Assembly (NCBI GenBank): GCA_030589225.1
Contig: JAUUWD010000014.1
Coordinates: forward strand, 1-12,664
Length of the DNA: 12,664 bases
Reading direction: 5' to 3'
Source of the DNA: Desulfobacteraceae bacterium
GTDB taxonomy: Bacteria; Desulfobacterota; DSM-4660; Desulfatiglandales; Desulfatiglandaceae
The notes beneath the pieces were generated by a model. The model had not been told where the DNA came from and did not search any database. It saw only the letters and a program-made list of their open reading frames with translations. Each line of letters begins with the position of its first letter. Positions within the stretch are counted from its first letter, which is position 1. Shown one piece after another: positions 1 to 12,664 of this stretch. A program made the translations under genes and the position numbers.

Positions 1-2
1 TT

Positions 3-620
3 TCTTTTGATCTCCAGTACCAGGGCGCTTCCTGGCCGGTGAGGACAAGGGTCCCTGGCGTCCAGAATGTCTTGAACAGCCTGGCTGCGGCTGCGGTCTG
101 CTTGTGCCTCAATGAGCCACCTGAGAATATTGTTGAAGGTCTGGCCCGCTTTGCAGGAGTAAAGGGGAGGTTTGTGGTGATGCCTCTGCCGGATGGTGTC
201 ACAGTCGTGGACGACACCTATAATGCCAATCCCCTGTCTCTGAAGGCGGCCCTTGAGTCTGTTGAGGCGTTGACTGATAAAGGGTCGAGAATAATTGTGG
301 CCCTTGGAGAGATGATGGAACTGGGAGATGCCACAATTCGTGCACACCAGGAAGCTGGACAAAGGGTCGCAGAACTTGGCACATACCACTTTCTGGCTAT
401 TGGGGAACACGCTCACGACATGACCAGGGGGGCAGTGAAGGCAGGAATGCAGAAGAAACATGCAGAAGTGGTAAGGACGCACAAGGAAATGGTGAAACGG
501 ATAAGGGAGGAGATGAGAGAAGGAGATCTTATCTTTCTTAAGGCCTCCCGCAGGATGGCTTTAGAGAAGGTAGTCGAGGGACTAAAGGGCCATACTGAGA
601 TCTTGGGAGAAAAGTCGTAA
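3..620 (+). CDS. murF: UDP-MurNAc-tripeptide--D-alanyl-D-alanine ligase MurF (3' part, N-terminus missing)
   Basis: MurF joins D-Ala-D-Ala to UDP-MurNAc-tripeptide using ATP, the last cytoplasmic step in making the peptidoglycan precursor. The frame is open from base 3, upstream of the GTG at 39, so that GTG is internal and the true start lies outside the window; 205 residues are visible. The visible part opens in the Mur ligase central domain (VPGVQNVLNSLAAAAV, bases about 51-98, matching the family PGxHNxxNaxAAxA motif). It continues into the C-terminal ligase domain, with VDDTYNANPLSLKAAL (bases about 207-254) and ALGEMMELG (about 300-326). The P-loop is not in the window. The TAA stop abuts the ATG of mraY with no spacer, which suggests translational coupling. 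The family call is firm; only the missing N-terminus limits it. Confidence 0.95.
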   Translation, partial: SFDLQYQGASWPVRTRVPGVQNVLNSLAAAAVCLCLNEPPENIVEGLARFAGVKGRFVVMPLPDGVTVVDDTYNANPLSLKAALESVEALTDKGSRIIVALGEMMELGDATIRAHQEAGQRVAELGTYHFLAIGEHAHDMTRGAVKAGMQKKHAEVVRTHKEMVKRIREEMREGDLIFLKASRRMALEKVVEGLKGHTEILGEKS

Positions 621-1700
621 ATGCTTTACAAACTGATTTACCTTTTTCACACGGATATATCATGGCTGAATGTTTTCCGGTACATAACGTTCAGGACTAT
701 CCTGTCAGCCCTCACAGCCCTGATGATCTGTCTTTTTTTTGGCGGCTGGGTCATAAAGAGACTTAGAATGATGCAAGTGAGCCAGTACATTCGAGATGAC
801 GGGCCGCCCAACCACGAAGCCAAAAAAGGAACTCCAACCATGGGAGGATGTCTGCTTCTACCGGCAATTTTTATCCCCACGGTTTTATGGACGGAACCTG
901 ATAATATTTATGTATGGATTGTAATATTCGTCATCCTGTCGTTCGGCGGCATTGGTTTTATGGACGACTATTTAAAAATTACAAGAAAAAACAGCCGCGG
1001 GCTGAGCGTCACCTCGAAATTTTCACTTCAGATCCTGGCGGCCTTCCTCGTGGCCCTGACCCTCTATTATTATCCAGGATTCGATTCTCGATTGCACTTG
1101 CCTTTCTTCAAAGCAATAGCGCCGGACCTCGGCTTGGGATACATAGCACTGGCCGTCTTTATTATCGTTGGGGCCTCCAATGCCGTCAATTTGACTGACG
1201 GCCTGGATGGGCTCGCAATCAGCCCACTTATAGTCGCTTTCGGAAGCTATGTGGTTTTTGCATATCTATCCGGGCATATAACGCTTTCGTCCTACCTGCA
1301 GATCCCTTACGTCTCAGGGACTGGAGAAATTTCCGTGCTTTGTGGAGCCGTGGTAGGAGCAGGCCTTGGATTCTTGTGGTACAACGCCTATCCTGCCGAA
1401 GTTTTTATGGGCGATGTGGGCTCACTTCCTATGGGGGCCGTATTGGGGACTGTTGCCATTATCACCAAACAGGAATTGGTCCTGATACTCGTAGGAGGTT
1501 TATTTGTATTTGAAGCGCTTTCAGTGATTTTTCAGGTGGCATACTTCAAGATTACAGGGGGACAAAGGATTTTCCGAATGGCGCCTATTCATCACCACTT
1601 TGAGCTAAAAGGCTGGCCAGAACCTAAAGTGATTGTTCGATTCTGGATCATTGCCATTATTCTCGCTCTTTTATCCTTCAGCTCTTTGAAGCTGAGATAG
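621..1700 (+). CDS. mraY: Phospho-N-acetylmuramoyl-pentapeptide transferase MraY
   Basis: This integral membrane enzyme moves phospho-MurNAc-pentapeptide from UDP onto undecaprenyl phosphate, giving lipid I at the inner face of the inner membrane. At 359 residues it has the usual length. Family motifs are all present: DDGPPNHEAKKGTPTMGG at residues 59-76, the Mg-binding DDYLK at 115-119 (D115, D116), NLTDGLDGLA at 190-199, FMGDVGS around D265, and the HHH motif at 324-326 within APIHHHFELKGWPEP. Hydrophobic segments alternate through the protein as expected for about ten transmembrane helices. The ATG follows directly after the murF stop, and a GGGAG at 605-609 is the likely ribosome binding site, inside murF. 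The stop is TAG, with an in-frame TAA two codons later. Confidence 0.98.
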   Translation: MLYKLIYLFHTDISWLNVFRYITFRTILSALTALMICLFFGGWVIKRLRMMQVSQYIRDDGPPNHEAKKGTPTMGGCLLLPAIFIPTVLWTEPDNIYVWIVIFVILSFGGIGFMDDYLKITRKNSRGLSVTSKFSLQILAAFLVALTLYYYPGFDSRLHLPFFKAIAPDLGLGYIALAVFIIVGASNAVNLTDGLDGLAISPLIVAFGSYVVFAYLSGHITLSSYLQIPYVSGTGEISVLCGAVVGAGLGFLWYNAYPAEVFMGDVGSLPMGAVLGTVAIITKQELVLILVGGLFVFEALSVIFQVAYFKITGGQRIFRMAPIHHHFELKGWPEPKVIVRFWIIAIILALLSFSSLKLR

Positions 1701-1713
1701 AAATATTAAATTT

Positions 1714-3090
1714 ATGCATAATTTTCACAAAATAGAATTTCGCAACAGAAAAGTCCTGGTGGTGGGCCTGGGCATTACCGGGCTTTACGCTGTGCGATGG
1801 TTGGCAAAGCAGGGGGCAGTGGTAACTGTCAGTGAAGCAAGGTCTGAAACCGAACTTAACTCCACCACCTGCAAGGAGGTTCGGAAACTTGGAATCGCAC
1901 TGGAGACCGGGAGGCATCGGAAAGCGACATTTTTAAAATCCGAAATGATTGTCCTGAGTCCTGGGGTGCCCCATGACATGGAGCCTCTTCGAGTTGCAAA
2001 AAAATCCGGCATCCCGGTAACCGGCGAACTGGAATTATCCAGCCGCCTGATTGATACCCCCATGATTGCAGTGACCGGTACCAATGGAAAATCCACTGTC
2101 ACAGCTTTATTAGGCTCCCTGCTCAAAAATGCTAACCTCAAGGTTTTTGTGGGTGGCAACATTGGAACGCCCCTAATTGCTTATGTCGAAGGAGAGGAAA
2201 AGGCAGACTATGTAGTAGTTGAAGTGAGTAGTTTTCAACTGGATACCATTGAGACATTTTGCCCGTTTATTTCTCTACTCCTGAATATTTCTCCAGATCA
2301 TTTGGACCGATATGCCTCCTATGAAGACTACGCTCAGTCCAAACTGAGGATATTCATGAACCAAAGAACCGGGCAGCTTGTTATTCTAAATGATGATGAC
2401 GAAACCCTGGCGTCTGTCAACCCTCCTTCCGGAGTATCTGTTTTTCGCTTTGGAATTAAAAGAAAAGAAGGTCGACACGCCTATGTTCAGGATAAAGAAA
2501 TCAGGGCAAGCCTTTCCGGAGGAGAACATATCAGCTTTTCTTTTAAATCCTTCAGGCTTCCCGGAAAACACAACCTGGAAAACCTCTTGGCCGTTGTCCT
2601 GGCAGGCCTCATACTTGGGATTGAGCCCTCGGTTATTCAGCAAGCCATCGGGGATTTCAAGGGCCTTCCGAACAGGCTTGAACATGTGGCGGAGTTTGCG
2701 GGTGTGGAATTTTATAACGATTCCAAGGCTACCAATGTAGATGCGGCTGTCAGGGCAATTACGAGTTTTGATAGACCTCTTATCCTTATAGCAGGAGGCC
2801 GGCACAAGGGTGCAGACTATGCCCGCCTGGTTAGAGCTGCCAGGGGCGGAGTACGGAAGGCCATTTTCTTAGGAGAATCCAGGGAACTATTGGCCAGTTC
2901 TTTTGAAGGGGTTGTTCCCTTTTTAATGGCCGAAGATATGGATGAAGCAGTATCCATTGCCTTTTCGCAGGCTGACAGGGGAGATGCGGTGCTGCTCGCC
3001 CCGGCCTGCTCGAGTTTTGATATGTTTTCAGACTACGCCCACAGGGGCATGGTCTTCAGATCCGCTGTTGAGAGACTTTCTCATGGCTAA
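1714..3090 (+). CDS. murD: UDP-MurNAc-L-alanine--D-glutamate ligase MurD
   Basis: MurD adds D-glutamate to UDP-MurNAc-L-Ala in the cytoplasm using ATP. The 458 residues show the three Mur ligase domains. An N-terminal UDP-binding fold contains KVLVVGLGITG (13-23). The central ATPase domain has the P-loop TGTNGKST (121-128), GGNIGTPL (147-154), VEVSSFQLD (169-177), NISPDHLDRY (191-200) and K210, the likely carbamylated lysine of YAQSK. The C-terminal domain has NDSKATNVDA (335-344), GGRHKGADY (361-369) and LLAPACSSFDMF (427-438). The start at 1714 is the only sensible ATG before the nucleotide-binding fold. Its upstream sequence is AT-rich with no clear Shine-Dalgarno, so expression may rely on coupling to mraY 13 bases upstream. 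The last 8 bases overlap ftsW. Confidence 0.97.
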   Translation: MHNFHKIEFRNRKVLVVGLGITGLYAVRWLAKQGAVVTVSEARSETELNSTTCKEVRKLGIALETGRHRKATFLKSEMIVLSPGVPHDMEPLRVAKKSGIPVTGELELSSRLIDTPMIAVTGTNGKSTVTALLGSLLKNANLKVFVGGNIGTPLIAYVEGEEKADYVVVEVSSFQLDTIETFCPFISLLLNISPDHLDRYASYEDYAQSKLRIFMNQRTGQLVILNDDDETLASVNPPSGVSVFRFGIKRKEGRHAYVQDKEIRASLSGGEHISFSFKSFRLPGKHNLENLLAVVLAGLILGIEPSVIQQAIGDFKGLPNRLEHVAEFAGVEFYNDSKATNVDAAVRAITSFDRPLILIAGGRHKGADYARLVRAARGGVRKAIFLGESRELLASSFEGVVPFLMAEDMDEAVSIAFSQADRGDAVLLAPACSSFDMFSDYAHRGMVFRSAVERLSHG

Positions 3091-4186
3091 GAGGAAACCC
3101 ATAACTTCAGGTTACGATTATATGATTCTCATACCTGTCATCTTACTAATCGGGCTGGGATTTGTATTCGTATATAGTGCGAGTTCTCACCTCGCTGCGC
3201 ATCGACTGGGTGACAGTTACTTCTATCTCAAAAGGCAAGCTCTATTTTGTTTATTCGGGTTTTGTCTTATGTTAATTGCAAAACATATCCCATGCACTTT
3301 CTACTCCAGGCTGGTCTATCCCCTGCTGCTTGTCAGTTTTTCTCTCTTGATTCTGCTGTTTATTCCGGGCATCGGATACAAGGTGGGCGGCGCCACGAGG
3401 TGGTTGAGATGGGGCGGGTTTTCCTTTCAGCCCTCGGAACTGGCAAAATTTTCGTTGGCCGTTTATTTGGCGTACTCCATGTCTAAGAAGGGATCAAACA
3501 TGGGGTCGTTTTCAAAAGGGTTTTTGCCGCACATACTCATTGCAGGGGCATTTATGCTGCTCATCGTCCTTCAACCAGACCTTGGAACAGCCGTCATTAT
3601 GGGCTGCTGGTTCTTAATTGTCTTATTTGTAGGCGGTGTCAAATTCACACAGCTTTCTTTGAGTATTATTCTTTCCGCTCCATTTGTCCTGTGGCTGATC
3701 TGGGCCGCTGATTACAGGCTTAAGAGATTGTGGGCCTTCATTCACCCCTGGGACGATCCCAAAGGCGTAGGTTTTCAGATTATACATTCTTTTTTGGCTT
3801 TTGGGTCCGGAGGCATTTTCGGAACAGGTCTCGGTAACAGCAAACAGAAGCTATTTTATCTGCCTGAGCCTCATACAGACTTTATTTTCTCTATAGCGGC
3901 TGAAGAACTGGGGTTCATTGGAGTGATTGTCATCATCGTTCTGTTCGGCATCCTGATCATGCGGGGGATAAAAATAGCCCTCAATGCCACAGATCTCTAC
4001 AGCAGTTATCTGGCCCTCGGGTTGACTTGCTTGATCGGCCTTCAGGTCCTGGTAAATATGGGCGTGGTCATGGGACTTCTTCCCACCAAAGGGTTAACGC
4101 TGCCGCTCATCAGCTATGGGGGATCATCCCTGGTTCTTAATCTTTTGAGCATTGGTATCCTGCTGAGTATCTCTTCGAGAACATAG
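3083..4186 (+). CDS. ftsW: Septal peptidoglycan glycosyltransferase FtsW (SEDS family)
   Basis: FtsW is the SEDS-family polymerase that links lipid II into glycan strands at the septum, working with a class B penicillin-binding protein. I choose ATG 3083 (MAKRKPITSGYDYMIL), giving 367 residues. The frame is open to 2942, but that upstream part lies inside murD and reads as charged, non-homologous sequence; GAGAG at 3070-3074 suits the 3083 start. The protein has about ten hydrophobic helices. SEDS signatures are present: WGGFSFQPSELAK (110-122), HPWDDPKGVGFQ (221-232), YLPEPHTDFIFSIAAEELG (259-277) with D266 matching the catalytic aspartate of the family, and GLTLPLISYGGSS (337-349). The 8-base overlap with murD implies translational coupling. 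RodA is the alternative SEDS member, but the dcw position and the ISYGGSS ending support FtsW. Confidence 0.95.
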   Translation: MAKRKPITSGYDYMILIPVILLIGLGFVFVYSASSHLAAHRLGDSYFYLKRQALFCLFGFCLMLIAKHIPCTFYSRLVYPLLLVSFSLLILLFIPGIGYKVGGATRWLRWGGFSFQPSELAKFSLAVYLAYSMSKKGSNMGSFSKGFLPHILIAGAFMLLIVLQPDLGTAVIMGCWFLIVLFVGGVKFTQLSLSIILSAPFVLWLIWAADYRLKRLWAFIHPWDDPKGVGFQIIHSFLAFGSGGIFGTGLGNSKQKLFYLPEPHTDFIFSIAAEELGFIGVIVIIVLFGILIMRGIKIALNATDLYSSYLALGLTCLIGLQVLVNMGVVMGLLPTKGLTLPLISYGGSSLVLNLLSIGILLSISSRT

Positions 4187-4200
4187 GGAGATAGAAGCGG

Positions 4201-5307
4201 TTGATAGATATAAAATCCAAAACGCCCTTAAGATGCCTTATAGCAGGCGGCGGAACAGGGGGACATCTTTTCCCGGGTATCGCCATTGCAAGGGAATTGG
4301 AAAAAAGATTTGAGGAAAAAGAGATCCTCTTCGTGGTGGGGCACCGAAGGATGGAATCGGATCTATTGGCACGATATGGATACAGGGTAACGTCCATTGA
4401 TGTAGAAGGGCTAAAAGGACGTGGATGGAAAAAGGGATTCAGCGTAATGGTCAAATTGCCTAAAAGCATTTTTCAATCTGCCTCAATCATAAAGAAATTT
4501 TCTCCTTCTCTGGTCCTTGGGGTGGGAGGCTATTCAGCCGGTCCTGTCTGTCTAACGGCCAGGTTTATGGGGATACCCACGGCAATCCATGAACAAAACT
4601 CCTATCCTGGCCTCACGAATCGCCTGCTATCTCGGGTTGTTGGCCGGATTTTTATCTCTTTTGAGGAAAGCAGAGCCCACTTTAACGTCAATTCAGTTTT
4701 CTTTACAGGTAATCCGGTTCGCGATGAGCTCTTTTCGCATGACCGAATGGAACCTGAAGGCCGGAAAACATTTACAATCCTGGTTGTGGGCGGAAGCCAG
4801 GGGGCCACGGCCATAAATAAGAGTTTCGCAGAAACCCTGGAATACCTGAACGCAAGAGGAAGAAATCCGGCAGTGATCCACCAGACCGGGGAGGCAGATT
4901 ATGAACGCGTTGTTAATGATTACCGGGATAGAGGACTCAGGGCAGAACTGTTGCCCTTTATTCAAGACATGACCGCTGCCTATAACCGGGCCGATCTGGT
5001 GGTTAGCAGGGCAGGAGCAACTACCATCTTTGAAATGGCTGCGCTGGGAAAGCCTTCTATTTTAATTCCCTATCCCTATGCGGCGAATCAACATCAGGAG
5101 ATTAATGCCAGCAGTTTAGTTGGAGCAGGCGGCGCCGAAATGATCCATCAAAGTGATTTGAACGCGGAGACCCTCGCTCAAGTTTTGATTAAATATATGG
5201 ATGATCCTTCGGCCTTAAAAAAAATGAGTACATGCACAAAAAAAATGGCACGCCCTAATGCCGCAAAGGAAATTGTGGATCATTTACTGGAGATGATCAA
5301 GCAATGA
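4201..5307 (+). CDS. murG: UDP-GlcNAc--lipid I N-acetylglucosamine transferase MurG
   Basis: MurG is the GT28 family enzyme that adds GlcNAc to lipid I to give lipid II at the cytoplasmic face of the inner membrane. The 368 residues show the N-terminal glycine-rich loop GGGTGGH (16-22), the second loop LGVGGYSAGP (106-115), HEQNSYPGLTNR (130-141), the third glycine loop VGGSQGATAIN (196-206), the UDP-GlcNAc site SRAGATTIFEMAALGKP (269-285) and PYPYAANQHQ (290-299). The start is TTG at 4201: an in-frame TAG sits at 4192-4194, and no ATG or GTG lies between it and the glycine loop. GGGAG at 4186-4190 is an acceptable ribosome binding site. The gene lies 14 bases after ftsW, and its stop overlaps the murC start (ATGA). 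Confidence 0.96.
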   Translation: MIDIKSKTPLRCLIAGGGTGGHLFPGIAIARELEKRFEEKEILFVVGHRRMESDLLARYGYRVTSIDVEGLKGRGWKKGFSVMVKLPKSIFQSASIIKKFSPSLVLGVGGYSAGPVCLTARFMGIPTAIHEQNSYPGLTNRLLSRVVGRIFISFEESRAHFNVNSVFFTGNPVRDELFSHDRMEPEGRKTFTILVVGGSQGATAINKSFAETLEYLNARGRNPAVIHQTGEADYERVVNDYRDRGLRAELLPFIQDMTAAYNRADLVVSRAGATTIFEMAALGKPSILIPYPYAANQHQEINASSLVGAGGAEMIHQSDLNAETLAQVLIKYMDDPSALKKMSTCTKKMARPNAAKEIVDHLLEMIKQ

Positions 5308-6683
5308 AGCAGTTCGGGAAGGCAAAGCACATCCACTTTGTTGGTATCGGTGGCATCGGAATGAGCGGAATTGCAGAGCTCCTTATCAACCTGGGCTACG
5401 AGGTAAGCGGTTCCGATCTGAAAGACAGCCCCATGACGAGGCGACTTGCTGCTCTCAGTGGGCTCGTTTTCAAAGGGCACAAGGAGGAGCATGTTGAAGG
5501 AGCCGACGTGGTGGTATATTCCTCGGCCGTGGTAAGCGAGAATCCTGAGATCCAGGAGGCAAAAAAGCGTTCTATTCCCGTTATTCCGAGGGCGGAGATG
5601 CTGGCGGAGCTGATGAGGCTCAAATACGGTGTAGCCATCGCAGGCGCCCATGGAAAGACGACCACAACCTCCATGGTAGCCTCCATCCTCACATGTGGGC
5701 ATATGGATCCGACAGTGGTCATTGGCGGAAGACTCGATATCTGGGGCGGGTCAAATGCCAAACTCGGACAGGGGGATATTCTGGTTGCAGAAGCGGATGA
5801 AAGCGATGGGTCTTTTCTTGCGTTATCTCCTGCCATAGCTGTGGTTACGAATATAGATCATGAGCATATGGATTATTATGGGGACATGGAGACAATTCGT
5901 GAGACATTCATCAGTTTCATTAATAACATTCCCTTCTATGGGACGGCCATACTTTGCATAGACAATGAAGAAATCCAGGGGATTATCCCCCGTCTTAAAA
6001 AAAGATACTTGACCTACGGCATGACCTCTCAGGCAGATTTGAAAGGGCGGGATTTGGAGAAAGAAAAACTGGGAGTTAGTTTCGAAGCCCTTTATCACAA
6101 CAATTCATTGGGCAGGATTGCTGTGGGAATACCAGGCGAACACAATATGCTGAATGCCCTGGCCGCCACAGCCGTTGGTCTTGAACTGGACCTGGACATC
6201 GGGGTAATCAAGGAGGGACTCAAGAACCTGGGGGGGCTGGCAAGACGATTCCAGCTCAAAGGCGAAAAGAGGGATATCCTTGTCCTTGATGATTACGGTC
6301 ATCATCCAACCGAGATAACGGCCACATTGAAAACGGCTAAGGAATGCTGGCCTGAAAAGCGGCTGATCGTTGTTTTCCAGCCGCACAGATATACACGGAC
6401 CGAAGCCCTGTTTGATCGTTTTGTAATTAGTTTTAATGAAGCAGATGTCCTGATTGTGACCCCTATATTTTCCGCAGGGGAGACTGCCATTGACGGAGTG
6501 ACTGGGGAATGGTTATCACGGGGCATTAAGGAACACGGCCACAAGGACGTGATTTTTAGCCCCACACAGGAAGATGCTCTATCCACCCTTTTGTCAATAT
6601 TACGACCTGGGGACCTGGTAATAACTCTCGGCGCTGGCGACATTCACCGATTAGGTGCAAGACTTTTGGATAAGTTGGATTAG
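5304..6683 (+). CDS. murC: UDP-N-acetylmuramate--L-alanine ligase MurC
   Basis: MurC adds L-alanine to UDP-MurNAc, the first amino-acid step of the stem peptide, in the cytoplasm using ATP. The 459 residues carry the UDP-binding Rossmann motif HFVGIGGIGMSGIAE (11-25), GSDLKDSP (36-43), the P-loop GAHGKTTT (114-121), EADESDGSF (163-171), TNIDHEHMDYYG (182-193), GEHNMLNALAA (278-288), DDYGHHPTEI (329-338) and FQPHRYTRT (358-366). Length and motif order are standard. The ATG overlaps the murG TGA by four bases, so coupling is likely. The stop is TAG, and the next in-frame stop is also TAG (6729-6731). After murC there is a 62-base gap before murB, the longest in the murF-ftsQ unit. Confidence 0.98.
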   Translation: MKQFGKAKHIHFVGIGGIGMSGIAELLINLGYEVSGSDLKDSPMTRRLAALSGLVFKGHKEEHVEGADVVVYSSAVVSENPEIQEAKKRSIPVIPRAEMLAELMRLKYGVAIAGAHGKTTTTSMVASILTCGHMDPTVVIGGRLDIWGGSNAKLGQGDILVAEADESDGSFLALSPAIAVVTNIDHEHMDYYGDMETIRETFISFINNIPFYGTAILCIDNEEIQGIIPRLKKRYLTYGMTSQADLKGRDLEKEKLGVSFEALYHNNSLGRIAVGIPGEHNMLNALAATAVGLELDLDIGVIKEGLKNLGGLARRFQLKGEKRDILVLDDYGHHPTEITATLKTAKECWPEKRLIVVFQPHRYTRTEALFDRFVISFNEADVLIVTPIFSAGETAIDGVTGEWLSRGIKEHGHKDVIFSPTQEDALSTLLSILRPGDLVITLGAGDIHRLGARLLDKLD

Positions 6684-6745
6684 AAGACATTGAGGGATTT
6701 AGGGATTAATGCTCTTAGAGTGAAATATTAGGTGCTTTTAAGGGA

Positions 6746-7684
6746 ATGGATAAACGTCAGAAAGAGGAACTAAGTAGATTAGGAGTTGAGGGCGTTCGGT
6801 TTGATTGTTCAATGGCCCAGCACACCACTTTTCGTGTAGGAGGGCCAGCAGAGTCCCTTTATTAGGCGAAGGATGCGGAAAATCTCCGACGTGTCATCGC
6901 GTTTCTGAATAGAGAGGAGATTCCCTATCTCGTGGTGGGCAGAGGCAGCAACCTGCTGGTAAAGGACGAAGGGCTTGAAGGAGTGGTTATCCTGCTTCGC
7001 GGACCACTCGCTGGCATGGCACAGGAAAAACCAGACCCGTCTGTGTCTAACTTAAGGGCGCATGATATGACAGTTCACGCAGGTGCGGGCCTGCCCATTG
7101 TAGATCTTTTGATTCACTGTCGCGATTCCGGATATGGAGGGCTGGAATTTCTTGCCGGGATACCTGGAACGGTTGGCGGGGCAGTAGCCATGAACGCAGG
7201 GGCGTTTGGGAAAGAGATCGGAGACCGGGTGAAAGAGATCAACGTGATCACTACAGGAGGTGACGTAGTTGCAACAAACCGGTCTCAGCTTAAATTCTCA
7301 TACAGGGCGCTTCATATGGAGAAAAAGAGCGTGATCATAGGAGCCTGTCTCAAAGTAGAGACAGAGGACGTAAAAACTATTGCTAACAAAATTGCGGGTT
7401 ACCTGAAAAGGCGAAAAAAAAGTCAACCGATAGAATACCCATCGGCAGGCTCGGTATTCAAGAACCCACCGAATGATTATGCGGGCAGGCTTATCGAACA
7501 TGCCGGTCTCAAAGGCAAGAAGATCGGAGGGGCCATGATATCAGAAAAACACGCTAACTACATTGTAAATACTGGCGATGCCACAGCAAAAGATATCCTG
7601 GAACTCCTGTCCTTGACTCAGGAGAAAGTGAGAAAAGAGACCGGCGTAAAACTGGAGCCGGAAATTAAAGTCGTCGGCAGATAA
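6746..7684 (+). CDS. murB: UDP-N-acetylenolpyruvoylglucosamine reductase MurB, interrupted by in-frame TAG at codon 40
   Basis: MurB is the FAD enzyme that reduces UDP-GlcNAc-enolpyruvate to UDP-MurNAc using NADPH. The frame from ATG 6746 spans 312 codons and is clearly homologous throughout. It shows QHTTFRVGGPAESLY (25-39), GRGSNLLVKD (65-74), LEFLAGIPGTVGGAVAMNAG (133-152), the active-site YR (186-187), AGSVFKNP (234-241) with S236 matching the catalytic serine, HANYIVN (269-275) and LEPEIKVVG (303-311) with E306 matching the family glutamate. It resembles the shorter type II MurB. Codon 40 is TAG (6863-6865), in the same frame on both sides, so one base substitution rather than a frameshift explains it. 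The uninterrupted part begins at GTG 6932 and lacks the first FAD-binding segment. An in-frame TAG at 6716-6718 and the lack of other start codons fix ATG 6746 as the family-like start; AGGTG at 6730-6734 is a plausible binding site. Functional status is uncertain. Confidence 0.88.
6863..6865 (+). other. In-frame amber codon within murB
   Basis: This TAG falls between SLY (codons 37-39) and AKDAENL (codons 41-47) of an otherwise continuous MurB frame. The position is just after the conserved TTFRVGG motif, in a segment where related proteins vary. One-base changes would give E, K, Q, W, L, S or Y. The sequence cannot tell whether this is an error, a real nonsense mutation or a decoded codon. 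Confidence 0.9.
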
Positions 7685-7687
7685 AAA

Positions 7688-8509
7688 ATGAAGAAGCGAT
7701 TCACACAAAAAAATTTCCACGTCAAACAAAAGAAAAAGAAAAATACCTTCGCAGTCCTTGGAACAATCCAGCGAGTAGGGACAGGTTTTTTAAGAATCTT
7801 TTTGCTGTTTGCCGTTGTGACTTTAATCAGTGTGGGTTTTGTGTCCCTATACCATTACCTGCTCGCATCCCCTTATATGAAACTCCAACAGGTGAAAGTT
7901 GAAGGCGTTGATGAAAAGGTCCGGCGAGAACTTATCCAAATATGCGGTTTGCACTCTGACCTGAGTTTATTAGCTCTCAACCTGAATGCGTTGCAGGAAA
8001 AGATGAAAAAGCACCCCTGGGTAAGATCCATTAACCTGGAAAGGTTGTTTCCGAACACCCTGATTGTCAAGGCGGAAAAAGAGACTGCATGGGCACTGGT
8101 GGTGATGGATAAGATCTACTACATGAATCCGTGGGGGGAAGTCTTTAAGGAAGTCGAAGATTCGGAGACAATGGATCTCCCGGTCATTACAGGAGTTTCC
8201 AAACAGGGATCCGAAATCCGAAAGCAACTTGAAAAGGCCACGCGTCTCATGAAACTCCTGGAGTCAGAACAGGGAATGTGGTCATTGAATGAACTCTCGG
8301 AGATCCATATGAATGAGTATGGCGGCATGTCTCTTTATTTCAACCGCATCTCAGCAGAGATCAAATTGATGTGTGAAAATCTTACAGAGAAAATTGAGGG
8401 ATTAAAAAAAGTGACAAAACACCTGGCCCAGACAGGTCGAATTAACCAGGTGATAGGCATTGATTTGAATCAGGTTGATGGGGCAGTGGTTTCTTTCAAA
8501 AGCACCTAA
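7688..8509 (+). CDS. ftsQ: Cell division protein FtsQ/DivIB
   Basis: FtsQ is a single-pass inner membrane protein that links the early cytoplasmic divisome to the FtsB/FtsL complex. The 273 residues start with a very basic cytoplasmic tail (KKR, KQKKKK within residues 1-18). A single transmembrane segment follows at about 34-58. The POTRA domain at about 65-135 (LQQVKVEGVDEKVRRELI, then HPWVRSINLERLFPNTL at 109-125) is the most recognisable part. The C-terminal beta domain follows, with DLPVITGV at 163-170, similar to the family LPxLxG turn, and LIxIDLN-like IGIDLN at 256-261. It begins 3 bases after the murB stop, inside the same tight gene run. No strong Shine-Dalgarno is visible, which suggests coupling to murB translation. 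The sequence is divergent, as is usual for FtsQ; position plus POTRA makes the call. Confidence 0.9.
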   Translation: MKKRFTQKNFHVKQKKKKNTFAVLGTIQRVGTGFLRIFLLFAVVTLISVGFVSLYHYLLASPYMKLQQVKVEGVDEKVRRELIQICGLHSDLSLLALNLNALQEKMKKHPWVRSINLERLFPNTLIVKAEKETAWALVVMDKIYYMNPWGEVFKEVEDSETMDLPVITGVSKQGSEIRKQLEKATRLMKLLESEQGMWSLNELSEIHMNEYGGMSLYFNRISAEIKLMCENLTEKIEGLKKVTKHLAQTGRINQVIGIDLNQVDGAVVSFKST

Positions 8510-8521
8510 TTGAAATCCTGA

Positions 8522-8551
8522 TGGACCGGAAATATGGGGGAGGATTATAAT
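8522..8551 (+). promoter_or_regulatory. Candidate sigma-70-type promoter upstream of ftsA
   Basis: A perfect TATAAT lies at 8546-8551. A partial -35 box TGGACC (4 of 6 matches to TTGACA) lies at 8522-8527, with an 18-base spacer. It sits 13 bases after ftsQ and 136 bases before the ftsA start, in the longest gap so far in the cluster, where an ftsA-ftsZ promoter would be expected. The call rests on consensus match only. Confidence 0.4.
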
Positions 8552-8555
8552 TTGA

Positions 8556-8649
8556 GCCTGGCCCCAGAGGAGTAGGCTACGCATTCCACGGGGCAGGCGT
8601 AGAGATTGGGGAAAATAGCCATTCTCGAACAGCCTCCTGGAATTTTCCC
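8556..8649. repeat. Inverted repeats in the ftsQ-ftsA gap
   Basis: Three inverted repeats are visible. GCCTGGCCCC (8556-8565) pairs with GGGGCAGGC (8590-8598) with one bulged G. CTACGC (8577-8582) pairs with GCGTAG (8597-8602) and competes with the first. GGGAAAAT (8609-8616) pairs perfectly with ATTTTCCC (8642-8649) around a 25-base loop. None is followed by a clear T-run, so they are poor intrinsic terminators. They would lie in the ftsA leader if the promoter at 8522-8551 is used. Confidence 0.4.
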
Positions 8650-8687
8650 GATTATTAACCCACAACCAGTGAACGAGGTAAAACAAG

Positions 8688-9911
8688 ATGTCTGGAGAAA
8701 TAATTGTTGGTCTGGATATCGGAACAACAAAAGTCTGTGCTGTGGTAGGTGAAGCGCGTCCTGATGGCGTAGAGATTATCGGCATGGGAAGTCATCCTTC
8801 AGAGGGCCTGAGGAAAGGGGTGGTCATTAACATCGAGCACACAGTTAATTCCATAAAAGAGGCCATAGAGGAAGCCGAGACAATGGCTGGTTGTGAGATC
8901 AGTTCAGTTTATGCAGGCATAGCGGGTGGTCATATAAAGGGCTTTAACAGCCATGGAGTGATCGCACTAAAAGAAAAGGAGGTGACCAAAAAGGATATCG
9001 ACCGTGTTATTGAGGCTGCCAGTGCAGTGGCCATCCCTATGGACCGTGAGGTCATACACACCCTGGTCCAGGAATTCATTGTAGACGAACAGGGTGAAAT
9101 TTTGGACCCATTGGGAATGTCCGGTGTACGCTTAGAGGCAAAAATTCATATTGTAACGGGTGCTGTGACCTCTGCACAAAACATTGTTAAGTGTGCAAAT
9201 CGCTCCGGCTTGGATGTGTGCGATATCATTCTCCAGTCTCTGGCATCGAGTGAGGCGGTGCTGTCAAAGGAGGAACGAAATCTTGGAGCGGCGATTATCG
9301 ACTTTGGAGGAGGAACGACCGACACGGCAGTATTTTCAGGAGGAGCCATCAAGCACACGTCTGTTCTTCCGTTAGGGGGAGACAATTTGACTTATGACAT
9401 CGCTGTAGGGCTCAGAACACCCAAACTGGAGGCGGAGAAGATCAAGATCAGATATGGATGCGGCCTCTCCTCCTTGACCGGCCGGGACGAGACTATTGAG
9501 GTGCCTGGTGTGGGGGGACGAAAACCGCGGGTTCTGTCACGGCAGGTCCTGGGGGAGATACTGGAACCGCGGGTTGAAGAAATATTTTCCCTGGTCCACA
9601 GCGAACTTACGCGCTCTGGGCATGAAGACACTATCAGATCTGGTGTGGTCATAACTGGAGGTTCAGCCGAGCTGCAAGGAGTTACAGAGTTGGCTGAGCA
9701 GATATTCAACTCGCCTGCTCGCGTGGGTTACCCCCAAGGGATGAGCGGGCTGGCAGAAATAGTCAACAAACCAATGTATGCAACAGCAGTTGGTCTTGTC
9801 CTGTACGGATCAAAGACAAATAATAAGACAAAAAAGTTTCGGATAAGGGATACAAACATTTTTAACCGTGTCATGGGCAGAATGAAAAAATGGTTTAAGG
9901 ATATCATTTAG
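8688..9911 (+). CDS. ftsA: Cell division protein FtsA
   Basis: FtsA is the actin-like ATPase that tethers FtsZ filaments to the inner membrane and recruits later division proteins. The 407 residues show the phosphate-1 motif GLDIGTTKVC (8-17), the SHS2 (1C) region at about 84-165, phosphate-2 DFGGGTTD (205-212) and the adenosine motif VVITGGSAELQG (320-331). A basic, amphipathic C-terminal helix (IFNRVMGRMKKWFKDII, 391-407) fits the membrane-targeting sequence. The ATG at 8688 has GAGGT at 8675-8679, 8 bases upstream. The stop is TAG. A second in-frame TAG follows 16 codons later, and from there the frame runs open into ftsZ. Confidence 0.97.
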   Translation: MSGEIIVGLDIGTTKVCAVVGEARPDGVEIIGMGSHPSEGLRKGVVINIEHTVNSIKEAIEEAETMAGCEISSVYAGIAGGHIKGFNSHGVIALKEKEVTKKDIDRVIEAASAVAIPMDREVIHTLVQEFIVDEQGEILDPLGMSGVRLEAKIHIVTGAVTSAQNIVKCANRSGLDVCDIILQSLASSEAVLSKEERNLGAAIIDFGGGTTDTAVFSGGAIKHTSVLPLGGDNLTYDIAVGLRTPKLEAEKIKIRYGCGLSSLTGRDETIEVPGVGGRKPRVLSRQVLGEILEPRVEEIFSLVHSELTRSGHEDTIRSGVVITGGSAELQGVTELAEQIFNSPARVGYPQGMSGLAEIVNKPMYATAVGLVLYGSKTNNKTKKFRIRDTNIFNRVMGRMKKWFKDII

Positions 9912-9944
9912 GCCATAAACTCCAGTCTTGTAGTAAAGGATTCT

Positions 9945-9992
9945 TTTAGCGGTGTAGTCTAGCCAAAAGCAGGGCTGTATAAACCCGCTAAA
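9945..9992 (+). promoter_or_regulatory. Hairpin in the ftsZ leader
   Basis: A perfect 8-base inverted repeat, TTTAGCGG (9945-9952) and CCGCTAAA (9985-9992), encloses a smaller one, AGCC (9961-9964) and GGCT (9973-9976). The result is a two-part stem that ends 20 bases before the strong ftsZ ribosome binding site AAGGAGGG (10013-10020). A TATAAT at 9999-10004 lies just downstream, but no good -35 box is placed for it. The structure may affect ftsZ translation, message processing or ftsA readthrough; it lacks a T-run, so it is not a standard terminator. Confidence 0.4.
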
Positions 9993-10025
9993 CAATTTTA
10001 TAATTATATTAGAAGGAGGGAAGAA

Positions 10026-11255
10026 ATGAAATTTGAATTTGTAGACGAAAAGGAACGGTACAATGCTAAGATTAAGGTATTGGGTGTTGGAGGCGCAGGT
10101 GGCAATGCTATCAACAATATGATCGCCTCCAAATTAAGGGGGGTGGATTTTATTGTTGCGAATACGGATTGTCAGGACCTTGACCGATCCACATGCTCCC
10201 AGAAGATCCAGATAGGACCATCAGTCACTATGGGTCTCGGCGCCGGCGCTGATCCAGAGATCGGGAGACTATCCTGCGAAGAAAGCATCAATGAGGTCAG
10301 AGAAGCCATAGATCATCCCGATATGGTTTTTATCACCGCCGGGATGGGAGGTGGAACAGGAACAGGTGCATCTCCTGTGGCAGCAAGAGAGTGCAAAGAA
10401 AGCGGTGCCCTCACTGTAGCTGTGGTGACCAAACCCTTTTCATTTGAAGGAGAAAAGCGGATGAAAAGGGCGATGGCTGGAATAGAGGAGCTCAAAAAAG
10501 AGGTTGACAGTCTCATTATCATCCCTAATGAGCGTCTCAAAGTATTGGGTGGTAAAAGCACATCCTTTAAGGATCTTATTGCACGGGCGGATGAAGTGCT
10601 CCTTCAGGCTGTGAAAGGAATCTCAGAACTTATCATAAGCAACGGCTTTATCAATTTGGATTTTGCAGACATCAAAAGGGTGATGGAGCAGATGGGCACC
10701 GCCATCATGGGAATGGGTAGTGCAAGTGGAGAGAACAGAGCCGCGGAGGCGGCCCAGATGGCTATCAACAGCCCGCTTCTCGAAGATATTTCCATCGGTG
10801 GGGCTCAGGGATTACTTATGAACATAACAGGTCCCTCTGACATGACAATGGAAGAAATCGATGAGGCCTCCAACTACATCAAAGAGGAAGTGAACCAGGA
10901 CGCGGAGATATTCTGGGGCGTGGTCTTTGATGATACCCTGGAGGATGAGATTCATGTTACTGTTATTGCTACCGGCATAGATAATGGTGCTGGCAGTAAT
11001 AACAATTATTGCACGCCTGATTACAGTAATGTGGTTAAAATCAGAGATATAACACCTGAAGAAGCAGGGGAAAGCTGGACCGTCAAAATGAACGGCGAGA
11101 GCCTTGATACCCCCACGTACCAGAGAAAGGGCAAAGAACTTTCGACTTGTGCTGAAGAGGGCGAGATCAGCCTGAGAAGAAAGAGTATCCTCAATAGATT
11201 CCAGCTAAAGGATAATCTGGATTACCCTACATTTCTCAGAGAAAAGGCCGACTGA
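10026..11255 (+). CDS. ftsZ: Cell division protein FtsZ
   Basis: FtsZ is the tubulin-like GTPase that forms the cytoplasmic division ring. In its 409 residues the GTPase domain shows KVLGVGGAGGNAINNM (17-32), the tubulin signature GGGTGTG (108-114), PFSFEGEKR (137-145), and the T7 loop NLDFADIKRVM (210-220) with D212 and D215. A globular C-terminal subdomain follows to about 318 (TVIATGID, 312-319). After a linker of roughly 65 residues comes RKSILNR and the conserved tail LDYPTFLREKAD (398-409), the peptide that binds FtsA and other partners. AAGGAGGG at 10013-10020, 5 bases before ATG, is the strongest ribosome binding site in the window, in keeping with the high level FtsZ needs. Six cysteines are present (49, 57, 84, 123, 329, 375), more than is usual. 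Confidence 0.98.
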   Translation: MKFEFVDEKERYNAKIKVLGVGGAGGNAINNMIASKLRGVDFIVANTDCQDLDRSTCSQKIQIGPSVTMGLGAGADPEIGRLSCEESINEVREAIDHPDMVFITAGMGGGTGTGASPVAARECKESGALTVAVVTKPFSFEGEKRMKRAMAGIEELKKEVDSLIIIPNERLKVLGGKSTSFKDLIARADEVLLQAVKGISELIISNGFINLDFADIKRVMEQMGTAIMGMGSASGENRAAEAAQMAINSPLLEDISIGGAQGLLMNITGPSDMTMEEIDEASNYIKEEVNQDAEIFWGVVFDDTLEDEIHVTVIATGIDNGAGSNNNYCTPDYSNVVKIRDITPEEAGESWTVKMNGESLDTPTYQRKGKELSTCAEEGEISLRRKSILNRFQLKDNLDYPTFLREKAD

Positions 11256-11291
11256 TAAGTAGATCGCTTCGCTTATCACCGCTGAAACAGC
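11253..11291 (+). terminator. Possible hairpin terminator after ftsZ (weak)
   Basis: TGATAAG (11253-11259, starting with the ftsZ stop codon) pairs perfectly with CTTATCA (11272-11278). It is followed at once by a small hairpin, GCTG-AAA-CAGC (11281-11291). There is no T-run, so this is not a canonical intrinsic terminator; it could instead protect the 3' end of the message. Confidence 0.25.
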
Positions 11292-11300
11292 AGGGAGAAT

Positions 11301-11379
11301 ACTGGAACACTGGAATGGTGGGAAATATTGCATAGGGCAAAGAGCATAGGGCAAGGCGAAAAAACCTCATGCGCTATGC
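11301..11379. repeat. Short degenerate tandem repeats
   Basis: ACTGGAAC and ACTGGAAT stand in tandem (11301-11316). A 14-base unit starting GCATAGGGCAA is repeated at 11330-11343 and 11344-11357. A reversed, slightly changed copy, GCGCTATGC (11371-11379), can pair with the second unit. There is no coding potential. Confidence 0.55.
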
Positions 11380-11486
11380 ACTTAGCGTATTTTGATTCCA
11401 TGCGCGAGGCAGGAACTCATGCCTCAAAAAAACTGTTTTATTCTTCCCGCCGCGGCAAGATAGAATTTCCGAGATGTTAAATTCGG

Positions 11487-11643
11487 GTTACAGGTTACAA
11501 ATCGCAGGATCATTGAGGAACTAATGTAACAGCTCAATATGCCGGGCCAGCATAAAAGGCTTACGCCTAAATTCCTTACCCGGAGTTTACCCGTAAGGGT
11601 TTTATCCACAGGATATTGAGCAAATACGAACTAAGCGTAGCTC
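11487..11643 (+). promoter_or_regulatory. Candidate structured RNA leader with mutually exclusive stems
   Basis: GCTCAATAT (11532-11540) pairs perfectly with ATATTGAGC (11613-11621). This closes a junction that holds two arms: CCGGG (11542-11546) with CCCGG (11579-11583), containing the hairpin AGGC-TTAC-GCCT (11557-11568), and ACCC-GTAA-GGGT (11589-11600), whose loop is of GNRA type. The core CTCAAT (11533-11538) can instead pair with an upstream ATTGAG (11512-11517). GAGC (11618-11621) can instead pair with GCTC (11640-11643) next to TACG/CGTA (11625-11628, 11636-11639). GTTACA (11487-11492 or 11494-11499) can pair with TGTAAC (11525-11530). It ends 27 bases before the radical SAM start. 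I do not recognise a known riboswitch class. Confidence 0.35.
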
Positions 11644-11670
11644 TTTACATATTGGAAGGTAAATTGAAAC

Positions 11671-12664
11671 ATGCCACATGACATTGTTTCCATTTACAGA
11701 ACCAGGTTAGCCAGGGAGAAGGGAGCAGTCAAAAAAGATTGGGGCGGCAGGCTGTCAGTTGCGCTTACCTACCCCAATTATTACCGCCTTGGCATGTCAA
11801 ACCTGGGCTTCCAGGTTGTTTACAATATCCTGAACCAAAGGTCCGACGTTGTTGCGGAGCGTGTTTTCCTGCCTGAAGGCCAAGAGATGTCCCTCTACCT
11901 TCGGTCAGGAAAATCGCTCATGTCGTTGGAATCCCAGGCTCCCCTCCAAAAATTCGACCTTGTTGCCTTTTCCCTCTCCTTTGAAAATGACTATCCAAAT
12001 ATCCTGAAGATTCTGGAAATGGGAAAAATCCCCCTTCATTCTGATGAAAGATCCTACCCATGCCCTTTGATCATGGCCGGAGGCATTACGACCTTTCTAA
12101 ACCCTGAGCCTTTAGCCGCCTTTATTGATTTCTTTTTGATGGGTGAAGCTGAGGCAAATCTAAATGAATTTATAGATCATCTTTCAGATTTCATATCGTC
12201 TAATCTAGAAAGAAGCGAGATTGCAAAAAATCTTGCCACAAATATGACCACTCTTTATGTCCCTTCACTTTACGAGCCAGAATACCATAAAGATGGAACC
12301 CTTAAATCCTTTCTCCCCAAAGAGAGTAAAGTACCTGAGAAGATCAAAGTGGCATGTTCCGCAACTGCCGGGTCCACAGAACAAAAGGTGCCTCTTTCTA
12401 CCATCACAACACCAGATACAGAATTTGGTAACAAAATCCTGATCGAACTGGGGAGGGGATGCGGCCGTTCATGCCGGTTTTGTGCTGCGGGATATGTATA
12501 TCGCCCGCCGAGGGTCCATCCGGAATCTGATCTTCTAACGGCGATTGAGAAAACCCTGAGACAATGCAAACAGGTGGGATTGTTGAGCGCCGCAGTATCG
12601 GATATACCCGGCATAGAAAACCTGTCCTCCCTGATCTTGAAGCATGGAGGACGTTTTTCTGTTT
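11671..12664 (+). CDS. Radical SAM protein with N-terminal B12-binding-like domain (5' part)
   Basis: This gene runs off the window; 331 residues are visible. The N-terminal part (about 28-175), with ALTYPNYYRLGMSNLG (31-46), ERVFLPEG (63-70), AFSLSFENDYPN (99-110), AGGITTFLNPEPLA (136-149) and FFLMGEAEANL (154-164), looks like the cobalamin-binding-type Rossmann domain found ahead of some radical SAM cores. The core starts with ELGRGCGRSCRFCAAG (259-274), whose C264, C268 and C271 form the CxxxCxxC motif for the 4Fe-4S cluster and SAM. The order resembles the uncharacterised family TIGR03960, often followed or fused to a DUF2344-type domain; that part is not visible. Substrate unknown. ATG 11671 is preceded by GGAAGGT (11654-11660). 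I do not assign a symbol or function. Confidence 0.88.
   Translation, partial: MPHDIVSIYRTRLAREKGAVKKDWGGRLSVALTYPNYYRLGMSNLGFQVVYNILNQRSDVVAERVFLPEGQEMSLYLRSGKSLMSLESQAPLQKFDLVAFSLSFENDYPNILKILEMGKIPLHSDERSYPCPLIMAGGITTFLNPEPLAAFIDFFLMGEAEANLNEFIDHLSDFISSNLERSEIAKNLATNMTTLYVPSLYEPEYHKDGTLKSFLPKESKVPEKIKVACSATAGSTEQKVPLSTITTPDTEFGNKILIELGRGCGRSCRFCAAGYVYRPPRVHPESDLLTAIEKTLRQCKQVGLLSAAVSDIPGIENLSSLILKHGGRFSV

Follow-up and report, generated by a model that had tools for sequence, protein, structure and literature searches.

An isolated in-frame TAG in murB of a Desulfobacteraceae draft genome probably reflects a consensus error or a recent nonsense allele

How can the gene for MurB, a normally essential enzyme, carry a stop codon within an otherwise open frame? 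The window analyzed here, a stretch of 12,664 nucleotides that constitutes contig 137 of an uncultured bacterium's draft genome (355 contigs totaling 2,005,481 bases, with a completeness of 66%), holds such a frame between murC and ftsQ. The frame, running from 6746 to 7684, reads MDKRQKEELSRLG...GGPAESLY*AKDAENLRR...KVVGR*, with the TAG at codon 40 as its sole internal stop and no frameshift (Table 1). An initial annotation had described it as MurB-like on both sides of the TAG, and this description held. Pfam matched both FAD_binding_4 and MurB_C in frame after the TAG, identifying the piece after the stop as MurB. The 39-residue piece before the TAG, which yielded no match in a Pfam scan, could be aligned with MurB homologues, with T27, G32 and G33 identical in all 119 homologue rows that have a residue there. 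When read through, the frame resembles solved MurB proteins (4pyt, 1hsk, 1mbb and others). The annotated absence of decay in the flanking dcw genes was also borne out, as the remaining complete genes of the window's cell-wall cluster are all open.

Table 1. Positions of the murB features and neighboring stop codons in the window, and of in-frame stops on other contigs of the same draft
Feature	Location	Strand	Observation	Basis
ftsW stop	4184..4186	+	TAG; TGA at the same codon in both genus mates	stop alignment
murC stop	6681..6683	+	TAG; TAA at the same codon in both genus mates	stop alignment
murB codons 1-39	6746..6862	+	5' of the stop; conserved T27-T28-F-R-V-G32-G33 motif	translation, homologue alignment
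murB codon 40	6863..6865	+	in-frame TAG; variable column	translation, codon and homologue alignments
murB open frame after the stop	6866..7681	+	272 codons; most of FAD_binding_4, whole MurB_C	Pfam
Longest ORF beginning downstream of the stop	6932..7681	+	begins with GTG at 6932; 250 aa, without residues 1-62	ORF list, Pfam
murB end	7682..7684	+	normal TAA; TAA also in both genus mates	stop alignment
livM-type permease	L251 (contig 116) 322-324		in-frame TAG; Lys and open frame in both genus mates	
Lytic transglycosylase	L154 (contig 19) 2096-2098	minus	in-frame TAG, 42 codons upstream of the conserved end; relatives have K, N, R or G	
DUF3795 gene	L173 (contig 38) 1915-1917		in-frame TAA; E, K or G in relatives, close ones open at 157 aa	
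HdrA-type protein	L145 (contig 10) 1367		in-frame TGA	
Second HdrA-type protein	L224 (contig 89) 5916	minus	in-frame TGA	upstream piece profile-scanned
DUF1573 protein	L180 (contig 45) 2110	minus	in-frame TGA	complementary Pfam matches on both sides
AhpC-type peroxiredoxin	L253 (contig 118) 692		TGA in frame where the peroxidatic Cys is expected	

An isolated stop in a conserved gene

The reading we prefer, with a probability of about 0.72, holds murB to be normal but for a lone nonsense base, the TAG, which would be either a consensus error or a very recent or minor nonsense allele. In the first case, the draft consensus would be wrong at one base, through error or minority reads; in the second, a very recent nonsense allele would be present in part of the population. 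Of the two, error or minority reads are favored over a true minority allele. Either way, TAG at codon 40 would end translation as TAG does elsewhere in the draft, and living cells of the species would carry an intact murB. Because MurB is normally essential and the sequenced part of the genome holds one murB match, a stop that is both real and fixed would have to be explained in some other way.

Single-base nonsense codons are a known class in draft and metagenome-assembled genomes. The murB case resembles this class in being isolated and lineage-specific, in lying in an otherwise conserved frame and in coming from an assembly where every stop type is represented among such codons, but departs from it in affecting a normally essential gene whose dcw neighbors are undamaged. 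Among the entries listed in literature searches, no title concerned an interrupted murB in this bacterial group.

The initial annotation had proposed aligning close relatives at codon 40, and we compared the draft with two genus mates, G001 and G002, in an ungapped codon alignment. Both mates carry an intact murB with a sense codon at this position (G001, 93% identical, Glu; G002, 91% identical, Asp). Full-length database MurB proteins of at least 80% identity likewise have a sense residue there in 21 out of 21 cases (20 Glu and one Asp, the latter being P0008, G002's own protein). The earlier suggestion of a base error or strain-specific mutation is therefore the one that fits best. Across 120 database homologues, the column contains E (92), K (14), T (5), D (3), N (3), Q (1) or R (1), plus a single gap in the row of the truncated protein P0022, which lacks the region; codon 40 would tolerate various residues. 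The nearest full-length database homologue is only 94% identical, so no intact same-species murB was identified in this comparison, which was made at the level of clusters rather than of their individual members. Among the sequences compared, the TAG is lineage-specific. Establishing that the stop is isolated and confined to one lineage keeps a false claim of recoding out of the record.

Apart from the stop, the changes unique to this murB comprise four nonsynonymous and seven synonymous substitutions, with no gap columns. Set against a neutral expectation of about 76% nonsynonymous changes (binomial P 0.006), these counts indicate that murB has not long been decaying, and the remainder of its sequence appears to be under selection. 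An ordinary pseudogene was rejected on the same grounds, as neither relaxed selection nor further lesions were found on this branch. Such a pattern is compatible with a stop that arose very recently, is present in only some cells or is read through, and equally with a base error. In the six genes for which all three sequences were available, the branch of the draft carries 47 nonsynonymous to 66 synonymous changes and the branches of the mates 53 to 93 and 91 to 168, that is, the nonsynonymous share of the draft is nominally slightly higher. Separately, the murG of G001 (L036, approximately 4238-5333) shows a one-base gap relative to the window's murG, which could mean a frameshift in the G001 draft at this point.

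TAG usage and other interrupted frames

According to the initial annotation, mraY, ftsW, murC and ftsA in the window end in TAG, and these nearby stops weigh against general recoding. The stops are correct as stated, and the argument was strengthened by a wider survey. The ftsA stop is TAG in both relatives and the mraY stop is TAG in the one relative covering it; the ftsW and murC stops align with other stop codons (Table 1). In 111 contigs without N, including the window (669,100 bases), 391 stop-terminated ORFs reach a length of 200 codons or more; their stops are TAA (155), TGA (144) or TAG (92). For the 376 in which the tail could be measured, the median distance to the following in-frame stop was 11 after TAG, 11 after TAA and 10.5 after TGA, with no difference by stop type (Mann-Whitney P 0.57 and 0.32). 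Neither depletion of TAG stops nor coding tails after TAG were found in these 669 kb. The share of TAG, the tails and the alignment of the ftsW and murC stops with TGA and TAA together show that TAG terminates translation in this genome. RF1 was found in all three genus genomes. In G002, two RF1 (prfA) matches exceeded the cut-off (L259 and L260, contigs 112 and 91), possibly reflecting mixed strains or binning.

Outside murB, the draft contains further nonsense codons, with TAG, TAA and TGA all represented. An intrinsic, codon-bias-based search for interrupted genes did not recover murB; it was too weak and was replaced by lists of same-frame ORF pairs. These lists covered 60 contigs plus the window at tails of at least 25 codons (63 pairs) and 60 contigs at tails of at least 12 (105 pairs), and were judged by eye, a subjective procedure that may miss cases. 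We kept murB, livM, the lytic transglycosylase, the DUF3795 gene, an acyl-CoA dehydrogenase with an in-frame TGA and four selenocysteine-like TGAs (Table 1). In the acyl-CoA dehydrogenase, the profile matches of the pieces overlap, so the locus looks rearranged and counts only weakly. A further TAA (L199, 3098) was dropped, as its two sides match unrelated families (HTH_17 and Bro-N).

With the selenocysteine-like TGAs set aside, TAG accounts for three out of five nonsense lesions (P 0.32, given a one-step TAG share of 0.40), or three out of four (P 0.18) when the rearranged locus is dropped. Leaving out murB, which had been noticed for its TAG, gives two out of four, or two out of three without the rearranged locus. 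There is thus no significant TAG bias among the lesions, and the stop types fit chance. Three lesions lie in frames longer than 300 codons, and it speaks against the preferred reading that all of them are TAG; the TAA lesion lies in a 157-codon frame. Taking nonsense codons as 4% of substitutions, five of them correspond to about 1.9e-4 unselected substitutions per base, which we judged plausible and ordinary for a draft consensus.

The four remaining TGAs appear to be of a different kind. Those in the two HdrA-type proteins stand where, judging by the motif, such proteins usually carry Cys, and are likely selenocysteine codons; the same reading is likely for the peroxiredoxin. The TGA of the DUF1573 protein falls on the apparent first Cys of a CGC motif, making this protein a possible, candidate selenoprotein. 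A tRNA-Sec gene is present in the draft (L274).

Suppression, a second copy or re-initiation

Natural nonsense-suppressor tRNAs are known, and a tRNA of this kind is the strongest competitor of the preferred reading: an ordinary tRNA mutated to a CUA anticodon would partially read some TAGs, and nonsense codons would persist at tolerant sites of murB, livM and the lytic transglycosylase. These three TAGs do interrupt otherwise open frames at positions occupied in relatives by varied or polar residues (E or D in the genus mates for murB, K in both mates for livM, and K, N, R or G in the lytic transglycosylase). Moreover, 15 tRNA genes were found (14 plus tRNA-Sec), about a third of a full set, leaving many unseen. 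None of these 15 has a CUA anticodon, which is weak evidence given how clearly incomplete the set is; ARAGORN, run on 120 sampled contigs, returned three tRNA genes, again none with CUA. Against suppression also speak the TAG share of the lesions, which fits chance, the occurrence of TAA and TGA lesions and the ordinary tails after TAG. A suppressor tRNA is possible but not indicated, and we regard this explanation as unlikely.

A broader form of the idea, in which a natural amber-suppressor tRNA of the lineage would place one of the standard amino acids at scattered TAGs and thereby let murB and other essential genes tolerate internal stops while TAG continues to end further genes, appears quite improbable. 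It shares with known suppressor systems that scattered TAGs in sense positions would be allowed at tolerant sites; unlike in those systems, none of the tRNAs found here carries CUA and the lesion types fit chance. Should independent reads confirm the stop, murB would represent a natural essential gene that depends on readthrough, giving reason to seek suppressor tRNAs in uncultured relatives.

Alternatively, the stop could be real and fixed, with MurB activity supplied by another murB copy, as the initial annotation had also considered, or by a substitute gene, either of them lying in the third of the genome that the draft lacks. The 66% completeness of the draft, in which a search returned the one murB match and no second copy, leaves room for such a gene. 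However, 29 out of 30 relatives have one match each (the remaining one has none), and the interrupted copy shows no relaxed selection. We give this explanation a slim chance.

Re-initiation downstream of the stop, another of the earlier proposals, fared worse. Translation would restart at the GTG at 6932 and the resulting product would have to work as MurB. The ORF exists, and a database protein of equal extent is on record: P0022, a 250-aa MurB that starts at the equivalent GTG and is 97% identical to the full-length P0009. Yet the restart product lacks the first 29 positions of FAD_binding_4 and, with T27, G32 and G33, residues that are invariant in 119 out of 119 homologues with a residue there. 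This loss of the TT..GG motif makes a working enzyme unlikely, and re-initiation as a whole highly improbable. As P0022 begins at the same GTG, another relative may also be interrupted upstream; if so, the case for something biological would rise. The longest contig for P0022 is 249,280 bases (ENA).

Pyrrolysine genes in the family

Another lead of the initial annotation, decoding of the TAG as pyrrolysine, was not supported and is very unlikely: pyl genes do occur in the family, but PylS exceeded the curated cut-off of its profile (TIGR02367) in none of the three genus genomes (66%, 87% and 63% complete, which leaves room for a miss), TAG behaves as a normal terminator and codon 40 of murB is a variable position. 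Weak PylS and PylB matches below cut-off in the draft were discounted, since the same searches match 13 out of 14 control genomes, one of them above cut-off. Targets of the system gave no further indication, with no match in the draft to PF09505, used as the test for methylamine methyltransferases, and no internal stop in its single PF06253 (MTTB) match.

Among 46 family genomes, PylS above cut-off was found in one, G056. Its cluster (L130, contig 19) contains, in a row, PylB, tRNA-Pyl, PylS, PylC and a PylD of which the locus end leaves just the start; the PylB and PylC matches exceed their NCBIfam cut-offs. Used as a DNA query against the 46 genomes, the pylT of G056 matched itself alone, so that no second true positive was at hand to gauge the reach of this search.

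Compared with the marine Deltaproteobacteria that decode pyrrolysine (Kivenson et al. 2021, PMC8318568), our draft belongs to the same broad group by label and resembles those bacteria in its tRNA-Sec and selenocysteine-like TGAs and in the pyl genes of a family mate. It differs from them in that its genus has no PylS above cut-off, its TAG lies at a variable position of a housekeeping gene and TAG is a common stop. As a separate observation, an MTTB-family gene in G001 (L132, contig 492) contains one in-frame TGA.
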